From Gonapodya prolifera JEL478 (Eukaryota > Monoblepharomycota > Monoblepharidomycetes > Monoblepharidales > Gonapodyaceae): DNA of 64,000 nucleotides. The notes under the pieces were generated by a model. It was not told the DNA's origin, made no database searches, and saw only the letters and a list, made by a program, of their open reading frames with translations. Shown piece by piece: positions 1 through 64,000 of this stretch (within the stretch, counting starts at the first letter, position 1; each line of letters opens with the position of its first letter). The DNA lies in the NCBI GenBank assembly GCA_001574975.1, contig KQ965731.1, positions 558,001-622,000 on the forward strand, read 5' to 3'. The translations under genes and the position numbers were made by a program.

Positions 1-906
1 AGGAGCTTCTCCTCGAAGAGAACCCCCTTACACATCGGCCACGAAAAAAGAAAGCAGAACAAAAGCCCACTGAAACAGGGACATCCTCTGCGGGGGCTGT
101 AGGTGGTCCCCATAAAACTGCCACAGTCACACCGAGCGCCATTGCGGCAAGTCCGGAAGGCTCCCCAACAGAGCCCACCTGTGAAGACGCTTTAAAAAAG
201 AAGAAGTCAAGGACGGAGCAAGAGCTGGAGTTTATTGACAAGAATTTTGCGATCTTCGATTATCGCAAAACAGAGCGGTTCAAGGGTGAGTTTTAGTCTG
301 GGTCGGTCCTTGGATTGGAGGGTGGTCATCTCACCGTACCCTTACTCTACAGATGAGATTGCGGCGGAAGATTTGGCCACCATGAACGCTGCTTCCAATT
401 CCCGGGAAAGCTCCCGCAGGACCTCGAAAACCTCCCAACAACAACCAAAAGCCCCGACACCTCCCCCGATTCTTTCGATACCCATGCCACCCCTTTCAAC
501 AGATCTTTACATAGGCCAGCCGGGGACAACCGCTCCACCTCCAACCTTCCACCCCCTTCAGAGTGTTGGTGCAGGCGGTCGACGGCTCGGTCGCGACTCC
601 GAGGCTCACAATGAAGATCACCGCAGTGCCCCAGCACAACACGCCGCCAGATCGGCCTCCATGTCGGATCGTGGACCGGCTCCAAAGAAATCCGAAATTG
701 AAAAGCCTCGCGCCCGTAGTGCCGCGTCTGCCGGACCCCATCTGCCATCTGGTGAAACAGGGTCGGGGAGGCGTAAGCGCAGCATCAGTCGCGTGTTCGG
801 AGGTGTGCGTCTCTTTAAGAGGGGCAAGGACCGAGAGCCAAAGGATAGCGACTGGACGACGGTTGTGTCATCTCGACCCGTTAATTCACCAACACCAGAC
901 ATGTGA
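1..906 (+). CDS. 3' end of a disordered basic protein (5' truncated by window)
   Basis: The 3' end of a gene that begins before the window. The frame is open from base 3 to a GT donor at 286, an intron runs 286-352, and coding continues 353-906 with the stop at 904-906; codon phase closes across the intron. The visible part is rich in Lys, Ser, Pro and Arg, with a basic cluster (KKKKSR) near 195-210, a proline-rich stretch near 440-480 and a basic RRKRS cluster near 770. No folded domain is recognisable, so no function is proposed. The basic clusters would suit a nuclear protein, which is inference only. ATG codons inside the frame are not taken as starts because the upstream exon is already open. 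Confidence 0.55.
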
Positions 907-1117
907 GAGACACAATGGACCGCGAACATTGCAGTTTAGTGCCTGCTTTTTCGGAATTCATCCCCCTGCCGAACGAACATTCTCATATATGTAAATGGTC
1001 CCAATGACCTGGCATTTGAATGTTCGGTGCGGTTGATATAGTAAGAACACATTCGACCATGTAATAAACTTTGCTAGGCGCTGCGTCTCATACGATCGCA
1101 TTCATCTCAACTCCTGT

Positions 1118-1801
1118 TCAAATGTCCGCGACCTTGGTTCCCGCATTCCACTTCGCCCGCTGGAACACCTCCTTATCGTCGTCATCCACGTACACTAAGC
1201 TAGGCGAAACATATCGCTTCGTGTGGTACACAGGTTCCGCAGATCCCTCGGCGAACTTGCCCTCTTTAGTGAGACCAGGAACGGGGTCTGTGAGCGAGCC
1301 AGGAACGAAGCCATCCACCTGTTGCATGATCTCAGCCTCCCTGGAAGCTAAGGCGTCCATGCGGCGAACGGTGTCTCTGTCAGTCTCGGCCTGAAGGATG
1401 GGCACAAGGTGGATTCGAGACCACGTTTTTTCGCGACGGAGCTCTCTGTGGTATCAAAATGGGCGATGTTTCGCGGAGGCGTCCACACGAACATTCATAT
1501 TGGAGAGGCGTGACCGGCAAGCAGGGAATTGTGACATGTCCGGAGCCATCGCCAGTGCATTAACAGTTGGAGCGCGACGAAGGGCTCTTTAAAGGCACTG
1601 CGAAAATAAAAATAGATAAAAGCTCACGTACCTCCTCTCTGCGTTCAATTCTCCAATCTTCATGAACCCCCACCCGCTCACAAGTCCCCCAGCGAGGAAC
1701 AGAAACGCTCCCGACGGGCCCTTCTTGGGCAGATTGCGCGCAAATCTGACTGGGGCGAATCCACCAGGCGGCGGGAGGTCTTGGCGGGGTGGTGCTGCCA
1801 T
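1118..1801 (-). CDS. NDUFA13: NADH dehydrogenase (complex I) subunit NDUFA13 / GRIM-19
   Basis: Accessory subunit of respiratory complex I in the mitochondrial inner membrane. Two exons, 1632-1801 and 1118-1445, joined over a 186-nt intron with GTACGT donor and CACAG acceptor, give 165 aa. The family signature is clear: an N-terminal DLPPPGGF motif, then RNLPKKGPSG, a hydrophobic segment at about residues 30-50, the charged junction ELRREKTWSR, then PILQAETDRD and a C-terminal YHTKRYVSP stretch equivalent to the FHTTRW region of animal GRIM-19. The length is close to that of other fungal members. The gene lies head-to-head with the one at 1855, with only 53 bp between start codons. The intron is longer than most in the window but shows nothing unusual. 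Confidence 0.93.
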
Positions 1802-1854
1802 CAGGAGGTGGGGACGAAAACGAGTTCGACTGCGGTCACTCTCAGACCGTAAGA

Positions 1855-2340
1855 ATGTCTTCTAACCCCAACACGACGCTACTGGCAGTCAATGGCACAT
1901 TGATGCGCGGGCTGGCACTTAACCCAAACCTCACGTCAATAGGGGCAACATTTTTGTGCGAAACTGCAACTGAGGCATCGTACCGATTGTGGACCATCAA
2001 TGATGTTCACCCAGCCATGCAACGAGTCCAATCTGGTGGAGTGTCTATCGCTGTTGAGGTGTGGGACGTGCCGAACAATGGGATTGCTTCGATTCTCCTT
2101 AAAGAACCGCCAGGTGAGATGATCGTCACGCATATTCCACGATCTTTTGGCCAAAACTTACACTTTCGATTAAAATCATCTCTGTCGCTTCGAGGCCTTT
2201 GCATCGGAAAGGTTAAGCTGGTTGATGGACTTGAAGTACTTGGCGTTGTTGGGGAGGCAATTTTGTGTGAAACTCAGGGAAAGGAAATCACAAACTTTGG
2301 GGGCTGGAGATCGTATATGTCATCAAAAGGGAGTGCATGA
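1855..2340 (+). CDS. Small protein resembling the allophanate hydrolase C-terminal domain
   Basis: Exons 1855-2113 and 2195-2340 (134 aa), with an 81-nt in-frame intron whose donor is GTGAG. The protein resembles the stand-alone C-terminal domain of allophanate hydrolase: an opening LLAVNGTLMRGLALNPNL, then YRLWTI, then VEVWDVP, a glycine-bearing central segment, and near the end the typical ILCE followed by ITNFGGWRSY. In bacteria and some fungi this domain is fused to an amidase in urea breakdown; here no amidase precedes it, so its reaction cannot be stated. It may bind or modify a small carboxylated or amide compound, which is inference. The ATG at 1855 is preferred because upstream in-frame residues are not family-like and overlap the presumed promoter of NDUFA13. 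Confidence 0.75.
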   Translation: MSSNPNTTLLAVNGTLMRGLALNPNLTSIGATFLCETATEASYRLWTINDVHPAMQRVQSGGVSIAVEVWDVPNNGIASILLKEPPGEMIVTHIPRSFGQNLHFRLKSSLSLRGLCIGKVKLVDGLEVLGVVGEAILCETQGKEITNFGGWRSYMSSKGSA

Positions 2341-2482
2341 TAATATAGATTTACATGCACAATGCTGGCGACAGGTTCCCAAGTAAGGTTCATGAATGCA
2401 TGTTTCCCCGGGAGGCGAACGAGATAAGGACCCCGCATTTTGATAATCGAAACGCTCGATCTTCGGATCGGATTCACACAGG

Positions 2483-4605
2483 ATGATCCCATCGCTATAT
2501 TCTTCAACAAGAAGAGCAATCCTCGTGATTTTCGCGGTCAGCGCGACCTTCACAGCAGCTGGTTCCATTTATGGGTAGGTACGATCACGGGGACGGCAAT
2601 CCAACCCTGTCTCACATCTTCACATACTGGGTCCTTTCTCTGCATCACCTACCAAAGTTTTGCAGGATTGAAGGAAGTATTCGTAAAGGAAGGAATTTAC
2701 AGTGAGCTATGCGGCGCAGACGAAGTGCGACCCTGCACGGCGCAGTGTGAGTTTCTGTCAGGCCTGTTGCGCATTGCTGTGCTTTGATAAGCAACCTTGT
2801 CTAGTACTCCGCCTTGCTCTCATGTTCAGTGCCGCGGCACTCGCATCCGCTTGTTTTCAGGTACACATGAAGTTACCCTCGGGGAAAGTCCCACAAACTG
2901 TAATGAATGTATTTTCAGCTTCCCTCAGGAGTGATTCTTGACGCGATCGGACCACGAAGATCTTTTGCGCTTGCATCTCTTCTATTTGCGGCTGGTACCG
3001 TTCTCATGGCGTCGTCAGGGCCAGGTATGGGAATTTGTTGGAACTTGTTGTCGTGAAGATGTGTGCACTCATGTCTTCGAATATGTAACACCAAAGTATT
3101 TGACGGCTACATGCCTGGTTTCATCCTTCTTGGAGTGGCGGGGCTCCTTATGTACATGTCGGTCATTCATATCAGTGTTACATTCCCTGCCCGGGCTGGG
3201 CTTCTCTTAGCGATGATTTCCGGTGCATTTGATGCCAGTGGGATCGTGTTTCCTGCGTATGGGTGGATCTACGACGCTGTGGGATGGAAGCCAACCGACT
3301 TCTTCTGGACGTACACGTCTGTTCCGATCCTTCTTTTCTGTGGTGAGTTGCGAACTGCGATGTGCACCTGTGGAGCGCAGAGCTTCTTTTTTCTTCGACC
3401 CAAACAGCATTTATTTTGAACTCTCCTGACAGGCAATTTCCTCCAACCCTCCGAGTCTTTCGAGTGGGCCAGCGATGACGTGATCAAAGTTGATCCCCCC
3501 GGTAACACACCCGTCGAAGAAGACCTCAACCGAAGTCTTCGCAAGATTGACTCGGATGACACCATTACTCCGAGCCTCCTGGCGTCGGCGTCATCTTCGG
3601 AATCTACTCCCCTACTCACACCGCCACCCGAAGAACCGGCGCAAGGTCCCTCACATGGAAGCGCCCCTGCTCGCTTGTCCGCCCGGGACCGCTACATCCA
3701 GTCACTCCCTGTTACTGAACAGTTGCGCACACCGGAGTTTTTCCTCAACGCGACATGGATCTTTCTGACAACGGTCCGGATAAATTTTTACATCGCGACG
3801 CTCGCCGAACAGCTTGGTGAAATGCAAGGGCCGGGGCAGGAGGCTATGAAGGAATCCATTGTTTCCGTATTCAACGTCGCCAATTCGATTGGCGCAGTCG
3901 CAATGATCGTGCCCATGGGGTAGTCAGTACCTCGATTTCCAAAGATTGACGGAATCACACTTATCTGGCATTCACCCCCCCCCCCCCCCAACCAGCCTTA
4001 TTGATACATATCCCCTGTACGTCAACTTTTTGATCCAGTACTTTGTTTTTGCGTTTCCCTTCGCGGTACTCGGGTAAGCATTGTGGGGAGTTGGGGGCGG
4101 GAGGGCGGCTTCTGCTCACTTTTCCGAAACCAGGTTGGTTCCGTCTTTGCCTGTCCAATACATCACAGCAACTCTAGGGGGATTGATCAGGCCATTCAGT
4201 GAGCTTTCATATATTTCGAACTCGCTATGTGGCCCTCCAATCTGGTCTGGTCGTACTGTACTCTAGTGTACACCACAACGATCCAATTCGCATCTCAGAC
4301 TTTCGGCTTCAAAAGTTTCGGTCGTGTCTACGGGCTTCAGATGTTCGTGGCATCTCTGTGCAACTTTCTGCAGGTGAGCGGTCTGGCATCTGCCCACTAC
4401 GTTGATCTGTTGATCTGGGTTCACCCTAAACATGACGTCTGCACATCAGTACTTCCTATCTTGGGTCGCGCTCGACGTCATGGGTGGTCAGTTCTTTTGG
4501 GTCAACGTGTTCCTTTCTGTGCTGCAGACAGCCGTGCTTGCATTTCCGCTGTATCTGAGAAGAGTCTCGATAGTGGCAGCAAAGACGGAGGCGGATGCGT
4601 CGTAG
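2483..4605 (+). CDS. Major facilitator transporter, SLC43/FMP42-like
   Basis: Multi-pass membrane transporter of the MFS family, closest in pattern to SLC43 amino-acid transporters and the yeast FMP42 group. Supported exons: 2483-2574, 2658-2746, 2805-2860, 2919-3024, 3096-3342, 3433-3919, 3996-4073, an exon ending 4373, and 4450-4605. Read together they give TM1, the extracellular loop GIYSELCGADEVRPC, the motif DAIGPRR, a segment SGAFDASGIVFPAYG typical of SLC43, a long polar cytoplasmic loop (about 3433-3720) and the second half of the bundle ending with FWVNVFLSVLQ and a short polar tail. The 5' edge of the exon ending at 4373 is not resolved: the frame reading SKSFGRV-like sequence is family-like but no acceptor fits phase. 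One intron carries a C15 tract. The substrate is not predictable. Confidence 0.8.
3975..3989 (+). repeat. Poly-C tract (C15) in an intron
   Basis: Fifteen consecutive C residues near the 3' end of the intron 3920-3995 of the transporter gene. It takes the place of the usual pyrimidine tract just before the CCAG acceptor. Homopolymer length may be a sequencing uncertainty but it does not affect the reading frame. Confidence 0.9.
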
Positions 4606-4686
4606 ATTAAACAATTAAAGTCATTTTCATTTTCAATTCAAAAGTTTTGCAAACAAAAGTGTTGACAAACAAAGAAAAAAAACCGT

Positions 4687-4866
4687 GGTTCCAAAGTCCC
4701 TACGTGGATTATGCAGCGTTGCGACATTTCAACCTTTACACTCCCGTCCTCCCTTTCTAACTCCTCTCTCATCACGCCTCAAAAACCAGTGATTCCAAAA
4801 GTCCCAACGTGGATTATGCATTTTGCAGACATTCCTCACTTCAGCCTTTACCCTCCCATCACGCCC
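4687..4866 (+). repeat. Imperfect tandem duplication, about 105-bp unit
   Basis: Two diverged copies lie between the convergent ends of the transporter and the monooxygenase. Copy 1 starts near 4687 and copy 2 near 4791. Both share ACGTGGATTATGCA, a GACATT block, a CCTTTAC-CTCCC block and an ATCACGCC end. Copy 2 has lost the middle pyrimidine stretch. No coding potential is seen. Confidence 0.75.
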
Positions 4867-6259
4867 TTAGCGCCTCTGGTACTCAGCCAAGGCCTTCTCC
4901 ACATCCGCCTCGAAATTATGCGCGAGGATCTTATCATTGAGCCCAAACAGATTCTTGACGAGCACAATGGTCCTGAACACGAATCTCCCGACGCGCATCT
5001 GCACGCCCGACGAGGCCGTCCAGTGGGCCGCTACCTGGCGGGACGCGGAGGCGACAAAGTGCACGCGTTTAAGCCGGATCGAGTCGTACAGACGGAACAC
5101 AGTCGGGTGCACGTCCCCGCGCGACAGGTCTGGGAAGCGCCCGAAGAGGTCGTAGATGACGGCGCAGTCCTCGATCGCTTGGCACAGGCCCTGCCCTTGT
5201 GTGGGGAGCATGCCGTGGCCTGAGTCGCCGACGAGGAGGATTCGGCCCTGAAGATTGAGGGAACAGGGGGAAGAGAGGCTCGTTAGGAGAGGAGAAGAGC
5301 ATGAGCGGGGGAATAATAATAATACGTACCCTGTGCAGTGTGTCCATGTCGGGCAGGTCGTACATGTGCAAAGGGGTGATCCGCTTCGAGTACCGAATGG
5401 CGGCTGAGACCGATTTGGGGGCCTTCCACTCGTCCACAATGCTCGCGAGGCGGGCAGACTCCTTGGGCAGGTCCTTGTACGGCCTCCAGTCAGGATCCTC
5501 CTCGTCCTGGGGCGGACGCAGCTGCATCAAAATCCACGCGCCGGCGTTGTCTTCGGGGCAGTGCACGGTGAATATGATGCTGGCGTCGAGCGGGTCCATG
5601 TACAGTGCCATGGGGTTGTCGAAGCGCAGGGGGGCCACGCCGGGAACGCCCACGTCCATGCCGAGGTCGAACACGCCGACGTAGCCTGCTCCGACGCGCT
5701 GGGCGGGCTTGGCCTCGGGGAAGGCGAGGGTGCGAACGATGGAGTTGATTCCGTCGGCAGCGACGAGGAAGTCGGCGGTGAGCGAGGTGCGGTCGGCAAA
5801 GGTTGCAGTGACGTTGGTCGGGGTCTGCGAGACGCCCACGAGACGCTTCTCTAGGAAGAGCTGGATACCTGCGGCGTCACAGGCGCGCATGAGGATGCCG
5901 TGGAAGGTGCTTCGCAGGATCTGGATGGGTGGGTGCTCCCCGTCTCGCGATGCCGTCTGCTTCCTCCTGATGGGGTCGGTCCCGTCCATGAGCATGAATA
6001 TTATCTCCTCAGCGCCGCCCCCGGTAGCCACCATGACGTCGTCGAGGAGTCCGAGGCGATCGAGGCCACGGAGCCCATTTCCATAGAGGGAGACGGACCC
6101 TCCGACTTCCCAAAAGGGGGCGGTGTCGCCTGCCTTGTCCCCGCCGCGGTACGGTCCGCGCTTTTCGCATATGACGACGTCGAACCCTCGTTTCTTGAGT
6201 GCGAGCGCGGCAAGAGCCCCTGCCGGCCCTGCGCCAATCACCATGACGGAAGGGCCCAT
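4867..6259 (-). CDS. FAD-dependent (group A) monooxygenase
   Basis: Exons 5330-6259 and 4867-5247 with an 82-nt intron (GTACGT...CTTCAG), 436 aa. Residues 5-15 form the Rossmann FAD-binding motif VIGAGPAGAL followed by the ADP-binding helix and the acidic strand end VICEKR. A central VAADGINSIVR is the DG motif, and GRILLVGDSGHGM followed by PTQGQG is the second FAD motif that contacts the ribityl chain. This order and length match salicylate hydroxylase/kynurenine-monooxygenase-type enzymes, which use NAD(P)H and O2 to hydroxylate a substrate. The substrate cannot be told from sequence. The start at 6259 places the glycine motif at the usual distance from the N terminus. No signal peptide or clear C-terminal membrane anchor is visible. 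It faces a 1.3-kb gene-poor stretch. Confidence 0.9.
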
Positions 6260-7535
6260 GCCGACCGTCGTGAGGTTTGCGGATGGTTTGAGAGAGTTGA
6301 AACGGTTCCTGAGAGAGTCCGATGGAAGGGAGGATGTCCGAACGAGGGAACGAACGGTTGGTACCAGGAAAATAGCGGAGTTAGTGTGTTTGGTCGATTG
6401 TGCAGCAGCGCTCGCTGGGCGGCGGGAAACTCACGGGTTCGTTCGATGGTCCGGAAAACTCGCCGTCCGTGGACTGCGCTGGTCGGACTGTGCTGGGAAA
6501 GGGACGGATTGTGTGTGAGAGGGCCGGAGGACCTTGAGGCGTAGAATTAGGACACTGGTACAGGAACTTTTGCAGCAGGGACTTTTGAAGGAGGTGTGCG
6601 AGGGATTGGAAACCACGCGGAAAAGAGAGAGAAAGAGAGGAGAAGGTGCGCTGCGAGTAGCTCAGGGTTGGAGCTCAGGGTTGTGATCCGTGATCAAACC
6701 TGTAGCCGAGCTGGATTGGCCGAAAGGGACTGCTGATTACATCATTTGCGAACTGACGAAAAGCACCAAGAGCTCTTTATTGCAAACGAGAGTACTTTTG
6801 GTGCAAACGCAGTGTTAATGGTGCGGCATTACCCTCTCAATCCCCCCAAGATTCACGTACTGTTCGTAGAGTGCGTGAGTGGGGGGATTTTCAATCAAAG
6901 GCCTAAATCATTGGTTGTGGCTTGATGGAGATCTACACGTAATCAATCAGTAAAATGGTGGCCCGCCAACTCCATTACGAAACGAATGGACAGCTTAATG
7001 TACCCACCTCAAGTGAATTTTTCGGAATTACATAGTACTGGCTCCAGCTCCAAGCATTCTATCCAATGTGTGGCGCAATCTTGGTATGTGCTACCTGAAA
7101 GATGATAAACAGAACGAGAAACAATAGAAAAACACAAATACCTTCCAGGAACCCTCTTGATTTGCCCTGCAATTATAACACACATTGAAGTGGAGCGTTG
7201 CTATATCATTTCTTGCGCATGCTATCAAGTCCCGCAGTTCTGTCGTTCGGACCTGATATCACAGAAACGCTTTACAACAAACCATTCATATCATCCGGTT
7301 ACAATCATCAGTCGCTTCGCTTTCAGGGCTCGCAGCAGTGTGTTCTCAACTGAAACTGTTGCAGATTTTCGTCCAATGATTTTGGTTCATTAAAATCATA
7401 ACGTAAAAGGTGATGTCACAATTTAGCCACGCCAATCTTTTTCTTTCCACCACTTCTTTTCTCCACCTCTCGTCTTACCACCGTCGCACTCGCGCCTTTC
7501 TCTAGTGACATACGCCTGGATCCCCACCCCTTCCG
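6260..7535. other. Gene-poor intergenic stretch
   Basis: About 1.3 kb between the monooxygenase start and the next plus-strand gene. All frames are short, none resembles a known family, and no tRNA cloverleaf, repeat or inverted repeat was noticed. It is AT-richer than its neighbours and probably holds the two promoters. A pyrimidine-rich stretch at about 7438-7505 precedes the start at 7536, as is common upstream of fungal start sites. Confidence 0.6.
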
Positions 7536-9300
7536 ATGCTCGCCAACAACAGCCAAAGGCGACAGCAACCACCCCAACCCAACCTAAACTCGCACTCTGG
7601 ACCCGGGCAAAACGCGACCCCGGAGAGCAACGTGAACCCTCCCGGCTCGAATCCGAGACTCATCAAAGGGCTGGACAGGTTCACGAAACAGCACCCGCAA
7701 CAGAAGACCGAGCAAGGGCCACGTCAGCATAGGCATTCGCATCCGATGCACGTTCAACACCAGTACCAGCAGCAGCATCTTTCACAGAAACACATGGCTT
7801 ACCCACCGATGGAACGCGGGGCCAAGCGTGGCCGTGACTCAGCCAACGCGGATTCCGTTTCCGACAACCTAAACCAGCCCTGGCGCCAAGCTGAGCCACC
7901 GCGGCGACCGCACAAGGTACCGCGATCACAGCCACCGCAGTTTTTGCAAGAGAGTCCACTCCACGCGGCGGGAAGTGGACAAGAGGTGCGTGCGACGTGT
8001 GGGGCGTGTGTGAATGGGGAATTGGGGGACGGTCTGGGAATCAAACACGGAAGCCAAAATGAATGTACGAGGACAAGAACATGGTTTTGGACGGTTCAAT
8101 CCTGGAATACTAATTCGTTTTGGAGAATATTTGCTCCAAAGGGATCCAACGGTTGAAGTGTGTATCTCCTTTCTTTCAGCCGCACAACGTCCCCCCGCCC
8201 CCTTTCGACGACCTCGACCTCGACATGGAGGACGAAGTCGCGGGTGAGGACGTAGATGGTGCAGGTGTAGACGAGGTCGTCGCAGCAGAGGGTGCGAGCA
8301 CCGACCAAGAAAGCGTCAACGAGGACAGGGACAACGGGTCGGACGAGGAGGCCAAGGCTCGGGGCAACGAAGAGGCAGAGGCCGAGGACGAGGAGGAGCG
8401 GGAGCAAGAAGAAGATGATGATGATGACGAGCAAGAGCAAGAGCAAGAGCAGGGATCGCACGTCGAGGGCCAGGAAGAGGACTCGTTGGGCGCGTACCAG
8501 GATAAAGACATGGAGGGGGGAATCGGGGTGATGTACTCCGTGGAGGTTACGGGGCAGACGTACGCCGCCGGCATGGGCATCCCGCCGCAACACGTACCCA
8601 TGAGCATCCACGCGTACTACCCGGGGAACGCCAACCAAAGCATCCAAGCCGCGGGCCTTCAGGACACGACGGACTCGGGCAGTCTCTCACAGACCTCGGG
8701 TGCCGGTGGCGAGGGTCACCAGGAGCAGGAGCAGGAGGGTGATTTCGGTCCGGTGCAGCCTGAGGCTGAGGCCGGCGTGAGGGGTGAGGACGAGGACGAG
8801 GATGAAGACGATATGGCTGTGGCGCTCAAAGCGGACGCAGACGATTCGTTTGGCACACTCGGCGAGTCGCAGGGCGGTGACGACGAGAACGGGGCGCACT
8901 CAGGGCTGTTGAAGCTATGGCCGATTGAAAAGGTGAAGGTTCCCAAGTCACTCGAGGAGGTGGACGCTATAGTGGAAGGTTGGTTCCTCGTTTGGCATGT
9001 GGGGAATGGTTCCGTGTTTCTGGAAACTAACACAATCCCCCTCAGCGTTTAGGGCCAAAGTCGCCGCGAGCCTGGGTCGAGCGCAATCTGCCCTTCGGTG
9101 AGCGTGCTCTGTCCCCTTTTACGATTTGTTCGTCGTGATCTTCATTCCTCGACTTCTTTCACAGGGAGTTCCCCAAAGCTACCGCCCATGCCGAGAACGT
9201 CCTGGCGGAACGCCGTGCGCTCATTGAGAAGCGCGAAGAGGAGCTTACCAAGTACATGGGGAGGATAAAGAAAGGGATCTCCGTGATGAAATTTGATTGA
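7536..9300 (+). CDS. Acidic, partly disordered protein with C-terminal helical region
   Basis: Exons 7536-7985, 8180-8978, 9046-9097 and 9165-9300; all phases close and give 478 aa. Residues 1-150 are Gln/His/Pro-rich and basic. Residues about 160-240 are dominated by Asp and Glu (runs of EEE and DDDD, plus an EQEQEQ repeat). A second acidic block lies near residue 350. The last 80 residues look different: a predicted long amphipathic helix with SLGRAQSALREFPKA, then AERRALIEKREEEL, compatible with a coiled coil. I do not recognise the family. The pattern of basic N terminus, acidic middle and helical tail suggests a chromatin- or complex-associated protein, but that is inference. The first intron is 194 nt, the others about 67 nt. 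Confidence 0.7.
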
Positions 9301-9496
9301 AGAGGGGCCTATAGAGATCTTTCGAGGTCGGGCGGGGAGGCGTGTGATGTTTTTCGTTTCCCCAAAGTAGTTCTTTCAAGAAATAAAAAAAGTGAATTAA
9401 ATTTAGGCGAGGCCCTTCGCTTTACAACTTAGTTAAGCTACGGTTTCATTTCCCACTTTTCCATTTCCACGCTGCTCCAAGATTCCATTATCACGC

Positions 9497-12116
9497 TCAA
9501 AGCTTCACGCCACTTGGAACAAGACGCGCTCCCAGTCCCTCACTCGCCTTGAGTGCTTGGCGCATTCCTAAGCACCCTTGAATCAGCGAATCGCACTCCC
9601 ATATCGAACGTTAAAACCAACTCACCAGCGTCGGACATGATCTCCTCGCTTCCACTGCATAAAACCGGAACAAAAAATGCGTTTAACGTATGCGCTACTT
9701 ACGATCTTTGAAGCATGGGCACTCACCCAGGAATAGCCATGCCGCGAACCTCGCGGTAGGTTCGTTCAACGATCCCACCTGTTCCGCCTCGAGTATAACT
9801 AATCCCACCCATGATTTGGGACGCTTCACGTGCGCAAAACTGTCGGGAAAATGCCAAGGCGCACAGAGTCAGCACGATAGAGATACGCCGTCCCCCGACT
9901 TCCAGCCCCACTTCCGAGTGACGTACCTCGAGTGTGCGCGTCGCCTGCAGTTTCGCAAGCGCGACAACCCCTCCCAGGCGGTTCGGCTGCACGTCTTTGG
10001 GCATGTTGTTGAACTGGTGCGTGATCACTTCGAGCCATGACTGTGTGGACTCGATCTGCCTGTTGGAAATTGGAAATGAAAAAAAAAGTGAATAAAGTAG
10101 CCCGACAAATGCCCACAGAACAACCGAGCGCAAACGCACCGTGCCATTTGTCCAAACTTGTCTCGAATGACGGGGTGCTCGATGAGGTATTTGCCAAAAG
10201 TCTTGCGACGGTGAGCGCTGTTGGGAGGGTGTTAAATTGTGCGAGCAAGCCACAGCGAAACACGAAATCAGAAACGCACTAGTGGAGTGCCTCTAGAGGA
10301 AACAAACGAGGGATGTCAGATCTCACAACAAACGCGAACGAAGCGAACTCAGAACACTCACCTTGGTACACAAGGCGGCTTCCCCGACAGCACTGTGTCA
10401 CGATTACCCATCGCTCGTGGTTAAAGTTCTGCATGAATATCCGGAACCCGTTGTGGAGCTCTCCCATCAAGTTTCCGACCGGAACTTTGGCGTCCTCCAT
10501 CGCGACGTAGGACGTTCCGGCGAGCGGGGACCCTTGCGTCCACACGTGACGGGTCGTGACGCCGGGCACGCGCTCGACGAGAATGCAGGATATCCCGCCC
10601 ATGCCGGCTCCGCCTGTTCGAAGTGCGCCCAAAAAGTAGTCGGCCCACTGGGAAGAGAGAAGGAGAATGAAAAAGAATGCCGAGGAGACGAAATTCAAGG
10701 GGTAACTCACCACTCCATTCGTGATCCACTTTTTCTCCCCGTTCACGATCCAGAACTTTCCGTCGTCACTCAGTTTCGCGGTCGCTTGCAGATTTGCAAC
10801 GTCGGAACCTGGGCACACAACGGAACATGTCTTTCACCACGTCTCCAACAGTTGCACGAGACAAAAGTTTTACCTGCGTGTGGCTCTGTAATCATCAGTG
10901 CAATTCTTTTGCGACCCCACAGCAACTCTGGCACGACCCGTTTCTGCAACTCCTTGTTCGCATAGTTGAGGATCGGGGACATCGTGAAGGCAATCCCCGT
11001 AGAAAGCCCCTGAATGACTCCTTGCACACCAGGCACGGTCAGTTCGTCCCAAAGAATGAGTTCATGGAAGTAATCGATCTCCCCGGGCCTCATTCCCATA
11101 GGCAGCGGGGGCGCGCCAAACTCCTTCTCGAGGTCCCTTTTGCCCCAACAGTCAAGACCGCAGAACATTCGGAGGATTCCTGCCTTGCCGGCCTCGAGCC
11201 ACAGCGAGTGCGGAGCGTATGTGCCGTGCCGTTGCGCGCTCTCCTCCCACTCCTCTCCGTGCGGGACAATGTTCTGTGACACCCAGGAACGGATCCAGGC
11301 GCGGAATTTCCGGTGAGAGTCGGTGTAGTAGGGAGAATAGAAGTCTTGGTCTGGAAACATTCGGTTGGCATTAGTGACAGTGACAGTGACGGGACGGAAG
11401 CAGTTGATGGATCTACTCGAGAGTATTTTAATTCGCGGATCATTCGCCTCCGGCGGACTCCTCGGTCGATACTCGCTCGCGAAAGTATTGCGCTTCGCGT
11501 GGTACTCAGCTCTGGCGGACAGCCTCGGTCAGCGCGTACCGGCGCTTAGGCCTCGGAGTCCTCGTTGCGCTCAGACGGCTCGGTCTTCCGTGCTTCGCAC
11601 TCCAGACCTCGCAGACCCCAATCTACTCACACCACGAAGGCTCGCAAAAGGCCGCTAGATCACCAAACAAGTAGTTGTCCCCGGTAATGAACTTGGTCTT
11701 TGCGGGTAGTATCGCCTCCTGCACCTGCTGCGGTTTGGCAACAGCCGCGATTGCCGAAACAAGTTTGCCGACTTGCAGCTTTGGGCCGTATTGAGTAAGT
11801 ACCGAGTCCGCGTGAAACTCTTCGAGAGATGTAGTGCGGCAATTGTCAGTCCGTGGCAGCCCATTTTCCAGAGGCACTCCACTCACGTTTAAATTTGGCA
11901 GTGGCATCCTTTCCCGCTTCCTTGAGCAGGATCTTTTTCCCCCCCGGATGCTCGTTTGCAAACGCAGTTACGTCGTACACCAGTCCGTTCACGACGATCC
12001 ACGCGCTCCCTTCAATTCCCGCATTAGCGACACGGCAACACGGCATCGGCACACGGATTCGCACGCTCACCCTCGCTGTTGTGCTCCGCGACCTCCTGGA
12101 TGGTAAACGTCTTCAT
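9497..12116 (-). CDS. Cytochrome b5 - acyl-CoA dehydrogenase fusion protein
   Basis: Twelve exons (12071-12116, 11887-12009, 11631-11819, 10874-11350, 10711-10808, 10362-10647, 10280-10292, 10140-10217, 9927-10059, 9727-9839, 9626-9654, 9497-9567) give 551 aa with every phase closing. Residues about 1-75 are a cytochrome b5 domain: haem ligands are His in EHPGGK and the later His in QFHAD. After a linker the acyl-CoA dehydrogenase fold starts at [10 protein letters not shown]. It contains [10 protein letters not shown] (FAD/substrate loop), KKWITNGV, the C-terminal helical bundle with [10 protein letters not shown], and GGSEEIM near the end. The b5 domain presumably feeds electrons to or from the flavin. 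Such fusions are known in fungi; the substrate chain length is not predictable. The third intron (11351-11630, 280 nt) holds a repeat shared with the neighbouring gene. Exon 7 is only 13 nt. Confidence 0.93.
11351..11630 (-). repeat. Intron with introner-like element, copy A
   Basis: This intron of the acyl-CoA dehydrogenase gene is four times the usual length. Read on the minus strand from its donor GTGAGTA it shares blocks with the INTS6 intron 12643-12818: a 20-nt identical block at 11578-11597 and a 39-nt identical block at 11520-11558, in the same order. It is oriented the same way relative to transcription as copy B. The 3' portion (about 11353-11500) is not shared. Confidence 0.8.
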
Positions 12117-12239
12117 CGTGTGCTTCCGACAATTGTTCTTTGGTCGACTCCGAGAAATTGAGCCGGACTTGAAACACCCGGTTCAACTTCTTCGCTAATT
12201 CAAACCATTCTATGGCATGGTAGAGCAGCATTGAGAGCA

Positions 12240-15200
12240 ATGACGATATTCGCGTTTGTTGTCGACAACTCGGCGGGGATGGCAACGCCATTCGACCGTG
12301 CAGTCTCGCTGCTGGAGGCATCAAAGAGTGCGGTGGAAGCATTTCTTCGCGTGAGTGCCTGCATTCCTTGCAACTGGTATTCTTGCAATCCTCACTCGTC
12401 ACGTGTGTGTGTAGCTTGCAGAAAACCACGGCAACTTGAGTCCACTCGATCGATTCGTGCTAGTATCCTACGACGAGGGCAGCCAGCTCAAGTCGTCGCT
12501 CCTGGACTCGAAGGACCACCTTCTTGCCAGGCTCAAAATGCTCAGGCCCACAGCTGCGTTTGCAGATGCAGATATGGCACTCTGGACGATGTTTGATCAC
12601 CTGAATTTGTTGTGGACCTCGAGGTTCGCGACCGTGGGGTTCGTGAGTATAGACGCGAGGTCGGGAGTACGAAGCACGGAAGACCGAGCTGTCCGATTGG
12701 TCCGACTGGAGCGAGCAACGCGAGCGGAGGGAGGTCTCCGAGGCCTAAGCGCCGGTACGCGCTGACCGAGGCTGACGGACGATCCAGCCGCGAAGTAGCT
12801 ATTGTCCAAAGCACAGAGCGCATAATACCATGTCGCCCAGAAGGTCTTTTTTACGTGCCAGGGGTCGTACTCTGGCTTAACGGGATTGGATTGACCGACC
12901 AGTGACCTTCTTGCACTAGGGCCGATTTGCAGGACAAGCGGAGCAAACCTACATCTTTTGGTTCAGCAACTTCGGGCGCATGAATAATCGACGCGATGGC
13001 ACTGTTGAGCTGGTGGGCTCTTATGGTGTCTTTGTGACTCCGTGCTTCATCGTCAGTGACTATATTGCACGAATGACTGCAGCGGAGCATTCCCCCACTT
13101 GCAAGCCCAGGATCCAAGTTCTACAACGAGCCATTTCGCTGGGACCAGCGACTCTTTGCCATGTGTTTAATTCCGCCGTCTGCCGATGCACGTCCAACAG
13201 ATCCGCGACCAGAACCATCTTCCGAGCTTTTCGAACAAGCTGGAGATATGGCCTCGCGCACGGGAGGTCAAATGTTTGCCTTCACGTCATGGAACAGTCT
13301 CCTTGATTGTATGGTTGCTCTCAATGAGCGGAGGAAGCCCGGGCTCAATGTACCCCCTTTGTTTGTGAAAATGGGCGTCGAAGTGAAATGGGAGGAGATC
13401 GACGGTAACGTACCATCCGAATCCGAGCATTTCTTGTGTTGTGCCAGTCACTGACAGACGTCCATGAAAGGCTCTGGTCGCGGTGTGGGAAGGCCGGTCT
13501 TGTCACTCATTTACCATGACCCACAGCGTCGCGGAGCCGAGCATTTCCCAATTCCCGAACCGTTTTGGATCGATCAAGACACGACAGATTCCGTAAATAT
13601 ACGCATGCGGTCTGCGTTGTGTACAACCCGCGCGATGCAATTAATGTCCTTGTCCAGCCATCATGCGCTGTCCACCCCATAATTTCCGTCTCGAAAAAGC
13701 CGCTGGGCCCATTTCGCTTTTCCATCGACGTCCTCCCCGCGGTCAAGTACGCCGTGGAACCAAACTCGGTTCTGGACAGCATACTTGACTCTTCTGTGGC
13801 GGAAGACCAAAATTTCGCCATCTACGTTCGTGGCTCGAGTGGGCCGTCGAACGTGGGACGCATGTTCGGATACCTGCGGAGGGAAAGTAAAACAGGCGGG
13901 GTGCGGATGGTTGTATTACCGTACGATTTTCGGGTGCTCGCAGAGCTGATTGGTGAGTTTTTGCCCTTGCCAAGATGTATGGTGGGCGCTTTTCACACCA
14001 CACCCACAAAAAAGATTCTGCGCGACGTTTGCGTCCAAGCTCCGAAAGCGATCGCTTAGTGAAAGAAAAGGCACTAGCGACCAAGTTCCGCGAGTACTTC
14101 AAAAGTGTTCCCGCTTACTACTGGCCTGTCTGTATCACGCTACTCTTCCACATCCCTCCAATTCTGAGACTTTTTCTCTTCGTCTTCGCTTTAGCGACTT
14201 GTCGAAACTCTTGAGCGCCGCGTGCCGCAAGGGTTGCTTCCGCGAGACCTCCGGGGGATGTTCTTCAACAGCGGCATTGCGATACACATAAACGCCATAA
14301 AGGACCAAGCTTCGAAATTGTATTATGGTTTTGCCAAAGTAGAAACGACACCTGCGGTCAGTATTTTCGCGTTTCTTAAAACTTGACAAAATCATCACCC
14401 GTACCCATGTCAAGGCCGCAGTACCAACGCCACCGATGCCTCTCGCTTTCGATATTCGCAAAGTCCCTCGTGACCAACTGCGATCCAAAATATCGGAGTT
14501 TTATGTCCTGATGCGCCCTCATTTGGGTTTTCGGTCGGAATTCAGACCGCAACTTAATCCCTCCGGACCTTTCGCGGACCCCTTGCGCGAATCGAAGAAA
14601 TCTCACACGGACGCAATGAAGTATGAACCGCAGCATATATCTCGTATTTTGCGTGGTGATCCACCGGTGCTGAGACACGCGAGAATGCCCGAAGAAGAAG
14701 AGACGAGGCTGGGCAAGTCGTCCTTTAGCAGCCCGTGGCGACCACGGAATCGTGGTGGAGCGGAAGAGCCGGTACATGCACAAACGCTCACAGAGACAGA
14801 AGAGATGCCTGTGGAGCCGTCGGGAGGTCAACGCCACCAAACCTTCTCTGATCGGTCGAGAACTATGAGCGGCCGTTTGATGAGAGCCAAGGGAAAGTCA
14901 TTAATGCAAGCAAGAGCTCCACCACTGACGCAAGTCTTGGGCGGTACGGCAGCAAGGTTTGTTGTGGTCGCTGCGAGCGGATGGAGTTTATCGGACATTA
15001 TGACGGGCAGGGCTGAGCAGGAAGTCAGGGAAGCTCGTCAAAGTGCGGTGAAGCGACTTGCTTCCGGAGAATTTCCAGCATCGCAGTCTTCCTTTCCTGA
15101 AAGGCCAGATTTTCAGGCGTTTCAGGACGCTTTGGAAACGGATCAAAGCCGAGAATTGAGTGAACGGAACGTAGACGGACCAGAAATGGACAGGTCAGAT

Positions 15201-15863
15201 ACCCCTGCTCCGTGGGATAGGGAGATCGCACGCGGAAACATGGAAAACGACCACTTGGCGGATGAAGTTATTGGAGCGGAGGAAATGGACTGGTCTCCAC
15301 CACTATTTGATCAGATGGACCAAAAGCTCTCACCACCAGATTCCTCTACGCTACGTGTACACCATTTAAATAGCGATAGTGGGGAGATGGAGGTAGACCA
15401 AGAAAGCAGACGTTGGGACCCCGGATTACCAAGCCCCCCCATGTCTCCATCTATTAATTCTGATGCGGCGTCATTTCGTACGGACGTTGAAGCGAACACC
15501 CCTTTGGAATCTCATGATACGTTGGTGCTTCCCAAACATGTTGTGGCGCACAATGGAGTGGAACATCGTTTACCAGAAGACAGCGACACCGACATGATCG
15601 CGAACTCTCCCCCCTTGGTAACCCTTCCGGAACCTCTTGACGTTTTGTCTCTGCGACGACAAGTGACGCATCTACTCCGGGTTCCGCCCAGGCAGTATCG
15701 TGCCGAAACAGTGATATTGACACTCAAAGAAGGAATTCGTGTGCTGACGAGCGCCAATAAGTTGGAGGGATGGGAAAGATTGGCGTTGCTGAAACATGTA
15801 ATGGGGCTTTCGATTGGGATGAGACGGCCCCTTGGTTCTGATTTTGAACATCTGACGCAATAG
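12240..15863 (+). CDS. INTS6: Integrator complex subunit 6 homologue
   Basis: Homologue of INTS6/DICE1, a component of the Integrator complex that cleaves nascent snRNA and other RNAs at RNA polymerase II. The N terminus is a VWA domain opening MTIFAFVVDNSAGM, equivalent to LLFLIDTSASM of the animal protein (MIDAS-like DxSxxM). It is followed by RFVLVSYDEG, then the hallmark EPFRWDQRLFA, then HFPIPEPFWIDQD, HPIISVS and FGYLRRESK. Supported exons: 12240-12350, 12415-12642, 12819-about 12901, about 13083-13409, 13458-13592, 13658-13952, 14060-14127, 14195-14356 and 14415-15863. The boundaries between 12901 and 13083 are uncertain. The last exon encodes a polar linker and a C-terminal helical region (about 15630-15840) that may correspond to the INT_SG_DDX C-terminal domain. 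The ATG at 12240 is chosen because it starts the VWA strand directly. Confidence 0.87.
12643..12818 (+). repeat. Intron with introner-like element, copy B
   Basis: A 176-nt intron in the VWA-coding part of INTS6. Starting from its donor GTGAGTA it carries the same blocks as the intron 11351-11630 of the divergent neighbour: 12670-12689 (20 nt identical) and 12736-12774 (39 nt identical). It is sense-oriented in its host, as copy A is. Between the two blocks it holds about 25 nt more than copy A. Confidence 0.8.
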
Positions 15864-16031
15864 ATTTTGTTATGTGCGCAGTCCCAATCATGGATCAGGC
15901 GCGGAGTTGTTGACCTGTGAAAGCTTCCCACCTACACACCTCGCTTTGGGCAATCCGACCAAAAAATCACTGCTTGGACTTTTCGGAGCTGCGTCGGAGT
16001 CCTCCCATCACCAAAATTGCATTCGGGTGGG

Positions 16032-17496
16032 ATGATTGGAGGGTCTTCATTGATCGAGAGAGAAGCCTCGGAACCATCGGCAGCTCTTGAGCGTATCAAC
16101 TTTTTCCAGGATGGACACTTACTCACAGTTGAAGCCGATCTGGTGCCATCGTCCCACGAAAGCTCAAATTGGCTTCGATCGAAATTGCTGAGAGGACCGC
16201 CGAGAACACTTCCAGAGCTTGTGTGGAAGCGAATATGCAAGTTCACGGAAGAGGAGAGAGATCTCGCAGCACTGGGTAGTGTATGGTGGGTACCTTCTTG
16301 CTGGTTTTCGTCGGCGTCAACCGTTCCGACGTGCGTCACCCACCACAGCAAAGTTTCTTGGAGACCGGCGATTGAAGGGCTCTGGAGGCACGGGCAATGG
16401 AGAATCGATGACACTCCAAAAGGTCGCAAGCGGCTACAGGCCTTCTATGATATGGATCCCACAACAAAAAAGCTGTTGCGACCTCCTTGGGTTTTTGTGG
16501 GACGTCTTCCAGAGCCCATGACTTCAATCTTGGTTGAGCTTCTTTCTCATTTTGTAGCACACGTTGAATGCTGGGATATTGAGACAGCCCCAAATGAGGT
16601 CCTCGTGTCACTAGCCGCAATTATGCTGCCTCCGGAAAATGTCACACAGCTTTGGATCAGCGAGAATGATGGCCGCTCTTCACGATGGGTGAATATCGTG
16701 CTCCGTAAATGCCCCAAGTTGAGGGAGCTCCAAGTGTACAACGCAACTCGGGCATTGGATCTCCCACCACTAGAATTCTTGGAGGACCTGGCGCTCACAG
16801 TCGGAACTGCGTGGCTACGGAGAGAAATATACACGCGCATTAGGGGATTCCAAAGATTGGAGAGATTGATGATTCAAGGAGACGTTTACGAACCAGCGGA
16901 CGGCAAGGTTTGCCCTCACCGTTCAAGGTTTTGCTTTGTAATTCTGAGACTTTTCTTGAACAGATAGAAGCCCTCCACTCCCTCACCCGCCTCAAAACTC
17001 TTATTCTTGGTCCGAATCCATCGTTATCAATGGCACCCGACAGAATATGGTGAGCATGTTCTGTCCATGTGATCTTCGTCCTCATAAGAAAACCATCGAA
17101 TACTTTTAAAGGCCCCTTCTTGAATGCGTTGGCCCCAACCTCACTACTTTGGGTCTATCTTGCATTTCCCTCGGGGGGTTTCATGGCACTTTTGACGACT
17201 GTGCTAGACTCCGTGCTCTCTGTCCACAAGTTCGTGTGCTCACACTAGACAGCGCGAACATAAAATGGTTGTCCGTCTCCGTTGAAATTCTCCTCCGATT
17301 TGAACATTTGCGTGCTTTATCGGTGCTGGGGTCTGTAATGCCCTACAACGCCGCGGAACGTCGTGTTTTTGAAGAAGTTGTCAAGGGGAAGCCGCTTCGA
17401 GAATTCTATTTCAGATGGAACTCATCGGAGCAGGTTGGCGGATTTGTCTCGGGCAGAACGTGGTATTGGCTGAACTGGGCACTCAAAGCGAAGTAA
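16032..17496 (+). CDS. F-box protein with leucine-rich C-terminal part
   Basis: Exons 16032-16285, 16349-16907, 16964-17049 and 17112-17496 close in phase to 427 aa. An F-box is visible near residues 58-100: LPELVWKRICKF, then LAALGSVCKVSWRPAIEGLW, the classic Leu-Pro start and the Cys-x-x-x-Trp end. F-box proteins bind Skp1 and recruit substrates to SCF ubiquitin ligases. The rest is a series of loosely repeating leucine-rich segments (LRELQVYNA, LEFLEDLALT, LERLMIQGD, LTTLGLSCISL, VRVLTLDSANI, LRALSVLGS), consistent with a divergent leucine-rich-repeat substrate-recognition domain. Large F-box/LRR families of this kind are common in fungi; the target is unknown. Its 3' end lies 91 bp from the convergent thioesterase gene. 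Confidence 0.82.
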
Positions 17497-17587
17497 AAAG
17501 AGCATAGTCATGAACATTTGGAAATTGCTTCAGAATTATTATTGCATGTTGTTTCACCTTTGGCATTGGTGAGTATAAATACAAAAT

Positions 17588-18697
17588 TCAAATACTTGAC
17601 CTCGGTCCTTCAAATACGAACTCCAAGAATTCCTTCATTCCTGATATTACATCCCCTCTCACTTCATGACCAAGACCACGGTAAACCTGACTCTGTAAGT
17701 TGCTGAAGCCTATCTCCCTCAACACCTTTTCCGTATTGCGGATTCCACGCTCAACCGTCACGCGGTTGTCTGCGTCGCCCTGGAGGAGGAAGAAGGGCGT
17801 TGTTCGATTTGTGGGGGTTACGATCTGTCGTGGAGGCGGTTTTACAGAGGTAGGAGGATACGGAGTAGCTGGTTCGGGATACCTCACGAGCTCTTGCGGC
17901 ACTTATGGGAAGCGCACCAGCAAATGCGATCACACCTCCAAGCTTCCCACAACCCCCATCTGGGAACTCCCGTGAGGTGAGAGCGACATATAGTGACAGC
18001 GCGCAACCTTGGGAGAAGCCACCAAGAACAATGCGGGATGGAGGTATATTGTGCTGATTTGTTTCAATTTTAATCAATGGTAGGACTTGCGTGAAAGATA
18101 GGGAAAGAGACTGGTGGGCGGACAAGAGAATGGAGATCACACCAGGCATTCTCACCCATTTCAACTGCTCCGTGAATGCTCTGCTCTTGCTTCGTAGCTT
18201 GTTCCGGGGTGGAAGAAGAAAAGGAAAGGATGTCGTACCCTGAATGAAGCGCGATTTTACAGTGTGATTTCGCACTTTCACATTCAAAACTCCATCACTC
18301 ACATGCGTGCGACCTCATTCCCTCTTGGAACGTAATGGGGATAACCTGATGGGATGGTAAGCGTTTCTACTTCGGTGTCATGGAGATTCATTGCCCACAG
18401 GCGCATGTGGAAAAATCCATTTGACGTATGGGAAGCGAGCACCCAGTTCGTCGGAAAGGATCTGCCTTCAGGTATGAATCATGCACTGAATGAATCACCA
18501 TGACACCGAAGTAGAAACGCTTACCATCCCATTCCCGTGTCCTGAAGAATCCAGTGTCGGTTCCCATCGTTGTGTTGCCGATTAGCGGATGCGAGATACG
18601 AATCGTCTTATCAACGTACCCCGAATCCGTGAAGAAAAATTACAGTAGCAGTGTGCTTTTGTTCAGGCTCGATCGTGAACGTTTTGAGAGGTGCCAT
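17588..18697 (-). CDS. Acyl-protein thioesterase (APT1/LYPLA type)
   Basis: Cytosolic alpha/beta-hydrolase that removes palmitate from proteins. Seven exons: 18620-18697, 18525-18541, 18399-18465, 18303-18345, 18156-18239, 17883-18085, 17588-17824; phases close to 242 aa, the usual size. It shows FLHGFGDTGMGW (oxyanion loop), FPHAP, MRSHAWYDI, the nucleophile elbow GGFSQG, the Asp strand LLQGDADNRV and the catalytic His in GLGHE. The Ser-Asp-His triad is therefore complete. Exon 2 is just 17 nt. The introns on either side of exon 3 contain the arms of a 44-bp inverted repeat that also covers splice sites (separate entry). The insertion REFPDGGCGKLGG after the nucleophile strand is longer than in human APT1. 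Confidence 0.92.
18349..18532. repeat. Inverted repeat flanking exon 3 of the thioesterase gene
   Basis: The left arm 18349-18392 and right arm 18489-18532 are reverse complements over 44 nt with one mismatch (18384 versus 18497). The loop is 96 nt and contains all of exon 3 (18399-18465). The right arm includes the last bases of exon 2 and the GTAAG donor of intron 2. The left arm abuts the acceptor region of intron 3. Nothing identifies it as a transposon. Confidence 0.9.
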
Positions 18698-18812
18698 CTT
18701 GTTTGAAAGGGGGTCTTCTGTCCAATGCCGACCAAAGACCAAGTGAAGCTAGTAACTATTCATTATATTTACAGTGAGGTGGTACCAAAACAGCGATTTC
18801 CTTGCGCATAAA

Positions 18813-21800
18813 TTAAGTTCGCGTCCTCCTCTCGATGCAAATCCTTATTTTGTCAACAAGTTGCTCAAGTTTGAGCGGTTTCGTGATGTAGCCGTCCATG
18901 CCTGCAGCAAGACATTCGTCTCGGTCTGAGACAGATGCATTTGCAGTCACCCCTACAATGACTGGTTGGCACGCAGTCAGTAGAGGGTTCGCGCGAATTA
19001 ATCGTGTCGCTGACAAGCCATCCGTTTCTGGCATCTGCGAATCATTTTCTTGGTTATTAGGAAATCCAATTTTGGTCGTTCACCAGGGGCTCACTTGGAG
19101 ATCCATGAGAATGAGGTCGTAGGGATTCGACTCAAGTGCACACTGCTTCGCCTTTTGGACCGCCTCAGTCCCGTTTACAGCCAGGTCCGCCATGAAGCTC
19201 AGGCGGTCAAGCAGACGAACTACGAAACAATGACTGACTCCATGTTCGAAATGGGATAAACTGCGCAGCGACACTTACTCATCAATTTCTGACTTTCTCG
19301 ACAGAAAATTGGGTCAACGATGTGAAGTGAACATTTGGTTGAGAATACAACAGTCTTACTTGACGGGATTGTCTTCAGCAACGAGGATCCTCAAAGAAAT
19401 CTGTTTACCAAGGCCAGCATATTCTGCAGGGATACCGGCTCCTGTCTTCCGTCGAGAACTACCCTGTCCTTCCGTCGATAAATCGGCACTAATGGTCGGA
19501 CGCCCAACTGTCACCGATGATGACGGGAGATTTTCTGGGACAGTGCTACTTGGGGGAGCAACTCCGTTTCCATCTTCGATTTGTGACGACATGACAACTG
19601 CTTTGGTTGCAGCCAGAACACCGAGCTGCACTTCAAACTGGAAAGTAGAGCCGACGTCCACCTCACTGGTGCAACTAATTGTACCGCCCATGAGCTCAAC
19701 AAGGCGATGCGATATTGCAAGCCCCAGACCTGTTCCCCCATACTTTCGGGAAGTTGACGCGTCAACTTGAGAGAAGCTCTGAAACAATCTATCCATCCTC
19801 GATGCTGGGATACCGATGCCTGTGTCCTACAGCAGAGAATATCAGTTTTTAAATAATCTTGGACTTGGACTTCTCGGGGGCTTACTTTTACCGCGAGAGT
19901 CACACGCTGACGTTTCACTCGACTCTTTGTCCAAACGTTGGTAGTAAAGCTCTGTGTGGACTCGCTATCATTGATTGCCGATCGTGAAGCCATGATGTCA
20001 TCGTCTGGGAGGTAACTGTCCAGCCACCACGAAGAATCTCGATCATGTTCGCTAATATCTTCAGTGGATGATATCATAATGTCAACGCAACCGCCTGGCG
20101 CAGTAAACTTAATGGCATTGGAGGTCAAGTTTCTGGCATTGTCGAATGAGAACGTGGCGATACCATCCGTGGTGCAAACAATAAATTGCTCACATCAGAA
20201 CTTGTCGAAGCCGTTGCTCGTCACCGAGCACAACAGTAGGAACGTCAGTTGGACTATAAGCGGACGGTAATAGAGCGTAACTGGTCGATGGGGACCCTGG
20301 AGTGACGGTTGAAGCCGAGCCACGGTTACGGTTGGATCTGGGGCAAACGCCTGATCCTTTCTGCATAACGTTTACCACCTCTTGTCCGTCCTTCAGGCGG
20401 ACCGTGTAGCTCATGGTTAAGTCGCGCTCTCGCGCGCGCACACGTAACAGCTCCATAACACCTCGAACAAGATCGACGAGATCAAATGGTCGTGGGTCGA
20501 GTTCAAGCTTTCCGGCTGGCGGATGGTTTTTTCTGTTACGCGTTGCTTCGATCAATTGAAGCTCTTGGTTCAACTCACCTTCGATTTTACTCCAGTCCAA
20601 GACATCACTGAGAATAGTATGCAAGTCATCACCGCATGTTCTGATCGTCCGAAGAAGCTCTCGCTGTTGCTCGTCTAAGCTCGTTTCGTGTAAAAGTAAT
20701 GCATAACCCAGAATCCCGGTGAGCGGTGTACGAATTTCGTGGCTGCAGAGGCAACAAGGACTTAAGTAAGGTGAACGGGAAAAATACGAGGATACGCACC
20801 TTATGTTTGCCAAGAATTCACTTTTCGCGCGATTCCCTGCTTCCGCCATTTCTTTTGCATTGTTGAGTTGTCTCTCGAGCTCCTTTTGAAGGCTCACATC
20901 CACGAGGTACACCAGCACCAGAACACCACCCGTTACTGGATCGTTCATTCGCTTTCCATCCATTCGAAACCATCGTTCGCCATTGACGGTCCGCAAACGG
21001 ACCTCATCTACAAAGACGCCGTTCTGCAAAGATGGGGAGGACAACGCCCGACGAGCTCGCTCGGCGTCTTGTTGGTCCACAAATGCAGACCTTCATTCGC
21101 ACATGCTTTCCTGATTAGATGATGGCGTAATGAGAATGATCATTTGAGGCTCACCAAAGGTCAAACTTGGTACCAAACAGAGCCATGGTTAGGGAGTGTT
21201 CAACGAGCACGCGGTACTCTGGGCTCAACACCAAGACGCAATACGGGGCGTGTCGGAATGACTCTACCGAGCGCTGGAAGGGGGATATGAGCAAGAGATC
21301 CATCATGCATGTTAGCAAGAGAGGCCTACAAGAACGTTCGGCGCCACAGTCGCATGAAAGGTGCTGTACGATGTGTTAATCGGTCGCGTGATTCTGTGAC
21401 CATCTTCCAGCGTGGAGTTCTTTGAGTCTCTCGACGCGAAAGATGCCAACACTGACTTACCAATATCACTTTGGGTGGTTGGAGGTATCGACACGACCTC
21501 GGAGGATGAGTGCTTTGGAGATGCCCCTCCTGTCTCGTTATGACCGGCATCATTCTCAAACTGGGTTGTGATGGCAACCTTCCTCTTCTTTTCCATTGGA
21601 GACATCTCGTTGTCTGATGGTGGTGCTTGTCCTCTCTTATCTGTTGTGTCACTGACTTCCGATTCCGAGCCCCTTGAACGCTTGGTTCCACCATTATTGT
21701 TTGCGGCATCTGTATCAATCGCAGTTGCAGTGTCAGCTTGGATGGGAAATGGAACCGATTCCCCTGGGGTGCTTTGAGTTCCATATGCCACAGTCGAAGC

Positions 21801-22767
21801 AGCTCGCTCAATCCCTTCGATGATGAAAAACAAGGTACCCGATGTGTCAAAGACACCAGAAACGTTGCAGTCAATGGTGACAGCCTGTTGGCGTATGAGG
21901 GATTTGAACGACGGCGCGAGCTTGCGATAAAATCTGTTCACTTGCCATCCTTTTGCCCTCAATGTTTCCGGGATAGAATGTCCACTAATTGAAAGCGACA
22001 ATAAAAACAAAGTGCGCACTTAATTGGGGAACCTTCTACCAACCTGTTCATAAAGCTTTTCCCCCCGCAACAATGCGTCTTCTGCAATATCAGCAACGTC
22101 AACCATGATGCCACCGCGCAAGTGAAACAGCGATACGTGCCAATCTGAATAAGTCTCGCTTGTGTGGCGTCGGTCAAGTCGGTGCGATAGTCCGTGGCCA
22201 AAAAGTGTTGTAAGTCTCTCTTTCTCCATACCCGCACACCGGCGGCATTTGCCCACTCCCTGAATAGCGACACTCAATGAGAAGTGACAGAAACTAATTA
22301 AAAAGGTGCACAACGGACATTCCTACTTTATTGAAATCTGAAGGAGCTTTTTAAAGTCACTAAGACACTCTTGTTTCGAAAATGTGACGACTCACCCCAA
22401 ACCCAAAGGGGAGTTTCAAACTGTGCCAGGAGCGAGCGAGCGTTGTCATCGAACACAGGCCACGATGGCTTCCGAAAGTCCTTGTATTTTTCCCGCAGAT
22501 TGTGCCTCATCTCGACGTAAGTGGGCGCTGTTCGGTGTGAGGGTTGGGCAAGGCGTCGGTCATTAGAGCTGCCTGAAACTAATTCGAATAGCCAGGGATG
22601 GACGTACTTCCGTAAATCATAGCGCTAGCGCTCAAGAGCGCATGGTAGTTGGGAGGAAGTGCTCCAATCACCGATTGTGCTCCTCCCGGTTCGCCGACGG
22701 TTGATGAAGGATCTGAGGTCTGGTTTGACGATGTCCGCGAGTGTGCACCGTGAGTGCCCGCGTCCAT
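18813..22767 (-). CDS. Hybrid histidine kinase with PAS region and C-terminal receiver
   Basis: A two-component signalling protein containing kinase and receiver. In transcription order: a disordered N terminus (from about 22767), exons with PAS-like content (about 21780-22310 and 21170-21300, with [20 protein letters not shown]), a PAC-like segment (about 20880-21060, [16 protein letters not shown]), the HisKA domain with phospho-acceptor His in [14 protein letters not shown] (about 20690-20750), the HATPase domain with N box [10 protein letters not shown] (about 20110), DTGIGIP, F box and G box [11 protein letters not shown] (about 19360-19850), and a receiver (18813-about 19410) with AEDNPVNQKLM, phospho-acceptor Asp in LILMDLQMPETDG and Lys in TKPLKL. 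The receiver includes a 14-nt exon at 19279-19292. All catalytic residues appear intact. The start at 22767 and exon edges near 21960-22080 are approximate. No transmembrane segment is evident, so it is probably cytosolic. Confidence 0.85.
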
Positions 22768-23274
22768 CTCGCGAATCGGGTTTCGGTGTTTCGTTCAGGT
22801 ATGTCGTTCCTTTTGCAGAACTCTTTATGCACTTAGCCAGAAACGGCAACCTTTCTTCTTCTTCTAATTAAACACGTGAACATCTCATGTGATTCCAGAT
22901 CGCACAGACATTTCTCTGTGAAAGAACCCATCCAACCTATGGTATTTCACCACTGCCGTATGTTTATCCCTGACTGCGGCACTTCGTACGATCACCAAGC
23001 GAAGGTGTAAACCGGCAACGATAGCGATATCGCGGTCTTGGCCCTGTGCATGTATGCACTTCGCCACTCTAAATTGGTGGTTGGGGGGTGGGGTGTGCGA
23101 ATGGCAGGTGCCAAACAAGTCCATGTACCTGGGTAATGAAGAAGTTGAAGGTAGCTTGATGTTCCGTAACGGTACACACAGACTTCCAATTGAAATATTC
23201 TGACACCAGGCTTGAGGCGTCACCGTGCCGCAAAGGGTTCAAAAAGCACCCGTCCCACTTGAACGTCCATATCC
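22768..23274. other. Divergent promoter region
   Basis: 507 bp between the presumed starts of the histidine kinase and of cystathionine beta-lyase. Only short frames occur, none family-like. A short GGTTGGGGGG tract lies near 23082. If the kinase has another 5' exon it would lie here, but none could be supported. Confidence 0.5.
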
Positions 23275-25062
23275 ATGACGAGCGATGCACCGGCGCCTGT
23301 GGGCCTTGAGACCCGACCGAGCCTTCCTGGGACGCTTTTTACGGAGCAAGCGGGAGGGGAAGTGAACGCGGGGTTGGACTTGCGGGCCGTTCCTTCCTAC
23401 AAAAGTCCGCTGAAGATTGGGCGGAGCAACTCCGTGTCTGTGAGCTCTGAGGCGACCGAGGGCGATTCAGGAGCGCGGTCGGACTCAGAGGAGGGTACTG
23501 TCGAGGGAGGGGGCGCTATGGAAAAGCGGGGGCGGTTTCGGTGAGTACAGTCACGGTACAACGCTCCCTCTGGCGCACTCACGCATCTTTTACGTGATCG
23601 TATAAGTCCTGCGACGGAGTGTGTCCTTGTAGAATCTCACCCTTCCGTGCATGACCCTTATCGTGCTTCTTCAACTCCTCTGTACATCACCGCGACCTTC
23701 AAACAATCTTCAGCGACTGAAATGGGAGAGTATGATTACTCGCGATCAGGCAACCCGACAAGAACTCAGCTAGGTGAGTTGTGTTTTCTCTCTCGTTTGT
23801 TTGCGTTCCACTCACTCCTTGTGCAGAGCTCCACCTCGCAAAACTCATGTCCGCCCACCGCTCTTTCGCCCTCTCGTCGGGCATGAGCGCCCTCGATGTG
23901 ATTACACGCCTTGTCCGCGCAGGAGAAGAAGTTGTTGCGGGGGACGACATTTACGGAGGTTTGTGGTGTGACGGAACAGCTCACATTTGTTTCGCGATGG
24001 GCTCAAATCTCTTTCGTCTCTTATCTCCCACCCCACCATCTCGCCTCCCAAACGTGCATTAATTGCGCACGTACTGCTAGGCACTCAACGCCTACTCACA
24101 TTCCTCGCCACCCACTCTGCCGTTACCGTGCACCACTGCGACACAACCAAAGTCTCTTCTGTCATTCCCCACCTCTCCCCCCGCACCCGCCTTGTCCTCC
24201 TCGAAACTCCGACGAATCCGCTTCTCAAAATCGTCGATCTCCGCGCAATCGTCGCCGCGGTCCGCCAACACGCTCCCTCCGCCGTGGTGGTTGTCGACAA
24301 CACCATGATGTCGCCTTACCTGCAGCGTCCCCTGGAACTCGGCGCGGACATTGTATACCACTCAGGGACCAAGTACCTTTCGGGGCACCACGACCTTATG
24401 GCGGGTGTTGTGGGTGTTCGATCAGAAGACCTTGCGCGACAAATCGCCTTCGTCGTGAACGCCACGGGATGTGCGCTGCCTCCGTTCGACTGCTTCCTCC
24501 TCATGCGAGGTGTAAAGACACTTGCTGTCCGCATGGACCGGCAACAGCGCAACGCGGGGCGCATTGCAGCGTTCCTGGACGGTCTGCGCACAGCGGACGG
24601 ATCCCGCGTCCTCCCATCCGTCTTTTACCCCGGGCTGCCCGGCCATCCGGGAAAAGAGGTCCATGATGCGCAGTCGGAAGGTGCTGGTGCTGTTCTGAGC
24701 TTTACGACGGGAAGTGTGGAGAAGAGCACCAAGGTAGTTGAGGGGACCAGGATATTCGGGATCAGTGTCAGCTTTGGGTGTGTCAATTCGCTCATCAGGT
24801 GAGTAGTGGTAGACGTACAATGGTCGGTTGGGGGCAATAATGGTCGTTTTTGGTCGCCCACTCCGTTTCGCCAAATCTCACAACTCACCCTCCATTACCT
24901 CACAGCATGCCGTGCCACATGTCCCACGCATCCATACCCGCCCACCTCCGTGCGGCCCGTGCGCTACCTGAGGACTTGATCCGTCTGTGTGTGGGGATCG
25001 AGGACGTGCAAGATCTGATAGAGGATTTGGAGGGTGCGTTGAGGGCGGCAGGAGTGATTTGA
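23275..25062 (+). CDS. Cystathionine beta-lyase (PLP-dependent Cys/Met metabolism family)
   Basis: PLP enzyme converting cystathionine to homocysteine, pyruvate and ammonia in methionine synthesis. Exons 23275-23540, 23607-23773, 23827-23958, 24081-24798 and 24906-25062; phases close to 479 aa. Residues 1-90 are a Ser/Glu-rich extension absent from bacterial enzymes. The catalytic domain starts around VESHPSVHDPYRASSTPLY and contains YDYSRSGNPTR (phosphate and substrate contacts), SSGMSALD, GGTQRLL, the cofactor aspartate in VVVDNTMMSPY and the Schiff-base lysine in SGTKYLSGHHDLMAG. It ends with a GIEDVQDLIEDL helix. The pattern fits the fungal STR3/MetG type better than cystathionine gamma-synthase, but the two are close and substrate choice is not proven by sequence. 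Confidence 0.9.
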
Positions 25063-25379
25063 TGTTGGTGGTGGGAAATTGGAACGTGCAAAAGCGAGGG
25101 TTACCGCGAAGCTTAGTTTTTGTAAGACTCTAAATTTTCTCGCAACCAGCGGGGGCCGGGACTCTTCTCACTCCTCACCTTCCCGCACCAAATAACTGCA
25201 ACCTTCGTCTCCCCATGTGCAAATCGACTGAGTCAAAATTATTCGATTTGGCGTCGAGGAAACGAAGGTGCATAGCGTTGCCACACAAGCAGTTCATGCA
25301 CTCAAATAAGCAGCTCAGCTGCTTGAAGTAACTTATCAATTATATTTAAACCTTGTGTCCACCACACCGAACGAATCAT
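25063..25379. other. Intergenic stretch with a copied gene-start fragment
   Basis: 317 bp without a complete gene. Bases 25215-25240 match the first 26 bases of the serine hydrolase at 26028 in 24 of 26 positions, including the ATG. The similarity stops on both sides. It may be a remnant of a duplicated gene start. Confidence 0.6.
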
Positions 25380-25707
25380 ATGGCAAAGATTTCATTTTTT
25401 ACCGTCTTTCTCCTCGCGGCTTTCTTTGGTGGGTTTCTTGCGAGGTGCGGGTCAATCGGACTGGTGGTACCTTGATGCTGACTGCGCGACCGACCTCCGC
25501 CCATCTCCCTTAGCCCTCATCATCGCAGACCGCGCACAGGCGGTGTCAAGTACCAACAAAATAGGGGATTGTTATTCTGCTCGAACCTTTTGCGACACGA
25601 GTTGCGAGACGCCGGCGTGGTGGCAGTCCAAAACACTTGAAGAGTGCAAATACGACTGTGCGGTCGCGTACAGGAAGTGCATGAAGCCGGGGAGCATTTC
25701 GGCGTGA
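25380..25707 (+). CDS. Small secreted cysteine-rich protein
   Basis: Exons 25380-25428 and 25514-25707 with an 85-nt intron give an 80-aa protein. The first 22 residues are a clear signal peptide (MAKISFFTVFLLAAFFALII followed by ADRAQA). The mature part holds six cysteines spaced C-x6-C-x3-C-x13-C-x3-C-x6-C, a symmetric arrangement with two CxxxC motifs. This spacing recalls helical-hairpin (alpha-hairpinin) folds, in which the two CxxxC helices are tied by two disulfides. No family could be named. The other possible donor, at 25437, puts the downstream frame out of phase with the Cys-rich reading, so the donor at 25429 is preferred. It is likely exported to wall or environment; its role is unknown. 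Confidence 0.65.
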
Positions 25708-25966
25708 TGGTTGGACGGGTGGAAGGTGTGGCAGGTGGCAGGAATTGCACTGATGAGTATTATGAACCTGAACGTTGTGTATCACCGTATGTAATGAGTA
25801 GTTGAATTCACTGTTTAAAATACGGGGGTGCAAAACCTCTGACCGCACCTTTGGGTCACTAAGAGGAACTCCCGTGGCAACAGTTCGTCGTTCCTCGATG
25901 TTCCAGGCACCTCCAGAGAAGCTGCGGCCACAATTTGGTTCCGTCGGGGACACAGCACGCGCTTCC

Positions 25967-26011
25967 CGATTCTCCAACCATCGATTCTCCCATCACCGAT
26001 TCTCCCACGCA
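25967..26011 (+). repeat. Three tandem 15-bp units
   Basis: Three adjacent 15-bp copies beginning CGATTCTCC at 25967, 25982 and 25997, just upstream of the serine hydrolase start at 26028. The intervening region 25708-25966 shows no gene. Confidence 0.8.
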
Positions 26012-26027
26012 GCGGAATCGATTCCTC

Positions 26028-28228
26028 ATGTTCAAATCGACTGAGTCCAAATTCAATGTCGCGGGATTCGTTCGTGCGGGGTTCGAACCCGTGCGAGACG
26101 CTTTCGAGGCCATTTTCGCAGAAGGCGCGGGAGAGGCCGGTGCTGGCTTCACCGCGTATTGTGAGTGGGCTCGTCAGGTCGCCATGCGTAGGTTGTCGAG
26201 ATGCTTGACCACCCTGATAAGGTAGACAAGGGTGACAAGGTTGTTGAACTCGTCGGAGGTTACACCGATCCATCACATTCCGCGCCCTTTATCGCGGACA
26301 ACGTCCACATTGTGCACTCATGTGAGCTTGCGTCGAAATGCATTTCCGAATGTTTGCATTCTGAACTGTAACACCCCGATACACGAAAGGCGGCAAAGCC
26401 CTGATGTCCATGTCCGTGTGTCATGCCATTTCAAGGGGATTCTTGAATTGGGACACGAAGGTGGCTGACGTGTGGCCGGAATTCGGGGCAGGCGGAAAGG
26501 AAAACGTCACCGTCAAGGACCTCTTGGAGCATCAGGTGAGTCTCGTGACAAGTAAGAGCGCCCCAATCGTGGTGCTTCATAAATTCACTCTCCCCCACAT
26601 TTTCTCACGTACTAAATGCCACAGGGCGGTGTTGCGTGGCTTGATGCCCCCTTCTTGCCCAATGTCGCCGATTTGGCCGACCTCGATGCGCTGGCGAAGC
26701 GAATCGCAGGTCAACCCCACAACTATGGTTCCAAGACGACCAAGTGCTATCATGCTGTAACAAGGGGTTGGTACTTGAACGAGCGTGAGTAACGACTGTT
26801 GTGTACGGATTGGAATGGTAGGAGAGGCGGGAACAGACCATAGAGTGACCGACCTCTATTCCCCCCTCAGTCCTCCGCCGCACCATGAACACGACACAAG
26901 GCGACCTTATGCGCGACTGGTCCGACAAGCTCGGCGTGTCCGTCTTCGTAGGGCTTCCCGAATCCGCGTGGGTCTTTATCGCTCCCCTCGTTCCCCGTCC
27001 CCCGTTCTCCGCTCCGCTTGACCTCTCACTTTCGCACTTCGTTCCACCCCACGCACACGCCCACGCCCCACCTTCGACCAGCGAATCCCGCGTCGTAGAC
27101 GTGACGTGGTCCCAGCTCTCTAAGCGCATGATCGAACTTTCCAAAACGGTGCCGCACACGGCGAACTTCAAGGCGCTCATAGGCACCAAGATTGCCGACG
27201 TAGACCCGCCGGAGGAGAATGTGTTACAGAGGTGAGTGTCGAGGTGCAGGGCAGGTGGTTAGAGTGTTGGCGGAGTGTATTTTATCGGAAACCACTTTGT
27301 GGGATTTGCACTCGGGGACGAGACATCTCTGAGTATTTCATGTACACTCATTTCTGGATCGCTCCTTCTCCATCCTGCTCCCTCAACCCCCTCCCCTCCC
27401 TCCTATGGGAAACCGCACAGTAACGTGAGGTCCGTCCAGCGCGGACAAACTCCAAGCGCATTCACCCTCACAAACGCATCCGGGGTAAGCATCGAACACG
27501 TGGCCTCTGCGTTCCCCGCCTTGATCGTCCCACCGCGTCTCACGCACGCTGTTCGATCCAGCTCGCCGCCTTCGCCAACGTGATGGCCATGGGTGGATCG
27601 TGGGGCGGCGTCGACCTGCTCGATCCCAAGACATTCGCCGAGGCGCATACCTTGGAGCCGGTGAATCTGGACGTGCCCGGTGCGTTTTGTGATATGTGCC
27701 GTGTGGTGCGTGGGCTCAATCTGACTGCATTCTGGTGTGCCGATCAGATACTTTCTCGAACGCGCTTGTGCGGACGGTGTACGGCGGGTGGGCGCTGAGT
27801 ACGCCGGGGACCATAGTGCCGTATATGCGAGGTGCGCCGATTGCTGTTTTGGGGCACCTTGGGGACCCTAGGGCCATAATGTGACTCATCATTCACCTCG
27901 CGAAACGCAGCGGACTTCGCGACGATGCCGCCGACGTTCTTCGTCCCGGACGAGTACAAGGGAGAGGGGTGGGAGTGGTGCGGATGGTGCGTGGTCGAAA
28001 ATACGGGCAAAGGATAGGCTTGGTGTGACTGATTCCGCTCCCGTTCGCGTGGTTCACAGGTATGGGCTAGGAGGGTCGTGCATCCAGTGGGAGCCAAAGC
28101 GGCAGGTGGCGATCTCGTTCGCGCCGACGCTGCTTGGATTCGGGAGCGGCCGGGCGGACGAGCGCGGCGCGCGGTGTGCGTTGGCGTTTGTGAAGTGCGT
28201 GGAGGCGCTTGAGGGTAAGGGTGCGTGA
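26028..28228 (+). CDS. Beta-lactamase-fold serine hydrolase/esterase (paralogue of 62220-64000)
   Basis: Class-C beta-lactamase-like esterase family. Supported exons: 26028-26160, 26226-26321, 26390-26535, 26625-26784, 26871-27231, then exons near 27422-27501, 27563-27680 and 27749-27832, one from about 27910, and 28062-28228. The nucleophile/base motif is SCGK, formed across the 26321/26390 splice. The second motif is Y-H-A in KCYHAVTRGW at about 26740. A third glycine motif, YGLGGS, lies in the last exon. Conserved landmarks LNWDTKVADVWPEF, NVTVKDLLEHQ and GGVAWLD match the paralogue almost segment for segment. These enzymes hydrolyse esters or amides of small molecules; the substrate is unknown. 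No signal peptide is seen at the chosen start. Exon edges after 27231 are approximate. Confidence 0.8.
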
Positions 28229-28416
28229 TAAGATTGGGTGTGTGTGTATGGGAGGGGGCTGAGGGGTTTAGGTTGAAAGGCACGTCATGCGCTCTTTGTA
28301 CTGTGTCGGGTTCCCGAGTGGCATGATGTGTTGGGACGAGTGACTACATATTTACACATGTTTCCTCTGAAGGCGAGGATATGGGCATGCTTGGTCCGTC
28401 GCGGCATTACATGTCT

Positions 28417-28850
28417 TTATCGGGAGTCGCCCATTTCGAGTTCGACGACCCACTTCCGATGTGCGTCCAATCGCAGTTCATCCTTGACGAACGCGTACTC
28501 GTTGCCCAGCGAAAACTCCTCCTTGGACACTTTGAGCGTGTACGGAATGCCGTTGGAAGCCCTGTTCGACAGACACACCCTGTCCTTGTCCAATCGGGCA
28601 AGCCGGATCGCGAACTCCTGGATCGATCGCACAAGAGGGTCGCTGTTTCCTCCGCCGGCAGCGTCGTATGCGCGGCGTGAGGCGTCGGAGGAGAATTTGA
28701 ATTCGAGGGGGAGCAGCGACGTGGAGTGAGGTGTCTTGCTGACGTACTAGGAAGGGAATGGGGTGTCAAGGGTTGATTCGTGCAAGTGGAAAGGCGAAAA
28801 GACACCATGAGGATCGAGGGAATGTCCAACGTCGGATAATACGGGGCCAT
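28417..28850 (-). CDS. Small protein of unknown function
   Basis: Exons 28806-28850 and 28417-28746, with a 59-nt intron in phase, predict 124 aa. The sequence begins MAPYYPTLDIPSILM and continues YVSKTPHSTSLLPLEFKF. The body is charged and mixed, with SIQEFAIRLARLD as a likely amphipathic helix and KWVVELEMGD near the end. No signal peptide, membrane segment or known domain is recognisable. Because it is a compact, fully open, properly spliced frame with balanced composition it is likely a real gene, but the first exon is short and could be wrong. It lies convergent with the serine hydrolase, 188 bp away. Confidence 0.5.
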
Positions 28851-29036
28851 TTGGAACGTTTTCTGGGAAAGAGGCAGTTGAGACCTGTGTCCTCTGTGGC
28901 CAAAACATGCTGCGGTCGTTGGGCTACACTGACTCCTCGTCAGGAAAGTCTGGTAACCAGACGGGCGGAGGATTACTTTTCTTGTGGGAATCGAAACGTA
29001 CCTCCTTACACAGCCATATCGTTTAGAGGAATCTCT

Positions 29037-29863
29037 TTATTGTCGTTTGGACGGTACGCCAAGTTTGTAAGTTTCAGCAAGTTCGCAACATTTATTCGAT
29101 GAAAGATCAAAATCGACAAAATTTTTCAACTCTTTGTCCCAGCGCCAGAAAACTAGAGCCTCTCGTGAAGGAAGAACCAGTCGGACAGAGTCGCAGTCGC
29201 GGAGGTCTGGATCGGAAAAAGTCTCAAATGAGGCGCGCGCTGCAGAAAACAAAAGGAGAGGCAACTCACCCACTAAAAAGCGGAGGGAAAGATTGTAGGT
29301 GGGTCAAGGTGAGTGACAGAGGCTTCACACGTCACACAGATGAGATCACTCACGAGTTTATGCCAGCCAGTCCTGTAGTCGCACGGAACGTTCCAATCAT
29401 AGAATCTGTCATCAGTGCGTACTGTGGCAATCTTGTTCCATGATCGGCTCTATTCCATTAAGGCTTGTCATATCGTGACAAAACATGCGATTCGTATAAA
29501 TGACATACTTGGTCGCTGTAATCCCAAAGGTCGCAGTCGCGTGATTGGCCGTTATACTGCCACGAGATCCGAAGGTGGCAGCATGCGTAGTACTGTGCTG
29601 CAGAAGGATGAAGGGGGAAACGTCATTTTCCGAATCCACTCAACCACCAGACACCACCTACCTCCGTTCATCGGGGACGTGTACGTCCATGTGCTCATAC
29701 CCGGTGGCGGTGGCTGGCGCTTTGCGAAGGACCTCTCGGGGAAAGTCGTTGGGTTCTCCAGGGGCGGGCCATCTTCGAACGAGCGCTGGTTTTCGGTGGC
29801 TTGGGCGTGGATAAGAAGCGGCACAAGAGCCAGAAAGAGAAAAGCGATGCAGCGGCGCATTGG
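29037..29863 (-). CDS. Secreted protein of unknown function
   Basis: The N terminus MRRCIAFLFLALVPLLIHAQ is a strong signal peptide with a likely cleavage after HAQA. The first exon runs 29863 to about 29671. The next supported exon (about 29510-29590) encodes a Cys-rich segment with YYACCHLRISW and SRDCDLWDYSDQ, and another (about 29350-29430) encodes RFYDWNVPCDYRTGWHKL. The last segment ends at 29037 and contains RDCDSVRLVLPSREALVFWRW. The junction before the last exon does not close cleanly in phase in my reading, so either an exon edge is misplaced or the gene is damaged. The aromatic- and Cys-rich extracellular content suggests a small secreted binding or effector-like protein; no family is recognised. 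Confidence 0.5.
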
Positions 29864-30127
29864 TGGGAGCGTTTCTGGTTTGACGGGAGAGAGTGTGTTG
29901 GTTTTTATGATGCTGAGTGTCGCCGCACTTGGTTGGTGCACTGTGAAAAGTGTCATCTCGCACCGCCTCCCTCATCTTGCACCGCCTCTCTAAGAACGAA
30001 GGAAGTAAAGAAGAGCCGTTGTAACTTTTCCCTAATGCATTTAAAATTTCTAGAGTATGTGCAGTGCAAGATGACCAAGCAACCTGTCAAGCTACTATTG
30101 TACACTCTGATCCAAACGATCACGCCA

Positions 30128-31599
30128 TCATGCCTTGAGTTTCATGTCAACCCGCGGGATCAACCCCTCATTATCCGCCGTGGGACCAACCCGCTTCCCT
30201 TGAGAGTCCACCTTCTCGTAACGAGCCGAGGTGTCCACGATTTCGAAGTCGGGCTGAAAGGGCTCTCGCAAGTCTTCGCGCGCGTGGATCAGTCTGTCCG
30301 CGAGGTGGTGGTTCACCTTGTATCCACAGAATACGGGTGTCAATGAATTGTAGATGCAGCAGTAGTCGAGTTACTCACATCCCTGTGCGCAGCTTCGTCT
30401 GCCCTCACAGCAAGTACCACGTCCCGAAGCTTAGCGTCATCTTTAAGATTCCAGTAGTCGATGGCGATGCGGGGGGCAGGGGAATTTTCAATGCTTCCGT
30501 TATCGATGGAGTGGAGGAAGTGCGTGTACGAGACGACTACGGGTGAGAGGAGGAAAGGACGCAGACGGACGTACACGGGTCAGACAGTTGACGAAACGCC
30601 TCCAGTGGATTCTCTTTCACTCACCAGCCTCCTCTTCAAGGTACCCAACAAAGCGATGTGCTACCTTTGGGAAAAGCAAGTACACCACAAAGTACGCATT
30701 CCAGAACACCCCTTGCACCGCCAGCACGAGAAGCCGCTCCCACGGACGAGGGTTGAAGATCTTGGTCCACGTCATGAGGTGCTGGATGAAAATGCGACGT
30801 CACCTTTAAGATCGAAGCTCTCGAAGCGTCATCGGACTGACCATTCTTTCATTTTCCGCTTCATGGAGCAGGTGGGTGATCCATCCCCCGTCGTGCCGCA
30901 TACGTCGTAGTGATGTGAGATGGCGGAGAGCGCCTGCGACCATGCCGGGTACTGCCGCGACTGTTTCGAGGAGTACAGCGCGATGAATATACTTTTTCTG
31001 TTTTGCAAAATGGTAGGATGCAATGAACTCAGAAACTCTGAAGTATCAGGCGAGCGGGAAAATGCTTACCCTGAAGAACACATCAGTGGGATATCGAAGC
31101 ATTTTCACAAGCGCAAACGCGACCTTGTCGGACCAGGTTTCCTGATATCGAAATAAATTGTGATTAGGGTTGTGATTGGACTTTCCACGACGCTGACCAA
31201 CAACTCACCGCGACACGATGATAGCCTACCCCGACTTTCCATTTCTCGAGCTCTTCACTGGATAGTTTGTGCTCCCTGAATTCACGCCGTACGGGGAGTG
31301 GTTGGACGATGGGAAGACTAAGAGTGTTGCGTTGAAGGGCGGCGAACGATGAATATGTTCGTGATGAGAAATTAAGAGCCATCAACTCACTCTCCAAGCC
31401 AGGTGACCTCCGATTTCAGGCTTAAACTGTTCCCGTCTTGATGCCCGACTCCTACGGGGTGTCGCTCATGGGCGGCGGCGGCGGCGGACACGGAGGCAAG
31501 GTGACGAGAAATCGCGAATCCGGTGTGTTGAAGACCAAGGCGCGAGGAGAGAGTGATAATGGCAGGAGTTCCACGCAACATCTTTTGGGTTAGTTCCAT
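30128..31599 (-). CDS. AOX: Mitochondrial alternative oxidase
   Basis: Di-iron ubiquinol oxidase of the inner mitochondrial membrane that bypasses complexes III and IV. Seven exons: 31391-31599, 31209-31317, 31070-31141, 30842-30991, 30625-30781, 30379-30536, 30128-30316; all phases close to 347 aa. All four iron-ligand motifs are present: [28 protein letters not shown] and RADEAAHRD, followed by VNHHLADRL. The N terminus ([17 protein letters not shown]) is Ser/Arg-rich and acid-poor, as in mitochondrial presequences. The ATG at 31599 is taken as start, though the second Met (MLRG) would serve as well. There is no Cys in the usual plant regulatory position, in keeping with fungal enzymes. Confidence 0.95.
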
Positions 31600-31850
31600 C
31601 AGTTGATTTTTAATGATGTACTTCGGAGCGGAGCCAGGGATTTTATGTACATAAGTTCTGCGTGCCTGACTCAGCAAACGTGTTCGACCCCGCACACGTT
31701 TCTTGACTTTCCGAAGGTCCTTTTAGGGCCCCTCTCACATTTACGTTCCGCGAAAATTAATGTCGAGGTGTACGATATAGACATTTTAAATGTTCCGAAC
31801 TACATAGTATCTCAAAATCGCTCATTGACACAGCTCCGGTATAAGTCCAT

Positions 31851-33493
31851 TCAAATCACCCCCCAAACATCCTCGAACCCTCCCACAACCTTGCCACATG
31901 TCACGCTTGCACTGAGATTGTAATTGCTGATGGAAACCTTACGGTCCACAGCACACCCAGCCATTGATTCGAACTCGTCGGGTCCACGCGCAAACGCACC
32001 AATAAAGAAAGCGATTGAAGACTCGGGGTTTGAAGCAACGAGGTCAGAGGCGAGGTGGTTGGCGGCAGTCAGTGTAGCGTCGGGGGAAAGGGCTTGTCCG
32101 ATTCAACAATATGATTAAATCGGGAATCACAAGTGAGCATTTCAGACCATTGCTCACAAACTTTGACACATCCAGGCGGTAAATGGTCTGCGACTGGGTT
32201 TCGAATAACTTTCATGAGCTTTTCTGGGGAGCTAGTTGAACGAATCGACAGTTTATGCAGCAATTGTACTACAGTTTTCAACACACAATTGAGCGCGTCG
32301 CTGTAAGTAGTATCGACGAGCAGCCACGTACCCATGAGTCCCGCGAATCTCTTGTACGTTCGGGGGATGCGAACGCTGGGGTTGATTTCGATGAGGACAT
32401 TTCCGGCGGTGTGGACAAACACCTGAAGAAGACCGGCCTTGTTCAGAGGGGAGTCGAGGAGTGTGAGGAGACACTGAAAATTGATTGGAAAAAAATGTAT
32501 GAGTGTCGTTCTCGTTTTGATGCACTAAAGTCTTCTTGATAGGAACAAGCCGTTCGAAGCCGACGTGACCCATCTTTTCCTTTCTTATCATACAGGTGAT
32601 TGCGTCACCACACATGCTCTTCAGCTGAACGCTTATTGTTGTTCCCAACCTTGACTGAAAACCCCAACACTCACCTGGTGGGCAATATCCGGTCGAAAGT
32701 CCGCGATATCCCTCCCCGTCTTCCGCAGAATATTTTGATGATCATCACAATTGAGGAGCGTGTAGCGAGCATTATCCCCTTTTGGGGGTGCTCCGGGCTT
32801 CTTTTGGAATTTGCTTCCGCCCTTGGACGACGATCCAGATCCCATGCGAACTACTTCCAGCGTTGCCCCACAAAGGACAACAATCAGACGGCGGGATTTT
32901 GCGGCTTCTGCGCTCGTCTTGGGGACTTTCGGGGGGAGTAAGGGTTGGAGTAAGGAAGATGGTGCGAAGGTTGGAAGGAAGGAAGTCGGAGGCGGCAGGG
33001 AAAATTTGATTGGCGCAATGGCGGACTCAGAGGCATTCGAGACTGCCGAGGGGTTTGAATTTGTGTGTGCCGGATCAGTAAGTGCAGGAGTCGACCCGAG
33101 GTTGGACACCTCGGACTTGTCCACCACCATTGGAGAGTCCACGGCGCTATCTTCAGTGAACCCTGTCAGTGCTTCCTCCCGTGTTTGGTCACTGGTCTCC
33201 CCGGATGCGTGCTGGCCCTTCTTATCGCCTTTCCTCGGAGCTTCCTTTGCAGCGACCTTCTTCTTCTTCGTCTTAGTTTTCTCAGCTGTCGATCCCACGT
33301 TTTCCGATACTATTGGTGTATCTTCAGTCTTTGCCTCCTTCTGATGCCCTTCCGCCTTGTCGGTAGCTAGCTTGGAACGTTTTGCGGGGATAGGAGAATC
33401 GGCATTCTTTGCGACAGCCGAAGGGTATTTCCTTTTCACGCTCCGCATTGCAGGATGTGGGGATGCGATGGAGAGCTCGCTGCTTGGTGCCAT
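31851..33493 (-). CDS. EMG1: rRNA small-subunit pseudouridine methyltransferase NEP1/EMG1
   Basis: SPOUT-class methyltransferase that acts on an 18S rRNA pseudouridine during 40S assembly in the nucleolus. Exons 32675-33493, 32332-32473, 32158-32268 and 31851-32092 close in phase to 437 aa. Residues 1-200 are a low-complexity Lys/Ser/Glu extension, unusually long compared with the roughly 250-aa yeast enzyme. The catalytic domain begins [15 protein letters not shown] and contains [61 protein letters not shown] and [14 protein letters not shown]. It ends with the knot segment [12 protein letters not shown] and [17 protein letters not shown], then EDVWGVI. The basic KTKKKK cluster in the extension may be a nucleolar signal. 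Confidence 0.95.
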
Positions 33494-33664
33494 CGCTGGC
33501 GATCACTTAGAAAAGAGAAATTGTTGAAGAGTGACCAAAGCAGCACCCCCACAACTCCATCTCTTCGCTTCATCACTCTTCCTCCGACTTCATCGAAATT
33601 ATTTTTCACTTTTGTACATCGTTTCCCTCATCATACACATTGATTGAGCTGAAAGTCATACGAA

Positions 33665-34654
33665 TCACGCAGATCCACCAATGAAAGTGTAGAATGACTT
33701 GAAGACGTTAGGCATCAGCGCGTTGCCCAGTAGGGCGAGGCAAGCGGTCTTTTGTGGGGACTTAAGTTAATGTGGCGATTCATCAAATTGGAATGAAAGC
33801 AACATACGTTTGCGAGAATATGAAGTGTGGATCGCATATCCGTGACGTCCAGCGAATATGCAGCTGAGTGCCCAAGTCGAGCGAAAACGTATGTGCTGAT
33901 GAATGTAGTCTGCAACTGTACGGGGACCTGTCCAAAGGGGTCAGGTTTTGGCACGAACGAGAAACACACCCTCCAGGTCTGACTCACGTCACAAAGTGTT
34001 GCTATGAACATGGCAACTGCAACGTAAGGGAACGATTCTGCGCAATTTTCATGCATCCCTTGTATCCGCGCAGCGAGCTGGATCCGTCTGAAACCTTGCT
34101 CCTTCCCTCCTTTCGTTTCCCCAACAGCAGCCTCGTACTCCTGCTGGTTGGTTGCAAGGCGGAACAAAGTGGCAACTTGTGCACGTGGGAGATGATTGTC
34201 GTATCGAATAGGAAGAGTTGCAGCACGTGCGACCACCGCGAGGTAAGTTGTACCGCCTTGGATGAGAAGAGTTGAGAAGATGGAGACGAGGAGGCGGTGT
34301 CAAGAGACTCACCATACACGTAAATGGTATATGCGGCGAAAATGGCCAGAGGTACTCTCTGGGGGTCTGCATTATTTCATTAATAAACTCATCAAACGTC
34401 AAATGCTTTGAGGATGTTTTACTCACCTACCCCGATCGATTGAACTAAGCCCGGTACGCCGAATCTTTCCCACACATGGAATCGTTCCAGGGCGGCTAGT
34501 ATCGGGAAGCAAGTAGCATACCTGCATTGGCAACCCAGGCAAGATCCGAAGTCGTCAGCTCTGATTGGGGCTTTGGCTCGATGACTGTGTGCACGTACAG
34601 CGCGGGAATTCCCAGGGCAAGAAAAACTGGATGCGACTTGATCTCTTCGTCCAT
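33665..34654 (-). CDS. MAPEG-family membrane protein
   Basis: Membrane-associated proteins in eicosanoid and glutathione metabolism; small four-helix integral membrane proteins. Exons 34522-34654, 34427-34495, 34313-34366, 33988-34256, 33808-33927 and 33665-33748 close in phase to 242 aa. The first helix is HPVFLALGIPALYVHTVI. A later one is VPLAIFAAYTIYVYG. The family core RIQGMHENCAESFPYVAVAM (Asn and Glu of the conserved HxNxxE/P motif) is followed by FISTYVFARLGHSAAY and a last helix ending FKSFYTFIGG. The core suggests a microsomal glutathione S-transferase-like protein, but the substrate is open. Met at 34654 gives the shortest in-frame protein; an upstream in-frame Met at 34735 would add 27 polar residues. 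Confidence 0.82.
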
Positions 34655-34751
34655 TTCGTCATGCGGTGTTTGGTCAAGCTGTGTGGGTGGGTTAAAATTT
34701 GCTCCGTGTTTAGCCGTTAGGTTGAAGTGGATCAAAAGTGGAACGTATTAC

Positions 34752-37700
34752 ATGTATTCCAATAATCACTCGCTGTCGCCTTTATCCACGTCCAGTCCAA
34801 GCTTTCCAAATGGAATCGCCTCCACAGATCAATGGACAGACGGTGCTCAGCGTCACTCACCAACTCCTGTGTCGCCTCTCATTCCCAACAAATTGCTGGA
34901 AGAGCGGAAACAGATCGCCGATGTTAGAGCGTCAGCACTGTTGATGGGGGTCCGATACACGCTTATTGTGCTAGCAGGTGCCATCGCGACTCTTTTTGCA
35001 CGAGTGCTGGGTTTGTGACAGAACACGTCCCCCTTGTGAAAGTTTGCATCCCTCTGGGCTTGACCAGTTGGCTAGTGGCAGCGATAGGCACAACAGCGAC
35101 GATAGCACCGTCTTCCACGACGAACCCAGTCTCAAATGGAACGACTAACTCAACCATACAGGACCTGTCGAGCAGCCCGAATGGATTCCTCATCGATTCG
35201 GGATCAAACTCTACAAATACATCGAGTTCTTCATCTTCATCATCAAGTGGGGGATCCTCGAGCAGCAGCGGCAGCGGTAGTGACACGTCCACCACCATGC
35301 AGGTCTATTGGCGTGACAGCGTCAGCTTTCGGACCCAAACTTCTGCTGTAGAGCTCACATTTTTAGATCCCTTTGGATCGCTTTCTCGCCTCTTTGGGCC
35401 TACTGTTGTTGCCGGGGTCAACATTCAGTCGGACATAGACTTGATTGCCGATGTGGGACTCTCGTCCGTCGCATTCCAGGACGGAAACATGGTGATGGCC
35501 CTTCAAAGTTCAATTGAAAGGCCTTCAACGGAGCTATGCTCCGGCTGCAGGTGTGGAGTGAAACTTTTGACTCCTTGGTTGATGCAATACGGCAGTCTTG
35601 AGATCGATTTCATACTTCCCCCGGCGGTGAGCTAAGAGGCAAAACTTTCCGTTTAGGCTGTTTTTAGATGGTGATTCAATTATTGGGTATCCGAAGTCCA
35701 CATACGGTGGTGTTTTCTCTTTGACGGTGACCTCCGACCCTGTGCGGAGCTTGACAGCAAACAGAACAAACTCGGATTCACTCTCTCTTCACATCGGTGC
35801 GTCCTTGGTCTTCAGCGTAATGGTCTTTCTGGAAAGAACTGTTGTGGAACTTATTCTCCTAGTGGACTCTTGCAGTGTTATTGCCAGTTTCGATTACGTG
35901 GACAATCCAGGTTACTCATACACTTCATTCCAAGATGGAAACCCAACTGGCGGCTGTCTTGCTGGAGCAACGCAGCATAGGGTGCGTGAATCAAAGTTCC
36001 ATACATTCGGTGATACCCACTGTTGATGCTGTGTTGTTTCAGATCAGATTGCAGTGGCAGCCATCGGCAATTCAGTTCTCCATGAACGGTGCTGCATTTC
36101 GCTCTATTTCAATTCCTCCCAATGCGCAATGGAAGTTTCCCCAGCGGCCTTCGCTTGTCACCTTCCAGTTCTGGGATGGTTCTTGCAACACATTACCCAT
36201 TGGAACTAAGAGCTGGTCTACGTCTCGAAAACCTGTGAGTGGTATCAATTTTGAGAAAAAAAATCCACCTTTTCATGGACGTATTGGTAGACGATAACGG
36301 ATTGGACTTCGCCAGTCGTGTTGCAGATCAAACGAATTGCATACACTCCAACGACGCAAACATTTCCAGTCTCCCCGCTTCGAGGAGATCCTTCCTACAA
36401 GCCTCAATCTTCTATTTCTGTTTCGTCTTCTACCATTTCCAAGGACCGCCTCAACCCAACACTTACCTTCAATGGTGACGTGGACTTTGTGGACATGGTT
36501 GTCGAATCGGGGTATCAGGGGATCCTGGATGGCAATGGAATTATCAACTTGTCTTTGTTGAATGTTTCTGGTAACTCCCAGACCCCGTCTTGCTCTGCTC
36601 AAGCCACTGTTGGATGCGGTTGTACTCTCAAATTGTCTGCACCCATCACGCTGCAGTACGGCACTGTGTCGTTTGGATTGTATATCCCAACCACGCCTGG
36701 AACGGTAGTGAGCTTGGTGTTGATGTCAGCAGCAGTTGATGGAAGTTACGATGAGATCGACTTCCATGTTGGTGAGTTAATTCTAGGTGCGATTTTCATT
36801 GGACGTCAGAAAGCTTTAAGACTCTTTGTTCTCGCACTTGTCCAGTTGGTGGCACCACAGCAATCACCAACTACAACTATGTTGGAAGTCTCTACCAGTC
36901 GGCTCTTTCAAGATCGCACTCACTCACCGGCCTCGGTATTGGCGGCAACAGTCTCACAAACGTGAGTTTTATCACGTAATGCAAGGTTGGAAGTCGCGTT
37001 TGCAACGGACTTTTGGTTTTCAAAGGTGACGATAAGGTGGTCGCCACAAAATGTGACGTGGTCAATCGCAGGAACGACTTTACGAACTATCAACGTTCCT
37101 ATATCTGCTCCATTCAAGATTCCTCAAAGGTCTTCGTCGATCGTTATGACGTTTTGGGATGGTTCATGTCCGTCGAATTCGTTGAGTACTCTAGCATGGT
37201 CGAACCCATCCGGACAACGTTTGGTGAGAATCCAGAACCTCCACTTCTCTCGGAAGCATTCTTATTTTGGTTTATCCCAAGACTTTTGCATCATCGGTGC
37301 GATTAGGGCTGTCAAGTATACAAATACAACCAATGAGCGGGTCGATTCCGAACGTTATACCATACAATTCTTCTCAGAAAACAGGTACAACACTCGTACA
37401 GCCATTTGACTCATCGAGGATTGTTTCGATGGCAAACTTCACGGGGGATGACAGCTTTGTTGACGTTCTCACAGAGTCAAGTACAGCTTCGCAAGTCTAC
37501 GTTAACAATACGAACAGCGGAGCCCTCGAGATTGCTATGCTAGCGCCGGGCAACTGCTCTTTACTCACTGGATGCGGATGCGGGGCGACAATCACGTTTC
37601 CTTACAGCAATATGCAGCTGTTTGGAAACGTGACCGTGAACATGACCGTTGCAGCAGGCTCGGGGCTCGTTACCGCTTTGAGATTCCAGACCATAGGGAC

Positions 37701-39826
37701 GAATGAAACAATCGAATATGAAATCGCGAACGGTGTCATTCGCACTTTCTTTTACACGTACGTTGAAGGATTTCCGGAGCCAAACACCCAAAAATGGCAA
37801 GCTACTTTCGCCAAGACAACAACGGGGATGCATCAGGTGAGCCTCGACTTACTGGGATGATCAATCAAGGATCCATCATGATTGACATTTGTTCGCGTGC
37901 CGGTGACGGAAGTATGGAATTGCTTGGAGCTCTGGTTCGTGCATCGATCTGTGTCGACTTGACCTATCTACAACGTTCGCTCCCGTAGATTCAATCACTT
38001 GGCTCTACGACGGAACAGTCTTGAGAACCGAATTGCGGGTCACTCGAGCATACTGGAAGTTTCCAGTACGAATGAAAACAGCCACATTGCAAATTTACGA
38101 TGGCGGCTGCCCTTCAAGTCCCAACTCCATTCGAACTTGGACAGGAAATACAGTGAGAGTTCTGGTGGAGCTTAAAAAGCATCCAAATCTCACGACTTGC
38201 GATTTGAGACTTGGAGTAGACTTCCTTCTATCGTGAAAACCGTTGTTACTTATGTAAACTTCAGCTTCCCTCTCAACATGACACCATATTCGCCTCCTAC
38301 TTATGTACCAGGTGAGTTGTGCAGGAAATCGTGCTGTCTTCTCCCCATCGCGTATCACTTATATTCCATATCTTTCAGGCTCTAATGGTGTCCTTGCATA
38401 TGCTCCAGCGTGGCAGTGAGTAAACAACTGTCAAAGCAACGTTTCGGAACTCGACGCTACAATTGCTTCGATGCAGAGAAATTGCAGATTTCGATTACAG
38501 CGGAATCTCTTATTTGACGTATTTCGGAATGAGGTGAAGAACGGCACCGCAAGTGTATCATTCAATTACCGTAAAACACTTCCCGTCGACTAGCTGCGAC
38601 TCAGCGGGCAACGTCATTAGTCTCTACGACTCTTGGTCGTCACGAGGAGGCGGTTTCCTCGCTGCAGACTTTGCGCCGCTGGTAAGCCAAGCGAGCAATA
38701 ATAACAAAACACATGCCAGACCCAAACTATCTCTCTTGCTAGCCGGTTGGTCGACTCGCACAGACTGTCTTTCTGAAGAAGTTTTACCCGGGGCTGAAGA
38801 TTCTTGTCGGGTTTGCGACAAACATGGGAACGTGTGCAGGTGCATCTGTTCGCGGCACATTTGTGCAAAACAGTGAGAGCAATACTCGTCCACGCACTTT
38901 TCGCGTCTCTCATAACTCGCAATCAGTGCAAGCGCTCGTCGCGACCGGATGGGATGGCGTCGACATGGACTGGGAGCAGTACATGGACTCTAACATGGGG
39001 CCTTTTATGCAGGCAGTGCGGGCAGGACTTCCGGCACCCCTTATTTTGACAATGGACGTTTATGGAAGCCCGTCGAGCTTCCCAGGGTGGGACACGTTCA
39101 AGAGCTCTTTGGATTTTGTGAGTACGATTGGTCTGTCGCGCATGTGAAATATAACGCTCTTCTTTCCTAGGTGCATGTGATGTCGTATAATGTGAGTGTT
39201 CCGGTGTGAAACCGTCGGACCACATCGATACAACAAGAAACACCGCTACCAGCCTTCAATTGTAAGCACCGCGAACTCTGTGAAGAACTGGGCCACGAAT
39301 CTGGGGGTGCCGAGCAAAATCCGACCAGGGACATGGGTGTAAGTTGTGAAATTTTCAAGTTGTGCTAGCACATAACATGTGATCCGATCCGATTCGTGTT
39401 TACACCATCACCGGTGCCAGTGCTGCCGTCACCAACTTTGCATCGCTTCGAACATCGGGAAGGCTTGATGGACCGCCCACGTTCACGGCTCTGTGGACAC
39501 CATACACGTACGACAACGTCACGTACGCCGAGTCCGTCAATGGCACGGTATACTGCGGTAAGAGCGTCGCTACGAATGTGTCGAATGTCCCATTGAGGCG
39601 TTTCTATAGGGTACACGTGTATGGTGGCAAGAGTGCGATGGGCAAAGAACATGACTTACGGTGCGTCTCGTTGTTTCCTCGCGGTGAACGTGAGTACCGA
39701 GGCTCACACACATACAAATATTGCGTCACCAAAGCTGGGTGGATGGTGTTCCATATCGGAAACGATTACCGCATGGAATGGACGCAACAGATGGCGGCTG
39801 TTGTGCGACAAGAGTTCCCCCAATGA
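34752..39826 (+). CDS. Membrane-anchored protein with three GH16-like modules and a GH18 chitinase module
   Basis: A long multi-exon gene. The N terminus (MYSNNHSLSPLST...) is cytosolic and polar, followed by a membrane segment made across a splice near 34978/35045 (RYTLIVLAVCIPLGL), then a Ser/Gly-rich stalk at about 35100-35300. Three related jelly-roll modules follow. Each has a CxxCxCGxxL-like block (near 35545, 36595, 37560) and an end block of the type WxxxxxxWxxxGxxxRT...FPQR...FWDGSCP (near 36050-36200, 37030-37180, 38000-38140). From 38377 a GH18 module starts GSNGVLAYAPAW, with YLTYFGM, FYPGLKILVGFATN and the catalytic DGVDMDWE motif at about 38955-38980, and ends AGWMVFHIGNDYRMEWTQQM. 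Inferred role: chitin-glucan remodelling at the cell surface. Many exon edges are approximate, and I infer a single gene from continuous frame across 38310-38380. Confidence 0.7.
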
Positions 39827-39877
39827 GAAAGCGCGCGCACACTTTTGCGACACATATACGAGCACCATTAATTGTAT

Positions 39878-40175
39878 TTATTTATTTACATGCTTTGCGT
39901 TTTCAGCTGCTGCTGCTGCTTTGTCCCACGCTTGCCAAAGCCCCTGGCAGGCATCACTGTCCGACCCTCGCGCTCTCGTCTGGCGACAGCACTCGTGCAG
40001 AGCGCGAATCTGCTCCTCGCACTTGCTCTCGTCCAGCGTCTTTGAGATGCAGGCTTGGATTGCACATGCCTTTGGGTTGCGATGCAATACAGTGGTGAGG
40101 CAGGGGAGAGCGAGCCATGTACGGATGGCCACTTACTTGAGCTTTGCAGTTGTAGCGTCTTTGCTTCTTGCCCAT
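39878..40175 (-). CDS. CMC4: Twin CX9C mitochondrial protein, Cmc4-like
   Basis: Exons 40137-40175 and 39878-40069 with a 67-nt intron give 76 aa. After MGKKQRRYN the protein has CKAQACAIQAC, then C-x9-C spacing twice (ISKTLDESK and EEQIRALHE between cysteines) followed by a CC pair and a last Cys at SDAC. This matches the intermembrane-space twin-CX9C protein Cmc4 in order and length; such proteins are imported by the Mia40 disulfide relay. The precise role of Cmc4 is not well defined. The tail is Ala-rich. It is convergent with the GH16/GH18 gene; only 51 bp separate the stop codons. Confidence 0.85.
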
Positions 40176-40347
40176 GTCGAGCGTGTCTGGTCTGTTCTTT
40201 TGTCGGATTCGCTTGAGTCTGGTTGAAAATTCTTCCGATGGATTTGCGAAGATTCCGTTTTTTGTGCCTTCCCCATCAACTGCGGCGAAGCCAGAGGGCG
40301 AAGAATACAAGACGCAATCTATCGCGTAAGACAACGTTGCGCTACAT

Positions 40348-41397
40348 TTAACTCATGAGCTCAAGCCCACACCGTCCACACACCCATATGCGTTCCTCGT
40401 CATCTACCGCTTCCGTCAAATAAAAGCCCCCTTTATCGTCATTTTCCCCCCCTCGACGTGCCACACAAAACTCGCAATCCGCTCGTGCGTCGCAATACCC
40501 ACATCGCACGACGGTGCACTTTCCCGTCCCTCCACTCCGCGTTCGATCCTTTTCGTTGCGGTTTCGCGCACCGGCACCGGATGCAGCGTAGGGCAGTGAG
40601 CGGGGTTGCGAGGTCGGGCGAAAACAGAGATGCTCGACTCTCCCGCACGAGGAGCACCGGTTTTCCTGCGGGCCGGTTTCCATTCCGGAGATTGATCTTG
40701 AGCAGACATTGCATTCGCGCGGGAGGGATAGCGAGACCAGGGCAAATGCAGGCGCTGCCCTCCGTTGCGTCGGGTCGGCGGTGGGAAGTGGGGGGTACAG
40801 TGACGGGTGGAGGAAGAGGCTAACGGGGCCGCTTTTCGTGTCGTCGATGGGCGGCAGAGGAACGCGAAGTGGCCGCGAGTCCACGACGATGTTGTCCCAG
40901 TAGGTGGCGATGCCTCGTGCAGTGCAGCCTGTGCAGTCCAGGACAGGCACGGAGCCGAGGAGGGAGAGGAGCGAGCCCGGGGAAAGGTCCAACGGTATTG
41001 CTACGTTTGGAGCGAAAGAGGCTCGAAGTTCAGCCAGCTGGCCTGGAGCCACCGATGCCATGAGTGCAGAGACCCCCTTCTCGGATATCCGAGGGCAGTA
41101 GTCTAGGCGTACACGGCGCACTCCCTCAATGCCCCCGAATTGAACGAGTCTGCGGAGGATCGATTCCAGAGCTTCGTCCGTGACGGTGTCTAGTCGCACG
41201 CGCCCCTTTCCGTCTGGAAGAAACTGCGCGTGGTAGAAGTCCAGGCCAAAGAATGTCCAAAGTTGTACATCAGAGAATACGATCTTTTGGAGAATGCGAG
41301 ATGCACTGGCAGTGGCGAGGAGAGACGGAAGCGATGGATTGAGTCGTTGGAGTATGATGCTGAGAATCTCGGGAGGGATTGACAGCAGGCTGGTCAT
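40348..41397 (-). CDS. F-box-like protein with C-terminal Cys-rich zinc-binding region
   Basis: Single exon, 349 aa from the ATG at 41397. Residues 1-45 read SLLSIPPEILSIILQRL followed by SLLATASASRILQKIVF, an F-box-type start. Next come two leucine-rich segments (LVQFGGIEGVRRVRLDYCP, LSPGSLLSLLGSVPVLDCTGC) like a short LRR. The last 130 residues hold four or more CxxC pairs: CNVCSRSI, CSSCGRVEHLC, CGYCDARADCEFC and VCGRCGLEL. These would bind two or three zinc ions. This combination resembles fungal F-box proteins with a terminal zinc module; the target is unknown. Upstream in-frame Met codons up to 41499 exist but add Pro-rich sequence that reads like leader. Confidence 0.75.
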   Translation of the reverse strand: MTSLLSIPPEILSIILQRLNPSLPSLLATASASRILQKIVFSDVQLWTFFGLDFYHAQFLPDGKGRVRLDTVTDEALESILRRLVQFGGIEGVRRVRLDYCPRISEKGVSALMASVAPGQLAELRASFAPNVAIPLDLSPGSLLSLLGSVPVLDCTGCTARGIATYWDNIVVDSRPLRVPLPPIDDTKSGPVSLFLHPSLYPPLPTADPTQRRAAPAFALVSLSLPRECNVCSRSISGMETGPQENRCSSCGRVEHLCFRPTSQPRSLPYAASGAGARNRNEKDRTRSGGTGKCTVVRCGYCDARADCEFCVARRGGENDDKGGFYLTEAVDDEERIWVCGRCGLELMS

Positions 41398-41559
41398 GGA
41401 GCGGGGTCGTTTGGACGCAGGGTTATGATTTGGTAAGGAGGGTGTGCAGGCGAGTACTTCTCTCCAGTGGGGAGGGGGTGGTTGACAAGTGCGAGTCACG
41501 AGGTCAGGTCATCTGTGGTCACGAGACAGACTTCCTGCGGTCACATCTTGGCCCCACCA

Positions 41560-42040
41560 ATGCCTGCGAATCCGCCGCCCACTCCGCCGCACGCCTTCTT
41601 GCCGCTCGTGCTGACTGCTCTCGACGCTCTTCCCAGTCGCCCCTTTCTCCCGCACGAGGTTCGAAGCCAGACTCTGGACGAATCATTCGCTCAAAGAGAG
41701 CACGGCATCTCACAGGAAAGAAGAGTGGAACTGATTCAAAGCGCGCTTGATGAGGCTGTGAAACAGCGACTGCTGTGAGTAAATGCCACGCACGACACTT
41801 CTTTTCGTCGTTGCAGAGGTGTATACCCAAGGTTGGAGTTTCAGTTGATTGGACGAAACTTCTCCTCATTCTCTCAAATTTTCAATTCCACGTGCGTAAG
41901 AGTGACGTTCGAAAAGCGGGGACTCAAGTTTTACGTCCGTCGAGGGAATCCGGAGGAAAATCCTGCACCTGGAAAACCTGACACCCAAACGCGAAAGGAT
42001 GTCTCTGGAGACCATCCAAATACCACGTCGCCAAGCTCTG
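41560..42040 (+). CDS. Unrecognised helical protein (possible 5' part of the next gene)
   Basis: Exons 41560-41774 and 41817 onward close in phase (CT|A). The reading is MPANPPPTPP, HAFLPLVLTALDALPSRPF, HGISQERRVELIQSALDEAV and LEFQLIGRNFSSFSQIF. Beyond 41891 two frames are open: one with a 37-nt intron leading to RKILHLENLTPKRERM and a stop at 42052, the other reading through to about 42144. I cannot decide between them, nor whether this is a separate gene or supplies the start of the Swi5-like gene. The helical composition with spaced Leu and Glu suggests a small complex subunit. Confidence 0.4.
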
Positions 42041-42113
42041 TAGACGCATTCAGAGTAATTATAGTGGACGGGTGCCTCGACGAGCGACCTCTTTTTAATC
42101 ACGATCCGAACAG

Positions 42114-42615
42114 GAATCTCTCGAACATGAAGTGTGCGCCTTGAAGTCAAGACTAGATGTACTCGCGGATCAAGAAAAAGAAGTCTCGAGCGGCTGGGAG
42201 CCGTGAGTGTCCATTCTCGAGCCTTGTACGCCTTTGGCGCATTGTGCGAACTGGATCACGCATTCTTCTTTCCCCCCACACACTGTTTGTACAGTCCGGA
42301 TGACGTCGACGCTGCATTTGCTCGTAGAATTACGGCGCTCCACGACTACAACGAATTAAAAGTGAGTGTTCGTTATTCAATGCTCTCTACACGTTCGAAG
42401 TATTAATGACGACGACACCCTCCTTCCCACACTTCGCTGCCCAAAGGATCTCGGGGTGAGCTAACAGTGTTAAATCTCGCGCCGCGTTGTTCCCTAAACT
42501 TTAGTCACCGTTCTCCTCATCCGCATAGCAATCCTTACTTGGCAAGATGGGCGAAATTGAAGGTCTCACGACCCGCAAAATGTACGAGCGCTATGGGATG
42601 GAACTGGAAGATTGA
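42114..42615 (+). CDS. SWI5: Swi5-like DNA recombination-repair protein (5' end unresolved)
   Basis: Swi5 with Sfr1 assists Rad51/Dmc1 strand exchange. Exons 42114-42202, 42295-42361, 42447-42455 (9 nt) and 42529-42615 close in phase, giving 83 codons plus stop. The N-terminal part is a coiled coil (SLEHEVCALKSRLDVLADQE), followed by the family signature ALHDYNELKDLGQSLLGKMG and the typical end YERYGMELED. The S. pombe protein has 85 residues, so nearly all of Swi5 is here. The first exon starts at an acceptor with no Met in frame, so a short upstream exon is missing from my model; it may lie in the region given as the previous entry. Confidence 0.8.
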
Positions 42616-42748
42616 AAATATATGTTTCCATTTTGGGTCATGAAGCCGCCCCCCCGCAAGGTCGCAACCAAAGCATCCGCACACCCACCCACACATCCTC
42701 ACCCATCCCACGGTTCAAAGCCATTTCCATCTCTCCTTCAAGGAAGCG

Positions 42749-44274
42749 ATGGCGAACTTTTTCCGTCTACGGCAGCGGAGACCTTCGATGGAGCACCGTC
42801 GGAAAATGAAGGAATATCTCTATGCCTCACAAAAAGTATGTTGGCTGCTTCCCCCAACCCCAGTGACGATTGGCGCTGTACCAACACTGACGCTCTGCCT
42901 GGCTCTCTTGCACTTGCCATCACCCATGCCAAAAAAATTAGTCCATCTTCGCTTCCGCGCTCAACTTCAAGGATTCTATCGCCCCGCAGGCCCTGCCCAG
43001 TCTTCTCATACTGGCAGTGTGGACGGCGCTGTTTGCTGTGTTGAATAAGCAGTTCAATGCGCAGATAACGTTGGCGTCCTCGTTGATCACGCTCGTAAGT
43101 TGTGGTCCCGTTATTGTTCACGTCAAGGACACGATGCAGCTCATTCACTCACCTCACGACCCGGCCCACCTTTCGCCCAGCTCTCGACTGTCCTCTCCCT
43201 CCTCCTCTCCTTCCGCAGTAACCAATCGTACGACAGATTCTCAGAGGGCCGCCGCCTGTGGGGCCAACTCACCGCGCAACTACGCAACATCAGCCGGGCC
43301 GGCGTGACGGGCCTGTCGGTGACGCGCACGGCCGAAAGCCACAAACGAGCGCAGAAAATTATCAGCTTCTGTGTCGCCTACGCATACGCCGTGAAACACT
43401 ACCTCAGGGCGGAGTTCGACCCGAGCCAGTGGGCGGATATGGCAGAGTACATGGAAGTGCTCGATTTTGCGGCCGTGTCTACGAAACCAAAGACGGCGGC
43501 CAAGGATCTCGTGGAGATGGCGGACGATTCGGGACTCGTGGCGCGGCAAATTGCCAATACTGGAGAAACGGAACTTGTGTCGGAACACCCCGAGAAGTTA
43601 CCTTGTGCGTCGCAGCCTCGACCCATTCTACGCGCTCAAGCTTCTTAAACCGTCGCTTTTTTTTGTAGTCCGGATTGCACAAGCCCTCTCACGGCACTTG
43701 TCACTGTGTGTGCAGGATGGCCTCGCCACGCTCTTGCCCCACATCCAGGGCTGCGAGAATGTCCTGGCGCAGGTCGTTGAGACGACTGGAAGTTTGGAAC
43801 GCATAGCATGTACTCCCGTGTACGTGCTTTCGCCAGCTATCATCCATGCTTGGTCTTTGATCCGCATGGTTCCATGTTCACAGCCCCAAACCTTACAACA
43901 TCCTCCTGCGGCAAATGCTCCTCATTTACTGCTTTTGCCTTCCGTTCCAGCTTTACAAAGATTTGGGTTACTGGATGATTCCAGTCATCTTCCTTGTCTC
44001 GTACTGCCTTATTGGTGTTGAGATGATTGCCCGACAAATTGAAATGCCGTTTGGGTTCGGTGAGTTCCAAATGCTAGCGTCCGGAGAGCCATTTGTACTC
44101 ATGAACATTCGCCGTGAAATTTGTTCTCAGATGCCAGCGAGTAAGTTCTAATGTGTCTTGCTCTGTCATGCCGAATACTTACCACTGAATTGAATTCACT
44201 TCAGCATCAACCTGGACGAGTTGTGCCATAGCTTTAAAGTGGAAATGAAGATACTTGCAGCGTCGTACGTGTAG
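42749..44274 (+). CDS. Bestrophin/UPF0187-family chloride channel
   Basis: Bestrophins form pentameric anion channels. The core exon 42940-43093 starts SIFASALNFKDSIAPQALPS and encodes the first helix LLILAVWTALFAVL. The next, about 43178 onward, carries the family hallmark SFRSNQSYDRFSEGRRLWG. A later exon encodes CENVLAQVVETTGSLERIACTP, a typical inner segment. The last part gives LLIYCFCLPF, LGYWMIPVIFLVSYCLIGVE, QIEMPFGFD and DINLDELC. The exon 44131-44140 is only 10 nt and restores the DASD sequence of the Ca-binding-loop region; the last exon is 44205-44274. The start is uncertain: Met 42749 opens one candidate frame, but another frame from 42622 is also open upstream of the 42940 acceptor. 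Confidence 0.82.
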
Positions 44275-44421
44275 TAGCATTGCAGAATGGAAAAAGAAAA
44301 CAATGGCAGCGAACTCTTATTTTTCAAAAGAGCGTGTTGGACTATCACAAGGTTGCTTTATTGACGTCACACATCAAATTCGCCCAACACCGTCTGCATC
44401 ACCGCCATCGCATTTCAACCG

Positions 44422-45347
44422 ATGCGGGGCTGGACGCCCACACCCTTTACAGAGTTGGGGCGGGACGACGTGCGTAATGGCCGAGCGACGACCCATTCCA
44501 CATTCCGCACGAGTTCTCCGGCGAGGAGACCAGACCGATGGCAGAGGTCTCCATCGAGGATCCGTCACCGCTCAATGCATGCTGATCGCCGGCGAAGTCG
44601 CTCTCCACCGACTAGGCGTGACAGTGTTCACACATCTCCGCGCATTCAACGAAACTTTCCCGATGATTTTGAAATGAGCGATATCAGTTCGGTTGATGAG
44701 CTACGAGAAGTAAGAGAAACATTTTTCGGAACAGTCGTTGGTGTTGACGGTACTTCCACAGACGAACAGTCCGCCAAAGGACCGCATTTGGAGAGTCTTC
44801 GTTCAGGGGATTCCAATGGGAAAGAATAGAGGAGACCTCGAGGAACTGTGAGAGCCAGTGTTGATATGTGCTGTGCTGTGCGCGTTACATGGTCCCCGAA
44901 AGCTTCATGTCTCAAGGCGGCAAGGTGGTTAACGCAAACGTATTCTATGATAAGTACATGAGCGGGTATGTAAGTTGATTGAACTACAGTATGCGAACTG
45001 AGCATGACGATTCTTCTTTAGGTACGTCGACTTCGAAGCGTACGAGCATGCGAGGGATGCAGCCTCGTATTTTGATGGCGGAAATTGGCTTGGGTATGAA
45101 GTTCGGTGTAGACTGGTGAGACGGTGTTTGTTTGGCAATGCGGTGTTCCCACATTTGGTTGATTTGTTTGTGCTTCGTTGCCATCAACCAGGGGCAACCT
45201 TCGTTGTCCACAAACGAGGTCATCGACATCGATGCGCTGTCAGACAAAAAAGATGAGGTTATAGACGTGGATGTGAACGAAAGCGCAGAAGCGATTTCCG
45301 TGGATGACAACGGCGATATTGAGGTTTTGAATGTGAATTCCCTATGA
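44422..45347 (+). CDS. RNA-binding protein with one RRM
   Basis: Exons 44422-44709, 44762-44847, 44903-44965, 45022-45115 and 45192-45347 close in phase. The N-terminal 95 residues are Arg/Ser/Pro-rich (RRRSRSPPTRRDS), like splicing factors. The RRM follows: RNP2 is VFVQGIP, then DLEELFMSQGGKVVNANVF, RNP1 is the short form SGYVDFE, then ARDAASYFDGG and GYEVRCRL. The last exon is an acidic tail with repeated Asp-Val/Asp-Ile (VIDIDALSDKKDEVIDVDV). It may act in mRNA processing or splicing; no specific orthologue is recognised. The start ATG at 44422 is the first in frame; a second Met at 44578 would remove most of the leader. Confidence 0.72.
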
Positions 45348-45604
45348 TACAGAAATGTACGTTTTGATTACGTTTTGATAGCCACCAGACATCGCCCACA
45401 TCCGGGATGAAAACTTATAATCTGATGATCACAGGACTTCGCACACTTCCAAGGTCAAGATTCTTTGAACGATAAAATCACTGTAAAGCGCTGGTATCCA
45501 TTAATACGAATATGCTACTACTAGTATGCTGTGATTACATTAGTTCAAACTAGATGACAAAGGTGACAGAGCACCAAATACGCCACATCCACCTCTCCCA
45601 TTTT

Positions 45605-48600
45605 TCAAACCGAAGTTTCAGGCTCCTCGAGAATCTTCTCCTTGGCATCTTCCGACTCATCGACCGGTTCCTCAGCCTTCTTCTTCTTCAACCGCGGGAT
45701 CAGAACAGCGATAATAGCGAGAATGGCCCAGTATCCGAAGTATCCGCAAACGGTGGCGACAGTGGCACTGTTGACGCGCGATGAGGTCAGTAATGTTGTG
45801 AATGCACAGCAACAACTCAACTTACATAGCGCGCCAGCCGCAGAGTGCGTTCATGATTTGCCAAAAGACGTTGCCTTCCTGGTCGCAGCAGCCGGAAGCG
45901 TCCCAGAGAACAGGTGTCGACTCGGGGTACTCAGGAGGCATATCCATGGGGGCGAGAGGCTTTTGCACCAACATTAGAAATTGATTCAATCAAGCTCCAA
46001 CACGTCAGCTACTCACGATAGTCCAAACGTTCTCCTCCTCAGAAGCGGCGTTCTTCACTTGGTAAGAAGTGATCATACCAGCGGAGATGTGGTCAACAAC
46101 CTGGCAAAGAGAAATTGGTTCCGGGACTTCACTCAATACACTCAGCAGGGCGATTACTTACGTGGCAGTGAATCAACCATGTACCGGGGTTGTTGGCAGT
46201 CATGTCAACAGTGCGGAATGTGGCGGGAAGGAGCTCAACGACATCGCGGCGGTGTCCCGACTCGATGAAGGTGTTTCCGTGCCAGTGGGCAGAGTGCAGA
46301 TCGACCTCGTTACCGATGGCGAATGCGTGCCAGCGGATCTTGTCTCCCTTGACGGCAACAAGACCGTCGAGGTTGTTGTACACACGGCCGTTGATGGAGT
46401 GCATCTTGTTGGACTCGTCGAAATCGTCTTTGGCGCCAATAGCGTCGACGTTGGCGTAGTCGATCAAGTTGGGGGTGTACTGGGCGATGTTGATGTCGCT
46501 GCACAATAAACAACGCGTTAGGAATTTCGGTCGCACAGTCGATTGCCACCGTCACCGCAACTTACACATAGGTAGACATACTCTCGTCAAAGACACCGAA
46601 CAGGGTAATGTACTCGTGCTGAACGTCGCGGGCTTGGTTGGTCGTGTCATTCAAGAACCCAGACCTGTACACAATGATACCACCGACGGATCCGGCGTAG
46701 ATGTCGTTGCCCTCGGTAAGGTGAGAGTGGTAACTGCAAACGTTTTAACTGATTAAAAACTAAATTTTGTATCGAGTCGAGTTCGAAAATACTCACGCCC
46801 AGAGGATCGAGTTGGGGTCGTTCACGGCAGGTCCTGTCTCCTCGGCGATCTTCCAGGTGTACTCGTAAACCTCGCCGGGGTTGACAGGGGCACCCATCAT
46901 GTTCCACTGAGTTGCAGCACCCTCAGAAGGAGGCTGGTAGATTGATCCGTGGGGGTGGATGGAAATCGGAGTGGTCGCTTGGTTCTTGAAAAAGATCTGC
47001 AAATCGGAAAACCGAAAGAAAATCAGATGGGGGGTCTTCTTCGGGGCCATAAAAAACCAACTCACCCGCACGACGTCACCGACTTCAGCGCGAATGATGG
47101 GTCCGAGGAATCCTTGCCATGCGAACTTTGCCTTACGGACACTGTAGGTGTCGTCAGTGTACTCGTAGTACACAGCTTTGATGTACTTGGACCCGATCTT
47201 GTCCGCGGCGTGGAGCGTGAACACGCCAGCAGTGTCCTTCTCCAGAACGAAGGGGAATCCCGAAACGTGGTCGTACCCAGATGGAGCTGCACGTTGCCAT
47301 AATGTCAGCGCGTGTAGACGCGAGAATGGCACCGACGGGAACGTACCGTAGTCCCACTCGAGCTCGTCAGCGGCAATGTAATAGGTGCGGACCTTGCAAG
47401 TAGTGCGGGCGGTTCCGTTGATGGAGGGGCACTCGGGGTGGGTGGTGTTCTCAATCTTGGGTGGCGAGTTTGGCACTTCCTTGACGTTGGCCTGGCGCTT
47501 GGTGCGGCGGAAGCTGTTGACCGAAACCTTGGTGATGTCGTTGGGGTACGACTTGCTGCCAAGCTGTGAGACAAAAGCCAGTCAGAACATCCGGGGCGAC
47601 TTAAGCAGCACAAGGGATTCTCACAGCAGTGACCAGGTTGTCAGGAGTGATGGGGTTAGGGAACGACGAGTACAAGGTCGAGTTGAGGTTCTGTCCGCGC
47701 TTGACGTAGGCGAACTCCTCGAACTCATGGGCAGAGTTGGCGGCGAGACCGGCGGCGATGATGAAGATGAAGATGGCAGACACGAACAGGAAGGTCTTGA
47801 GGTACAGTTTAGCGAAACCGCGGTGGAGAAGTTTGCCGACACCAAGACCGAGGACAATACCTGGTAGGAACGGGTCGGTAAGGATGGTGTGAAGGAGGAG
47901 TACAAAGTCGCAGAGACGACTTACCGATGATACCGGGGATGACAAGAGAGTAGGGCTCACCCTGACCGACACCAGTAAGGAAAATGACGGACTCGAGACC
48001 TTCACGAAGCACTACGGAGAAGGACAAGATGAAAAGGGCCCAGGGGCGGTTGGCTTCCTTCGCTTCGGCCTCCTTGGTAGCTTCGTCCTTCTTGAACGAG
48101 AAGAGCCCCAAAGCACGTTTAGCCATAGACTTAGAGGGCGCTGCCTTTTCAAGAGCCACGGCGTCGGAGCCGACAACGGTGGGAACAGATCCGTTGCGGG
48201 AAAGGCCGGTCTCTTCTTCATCTCCCTCGGGTGTTCCAAGGCGCTCCTTCTGCTCCTTCAGCATCTGTTCCTTGGTAGCCTCGGCGAGACCAGCTTTCAA
48301 CATCTTGCGCTCCCATTTACGCTCGAGGTCACCTGCGTGGAGCATACCGAAACCCATGACGGTGAGAAGAATGCAAGCAATAGTTTTGAAGGTTCCCTCC
48401 CTGTCGAAGCGAGGGTGTGAGAAAAAGGATCGGATAGTCGGGGGTGGGGCCACTCACCAGATGGGTTCGAAAGTGCCGAACACATCTTGCCTAAGAACGT
48501 AGTAGACGACCGAAAAGACAACTCCGACCACCAAGGAAATGGCAAGACCGACGCCGACGCCAAGCCAGATCTGCTTCCGAAGACGCGCCGCAAGGTTCTT

Positions 48601-48892
48601 GTGCTGACCGACAGTTTTGTCGATGAAGTTCAAGAGCACTCCAATGACGATGGCCGCCTCGAGGGCCTCACGGAAAAGAATAAAAAGTGCACCTGGTGTG
48701 GTGAAGGGTAAAAGAGAAAACGGTGTAAGCCGATGTTGCAGGTCGACGAAACGACGAAACCGCGAAACCGCCGTGATTGGAACGGAATCCTTGGCTCGAT
48801 ACTGCCATCTCATCGTCGATGGGAAGTCTCCCGCCATGTCTGATGAAGCGGTGGACCAGATGAAGCTCACCGGCGTTGAAAAGATTAGGCAT
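45605..48892 (-). CDS. Fusion of Ftr1-type iron permease and multicopper ferroxidase
   Basis: Twelve exons: 48871-48892, 48458-48692, 47925-48400, 47625-47860, 47347-47563, 47066-47286, 46797-46996, 46566-46733, 46162-46498, 46017-46100, 45826-45959, 45605-45767. Every phase closes and yields one 830-aa frame. Residues 1 to about 320 are an Ftr1/Fth1-like permease: MPNLFNAGALFILF, first REXXE motif REALEAAIVIG, second REGLESVIFLTG, and several hydrophobic helices. Residues about 323-800 are a ceruloplasmin/hephaestin-like multicopper oxidase: RTYYIAADELEWDY, then copper ligands in SIHPHG, YHSHLTEG, HSAHWHG and LIHCHVVDHISAGM (type 1, 2 and 3 sites complete). A final membrane helix (VCGYFGYWAILAII) and a short basic-acidic tail follow. 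The ferroxidase would oxidise Fe2+ outside and pass Fe3+ straight to the permease, as the separate Fet3-Ftr1 pair does in yeast. Confidence 0.92.
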
Positions 48893-50002
48893 ACTTGCTG
48901 TACCACGCTGAGATTAGAGCGTAGAGAGGAGGATTAAAGGATACCCGTGCCGGCACAGGATGAGAGGTATCGGAAATGAAAGCAGGACGAGTGCCCGTCC
49001 CTGGCGGTCTTTTATAGCAGAGCTGGTCGCCCTCACGAGGCGTTGTCCCGAGAGAGATGATTGGCGGAAAGTCCTGCGGTCACAGGCAGTTCTGAGGGCA
49101 CTTGAGATCAGAAAAGATTTCAAGATCTGTGAACTGTAAACAAGGTTGGTTGAAAAACCGAGCGTGGTCCGTCTCTATGTTTGTAGAGCTTGAAAGATCG
49201 ATGTTGTCTAGTGGCCAGGCTGCCTGCGATTAAGACTTCTCTGCGAACAAGCATCGGTGCTGAGAACGAAACCATACCACACGCCAGGTCAAAGATGCAC
49301 AACTAATTGCGAACGATTTCTCGTGCAATTTACAGTTTCTACAGTGACGTGGCGGAGCGTGGCGAGGAACCAATGGCAATAAACCCTCCCTCATCCCTCA
49401 CCCCTCACTTGGAGATACACTTTGCGATAATCTCCGCGACGGAGAACGGCCGAAATGAAATCGGGATAGGTCCTATCTTCCCTAGGGAACTAATACGTTA
49501 AATCTGTATTGTGGAGGAGTATGTGGTACTTGCTGTGTGCTCCGATGCTTATATATGGCGTCGCTATGTTCTTGCTCATTGGGCTCATTACTTCATCTGC
49601 CAGAATAACTTGAAAGTGTATAAACAAGGTAGAGGTGGACCCGTTTGACCCCGCCTGAAAGTTTGACAAATCAACCCAGCCAGGGTCAATCAACAAACAA
49701 TTCCTTCATTCGCCCTTTGCTTGATTTCACAGGTGCTGTCATGTGGCTTTGTACAAAAGCTTATCCAATCCTGCTCACAAATGCCATTTCGTTCCGCTGA
49801 AAAGTCGGGTTACAACAGACAAATCTATTGAAGGGGAACCACCCCACATGACTGACCCAGGGCCAGTGTCGACCGTCAAGGAACCAACACGCGCAAATGA
49901 TTGAGAGCGTAAGAAATAATTGTTGGAAATGAATACACGTGATATATTTTACATTGCCTCCGTTGTGTCCCATCTTTTCATCCCTGTCCGGCTATTCACA
50001 CT
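48893..50002. other. Intergenic region upstream of the iron-uptake gene
   Basis: 1.1 kb between the start of the permease-ferroxidase gene and the 3' end of the phosphatase gene. No credible coding frame, RNA gene or repeat was noticed. A GATAA sequence occurs near 49423; GATA-type factors repress iron uptake in many fungi, but a single GATAA is expected by chance. Confidence 0.55.
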
Positions 50003-53000
50003 TCAAGCCCACTCGCCAACGTCCATCACCATCACAGTACAATCATCCCACTGCTCTGTTCCAACTTTACACACCCGGTTCAGATCCGCCTTCCTGTCGC
50101 ACAGACTTCTCACGGCCATGTCGAGTCGGTTCTTGATCTCGTAGAGGCCACCACCTGAACTGGTCGCGCCATTCGTTGATGCTGCCGCACCACTCGCCAC
50201 CACCTTGTGCCTCCTCTCTTGACCTGCCCCTGCCCCTGCGTCACCGTCACTCTCCTTCTCGAGCCATTTGGTGAGGACACCGGCAACCACCCGTGCCTGT
50301 TCTTCCGCCCTGCACACGTCCCGCTCCATTGCGTCCCACAGACCGTCCGTGGCCATCACAATCAAGTATCGCCTGGTGCGATCGAGCCTTGTCCAACGCA
50401 CGTCGGCCTCCACACGAAACACGCGGGGTTCTAGCTTGAGCACCAGGTTGCCGAGACAGTCAGACAGGTTCACGTTTTGGTCCGGTTTCAATCCCAACTC
50501 CGCCACGTCCGGGTGCCGGAACCCCGCCGGTCTCTGGACCCTTCCCGCCCTCAATTTCTCGTAGTGTCGGTACGTTGCCCTGCTCGTGCTCGCACCAGTG
50601 GCACTCTTGCCACTACCAACCATTCTCGTTCCCGGTTCCCTCACATCCTCTCCGGCCCGCGCCACCTCCCTCGCCCCATGCTTCCCAGCCGACGCCCACA
50701 AAATCTCGCCGGATCCTTTCCCCTCGCCTACGATCTGCCACGCCTTGACGGGATGTCCTGGGTCCATATCCTCACTCACGAATGCGACCTCAAACCTGGT
50801 CCGTGAGCGAGGCTTGGAGGCAAGCACCGCCGTTCGGGTATCACCAAGCGTCACGGTCGCCACCCAATCTTCATCCCTTTCCCGATGACCATCAGCAGAC
50901 CCCATGACCACGACATTGACCGCAATTGTGCACCCATCGTCCGCCGGCCGATCACTATCCTTGCCTCCTTGCCTCTTCCACTCCGAAAACCGCTCCCTCT
51001 GCTCCCGCAAATAGATTTCGTCCGTTTCCTTCACCACCCGCTTCAGAATATCCCCAACGGCGACCCGGTCAGTGAGATTCGCCATCGTCCCAAAGACCTC
51101 CTTGATGAGCTCGGGAAGCTTCGTGGACGCAAACATGGCGCACCTCGGTCCCCCATGTCCATCAGCTAGGACGAAAATGTGGTACGTTGTGCCTGAAGGG
51201 CCGTGTGTCACAGGTGTGTGCACAGAGTAGATGTCTTCGCATGTTGGGTGGGCAAGCGTGCGAGTGGGAGGGACTCCGGGCTTGGTTTCGACAGTATATC
51301 CTGCAGAAACGTGTGATGTAATTGTAAGGGTTGTGGAATGCGAATAGTGAGCATCACCGTCGAAACGCAACAACCCCCCGATACACTTCAAGTCACCTGT
51401 CTCCTGAGCAACGCTCACCGCGACACTTCGCCTATTCCTACCGACCGCTCCAAACCCCTCGTGCGCGTCCTCGCTGCTGTGTACACTATTCGGTCCTTCA
51501 TCTGCAAGGTCCTCTCCTTCATCCATTCCTACACTCTCCAAGAAAAAACTCGGGCTTACACCCAGCTCCTCCGCCCGCCGTCTCAATTCTTCTTGGTTGC
51601 CGGTATCGATCGTACTTGGTTCCTTCCCCGCGTCCTCCATTCCTTCTTCCTGGCCGCCTTCTCCAATCTCTCGCGAAACTGCCGTCGCCATAAGGCTTAC
51701 ATCCACCACACCAGGAGGGCTCGGATCTTCGGGGGTGCCCCTTCCCGTAGGTGGAACAATAGCCGCCGGCGCTCCAGCAGCCATGTGTGCCGGTTCTTCC
51801 TCCCGTGGGGGGAGGTAGAGCCCCACCAAGTTGGTCGCCTGTATCGCCAGAACAGGCGTCTTCCGCCCCCCCGCATCTCCATCCACCTCGTCCCAGATCC
51901 TATCACTCCTTTGCTCTACCTGCGCAGCTTCTCCCCTCATTGCGTCTCCGGACCTTGGTGGCGACACCATTACTGGCGTCCTAGCCCGTTTCCTCCTTGG
52001 CGGAGTCCCCGGGTTCCCAGTGACCCCGTTGCGCCCCGAGTGGACTCCATTGGGAAGCTGCTCCTGAGGTCCGACGACAACCGATCCAACCCCCGCACCC
52101 GTCGGAACCATCCCCTGACCGGCCGTTGTCGGTGCACCTCTCTTCCCTCTGCGTACCTCGGCACTCCTCAAAACAATCGCATCCGTGAGATCCACACAAA
52201 ATGAAAGCTCACTCCGATCCGTCGGCGACGCGTCCTCTTCCTCTTCCCCCTCTTCCTCACCACCCACACCACGTCTTCCCCTGTCCTCGGCATCAGCCAC
52301 GACTGCCGTTGCCGCTGCATGGCCAACTTGGTCCCCGTCGGGAGGGGTTTGAAACCCGCCCGTCGACGTGCTTTGTTCGTCGCCACTCCTCTTATCCCTG
52401 ACCGCTATCTCTGCATCCACCCCTCGCCCGCGCCTTCTTCCCCTTGGCGGACTCGGTGGCACTTCGTGTGGGGAAGTTGAGCTGGCTTGGGACGGAGGAG
52501 ACGGGCTTCGAGCGGCTCTTGTGCGGGTGGCGCGGGTGGTCGGGTGTACGGAGGGAGGAGGGTCAGGTTTCCGAGTCTTGCTGAGGTGCACCCCCACATG
52601 CCGTAAAGACGATGCGCCCGGCAAGTCGTCCGCGATGTCGGGATGAGCCGCGTCCGCCAGTACAATAGAATGCGCCTTCGATGGCTTCCCCAGACCCGTC
52701 GTCTCCCTCCCCGCGCGCCCACTTAATCCCTTTTGCGCCTGGGACATCTGACCACCTTGGTCCGGTTCCTTGGCCTTCTTCCCTCGAGTCATCAGCGCGG
52801 GTGTCGCGTCACCCGTCTCGTCACCAAGACGTGGTTTCTTTCTAACCGCCACAACCACTGAAACTTCAAGTTCCACACCTGCTCCATCAGCCACCGCAGC
52901 AACCATGCGTTCTTCCCTGTTCCGGCCGCGCTTGCGCTTCCCCCTCGCAGTTCCCACATCTTCGCTCTCCCGTCCAGCAACTACCTCGACACTCTCAGGC

Positions 53001-54989
53001 GCGTGAGGCCTCGCACCACGAGCCAAGACCTCCTCCCCACCACCAGGCACGTCGCTCGATCCAGCAACCCCTCGTCGACTCCTGCGTGCGCGCGGCGGAT
53101 GATCAACAGTATTGTCCGGATGCGACGGGCCCGGACCAGAAGCGGCTGCCTCAGGATCAGCAGACGCCGCGCCGTGGGCCTCATCACCATTGATGTTTGG
53201 ATCGGGCCCTTTCTGGACCATGGGGCCAGCACGCTTGCGCATCTTTTCGGTAGCTCCTTGGCTGTCGGCGCTCTGCGGCTTCCCAACGTCCTTGAATGTA
53301 CTGAGGCCCTCCGTTGGCGCAGAACCGTCCGGTGCACCGCGAGCAACACGTCGTGGCTTCTTGGGCGCAGCGTTGGCATCGTCGCGGTCGTCTTTGTCGT
53401 TTCGGTCAGGAAGAGCAGGCACGGGGCTATCCGACGTGCTTGCTAAAGGCCCTGCGTGATCGGGGGGCGCAGTCTCACCCACGGCCTTCCTGCCACCACG
53501 ACGAAGCTTCGTGTTCTGTGACTCCACAACCTCTGTGCCCTGTTTGAGAGCACCTGCCACGCCCGACGCTGGGTTGGGCAGCTCCGGCTCCAAGAGCACG
53601 GAGGAGCCAGCTCCTTGCCGACCCTTGCGGCCGCCCCTCATGACGTCCCCAATACCGTGTCCCCGTTGCTCGTTCCCACCGTTCAACGTCCCGTTTGTAA
53701 GCTCCCACGCGTCGCTACCACCCGTCCCGTCAAGGTTTTCCACGCCACCACGCTTTCGTGTCATACCACGTCCCTCCTTCTTTCCGTCTCCCTTCACCGG
53801 GCCCGTGTGGGGCTCAGGCTCGTTCATGGGCAGCTTAGTTCGATAAACCGCCCGCGTTGCACGTACGCGCTTGCGGGAGGGTTCGGCGTCCGCGGGAGAG
53901 TCCAGGTCGGTATTTGCGTCAACGTCTGGATTGAGTTCCACGGGCGCAGACACGTCAGCGTCACCCGAGGGACCATCCCCTCCTGGCGCGCCGCTTCCCG
54001 ACTCCCGTGCAGCATCCGCACCGTCCACCTTCATGGACAGCGGCGAGAGTTCAGTTCGCGCGGCGAGGACGGCGGCCGAAACTGGGGGCGCGGGTCCCAG
54101 TTTGGTCTGTTTGCGAGGCGTGAGCTGTGAGGGCCGTGCTGGGACTGTGGTCTTGCGGGCGCGTTTGGGTTTGGGTTTGGTCGATGCCGATGATGGGAGG
54201 GGGAAATCGAGCGGTTGCGACAGCGGGACGTCCCAGATGGACTGCGAGGTGCTGGGACTGCTGTGACGGGAATTGGGATCGGGGTAAGGCTGAGACACCA
54301 GAAAGGATGCGGGGCACATACCTTGGCATTGCGCGGTGTATTGGACGTGGTTTCACGCGGGGAGTGGAGCTAATTCTGTGCACAGAGTGATCTCCGAGCG
54401 GCGGCTCACGCGATGATGATGCGATCGCCAACGCGCGTAGAGCGGGTGGCATGGTGGCAGCGGGAGCAAAAGCAAGAGCAGGAGTCAGGTCAGGAGAAGA
54501 GGGCGAGGGAGGATTGAAGCGCGGACGTGTTGGGATGGACGTCAGAGAGCGGAGTCCGGTGGGCGTTGCGTTCTCGGTACGGTCGACTCGCGGCGTTGCC
54601 ACGAGGCGAGTGGTATTGGTGGCGTGCATGGCTTGGTTCGCGTGAGACGAGTCGACTGTTCGGGTTTTCGGGTGCGGTGGTTCCTTTGTCGTCTGTGGTT
54701 CACGCGCCGCCACTCGTTTCAATCCCTGCTTCGCCTTCGTCGCCGTCTGTCCCATCGTACCTCTCCTCATCGCTTCTCTGGCGTCTTTTTCCTCCTCGCC
54801 GCCCTCTTGGTCGTCGTCACCCTCGGTCAGCACCCCGTCGCTGCTGTTGTCGCCATCCACCCCGGCCCCCCTCGCGACAAAGACTCTTCTCTTCCTGCTT
54901 GCGTACGTTGCCCGTGTCTTGTGTCGAATGTGCAGCGACGTTGCCATCAGCGGGGCGTCCTCCTCGAGTGAGCTGGTGGGGACATCCAT
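50003..54989 (-). CDS. Very long PP2C-type Ser/Thr phosphatase with disordered N terminus
   Basis: Exon 1 runs 54989-54357; the large exon 54289-50003 follows a 67-nt intron in phase 0 and probably includes a further 60-nt in-frame intron near 51303-51362. The protein is about 1,600 aa. Roughly the first 1,200 residues are low-complexity, rich in Arg, Gly, Pro, Ser and Asp with many basic clusters (KPKPKRARK, RKRRVF) that would suit the nucleus. The last 420 residues are a PP2C (PPM) domain: VLADGHGGPR (metal-binding Asp and Gly), DDGCTIAVNVV, VTLGDTRTAVL, LIVMATDGLWDAM and QWDDCTVMVM at the end. The usual DN of the last metal motif reads DD here. The Met at 54989 is the first good candidate; an upstream open frame extends to 55088 but has no clear ATG. 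Confidence 0.78.
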
Positions 54990-55213
54990 GACTCGTCCAC
55001 GTGTTTTCGTGGTTGATGGTGCTGTGTGGCGCCTTCCGATGCTGCTCCGGGTGAGCGTGTGTTTCCGTTTGCCGCGGATTAAATCCACTTATTGTGGTCT
55101 TCGCATAGGCTGCGGTCGGGGTTTCCATACTTTGCACCTCATCTCACATGGGTTGTCACAGGAACCGGATGCGCGTATTGAAAAATTTTCTATTGCATCA
55201 TTGCGTCAAACAT

Positions 55214-56894
55214 TTAGGCAGTGTCGGCAACTTGAGCTGAGCTGTCGCGATTCAGCCCTGCCTTATACGTGGACTCAGTGTTGCCAATATACGCAGAGAT
55301 ATTTCCCGTCCCACTCCCGCCACTGGCATATTTCATACCGCAGATGAGCTGGTAGTCAACTACGTCGGTCGAACTCTCGATCGGAAAGCTTTTCACGGAA
55401 AGCAATACAGATAAATGAGTGCGCCAGGTTCCATCAAAAGAAGCGATTGTCACTTACCTAACAACGCCCAAAGAGCCGTTTTTGGACTGTAACCGAACGT
55501 ATCCATCACCCCAGTTAACCGACGCATTCTGCGCTGCAAACCTGTTCTGCGGGTCCTCAACAATTCTGCAACAGCCACTTCTAAGCTGATTACACCGAGA
55601 ATGCTAATGTGTAGGATGCGCACGGTGGCCGGCGGCAGAGGCAGCGAGCGGCATCATCTGGGGGGGAGGGTTGAGGGGACGGGGCAAAAAAAAAAAAAGA
55701 AAGAAAAGAAAAGATGATTGTGATATCCCACACCTCGCCAGCACAACGAGGTCTCAACAAACCACCAAGCGCCCCCAGTCTGAGTCAACGCGGATCCTGG
55801 CTTTGGTCTGAAAGGCTCCAGTCCCAGTGGATTCGTACACTCGACACAAGGAAGAGTTCCTTCCCTTGTAGCAAACAAGCCGCTGACGGGAAGAGAGTCG
55901 TTCCACGACTTAAGGGGACGGGAACACATTCAATACTTATTTTCCCTCTCACATTCCCAACCTGTGCGGTGACAGTTGCTTCTCTACTGCCTCCATGACC
56001 GAGTCGTTACCGCAGTCGAAAACATACTTGAACGGGTCCGGACCAACCACGATGTCGAACCTTTATAATTGATTTTAAAAAAGCGTCCTCAATGCCTCGT
56101 TCAGTCAACGATTCGCTTACGAGTTACGGCTTACCTGGTCTGTATGATGTTCTTGTTCCCCGATGTGGAAACAGACTTTTCAGAAAACTGAATGTTTGGC
56201 GTGCCCCAGCCCTTGAATTCAGGTTCGAAATCATCGCATCTCCCTCAACAATTTTGAAGGTTCCCATTATCGGAATCAATGGTGAGATCAACCCTCATTT
56301 TTCGCCGTGAGAAATACTCGAACGCATGTTGAATATTCTCTGCGGCAGACACCATGTCCTTGTCACCTAACGGATGCGAACATGGTTTCATACAAAAATG
56401 ATGTAGCGAATAAACAAAGTACTTACTTGGGTTCTTAAACTTCATGATGTTCCACAGAGGGACAGTAGCAAATGCAATCAACCCAGGATTTTGCTTTCTT
56501 GTGTTTAAACCACTTTTAATACACCGCGTTCACGTCGGCCCATTTGCTTGCGTCTCCGCCCACGGCAGCTGGATCCCCTCCAACATAGTAGGACTTCCAA
56601 GTCATTTGGCCTAGGGAGGGAGATGGGTCGAAGAAGTCTTGTCGTCCTTTATGAAAGCAGAGATTTTTTGAGGGCATCCGGGTCCATCAAATCGTTTAAA
56701 GTAGCCAGCGATGCTGAAAACAGTCTGTTGTTGCATGCAAACAAGAAGTACTGGTTGGAGCTGTCGGAGTGTGGGCTACTGCGGTAGCTCACGGAGGCGC
56801 CGCCACTTGCAGAATATATCGACGAGAAGGACATGTTCAAACTTGCATCCATTGGAAGTGCGCTTGTGACAGACTCTCCACTTTCGAATGCCAT
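55214..56894 (-). CDS. Multi-exon gene of unknown function, model incomplete
   Basis: Several separated minus-strand segments look coding: 56894 to about 56652 (MAFESGESVTSALPMDASLN, then SSIYSASGGASVSYRSS), about 56518-56640 (QMTWKSYYVGGDPAAVGGDA), about 56300-56480 (LIAFATVPLWNIMKF, DMVSAAENIQHAFEYFS), about 56150-56240 (DDFEPEFKGWGTPNIQFSEK), about 55972-56061 (FDIVVGPDPFKYVFDCGND), about 55735-55918 (SWNDSLPVSGLFATREG, GGAWWFVETSLCW), about 55470-55565 (NASVNWGDGYVRLQS) and 55214-55391 (VDYQLICGMKYASGG). The first two differ in frame with no GT donor found between them, so an exon edge is wrong or there is a frameshift. The Ser/Gly/Tyr-rich composition recalls extracellular or pore-forming-type beta proteins, but nothing definite can be said. 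No signal peptide is seen. Confidence 0.45.
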
Positions 56895-57637
56895 TGCGGT
56901 CTCTACAATGGGATCATTTTACGTGGTGATGATTAGAGACATTGCGCGCAAGTAACACTTTGAATGAAGTACCATAATAGCACTGCACCTCGGAAGGTTT
57001 TCCCACTCGATTCTACCTGCCAGGGCTATTGGGGCAGCGTCGAGTTGCCATGCGAGCCTCCGGCAGTGGCGTTACTGGTGGCGGTACGTGGAGAGATTTG
57101 AGTGGGGGAGCCGAAGTGTGTGTGGGGCGGCCGATGTCCATAAAGCAAGTATGCACATCGGGTGATGTGAGTTTCGATGGTACCAGGACGAAAGAGGACC
57201 AAGTGGTGAAGGAACGTGTTTGAGTCGTGGATGAGCACGCACCCCCCTTCTTGAGACTGGCATGGTTTGATACCAACTTTCATTGAGTGTTTGATTGGAA
57301 TCTCAGCATGCTTGGATAGAGTAAAGCGACATGGCAAAGTGTCAGCCGTCCTGCGTCAAGTGCAGAGGGGTGCAGGCCAGGTATGAGTCCACTTCCCACC
57401 TTGAATCTCCACACATTATGGCGTGAATAGTAGTTTTATATTGCCTGTTCAACCGGGTATGCAAAGCAACAGAGTTATGCTCCACAAGCAAACGAAATAC
57501 AAGCAGTATGTGAGCCAGTAAAACAAAGGCAAACATCTATCTGCTGCAACCGTGCAAGAACAAAGACAAAGAAGAGAAAGAAAATGAGAAAAGAACAAGT
57601 CAAACACCCCCGGACAATAGCTTTCTTCTCAACCTAA
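56895..57637. other. Intergenic stretch
   Basis: About 740 bp between the unknown gene and the 3' end of the RdRP gene. Overlapping frames on both strands at 57013-57340 are open for 60-100 codons, but their composition is biased and no splice-supported or family-like reading was found. Confidence 0.5.
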
Positions 57638-60600
57638 TCACATACGACCGCGCATCATCTCACACAGTACATCCCACACCACGAAGCCAAATGACATGAA
57701 CTTTTGTCTCCCACCGCCACCGCCGCCTCCAAAGTCTTCGTCGCACTCGTACCCGGCCTTATACCAGGTTGCTGCCTTTGCCGCGACATAGGAGCGTTGG
57801 GTAGAGTCTAAGTGTCTGCCAGCTACCAGCTCCGTGTACGTGAGATGAGCGACGGTCTCAGTGTCTTCCCCAAGAAACTCTTCCCAAAACTCTTGGCGAT
57901 AACGCTGGATTACGGAGGATACACTATCCGTGATCTATTGTATGCAAGAGTGGAAATAGCCAAAGTGGATAACCGAAAACAGCAAGCACTAGAGCAAAAC
58001 AGCTTTACACACCTGCTTACGAGCCTCGAACGGTCGCTTCCGCTTTAACCACTTTGCGACTTTCAAAATGAACCCCGTAACAAGCTGAACCTCATCTCTG
58101 ACTCCAAAATGGTTCATCTGCGTTACGATATCCTGATAATACCGTCTGCACGCTGCTTGCGCGTCGTCCTCATACAGATTCTGCCCAGGTCGGAGCATAC
58201 GCCGCGATGGATCTGGGCGACGTGGTTTAAGACGCGGGTCGGCTTTGCTCGCCTCAGAGACGGTCAGGATCTCGTCGTACATGAGGCCAATAACCTGATT
58301 TGCACTTTGCATGATTATCAGTGCACCCCGCAAACAAATGTGTGACGGCCACCTTTTTAGAAGGGTAAGACGGTTTGTCTTTCTTCTCCATGAATGTAGG
58401 GTACGATTTGGGCAGAATTCCGCGCTCAGGAATGACTGCTGGAACACCAGTTTTGCAGTAATCTACAGCTTTGCTGTGCAGCTCCGCCAAGGTCAGGCAG
58501 GCATGATCACGAGCCCCAAGTGATGATTCTAAAGTAGAGTGTAGACGTGGCGTTGGGTTGCGAGAGCCTTCTCCCATATCGAAGCCGCCTCACCGTCAGA
58601 CTTCACCAAATGTGCGTTCGCGATCACTCCGAGATTGTCACTCTTTACAAAATCGATGAAAAAGCTCTTGACATTGTCGATCGTGACATGTGGAACGATT
58701 TTTGGGGTCGGGGCAGTGTATTCCATGGGTCGCGCAGTGGAGGGAGGAAAGAAGCGTGTGTCTGGCGCAATCCTAAGGAACCCGTGTAACCAACAACCTC
58801 ACAAGTCGGAGAAGAAAAGGTGACAAACCAGTAGATATCTCCGTCCAGATCCCCCCCACTGAGCATGTTCGGCAGGGGCCGCTCTCCGAGAACAGAGAAG
58901 ACGATCACGTTTGTGAGTTTCTCAAACTCGGGTGCATCCACCGCGGTCGCAAACTGCACGTCTCCAGGGTGGAAGCACGGGTTCCTCGCAATAAGAACGC
59001 GGCCTGTGAGTACTTTCTTCTTCTTCATCTGCGAATCCCAGTATGAGGCGTACACTTCTCCAGGCTGCAATACGTGTCGGCGCGTCTCGTCAGCGATGCC
59101 CATCAGCACCACAGCCATGTCCAAAACAATGGGCACATGGGTGCGCTTTTGGAGATCTTTCATTTGAAACGCTCGAAAGGCAATCTGAAAAGCAGGTAAG
59201 CTCGGCATTAGAAAATATCTGTTCCACCATGTTTTGATGGTCCCAACTCTCACCAATGAGTTCATCAAAAACGCGTCATCCAATTGAAAGAAGCCAGCAT
59301 TGACGAGATCAACGAGCCTTGAGGCCGACGTGTTGCTGTCTCCGGCAAAGTTCCCTAGCACTCTCTGGGCTCGGCCAGCATCGCTCAGTAGTTTGCTCAA
59401 GTCCGTAGAGTATGAACGCTGGAGGTTGATGAACACATCGTCGGGGACGCCAAGCTGATATGTATATACAGTCCATCAGTTTAGACCCAATGCACAAACA
59501 TCCGTGTCTACTCACAGTACTCAAAAGGGTGATGAGCTGTCGGTTGAGGTATGCGGGAAACTTTCTTGCAGGCTGGCAGACTTCCAGAACTGAATGTTCC
59601 GACTGCAGAGCAAAGACGATGTGAGACGGCGACCTGGTATCATCATGATCCCACTCACGGGAAACTTTTCTTGGCTCGCACGATAACACACAGTGTCACC
59701 GAAGTGCTCGTCGTTGACACTGAGCACACCCTTGCATCCCCCCATGCTTGCGTGTGAAAGACTTCATTACGTGCTTTACATGGGAGCGCAGAGCACGTCG
59801 CTTACCGTATCTGAAACGCCGAGGGAGTAGGATCACTTAGCCGCAGATTCAAACGGACGGAAACTTTTTCAGCCAGGCCGCGACTGATATATCCAACGCC
59901 ATCGGTGAAGCAATACTGGTTCCTTGTGACGTCAGGCACTTTTATCTTCTGCGCTCGACTTATTGCTTCTGTGGCGCGTGTCGTTGAGAAGACTTGCCCA
60001 AGACTGGTGACTAAGACAATTGAAAAACAAATGTGATACGGTGGAAGTCCTTTGATAAACGTACCGCGCGTTGTATTTGGCCACGACCTTGATGTCGGAG
60101 AAGTTGCCCATCCAGTCCCTGATACTCTGTGCCGTTACGTTGTCGTTTTGACAGAAAAACCAGGCTTGGTGATCTCGAAGCTGACTGTAGGTTGTTAAAA
60201 GAAGGCGCTCAACACCAAACTTCGGATCCTACCGAGCATCTTTCAAACCGCTCTCACCTCGCAGAGCTAGCGAGATACTCGTATCGCCTACTGCCAAGAA
60301 AAATTCCCTCATCAAGAACACTTCTCACTCTGTCGACAAGCGACGCTGTCGAGGGCAATCGGTTCCCGAACACCTTTTGGTCGAATTTCTCGTCGCGGAA
60401 CTCGACTCGAAGAAAGTGGTCCTCAGGCACATTGAACTGATTCTTCATCTCGCGTATAACACGGTTGGACGTTTCCAACTGCGCAGGAAGAAAACAAACG
60501 CGTGTTGGTGTGACTATGGCCTGCGAAAATGATGTGTGAATTCATGGTAAAAGGTGCGGAGTTGCCCTCGACGTACTTTCAGGACAAAGACACAGTACGA

Positions 60601-62200
60601 TGGAATACCAGATCGAGGCTTTCTTTTTGCACGACTGGCCATGGTTATGGCGCTCTTTACTTCTTTTAGCCCATCTTCCAGTCGCTTCGTGGGGTCGTAC
60701 AAGGATCTAAGCGCCTCCAGAGCAATTTGGGTGCTTGTTTCCCGGACCAGCGAAACAATTGTGACCAACGACGGCGACGCACAACTGATGATGGATTGAG
60801 ATATGAGAACAAACAGGTGATAGAAAACCATGAAGTCCAGGCCTTCGTCGGTGATGGTGAGACAAGGGTCCGCAGGTTTAACCTTCACCGATGGTCTGGG
60901 GTGGAAGACGTCAAGAAGCAAGAAATTTCTTGCTCGGTCTTGGAATTCGGTCATCACCCCCTCCAGAGCTTGAACTTGAGCGCGGAATGAAAGGCATGTT
61001 CCGAAAGATGGGAACGAGGATGGAGGATCCGTGGTTGCCAGTCGCTGCGGTGTTTGTTGCACAGGTGACGACAATGCCAAAAACTTCATCCTGGCCGTTA
61101 CTACTGCGGCATTCGACTGGGCGGGCTTGGAAAAATATCCGTAGACAGAGGAAATGCGCTTCCATGTGTCTTCAAGTGACCAAGAGTTGCTGACACTATC
61201 TTCCTCTCTCACGAAGAGTCTCGGCGGGCGTTGCATTGTCACAGTGATGGCCCAGTTTCCATTCCCAAGCCTTTCGATGACAAACTTGCTGTCCTGAACA
61301 AAAATGAAACGACGTGACGCGGATATGGAACCAACAACGCTCATCTCACCTTGAACCGCACATCGAACTTAAAGTCTACGACGTGGCAAGAAAAAGATAC
61401 CCTACTGATACGCTCAGCGAATATGATTGACATTTGGATTTTTGAAACAACACGGGAAGAAGATTCCCAATCCGTGTGGAACACTCCGGCACCAGAAGAG
61501 CCAAGAATAAAGTGACCAAGATACAAAGCAGTACACTTAAATGTGTGTGGCTCATCCTTCGGGTCAAGAGTTGCATTTTCACGAGCTGGAGAATGAATGG
61601 TGACCCAATTGAGCATGAAAATGAGACCTCACGGAAGGCTTTCTTACTGAGAGAGACAACGAGAGTAAATCCCGAAATTATTGGGGGGAAGGAGGGGTCT
61701 GGTCCGGTATCATATCTTCGCGCGACTCTGGCGGAAAATAAAGTCACAAGCAAACCCAAAGACTTTTAAAGGCGCTGCTCACGGATAAACGTGATGGGGG
61801 AACCTGGGATTGCCGAGAAAGGTCACAAAGGCGAATCCACGGTTCCGTCGTCCTTGAATCTTCCTGCTATCATCTTTGAAAGAACCAGAGCCCAGTCTTT
61901 ATTCAGGCCCTTTGTGAGCCAGCAAGAGAGTTTCTCACCTCGCTCCTCGGGAATTTGGACGTTAACTACCGTTCCGTATTGTTCAAACACCGCCTTCAGG
62001 GCATTTGCATCCGCGCTGAACGGGATCCTTTTCACGTGGAAGCGAACTTCTCCCTTCTTGGTCGCAACGTGCGCGGCGTGGACGTTGGACTGGAGCATCC
62101 TCAAGCGCGATTCATTTGAATTTCGGGGTGGGGACCTCCTGCGGTCAACGCCTGGCGAGGGCCGAAGGGAGCGGAGACACCATGTGGACACAAGGGTCAT
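57638..62200 (-). CDS. RNA-dependent RNA polymerase (RNAi type) with N-terminal RRM
   Basis: Eukaryotic cell-encoded RdRP that makes double-stranded RNA for small-RNA silencing. The N terminus (Met 62200 or 62098) carries an RRM: GEVRFHVKRIPFSADANALK, then after a splice GFAFVTFLGNP. A long middle region (about 60500-61620) is helical with poor similarity. The polymerase core then shows AWFFCQNDNVTAQSIRDWMG (about 60110-60170), YCFTDGVGYISRGLA (about 59880-59930), GCKGVLSV, FINLQRSYSTDL, YFLMPSLPAFQIAF, and the catalytic loop LSGGDLDGDIYW at about 58830-58865, whose three Asp bind Mg. The C terminus ends in a GGGGGGG linker and FVVWDVLCEMM. The domain order is like plant RDR1/2/6 and basal-fungal RdRPs. 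The gene has many short introns; individual edges were not all resolved. Confidence 0.87.
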
Positions 62201-62219
62201 CTAATGCAAGTACCGCCGT

Positions 62220-64000
62220 CTACAATTTACTCGCGCTTTTACCCTCAGCCACGTCCATGAGCGCCTCGATAATGCTCGCGGACCTGATGTCCCCCAACGC
62301 TGTTGCGTGTAGTGCGTTGGGAACGTACCCCACCGACACTTGCAAAGTGGGGCACCAGAAAAAGTAGCTCCCGCCGTATCCGCCCCAGCCGTACCATTCG
62401 AGACCGGGACGGCGCCAGCGAGCTGGGAAGGGGATCTGTTGGTATACGGAGGTCACGAATGGCACATGCGCAAATTGGCACCAGTGTTATGACCGTGTGA
62501 ATAATTAGAACCCCGACGATGAGCTCAACGAGACCACAAAACACGCACCATATCCCAATCCGGCACCCTCACATCCGTGACATGCGCGAACCCGGCCTTC
62601 GTGTAATGGACATCAAAGAACGTCACCATGTCAACCGAGGGTTCCTCCTCTGCATGCGAGTACGCCGATTCCAATGTGGACGGGTTGGAGAACAGCGTGT
62701 ATCCGCGGAAGGTTCCGCCGGCGCACATGAGCGCGCCGAGGGTGGCCAGCTGGGTAGCAGGGGGGAATGAGAAATAAGACCCGTTCAGTGAAGGATCAGG
62801 AGAGGAGCAGCACAGCAAAGAGTGCGAGTTTGCACTCACCGCCCGCCCGTTGGATAGGATACTACTCGACGGCGTCTCGCACGCCAAAAATGTCTTGTCG
62901 TTACTAATAAATCAGGACCGGGTTATCCGTCGCCACCACCACCAGCCACCTCAAACAGGGCAATTTGCCAATTGTGCTCACTATAAGACATCGGGAATAA
63001 GATCCTTTGGTCCCGATCCCATCAACGACTTGAGCGTCGGCGTGTCCTTCTGGCCCACACTGCTTTGGAACAGAGGTTCTAGCGGGGCGTGTCGGTGGAC
63101 CCAGGGCGGGAGAAGAGCTGTTGTGCACGGAGAAGAGCGGCGGTCAGCGAGCATGTCGTCCACGCCTATTCTGCGGTCCCGCCGGTGCAAACATACCCCG
63201 CATCGCAAGCCGGATAAAAGGGTAGGGCGACAGCTTTGACCACTTGCTCTCGTCCTCGGGGCGCATCCCGCACACAAGGTCCAGCCCGAGCGCCGGGGCG
63301 ATCTCTTCTCGATAGATGGTCCCGATGGTGCGCCCGCGCGGGTCGACCCGGCGAACGAGGGCGTTGAGGAGCCAGCCGCGTGTCACCTGGGGAGCGGGGG
63401 GGAGGAGGTGAGAACGTACAAAGGGCGAGAATGAGGGTGGGGAAAGGTGAAAAACTCACGGCATGGTAGGATTTGGTCGTCACACCCCCGTGTGTGTGTG
63501 GTTGGGCGGCGATGCGGGCCTCGAGTTTGTCAAGGTCGGCCGTTTCGGCAATGGTCGGGCGGAACTCCTCCTCTGTCAAGTGCCACCGGATCACATGAGT
63601 CATTTGCGTCTGCCGGGTTAAGCACCCCTCCGCAGCAAGAGTGCGACTCACCCAACCAAGACACGCCCCCGCGGTGCGACATGAGCTCCTCGACCGTGAC
63701 TTTTTCTTTCCCCCCGGCGGCAAATTCGGGCCAGATTTCGGACACGCGCTGGTCCCATCGAAGAAGGCCCTTGTCGATCAGGCTGAGGACCACAAGACCT
63801 GTGGCACGTGCGGTGAGCATCAGTCGCAGTCGCAGTCGCGATGTTTGGTCAAGGTGTCCGACTCAGACTCACTGGCACAGGCCTTGCCAGAGGAGAATAT
63901 CACGTTGATGTCGTGCTCGCCGTACGGTGTTTTCTGGAACAAGGTGCTCCACACCACTGCACATTTCTGTGTCGTCACAAGAAGCACTCACCAATTCCGC
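62220..64000 (-). CDS. Beta-lactamase-fold serine hydrolase, 5' end beyond window
   Basis: Paralogue of the gene at 26028. From the window edge: an exon about 63889-63964 with SSGK (nucleophile Ser and general-base Lys of the SxxK motif), then SLIDKGLLRWDQRVSEIWPE and VTVEELMSHR (about 63680-63810), GGVSWLG, a DLDKLEARIAAQPH segment, KSYHAVTRGWLLN (second motif Tyr, about 63440-63480 spliced to 63386), REEIAPALGLDLVCGM, an exon with TPSSSILSNGRA (about 62840-62880), ALMCAGGTFRGYTL and a last exon with GWGGYGGSYFFWCPTLQVSV ending 62220. All three active-site motifs are present. The first exon(s) are outside the window. Its 3' end is only 20 bp from the presumed RdRP start at 62200, which is tight and suggests the downstream Met 62098 may be the true RdRP start. 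Confidence 0.78.

Follow-up and report, generated by a model that had tools for sequence, protein, structure and literature searches.

In yeast, iron oxidation and iron uptake are divided between two chains, the multicopper oxidase Fet3 and the permease Ftr1. Yeast Ftr1 is predicted to span the membrane with seven helices, leaving its N-terminus outside and its C-terminus inside (PMC11817551). Extracellular loop 6, the loop before the last helix, is needed for the interaction with Fet3 and holds a DASE motif tied to channelling (PMC11817551). A DXXE in this loop is reported as required in yeast Ftr1 and as involved both in Fet3 binding and in channelling (PMC11817551). Arguments on how Fe3+ passes from Fet3 to Ftr1 without escape have relied on chelator kinetics and mutants; according to the same 2025 review, there is no report of Ftr1 having been purified (PMC11817551). 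In another fungus, Lichtheimia corymbifera, three of the four FTR1 copies adjoin oxidase genes, as separate genes (PMC4133162).

Two further groups of oxidases are relevant here. In ceruloplasmin, the Fe2+ site of domain 6 is described as consisting of E935, H940 and D1025, completed by E272 from domain 2 (PMC11817551). Two-domain oxidases are described as trimers in which the trinuclear copper cluster is common to adjacent monomers, and a T1 copper located in the C-terminal domain defines their type B (PMC13151041).

In searches of the open-licence PMC literature, judged by titles, abstracts and passages, we found no description of a natural fusion between FTR1 and a multicopper oxidase, in agreement with the first-pass annotation of the locus described here, which knew of none. 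The Pfam families PF03239 and PF07732 were not found together in any open-licence PMC text. Here we describe a gene of the fungus Gonapodya prolifera JEL478, located in a window of 64,000 nucleotides (the whole stretch of DNA analysed), in which an FTR1 permease appears to enclose a ceruloplasmin-like oxidase within a single chain.

Results

Gene structure

The fused gene extends over 45605..48892 on the minus strand. Our spliced model comprises 12 exons (48892-48871, 48692-48458, 48400-47925, 47860-47625, 47563-47347, 47286-47066, 46996-46797, 46733-46566, 46498-46162, 46100-46017, 45959-45826 and 45767-45605) that join into a single open frame of 830 codons plus stop, with splicing read from the sequence and GT-AG ends at all 11 introns. 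The first intron measures 178 nt and the others 57-69 nt. This model bears out the exon count, the length of 830 residues and the coordinates proposed at first pass. Three Pfam domains are recognized on the single chain, namely FTR1 (E 1.6e-38, aa 9-301), Cu-oxidase_3 (aa 448-559) and Cu-oxidase_2 (aa 622-721). Bacterial contamination was considered and is ruled out by the 11 introns.

Homology offers a check on splicing for the five introns inside the oxidase, across which the fungal protein is free of indels relative to intronless prokaryotic relatives in 35/49, 49/49, 49/49, 40/49 and 49/49 rows; intron 4 lies outside this coverage. That intron (47564..47624, minus strand), 61 nt long and in phase 0, lies between the part encoding permease helices 1-6 and the oxidase cassette, and an unspliced reading runs into a stop inside it. 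The junction 47563/47625 is predicted to be in phase 0 and in frame, as had been annotated. Judged by its sequence, the fused gene is real and intact.

The permease part

Exons 1-4 (47625..48892, minus strand) encode aa 1-323, which correspond to FTR1 helices 1-6 according to the Pfam match on aa 9-301 and to hydropathy. PF03239 scores 133 bits on this region against a curated cut-off of 25.3 and covers profile positions 4-219 of 284, and hydropathy places helices at aa 7-35, 47-79, 88-111, 207-227, 234-257 and 259-291. Both REXXE iron motifs reported at first pass were found, and the protein contains no others: REALE lies in TM1 (aa 15-19; 48658..48672, minus strand) and REGLE in TM4 (aa 218-222; 47992..48006, minus strand). 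In an alignment of four FTR1 sequences, R15, E16, L18 and E19 of the first motif and R218, E219, G220 and E222 of the second are invariant, as is E87 in the string WEG, which we infer to be the counterpart of yeast E89.

Nine FTR1 rows of alignment A2, unaligned to the permease part where inspected, were left out of every count. An FTR1 search of viral_contigs gave seven weak relatives, six of which were used solely as alignment rows, and the FTR1 of the fused gene is without a sequence match in the PDB up to E 10.

The oxidase insert

Exons 5-10 (46017..47563, minus strand), bordered on both sides by phase-0 introns, encode aa 324-732, a nested two-domain ceruloplasmin-like multicopper oxidase together with its flanking linkers. 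The insert matches the three repeats of ceruloplasmin (5n0k_A) with 233.5, 229.5 and 262.0 bits. Containing two cupredoxin domains and not the six of one ceruloplasmin chain, it represents one of the three two-domain repeats, instead of the complete ceruloplasmin/hephaestin oxidase initially annotated. The presence of two cupredoxin domains, with the T1 copper in the C-terminal one, is the arrangement of a type B two-domain oxidase.

The claim that all copper ligands are present holds for this repeat, in which 12 out of 12 were found, four for T1 and eight trinuclear histidines. The T1 ligands (H660, C703, H708, M713) and the trinuclear ligands (H483, H485, H538, H540, H663, H665, H702, H704) have the same letter in 49/49 aligned prokaryotic rows, a conservation that is by construction at 702-704, 708 and 713, which the prokaryotic search pattern fixes. 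The motif HPH (aa 483-485; 46949..46957, minus strand) supplies domain-1 trinuclear ligands, both of its His being present in 49/49 rows. At the end of exon 9, HCH (aa 702-704; 46162..46170, minus strand) provides the T1 Cys and two trinuclear His, as identified by alignment at residues that also belong to the search pattern. The following residues 707-713 (46074..46094, minus strand), again part of the pattern, include D707 of the iron site as well as H708 and M713 of the T1 copper, and align with D1025, H1026 and M1031 of human ceruloplasmin (1kcw_A).

The iron site is likewise preserved. E935, H940, D1025 and E272 of human ceruloplasmin align with E620, H625, D707 and E656 of the fused protein (positions counted on the 1kcw_A alignment), and these residues occur in 44, 43, 49 (pattern-fixed) and 46 of the 49 prokaryotic rows, respectively. 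Because the ceruloplasmin iron site spans two repeats and the cluster of two-domain oxidases is shared between monomers, the fused protein is predicted, by analogy, to be a homotrimer.

Nesting in loop 6 and topology

Exons 11-12 (45605..45959, minus strand) encode the end of loop 6, the CC...GW signature of FTR1, FTR1 TM7 (aa 776-803) and a cytoplasmic tail, as identified by tail comparison and by a joined Pfam match. The segment that follows the oxidase, aa 749-803 (VLWDASGCCDQEGNVFWQIMNALCGWRAIATVATVCGYFGYWAILAIIAVLIPRL), contains CC...WQIMNALCGW. Compared with the tail of the ordinary FTR1 on contig C107 of the same genome, whose exon pieces were joined by eye, this segment reaches a BLOSUM62 score of 80 against a shuffle mean of 25.6 (sd 4.9); 0/5000 shuffles attain 80, and the result is the same (0/5000) when the shuffles keep the hydrophobic pattern. 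Its likeness to the bacterial FTR1 tail of locus L046 is weak (32/5000 shuffles as high), and the comparison with that of L081 gave no signal (2440/5000 as high). The Pfam FTR1 match increases from 138.1 bits (profile 4-219) for aa 1-323 alone to 144.2 bits (4-273) for aa 1-299 joined to 749-830, a modest gain; when more linker is kept (aa 1-323 plus 733-830), the match is not extended and scores 136.5 bits. The C107 tail alone covers profile positions 190-276.

By hydropathy, the oxidase is preceded by six helices and followed by a single one. Because of these six preceding helices, the likeness of the tail and the joined profile match, we place the oxidase and its linkers inside extracellular loop 6 and take the supposed anchor to be FTR1 TM7. 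The first-pass annotation had described a permease complete before 47563 that runs directly into an oxidase anchored by its own membrane helix. None of these points was borne out, since the upstream part ends after helix 6, the last helix is TM7 of FTR1, and the oxidase is nested in loop 6. An end-to-end fusion, with a complete permease first and then an oxidase that brings a C-terminal anchor of its own, would fit the single hydrophobic helix after the oxidase and has a parallel in the C107 oxidase, which likewise ends in a hydrophobic stretch. However, with only six helices before the oxidase, a following segment that matches the tail of the genome's own FTR1 at a score reached by none of the shuffles, and an FTR1 profile match that this segment extends to position 273 when joined to aa 1-299, we consider such a fusion highly improbable.

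The nested arrangement also bears on whether two genes or transcripts have been wrongly joined at intron 4, where the splice is predicted from the sequence and the junction falls outside the homology coverage. A read-through of intron 4 would yield a permease lacking TM7 and ending at a stop, while no in-frame ATG followed by a signal peptide is seen upstream of the oxidase half (translation by eye), and the TM7 needed by the permease lies beyond the oxidase. The intron itself, with 61 nt and normal GT-AG ends, leaves little room for a promoter and a poly(A) site. All of this makes wrong joining very unlikely.

With the oxidase placed within loop 6, we considered the orientation of the protein. 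Predicted inner segments contain 5, 19, 3 and 6 K/R, the three short outer segments contain 0, and the long outer segment (484 aa) contains 37. Since K/R are confined to the inner side among the short segments, the oxidase should face outside; charge thus suggests a position outside the membrane. Four of the five N-glycosylation sequons are in the outer part and one, N155, is in a predicted inner loop, so that the sequons are no proof of topology.

The edges of the cassette at the phase-0 introns 4 and 10 fit exon shuffling. Phase 0 is found in 4/11 introns of the gene, so these edges could also have arisen by chance and the fit is no proof.

The linkers of loop 6 were inspected for the DXXE of yeast, a functional feature reported for Ftr1 that stands outside the Pfam definition of FTR1. 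No D-x-x-E occurs in aa 292-370 or 714-775. The fused protein has six such strings, at 389, 617 and 677 inside the oxidase and at 146, 813 and 817 in inner segments, and DASG at aa 752-755 is without the Glu of DXXE. The FTR1 copies at C107 and C55 of the same genome carry DVAE in loop 6 (by eye). On the simplest reading, the oxidase would have taken the place of the part of loop 6 that once met a separate oxidase.

Other iron genes of the genome

We searched the 47.6 Mb of the genome, in which such searches can miss matches, and found PF03239 at four places: the fused gene, C107, C55 and C45. At the latter three, FTR1 adjoins Cu-oxidase matches on the opposite strand, forming three separate FTR1/multicopper-oxidase pairs. 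The usual two-gene arrangement therefore coexists with the fused gene. The C107 oxidase, the sole one read, ends in HIEWHLESGL followed by a hydrophobic stretch, which we take to be typical of Fet3. Upstream of the fused gene (48893-50002), a scan for GATA-type motifs found one CGATAA and one CTATCT, neither of them a convincing site; as the same scan gave 0 for the C107 pair and 1 for the C55 pair, it carries little weight. The genome also has radial-spoke matches and, with each exon counted separately, 36 matches to chitin synthase, as befits a flagellate fungus, most likely a chytrid.

Searched against the rest of its own genome, the insert has three weak matches listed, the best with E 2.8e-4 on C159. 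The oxidases beside FTR1 at C107, C55 and C45 are absent from these matches, and there is therefore no sign that the insert was copied from the FET3-like genes of the genome. The fused gene is the only place at which a strong ceruloplasmin-like domain match was found.

The C45 FTR1 is apparently broken by frame changes, as judged by eye, which indicates that decay occurs in the family and raises the question of a dead or degrading gene at the fused locus as well. Against this stand 830 open codons, every splice site and all 12 copper ligands, which are intact and make such decay barely credible.

Prokaryotic relatives

The pattern HCHVxDHxxxGM, applied over prokaryotic genomes, retrieved at least 116 loci, a set biased to that motif. 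Requiring blastp matches to span 320 or more of the query left 71 rows, of which 49 were aligned, and the identity of the insert to these 49 two-domain oxidases is 40-49%. Its eight best blastp relatives among the at least 116 loci are 44-47% identical over 341-360 positions and belong to Chloroflexota, Nitrososphaerota, Bacteroidota and Pseudomonadota (including Colwellia). With nearly the same query, phmmer gave proteins above 262 bits, the score of the best ceruloplasmin repeat, in 42 of the at least 116 loci listed, with a maximum of 333. A phylogeny of the 49 prokaryotic oxidases, the insert and two ceruloplasmin repeats places the insert beside two Bacteroidota sequences and near ceruloplasmin; support is weak (93/65 and 90/71), branches are long, and no origin is drawn from this placement. 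A close-relative search of genome_contigs and viral_contigs confirmed no relatives of the oxidase, and neither did an oxidase profile search of viral_contigs.

An FTR1-like open frame is present in three of the at least 116 prokaryotic loci listed (L046, L081 and L059). In L046 and L081, the frame has a Pfam FTR1 match and comes after the oxidase in the same orientation, with gaps of ~60 and ~180 nt, respectively, provided that translation begins at the first ATG. In L059, ~1 kb separates the FTR1-like frame from a seemingly fragmented oxidase. At the level of genomes, FTR1 was found in 12/40 of those searched that have an oxidase of pattern HCHVxDHxxxGM. A link between the ceruloplasmin-like type of oxidase and FTR1 thus exists elsewhere and is not common in this sample.

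In four other loci (L080, L073, L090 and L114), a long stretch precedes the oxidase; these were examined as permease fusions and rejected, having no REXXE and no FTR1 blastp match. Their frames were taken from stop to stop. L080, L073 and L090 have one hydrophobic stretch each and L114 has four; the latter could represent a different kind of membrane-attached oxidase.

Discussion

Our analyses probably describe a single-chain high-affinity iron importer, in which a two-domain ferroxidase of the ceruloplasmin-repeat kind is inserted between helices 6 and 7 of FTR1. The gene structure, the nesting, the copper and iron ligands and the linkers free of DXXE are derived from the sequence, and the orientation is suggested by charge. 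As a sequence reading, there is good support for the proposal made at first pass, of a single-chain ferroxidase-permease that would fix the stoichiometry and favour channelling, and the protein is likely to function as a self-contained importer. We infer from these features that it is expressed, trimerizes, oxidizes iron, and imports and channels it.

In the proposed mechanism, Fe2+ would bind at the site formed by E620, H625 and D707 and completed by E656 from the neighbouring subunit, and its electron would pass to the T1 copper (H660, C703, H708, M713). Four such electrons would reduce O2 at the trinuclear cluster, to which domains 1 and 2 each contribute half of the ligands, and which would form between neighbouring subunits as in other two-domain oxidases. 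The homotrimer would then present three oxidase units, arranged in a ring like that of ceruloplasmin, above three permeases, and Fe3+ would directly enter the permease pore, which carries the two REXXE motifs, with no DXXE relay of the kind found in yeast Ftr1. We put forward the full arrangement tentatively and with somewhat less than even confidence: a trimer with one ceruloplasmin repeat per loop 6, a ceruloplasmin-like ring in which the three trinuclear clusters, at the interfaces, and the iron sites lie directly over three FTR1 pores, and an intramolecular handover of Fe3+ that dispenses with the DXXE relay.

A single-repeat stage has been proposed in the ancestry of ceruloplasmin. If the trimer is correct, this fungal protein would be at such a stage, already tied to iron transport.

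Yeast Fet5-Fth1 is a vacuolar iron exporter, and a nested protein that is real could similarly have another job, serving as a vacuolar iron exporter, as a cuprous oxidase that protects against copper, or as a ferroxidase for which the permease is a mere anchor. The ordinary FTR1/oxidase pairs already in the genome and the linkers without DXXE are compatible with such roles; however, both REXXE motifs, E87 and the complete Fe2+ site have been kept, which argues for iron oxidation and passage, and we regard another job as unlikely. Since the ordinary pairs have been retained, the fused importer may have a side role. Among eukaryotes, our comparisons covered this genome alone, and the fusion may be an oddity of a single species.

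The fused protein would perform both iron oxidation and iron uptake, and, in a fungus, it pairs FTR1 with oxidation of the ceruloplasmin type instead of with Fet3, its usual partner there. A covalently nested 1:1 pair, joined through the same loop that has been linked to channelling, would be a natural construct for structural work and for direct tests of channelling.

Prokaryotic type B two-domain ceruloplasmin-like oxidases share with the fused protein 40-49% identity (49 rows), the ligand layout and a T1 copper in domain 2; none of those examined is joined to an FTR1 permease, whereas the fungal oxidase is embedded in a membrane permease. In L046 and L081, the same type of oxidase and FTR1 adjoin on one strand, but as two genes and not as one chain. 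Among fungi, Fusarium oxysporum FOYG_17127 is a two-domain protein that its authors compared with ceruloplasmin domains 1 and 6 and modelled as a trimer (PMC6994591). It is described there as secreted and attributed to horizontal transfer, and FTR1 has 0 occurrences in the main text of that paper (PMC6994591); we liken it to the fused protein by description only.

Ceruloplasmin and hephaestin resemble the fused protein in that the insert matches each ceruloplasmin repeat (229.5-262.0 bits) and keeps the complete set of four domain-6 iron-site residues. The fused protein differs in having one repeat instead of three, with all trinuclear and T1 ligands held in it. Ceruloplasmin and hephaestin are described as coupling to the exporter ferroportin (PMC11817551), whereas the fused oxidase would couple to an importer.

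Yeast Fet3-Ftr1, as reviewed (PMC11817551), shares with the fused protein the two activities, the permease family, both REXXE motifs, an oxidase on the outside and a coupling at extracellular loop 6. Unlike this two-chain system, the fused protein is one chain, its oxidase lies within loop 6 and is ceruloplasmin-like instead of Fet3-like, and its loop-6 linkers are without the DXXE that yeast Ftr1 has. The fused gene is unlike any Fet3-Ftr1 arrangement that we found described.

FTR1 copies elsewhere in the genome

Two FTR1 copies of the Gonapodya prolifera genome, on contigs C107 (44014-45241) and C55 (118974-120252), appeared nearly identical when compared by eye, a likeness that may reflect either recent duplication or uncollapsed alleles. 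On both contigs, an oxidase on the opposite strand adjoins the permease. Translations inspected by eye read open in these two copies, unlike that of the FTR1 copy on contig C45 (50614-51533, locus L005; like them one of the genome's three ordinary copies), which is apparently broken, with frame changes and a stop within the CC...GW exon.

Other genes in the window

The window also carries a bestrophin-like gene (43049-44148, forward strand), matched by Pfam Bestrophin_2 in two pieces (E 3.6e-23 and 1.5e-18), and a single open frame of 1449 codons (50003-54352, reverse strand). The N-terminal part of this frame is long and of low complexity, and a region close to the C-terminus weakly matches PP2C phosphatase (E 3.1e-4).

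Prokaryotic loci

At prokaryotic locus L114, an open frame for a ceruloplasmin-like oxidase (2368-4050, reverse strand; frame extent, the true start codon may differ) has four hydrophobic stretches N-terminal to the oxidase and contains no REXXE motif; it is possibly a membrane-attached oxidase of a different kind. An FTR1-like open frame at L059 (4680-5726) extends into a CxH...CxxH stretch that, by eye, resembles a Rieske iron-sulphur domain. Two bacterial loci, L046 (2410-4273) and L081 (1900-3971), each pair a ceruloplasmin-like two-domain oxidase gene with an FTR1 permease gene, and may represent a bacterial ferroxidase-permease system.
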